Below the pieces are notes generated by a model, which did no database searches, was not told the DNA's origin, and worked only from the letters and a program-made list of their open reading frames with translations. The position numbers and the translations under genes were made by a program. 6,396 nucleotides of DNA from a bacterium (GTDB lineage: Bacteria > Coprothermobacterota > Coprothermobacteria > Coprothermobacterales > JAADFF01), in the NCBI GenBank assembly GCA_027063755.1, contig JAMORD010000111.1, positions 1-6,396 on the forward strand, written 5' to 3'. Positions 1 to 6,396 of this stretch are shown here, in pieces. Numbering within the stretch: position 1 is the first letter of the stretch; each line of letters opens with the position of its first letter.

Positions 1-465
1 ATGGCTTTAAAATCCAAACTTGGCCGCATGAGGGCATCGTGGGTAAAGGAGGACAATTACCATATTACTCTTATGTTTATAGGAGAAGTGCCTGAAAAAG
101 ATGTTAAGGTTATTGATAATAAACTGAGCACTATAGAAGTGCCGAGGTTTTCTCTTACACTTGATGTGTTAGGTTCGTTTGGAAGTCCACCCCGAGTATT
201 ATGGCTGGGAGTAGAAGAGAATGATACATTAAAAGATTTGGCCTTTCAAGTTAATAACTTGTTGGGCGGTGATATGGATAGGTTTCATCCCCATATCACA
301 CTGGCTCGTATAAAATATGGAGTGCCCCATAACTTTGCCGAAACGCTAAATGCTACCAAAATACGGAAGGCTACATGGAATGTAGATAGATTTGTCTTAT
401 TTAAGAGCACTCTTTCCCGTAGTGGTTCTATCTATACACCCATAAAAACATACGAGTTAAAATGA
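1..465 (+). CDS. thpR: RNA 2',3'-cyclic phosphodiesterase (2H family), 5'-truncated
   Basis: This is the C-terminal 154 residues of a ThpR/LigT-type 2H phosphoesterase, which hydrolyses 2',3'-cyclic phosphate ends on RNA (historically called 2'-5' RNA ligase). Both catalytic HxT motifs are visible: HIT at residues 21-23 (in NYHITLMFIGEV) and HIT at 98-100 (in FHPHITLAR), 77 residues apart, which suits the family. In complete homologues the first HxT lies about 40 residues from the N-terminus, after a strand of the type RLFIAID. That strand is missing here, so the ATG at position 1 is an internal Met or a coincidence of the window edge, and the gene starts upstream. It ends in TGA at 463-465, 40 nt before recA. 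A thpR next to recA is a known arrangement in several bacterial groups. The family call is firm; the physiological substrate is not known from sequence. Confidence 0.9.
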   Translation: MALKSKLGRMRASWVKEDNYHITLMFIGEVPEKDVKVIDNKLSTIEVPRFSLTLDVLGSFGSPPRVLWLGVEENDTLKDLAFQVNNLLGGDMDRFHPHITLARIKYGVPHNFAETLNATKIRKATWNVDRFVLFKSTLSRSGSIYTPIKTYELK

Positions 466-471
466 TATAAT
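463..471 (+). promoter_or_regulatory. Extended -10 promoter element for recA
   Basis: TGATATAAT is a perfect match to the sigma-70/sigma-A extended -10 consensus (TGnTATAAT). Its first three bases are the TGA stop codon of thpR. The region about 17 nt upstream (443-448, TAAAAA) is a poor -35 element, as expected for extended -10 promoters. Transcription would start near 478-479 and leave a leader of about 27 nt before the recA ATG at 506. I found no Gram-positive type LexA box (CGAAC-N4-GTTCG) between 400 and 505, so SOS control is not evident here. Confidence 0.65.
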
Positions 472-492
472 ACCTTTGTATATAAAAATGTT

Positions 493-499
493 GGAGGTG
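493..499 (+). promoter_or_regulatory. Strong ribosome binding site of recA
   Basis: GGAGGTG lies 6 nt before the ATG at 506 and fixes the recA start. It is among the strongest Shine-Dalgarno sequences in the window, consistent with high RecA synthesis. Confidence 0.85.
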
Positions 500-505
500 T
501 GAATT

Positions 506-1540
506 ATGGGAGACCTTACAGATAAGAAGGTTAGCAAGTTTATAGAATATGCCCGTAAGAGAAGAGGTAAGGATGTTGTTATGCGCCTTAACGAAGGGGC
601 TCTTGAGAAGACCAAGGTAATCTCAACAGGTGCTTTAAATCTTGATTTGGCCCTTGGCATAGGTGGTATTCCTCAGGGTAGGGTTATAGAGATATATGGT
701 AATGAGGGTAGTGGTAAAACAACACTGGCCCTTCACATAGGTGCAGAGGCCATGAAGAAAGGGCTTCCTGTTTTATACATTGATGCAGAAAATGCTCTTG
801 ATCCTCAGTATGCCATGACCATAGGCCTTGATACAGAAAGTGGTAACTTTATTCTCTCTCAGCCTGATGATGCGGAAACGGCTCTTGGACTTATTGAGGA
901 TTTTGCCAATGTTGTTGGTGAAGGGCTTGTAGTTGTAGACTCTGTTGCTGCACTGGTTCCCAGACAGGAACTGCAAGGTGATATTGGTGATAGCAATGTT
1001 GCCGTATTGGCAAGGCTAATGTCACAATCTCTTAGAAGACTTGCACGCACCATTAAAGAGCGTGAAACGGCCCTTGTGTTTCTCAACCAAATTCGTGAAA
1101 AGGTTGGTGTTATGTATGGTAATCCGGAGATAACACCAGGTGGTCGTGCTCTGAAATTCTATTCCTCTGTGCGTATGGAAGTTAGGAGGAAAGAGAGTAT
1201 TAAGCATGGCACCGATATTATCGGTCATGATATGCGGGTGAAGATTACAAAGAATAAACTATATCCCCCTTACAAAGAGGCTATTGTGCGTATTATCTAT
1301 GGTAAAGGTATAGATACCATTCATGCGCTGATGGAAGCTGCAATATGGACTGGTGTCATTGAGAGAAACGGTAGTTATTACAGCTTTGGTGGAGAGAGAT
1401 TGGCCCAGGGCAAAGAGAGCTTGAGAAAAGTGCTTATGGCCGAGAAGACCCTTCGTGAAAAGATTCGTGAGGCTGTGCTTGCCACAGCGGCTGCTTCCCA
1501 GGGTCAGCAAGAACAGAGTGAATCCTCCAATGCGTCGTAG
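506..1540 (+). CDS. recA: Recombinase RecA (divergent)
   Basis: This 344-residue protein has the normal RecA length. RecA forms ATP-dependent filaments on single-stranded DNA for strand exchange, recombinational repair and SOS co-protease activity. The family is clear from ISTGALNLDLALGIGGIP (39-56), the Walker A GNEGSGKTT (65-73), DAENALDPQYA (93-103) with the catalytic Glu at 95, the Walker B-type strand VVVDSVAALVP, GDSN at the L1 loop (D162, S163, N164), the L2 segment NQIREKVGVMYGNPE followed by GGRALKFYSSVR, and KNKLYPPYKEA in the C-terminal part. The tail is Q/S-rich rather than strongly acidic. Deviations from the usual consensus are GNEGSGKTT for GPESSGKTT, DAEN for DAEH and GDSN for GDSH. 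The ATG at 506 is set by GGAGGTG 6 nt upstream. The gene has its own promoter-like element and overlaps recX by 11 nt. Identity as RecA is near certain; full activity is likely but not provable from sequence. Confidence 0.97.
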   Translation: MGDLTDKKVSKFIEYARKRRGKDVVMRLNEGALEKTKVISTGALNLDLALGIGGIPQGRVIEIYGNEGSGKTTLALHIGAEAMKKGLPVLYIDAENALDPQYAMTIGLDTESGNFILSQPDDAETALGLIEDFANVVGEGLVVVDSVAALVPRQELQGDIGDSNVAVLARLMSQSLRRLARTIKERETALVFLNQIREKVGVMYGNPEITPGGRALKFYSSVRMEVRRKESIKHGTDIIGHDMRVKITKNKLYPPYKEAIVRIIYGKGIDTIHALMEAAIWTGVIERNGSYYSFGGERLAQGKESLRKVLMAEKTLREKIREAVLATAAASQGQQEQSESSNAS

Positions 1541-1997
1541 GAGAAAACCATGTGATCCCAACGATAAAGAGTATATGCTGAGATATGTGAAAGGCCTTCT
1601 GCAAAGAAGGCCTTATCCTATATATGAGTTGAAAAAACGGCTTCTTATGAAGGGATGTAATCCCGATATTGTAGAAGAAGTGATGGTAAAATTAAAAGAA
1701 GTTGTTTCAGAAAAACTTCTTAATGAGGAGTTTTTAGAGGCCTTGTATATGGGAGCATGTAGAAAGGGTAAAGGTCCTATGTGGTTTCGTCAAAGAGCAC
1801 TAATGTCTGGTGTGCCCGAAGACATGATAAACTCGTATATAGATAGTGTCAATTGGAAGGATTCGTTGAGAGTCTGTGTGGATAAGGCAAAGAACAAATA
1901 TGCTGATGATCTTTATAAAATAAAAGTTTTTTTGTACAGAAATGGCTTTAATGAATCCTTTTGGGACATGGCTATGGAAATGCTAAAGGAGGGATAA
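1530..1997 (+). CDS. recX: Regulatory protein RecX
   Basis: From the ATG at 1530 this is a 155-residue basic protein of RecX type, which binds RecA and modulates its filament extension and ATPase. It shows the repeated three-helix modules of the family: module 1 about residues 15-55 (LLQRRPYPIYELKKRLLMKGC), module 2 about 67-112 (LLNEEFLEALYMGACRKGKGP...), and module 3 about 115-155. The frame is open further upstream, to an ATG at 1455, but that would run deep into recA and add sequence foreign to the family, so I prefer 1530, which overlaps the recA stop (1538-1540) by 11 nt. This start has no convincing Shine-Dalgarno sequence (only GAGTG at 1516-1520); GTG 1518 and ATG 1575 are alternatives. 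Expression probably depends on coupling to recA. A start-stop unit at 1539-1555 and a perfect hairpin at 1591-1614 lie in its first 85 nt. Confidence 0.88.
   Translation: MRRRRKPCDPNDKEYMLRYVKGLLQRRPYPIYELKKRLLMKGCNPDIVEEVMVKLKEVVSEKLLNEEFLEALYMGACRKGKGPMWFRQRALMSGVPEDMINSYIDSVNWKDSLRVCVDKAKNKYADDLYKIKVFLYRNGFNESFWDMAMEMLKEG
1539..1555 (+). promoter_or_regulatory. Shine-Dalgarno plus ATG-TGA start-stop unit inside recX
   Basis: AGGAG at 1539-1543 is followed after 6 nt by ATG at 1550 and immediately by TGA (1553-1555). This ATG is in a different frame from recX (it falls in the recA frame), so it would encode a single Met. A ribosome finishing recA at 1538-1540 sits directly on this site. 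The arrangement is seen in the sequence; a role in capturing ribosomes and lowering recX translation is inference. Confidence 0.4.
1591..1614 (+). repeat. Perfect 9-bp inverted repeat (stem-loop) in early recX
   Basis: AAGGCCTTC (1591-1599) and GAAGGCCTT (1606-1614) are exact reverse complements separated by the 6-nt loop TGCAAA. Each arm also contains the palindrome AAGGCCTT. The hairpin starts 61 nt after the recX ATG and encodes about residues 21-28. It is followed by ATCCTATAT rather than a T tract, so it is not a standard intrinsic terminator. It could be an RNA structure that tunes recX translation or transcript processing. Confidence 0.55.
1711..1735 (+). repeat. AT-rich 11-bp stem-loop inside recX
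   Basis: The arm AAAAACTTCTT (1711-1721) pairs with GAGGAGTTTTT (1725-1735) across a 3-nt loop AAT. There are two T-G wobbles and no mismatches. The 3' arm ends in five T's, which gives a weak resemblance to a terminator. It lies wholly within coding sequence and is AT-rich, so chance formation is quite possible. Confidence 0.3.
1985..1993 (+). promoter_or_regulatory. Ribosome binding site supporting the GTG start of rny
   Basis: AAAGGAGGG lies at the end of recX, 7 nt before the GTG at 2001. It decides the rny start: the next in-frame Met is at residue 9, inside the membrane segment. Confidence 0.8.
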
Positions 1998-2000
1998 ATT

Positions 2001-3644
2001 GTGGCAGGTAATGTTTGGATAGTAATGACATCTTCACTTATTGTGGGTGGTGCTGCTGGTGCCGCCTTTGGATATTACATTGTCAATCAGACATTGAAGA
2101 AGAAGGTAGAAGAGGTTCTTGGTGCAGCCCGCACAGAGGCTACATCTATAGTAGAAGAAGCAAAGGCGAAAGCTGAGCAAATAAAGGCTAAAGCTCGTGA
2201 AGAGGCTATGCGTATTAGGGAAAAGATGCTTGAGGATATTAATGAGAAGAAGCTGGAGATAGAGAGGCTTAAGGCAAGATTAGAAGCAGAAGAACGTTCA
2301 CTCCAACAAGAGAAGAGGTATCTTGAAAAACAGGAGAGAGAACTTCAGAAGAGAGCTGAAGCCCTTGAGAGGGACTATGAAAAACGCCTTGCAGATATAG
2401 AAAAACGTATAGCTGAGATAGAGAGGATGAAGGCAGAGCTTGAAGAAAGGGAAAAGGCTATAGAGGAGAGAGAACGCATGCTTGAAGATGCCTTTGCCGA
2501 GGTTGACAAAAAACTACAGGAAATTGCAGGTATGACCCCAGAGGAAGCGAGAGATATTTTATTTAAAAACTTGGAGGAGGAGCTTGCCTACGATGTAGGT
2601 AAGAAAATACAAGAGTTTGAGGAAGACTACAAGGATAGGGCAGAAGATATTGCCCGAAAGATACTACTTACTGTTATGGGCCGTATTGTTACCGATACTG
2701 TTCCTGAGGCAACAATCTCTACAGTTGCCATACCCAATGAGGAGATGAAGGGCCGTATTATAGGTAGAGAAGGTAGAAATATTAGGGCCTTTGAGAGTCT
2801 TACAGGTGTAGATTTGCTTATAGACGATACTCCCGATGTTGTTGTTATCTCTTCTTTTGACCCTGTTAGGAGAGAGATAGCCCGAAGAACTTTGGAAAAG
2901 CTTGTGAAAGATGGTCGTATACATCCGGCTAAGATTGAAGAGTTTTATGAGAAGAGCAAAGAGGAAGTAGAGCAGGAGATGAAAAAACGTGCCGAAGAGG
3001 CCCTTACCAAGGTTGGTATTAGGAATATTCATCCTGAACTGAAAAAAATTATTGGAAGGCTGTATTTCAGATATTCTTATGGTCAAAATATTCTTTATCA
3101 CAGCATTGAAGTGGCCCAGATTGCCGGTTATATTGCTGCAGAGCTGGGGCTTGATGTAGATCTTGCTAAGAGGGCAGCATTCCTTCATGATATAGGTAAA
3201 GGTATTGTTGAGCAGGAAGGTTCTCACGCCCTTGTGGGTGCAGAATATGCCCGTAAATATAAAGAGTCTGATATAGTTGTCAATGCAATAGCCTCTCACC
3301 ACGGTGAGGAACCACAGCTCACCCCATATGCCGTTATTACACAACTTGCTGATGCTGTATCTGCTGCAAGACCTGGTGCTCGTTATGAAAATTATGAGTT
3401 CTTTATAAAGAGGCTGAGGGCACTGGAGGAAATAGCAAAGACTGTTAATGGTGTGAAAGACAGTTTTGCCATTCAAGCTGGTAGAGAGCTGAGAATTATT
3501 GTTGATCCAGAGGTTGTTACCGATGCCGAGGCATATAAGATTGCACGCGATGTTGCACAGCGTGTTGAAGACGAGCTGACATATCCTGGTCAGATAAAGG
3601 TAACAGTTATCAGAGAGACAAGGGCGGTGGAATACGCTAAATGA
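2001..3644 (+). CDS. rny: Ribonuclease Y
   Basis: RNase Y is the membrane-anchored endoribonuclease that starts mRNA decay in many Firmicutes and other bacteria lacking RNase E. This 547-residue protein shows all domains in order: an N-terminal membrane helix (about residues 5-29), a long E/K/R-rich coiled coil (about 30-200), a KH domain with GREGRNI at 255-261, and an HD phosphohydrolase domain with H367 (YHSIEVA), the HD pair H396-D397 (FLHDIGKG), H433-H434 (SHHGEE) and ADAVSAARPGARYE. From memory, the B. subtilis enzyme is 520 residues with its HD pair at 368-369. The pair here is therefore shifted by 28 residues while the C-terminal part has the same length, so the extra length lies upstream of the HD domain, most simply four heptads of coiled coil. 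The GTG start has a strong ribosome binding site. The TGA stop overlaps the next gene in ATGA (3641-3644). Confidence 0.97.
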   Translation: MAGNVWIVMTSSLIVGGAAGAAFGYYIVNQTLKKKVEEVLGAARTEATSIVEEAKAKAEQIKAKAREEAMRIREKMLEDINEKKLEIERLKARLEAEERSLQQEKRYLEKQERELQKRAEALERDYEKRLADIEKRIAEIERMKAELEEREKAIEERERMLEDAFAEVDKKLQEIAGMTPEEARDILFKNLEEELAYDVGKKIQEFEEDYKDRAEDIARKILLTVMGRIVTDTVPEATISTVAIPNEEMKGRIIGREGRNIRAFESLTGVDLLIDDTPDVVVISSFDPVRREIARRTLEKLVKDGRIHPAKIEEFYEKSKEEVEQEMKKRAEEALTKVGIRNIHPELKKIIGRLYFRYSYGQNILYHSIEVAQIAGYIAAELGLDVDLAKRAAFLHDIGKGIVEQEGSHALVGAEYARKYKESDIVVNAIASHHGEEPQLTPYAVITQLADAVSAARPGARYENYEFFIKRLRALEEIAKTVNGVKDSFAIQAGRELRIIVDPEVVTDAEAYKIARDVAQRVEDELTYPGQIKVTVIRETRAVEYAK

Positions 3645-4411
3645 GAATCTTGTTTTTTGGTGATGTTATAGGGGCACCGGGCAGAAAAGTTCTTAGAGAT
3701 GCTATAGAATATCTTGGCCGTGATGCCGATGTTATTATTGCCAATGGGGAAAATGCCGCCCATGGTTATGGACTAACACCTAAGGTTGTTGAGGAGATAC
3801 TTGATGCTGGTGTAGACATTATTACCACAGGGGGGCATTTCTACGATCGCAAGGAATGGAAAGAGGTCTTGGATCACTATCCACAGGTGGTTGTGCCGGC
3901 AAACTATCCCGGACGGTTTCATAGGGGATATTACATATCCAGCAAGGGGATAGCTGTAATGAATATTCACGGTCAGATATTCGTCAATATCATTTTCCAC
4001 CATCCGTTTCATACCGCTGATAAGGTTATACGGCAGATAAGAGAAGAGGCCGGTGATATTCCTATACTGTTTGATTTTCACGGTGAGGCAACATCTGAAA
4101 AGATGGCCATGGCCTGGTATGTTGATGGTAGAGTATCGGCTGTTGTGGGTACCCATACCCATGTACCTACAGCCGATGAACGAATATTACCCGGAGGTAC
4201 AGGATATATAACCGATGTAGGTATGTGTGGCTGTATAGATACCGTTATTGGTATGGATAAAGATGCGGCCGTTAAAAGGTTTACAACAGGTATACCCGAG
4301 CGTATAGAACCACCAAAGAAATGCGAAAATCTTCGTGCATATGGTGTTTTTATAGAAATCAATGAAGAGGGAAAAGCAACCTCTATGAGGAGGGTAGTGT
4401 ATGAAGGATAA
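3641..4411 (+). CDS. ymdB: YmdB-type metallophosphoesterase (TIGR00282 family)
   Basis: This is a 256-residue calcineurin-like phosphoesterase of the family of B. subtilis YmdB (unrelated to E. coli YmdB). B. subtilis YmdB hydrolyses 2',3'-cyclic nucleotides and affects biofilm/motility decisions, and the gene commonly follows rny. Ligand positions visible are D8 (FFGDVIGAPGR), E37 and N38 (ANGENAAHG), H147 (DFHGEATSEK), H172 and H174 (GTHTHVPTADERILP), followed by the conserved TDVGMCG. The exception is TTGGHFYDRKEW at 62-73: the family has GNH, so the metal-bridging Asn is replaced by Gly65, while the following His66 is kept. The protein has the normal family length and no signal peptide. 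Its ATG overlaps the rny TGA by 4 nt, with GGTGG at 3626-3630 as a distant ribosome binding site, so translation is probably coupled to rny. Family certain; activity uncertain because of Gly65. Confidence 0.93.
   Translation: MRILFFGDVIGAPGRKVLRDAIEYLGRDADVIIANGENAAHGYGLTPKVVEEILDAGVDIITTGGHFYDRKEWKEVLDHYPQVVVPANYPGRFHRGYYISSKGIAVMNIHGQIFVNIIFHHPFHTADKVIRQIREEAGDIPILFDFHGEATSEKMAMAWYVDGRVSAVVGTHTHVPTADERILPGGTGYITDVGMCGCIDTVIGMDKDAAVKRFTTGIPERIEPPKKCENLRAYGVFIEINEEGKATSMRRVVYEG
4387..4394 (+). promoter_or_regulatory. Ribosome binding site of miaB
   Basis: GAGGAGGG, within the end of the ymdB coding region, lies 6 nt before the ATG at 4401 and fixes the miaB start. That start overlaps the ymdB stop by 11 nt. 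Confidence 0.8.
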
Positions 4412-5714
4412 CTTTACCTTTTATGTCCAGACATACGGGTGTCAAATGAATAAAAACGATAGCGAAATGGTTGCGGGTAACCTTCGCCTTATGGGAGGCC
4501 GTATGGTTGCCGATATGAAAGATGCCGATGTGGTGCTTATTAATACATGCTCTGTTAGGCAACATGCTGAAGATAGAGCACAGGGAACCATTGGTGCTCT
4601 AAAGAAATATGTTAGGGAAAAAGGTACAAAGGTTATTGTTATGGGCTGTATGGCCGAAAATATGGGTCAGAAACTTATGGAAAAGTTCCCTTATCTTCTT
4701 GCCGTTGTTGGTCCTAATTACCTTGAGTTTATTCCCGAGATCATTAAGGAAAACAAAAAGGGAGTATATGTGGGGGATAGAGATATCACATTTGAGCTTT
4801 ATAAAAACGCCGTAAGGTTTGAGTCCCACAGGGCATATATCACTATTGTTAAGGGTTGTGAAAACTTCTGCACATACTGCATTGTGCCTTATACAAGAGG
4901 TCATATACAGAGCAGACGTATGGGAGATATTATCAGAGAGGTCAAAATGGCCGTAGAGGCTGGTGCCAAAGAGATACATCTACTTGGTCAGAATGTCAAT
5001 GAGTGGGGTAAAGAGTGGGGTTATAAAGACCCCAGCTTTGGCGATCTCCTGAGAGAAGTTTCAAAAGTTGAGGGTATAGGGATTATTAGGTACACAACCC
5101 CACATCCCAAATACTTTGGTAAAGATCTTGTAGATACCATTGTTGAATTACCTAAGGTGACAAGGTATTTTCACCTTCCCATACAGGCTGGTGATAACGA
5201 GGTTCTCAGGCTCATGAATCGTGGTTATACAGTAGAGGAATTTATGGATCTTATAGACTATATCAAAGAAAAGGCTGCAGATAGATATGCCATAGGCACC
5301 GATGTTATTGTGGGTTTTCCCGGCGAGACACCAGAAGCCTTTGAGAACACACTAAAAGTGTTTGAAAGGATACGCTTTGATGTAGCCTATATAGCCATGT
5401 ATTCTCCTCGTCCACACACGGCAGCAGCTTTGCTGACAGATAAGTTTGTCCCTGAAGAGGAAAAAAAGAGGCGCTTTGATGCACTGTATGCCCTTCAGGA
5501 AAAGATTGCATGGGAGAAGAATCAGCAATATGTGGGTACTATAGATAGGGTCATGGTAGATAACTATGACGAATCTAAAGGTGCTTATATAGGGCGTGAT
5601 GATATCAATAAGACCGTAGTATTCACAGCCCGAGAAGGCTATAAGCCTGGTGATATAGTTGATGTCAAGATAGAAAAGGCAAAATCTTGGGTCTTATATG
5701 GAAGAGAAATATAG
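4401..5714 (+). CDS. miaB: tRNA-2-methylthio-N6-dimethylallyladenosine synthase MiaB
   Basis: MiaB is a radical-SAM methylthiotransferase that adds the 2-methylthio group to i6A at position 37 of tRNAs reading UNN codons. At 437 residues it has the usual length without the N-terminal extension seen in many Firmicutes. Domains in order: N-terminal MTTase domain with three cluster cysteines C14 (YGCQMN), C50 (INTCSVR) and C83 (MGCMAE); radical-SAM domain with CENFCTYC giving C153, C157 and C160; LLGQNVNEWG; a glycine-rich GTDVIVGFPGET; and a C-terminal TRAM domain (about 373-437) for RNA binding. MiaB rather than RimO or MtaB is supported by YGCQMN, NTCSVR and the LLGQNVN motif. Oddities are HLPIQAGD where MiaB usually has PVQSGS, YTTPHP for TTSHP, and SPRPHT for SPRPGT. 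The adjacent overlapping miaA supplies its substrate modification. Confidence 0.95.
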   Translation: MKDNFTFYVQTYGCQMNKNDSEMVAGNLRLMGGRMVADMKDADVVLINTCSVRQHAEDRAQGTIGALKKYVREKGTKVIVMGCMAENMGQKLMEKFPYLLAVVGPNYLEFIPEIIKENKKGVYVGDRDITFELYKNAVRFESHRAYITIVKGCENFCTYCIVPYTRGHIQSRRMGDIIREVKMAVEAGAKEIHLLGQNVNEWGKEWGYKDPSFGDLLREVSKVEGIGIIRYTTPHPKYFGKDLVDTIVELPKVTRYFHLPIQAGDNEVLRLMNRGYTVEEFMDLIDYIKEKAADRYAIGTDVIVGFPGETPEAFENTLKVFERIRFDVAYIAMYSPRPHTAAALLTDKFVPEEEKKRRFDALYALQEKIAWEKNQQYVGTIDRVMVDNYDESKGAYIGRDDINKTVVFTAREGYKPGDIVDVKIEKAKSWVLYGREI

Positions 5715-6396
5715 AGGGAAAAGGAAGAAACTGGCCATTAGTATAGTAGGTCTTACCGCTTCAGGTAAGACCTCTTTTCTACATAATGTTCTTGATTTTC
5801 TTGTAGCAGAAGGTGTGTCATTCATTACCATTTCCGTAGACAGTGGTGCCGTTTATAAATACCTTGACATTGGCACGGCCAAGCCCACACCAGAAGAGAT
5901 AGAAAAATACAATTATCGTCTTGTCAATGTTGTTTCTCCCTGTGAGAGATATTCTTTGGCGAGGTTTATCAAAGATACCGATGAGGTTTTGAGACATGCA
6001 GATACCGATGTCGTGTTTATTATTGGAGGTACACCTTTGTATTTTTATACCCTTGTTGGAGAAAGTGGTTATGTACCTGTGCAACCAGATAGTGCTATAA
6101 GAAATCATTTAAGACAGATTGCAAATGAGCGTGGCAGTAGGTACATTTACAATCTTATGAAGGCTCTTGATCCTATATCTGCTGAGAAGATACATCCCAA
6201 TGATGTCAAACGCATTATTCGCACCATAGAAATTAATCTTTCTACGGGTAAGATGCGAACATATGCTACAGAATATTACACTTATTTTCAGATGCACTTT
6301 TCCGAGCGAAGGTATATTTTGCTTCCACCTCCGGATATTCTTAGAGAACGCATTTATAAAAGAACGCATATGATGTTTCAGATGGGATTTGTTGAA
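5698..6396 (+). CDS. miaA: tRNA dimethylallyltransferase MiaA, 3'-truncated
   Basis: MiaA transfers a dimethylallyl group to N6 of A37 in tRNA, the step before MiaB. The frame is open from the ATG at 5698 to the window edge (233 codons of about 300), so the C-terminal part is missing. Motifs: P-loop GLTASGKT (18-25; usual GPTASGKT), DSGAVYKYLDIGTAKPTPEE from D48, IIGGTPLYFYTL, and IHPNDVKRIIRTIEINLSTGK with H166-P167-N168-D169. The usual HHL/HRL motif is YRL here. The start overlaps the miaB stop by 17 nt and lacks a Shine-Dalgarno sequence. The first 11 residues (MEEKYRGKRKK) form a charged extension. An alternative is a CTG at 5731 with AAGGA at 5721-5725, which would begin nearer the family's normal N-terminus. 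A perfect hairpin with a T-rich tail overlaps the P-loop codons. Family assignment is secure. Confidence 0.94.
   Translation, partial: MEEKYRGKRKKLAISIVGLTASGKTSFLHNVLDFLVAEGVSFITISVDSGAVYKYLDIGTAKPTPEEIEKYNYRLVNVVSPCERYSLARFIKDTDEVLRHADTDVVFIIGGTPLYFYTLVGESGYVPVQPDSAIRNHLRQIANERGSRYIYNLMKALDPISAEKIHPNDVKRIIRTIEINLSTGKMRTYATEYYTYFQMHFSERRYILLPPPDILRERIYKRTHMMFQMGFVE
5748..5780 (+). terminator. Terminator-like stem-loop within miaA (attenuator candidate)
   Basis: AGGTCTTACC (5748-5757) and GGTAAGACCT (5764-5773) form a perfect 10-bp stem with the 6-nt loop GCTTCA, followed by the T-rich tract CTTTTCT (5774-5780). This has the form of an intrinsic terminator, of medium strength because the stem is only half G+C and the T tract is interrupted. 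It begins 50 nt inside miaA and covers the P-loop codons, so it cannot be the end of the transcription unit. Translating ribosomes would disrupt it; untranslated RNA could fold and stop polymerase. Confidence 0.45.

Follow-up and report, generated by a model that had tools for sequence, protein, structure and literature searches.

The window covers all 6,396 bp of contig C111, which belongs to a draft genome of 1.5 Mb, and carries the genes thpR-recA-recX-rny-ymdB-miaB-miaA in this order on a single strand. The last of them, miaA (5698..6396, plus strand; tRNA dimethylallyltransferase, PF01715), is truncated by the contig end. Its ATG at 5698 sits within the upstream gene miaB (4401..5714, plus strand; stop codon at 5712-5714), so that the two genes overlap by 17 nt, and the stretch 5' of this ATG (GGCAAAATCTTGGGTCTTAT) contains no clear Shine-Dalgarno sequence. 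A hairpin starts 50 nt after the ATG and covers the P-loop codons of MiaA, GLTASGKT. It is composed of a 5' arm at 5748..5757 (AGGTCTTACC), a 6-nt loop at 5758..5763 (GCTTCA) and a 3' arm at 5764..5773 (GGTAAGACCT), all on the plus strand, and the arms are 100% complementary, giving 10 bp with 5 G-C pairs. A T-rich tail (CTTTTCTACA) occupies positions 5774..5783 of the same strand and would act as the termination zone; with 5 T in 8 it is imperfect but resembles the tails of the gene-end terminators of this genome (mean 5.3). An earlier note made from the letters of the window had described a perfect 10-bp stem with a 6-nt loop and a T-rich tail 50 nt into miaA, as well as a miaA start that overlaps the miaB stop without a Shine-Dalgarno sequence, and both descriptions are exact.

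The minimum free energy (MFE) of the miaA hairpin is -16.2 kcal/mol (z = -6.4), and none of the shuffled sequences was equally good. It is the strongest among the compact hairpins of the window and the top-ranked terminator-like match on the sense strand. It combines a stable, G+C-containing stem-loop with a U-rich tract directly after it on the same strand, as intrinsic terminators do. Folding of this one sequence in segments of 101 and 141 nt kept the hairpin in both the MFE and the centroid structures, with no clear competing structure. A search of the window with the Rfam covariance models gave no match up to E = 1, and no leader-type short ORF with regulatory codons was found; the hairpin lies within the full-length miaA gene itself. 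Synonymous-codon shuffles of the sister genome put the chance expectation of such a stem inside genes at ~0.05 per 6.4 kb. The miaA hairpin is not a chance structure.

The window contains one more perfect 10-bp stem of the same class, at 1591..1614 (plus strand; 4-nt loop, -15.9). This second hairpin is located 61 nt into recX (1530..1997, plus strand) and about 50 nt past the stop codon of recA (506..1540, plus strand). Both perfect stems are far stronger than the next compact hairpin of the window (-11.7). In the sister genome (G001), an 8-bp core of the recX hairpin, a G-U pair and the downstream TTATCCTATAT are kept while the flanks differ. Because RecX inhibits RecA, it would be biologically sensible for expression to step down from recA to recX.

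Conservation of the miaA hairpin

In this isolated lineage two genomes represent the genus, that of the window (G000) and G001, a metagenome-assembled sister genome; a contig search for further genus members returned the same sister genome only. The whole operon is 84.6% identical between the two. The miaA hairpin and its tail, including both arms, are letter-identical in G001 and fall into a run of 17 consecutive identical codons (5737-5787). Because identical-codon runs of 16-20 also occur elsewhere in the operon (recX, rny), the identity of the miaA hairpin alone is suggestive only, and no covariation is possible at this stem since the two stems are identical. Control hairpins in the same operon had 11/22 third positions changed and none of them stayed intact. 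All other stems of at least 7 bp in the operon genes of G001 are broken in the genome of the window, among them one of 10 bp in the late part of ymdB and one of 9 bp that lies 126 nt into miaA and lacks a T tail. The hairpin is absent from more distant MiaA genes, whose P-loop has Pro.

A class of early in-gene hairpins in the sister genome

The sampled part of G001 comprised 792 kb of about 1.4 Mb (~57%), with gene starts called by a simple ORF caller. At least 20 hairpins similar to that of miaA were found 27-241 nt inside genes. In a shuffle test on 563 kb, in which the shuffles preserve protein and codon usage, 23 perfect stems (at least 10 bp, loop 3-8) were observed within genes compared to 4.0 +/- 2.3 in the shuffles; the observed stems cluster at gene heads and their T-rich tails are mainly on the sense strand. 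When terminator-like stems were defined by at least 9 bp, at least 4 G/C and at least 4 T of 8 (792 kb, 722 genes), 16 lay on the sense strand between nt 20 and 180 of a gene, compared to a single one in the other 566 kb of coding sequence (p = 7e-12), and 4 early ones were antisense. As a control, 79 loci from diverse bacteria yielded 1 terminator-like case per 974 genes. In G008, from another family of the phylum, 0 class members were found in a small sample of 124 genes.

The hosts include pth, ruvC, hutH, the obg and meaB GTPase genes, a NUDIX gene and radical-SAM genes. Most class hairpins fall within Pfam domains, for example Pth, RuvC, Obg, NUDIX and HutH, and are therefore coding. The idea that apparently internal hairpins result from mis-called ORF starts was rejected on this ground, being true for two while most others are inside Pfam domains; the hairpins at L046:7564 and L051:270, which are gene-end terminators in an over-extended ORF, were excluded from the conservation count. 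Unlike miaA, many other members have SD-like sequences. For each of the 22 curated members, the host is preceded at a distance of at most 30 nt by a gene on the same strand (background 58%, p = 6e-6), a further operon gene follows the host in 18 of the 22, and the genes that open an operon contained no curated member. The class lies in the first ~60 codons of mid-operon genes, where it probably limits downstream operon transcription. Conserved early hairpins of 12-13 bp without T tail were also seen in an HDOD gene and in thyX (L054:5145-5996, L215:15532-16266), so not every class member need be a terminator.

Stems are conserved at synonymous sites

The earlier note had proposed that relatives be compared at synonymous positions, and third codon positions were compared between G001 and G000 for the 17 members with orthologues. 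Twelve of the 17 stems match letter for letter, and no more than one change is seen in 14. Only 7 of 122 third positions changed in stems (6%) and 6 of 55 in T tails, compared to 13 of 33 in loops (39%) and 274 of 744 in flanks (31-41%; stem versus flank p = 4e-14). The hutH loop turned from ttatcag to aacttta with the stem unaltered, and the ruvC stem shows a double compensatory change from G-C to A-T. The NUDIX and recN hairpins are not kept in G000. Judged by these substitutions, the stems are under selection beyond coding need, at synonymous sites.

A few members are also present in Coprothermobacter, with compensatory changes. The hairpin of Coprothermobacter pyrH, AAGCGGAGAAAA..TTTTCTCCGCTT-CTTATTT, lies about 70 nt inside the gene (L195:12427-12456; also L252, L248, L249, L255), and its stem is preserved in both G004 and G003, at 73-74% identity; in G003 an outer pair is changed from A-T to G-C. 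In a Coprothermobacter radical-SAM gene, a stem pair is changed from G-C to A-T in G004.

Comparison with gene-end terminators

Class members are like the gene-end intrinsic terminators of the same genome in stem length, energy, T content and orientation; in G001 the respective values are 10.8 and 10.6 bp, -19.5 and -19.4 kcal/mol, and 5.1 and 5.3 T. They differ in that they lie inside the downstream coding sequence, that their loops are mostly of 6 rather than 4 nt, and that the host protein can be made only if the terminator is read through. The gene-end terminators of the genus (L033-L059 and other G001 loci) are found at a median of 18 nt from the stop codon, with 41% closer than 12 nt and 18% overlapping the stop, whereas those of Coprothermobacter have a median of 31 nt and 0/11 are closer than 12 nt. 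Close stop-to-terminator spacing is taken to indicate uncoupled transcription, and the contrast hints that the coupling of transcription to translation differs between members of one order. Hairpins as a substitute for missing Rho were ruled out, as Rho is present in both G000 (C40:25186-25365) and G001 (C62:34480-34632). The Rho of the genus scores 54 bits against the Pfam model of the Rho RNA-binding domain, with the first positions unmatched, and that of relatives 69-88 bits.

Discussion

We propose, with a probability of roughly 0.6, that the miaA hairpin is an intrinsic (Rho-independent) terminator that serves as an operon-internal attenuator within the first codons of the downstream gene. 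RNA polymerase coming from the upstream genes, here recA to miaB, would meet the hairpin and T tract at 5748-5783, where a fraction of the complexes would be released while the others continue into miaA and the following genes. miaA and later genes would thereby be lowered relative to the upstream genes, and the same device would operate at the recA/recX junction and at tens of others in the genus. Overlapping genes offer no intergenic space for a terminator, which would explain its place within the opening codons of the next gene. On contig C92 of G001 (L033-L037), miaA is followed by tightly packed YnbB-like, trpS-like, cmk-like and ispH-like genes, named from their translations. Termination itself, its frequency and what sets readthrough are inferred. 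A counterpoint is that full efficiency without regulation would nearly silence essential downstream genes.

The hairpin could instead be a side effect of protein coding, if the repeat G-x-T...G-K-T of the P-loop favours self-complementary codons and the conservation is a protein effect. Although pairing across the motif is possible between Gly and Thr codons, and the runs of identical codons in recX and rny would fit, the 9-bp core of the miaA hairpin needs six exact codons, with a probability of ~0.002 given the MiaA protein and codon usage. Moreover, the P-loop (5749-5772) has Leu in place of the near-universal Pro only in the two species with the hairpin, and 0/92 other homologues have Leu (95 surveyed). 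The same pattern at synonymous sites in about 20 unrelated proteins and the class-wide statistics contradict this reading, which we consider extremely improbable; chance or a P-loop coding artefact was ruled out by the shuffles, the third-position statistics and the codon probability. Since Pro codons are unable to pair with the Lys codon, the MiaA protein may even have bent to the RNA, in which case this single P-loop would have been shaped by the hairpin. The stem might also be an RNA processing or stability element that blocks exonucleases or guides cleavage, causing segment-specific mRNA decay and no termination. Hairpin conservation alone is compatible with such a role, as are the HDOD and thyX hairpins without T tail, but it is quite unlikely for the class given that T tails are conserved and far commoner on the sense than on the antisense strand, and that class members match gene-end terminators.

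A further possibility concerns the control of such a terminator by ribosomes. The earlier note envisaged a translation-coupled attenuator, and a terminator-like attenuator between miaB and miaA is well supported by the conservation at synonymous sites, a T tail conserved on the sense strand alone, the operon-internal position of the class and a strength equal to that of gene-end terminators. The coupling, under which the terminator would be active only if the gene head is untranslated and a ribosome coming in from the upstream, overlapping gene would melt the hairpin, found less backing. Some relief seems needed because full-length host transcripts must pass a terminator as strong as gene-end ones, with operon genes behind it in 18 of 22 hosts. 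In engineered E. coli systems, an in-frame terminator is abolished or impaired when it is translated (PMC4879669, the TOR reporter study, which cites Wright and Hayward); a surveillance role of ORF terminators has also been proposed (PMC4824070). The distance of Coprothermobacter gene-end terminators from stop codons is likewise expected with coupling. On the other hand, E. coli terminators placed within 100 nt of an ORF start retain almost full efficiency despite translation (PMC4824070; summarised in PMC7858274), the close or overlapping gene-end terminators of the genus suggest that ribosomes do not shadow RNA polymerase, and a general checkpoint would be expected also in operon first genes, where curated members are missing. 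We therefore regard gating as a rather doubtful general rule for the class; for the miaA hairpin it is possible but unproven. A bolder version, in which the order (Coprothermobacter and relatives) uses full-strength early-codon terminators as translation checkpoints that bend protein motifs such as the MiaA P-loop, appears unlikely. If true, transcription of the remaining operon would depend on translation of each host gene, which would be a hairpin-based counterpart of Rho polarity.

The attenuator reading has parallels in known systems. The ioTTS of Methanococcus maripaludis (PMC10450193) have the same proposed role, a step-down of distal operon genes, but these are intergenic sites of an archaeon that use U-tracts and aCPSF1, in contrast to the hairpin terminators within coding sequence described here. 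In-ORF terminators with measured position effects are likewise described by Wright and Hayward, in PMC4879669 and in PMC4824070 (tR2); the in-frame terminator studies used engineered constructs, whereas the present set is natural, conserved and genome-wide. For E. coli and Borrelia, PMC7815308 and PMC10319736 also report premature termination with 3' ends inside ORFs. An earlier description of a conserved set of early-ORF terminators was not found among the open-access papers searched, which does not prove its absence.

Predicted in-gene terminators are usually dismissed as chance, whereas those of this genus are conserved, strand-specific, operon-internal and selected at synonymous sites. They offer a testable system for the setting of operon gene ratios without intergenic space and for ribosome control of in-gene intrinsic termination, and the conserved pyrH hairpin provides a cultured test organism, Coprothermobacter. 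The class is also a warning that termination signals can reside in synonymous sites at gene starts.
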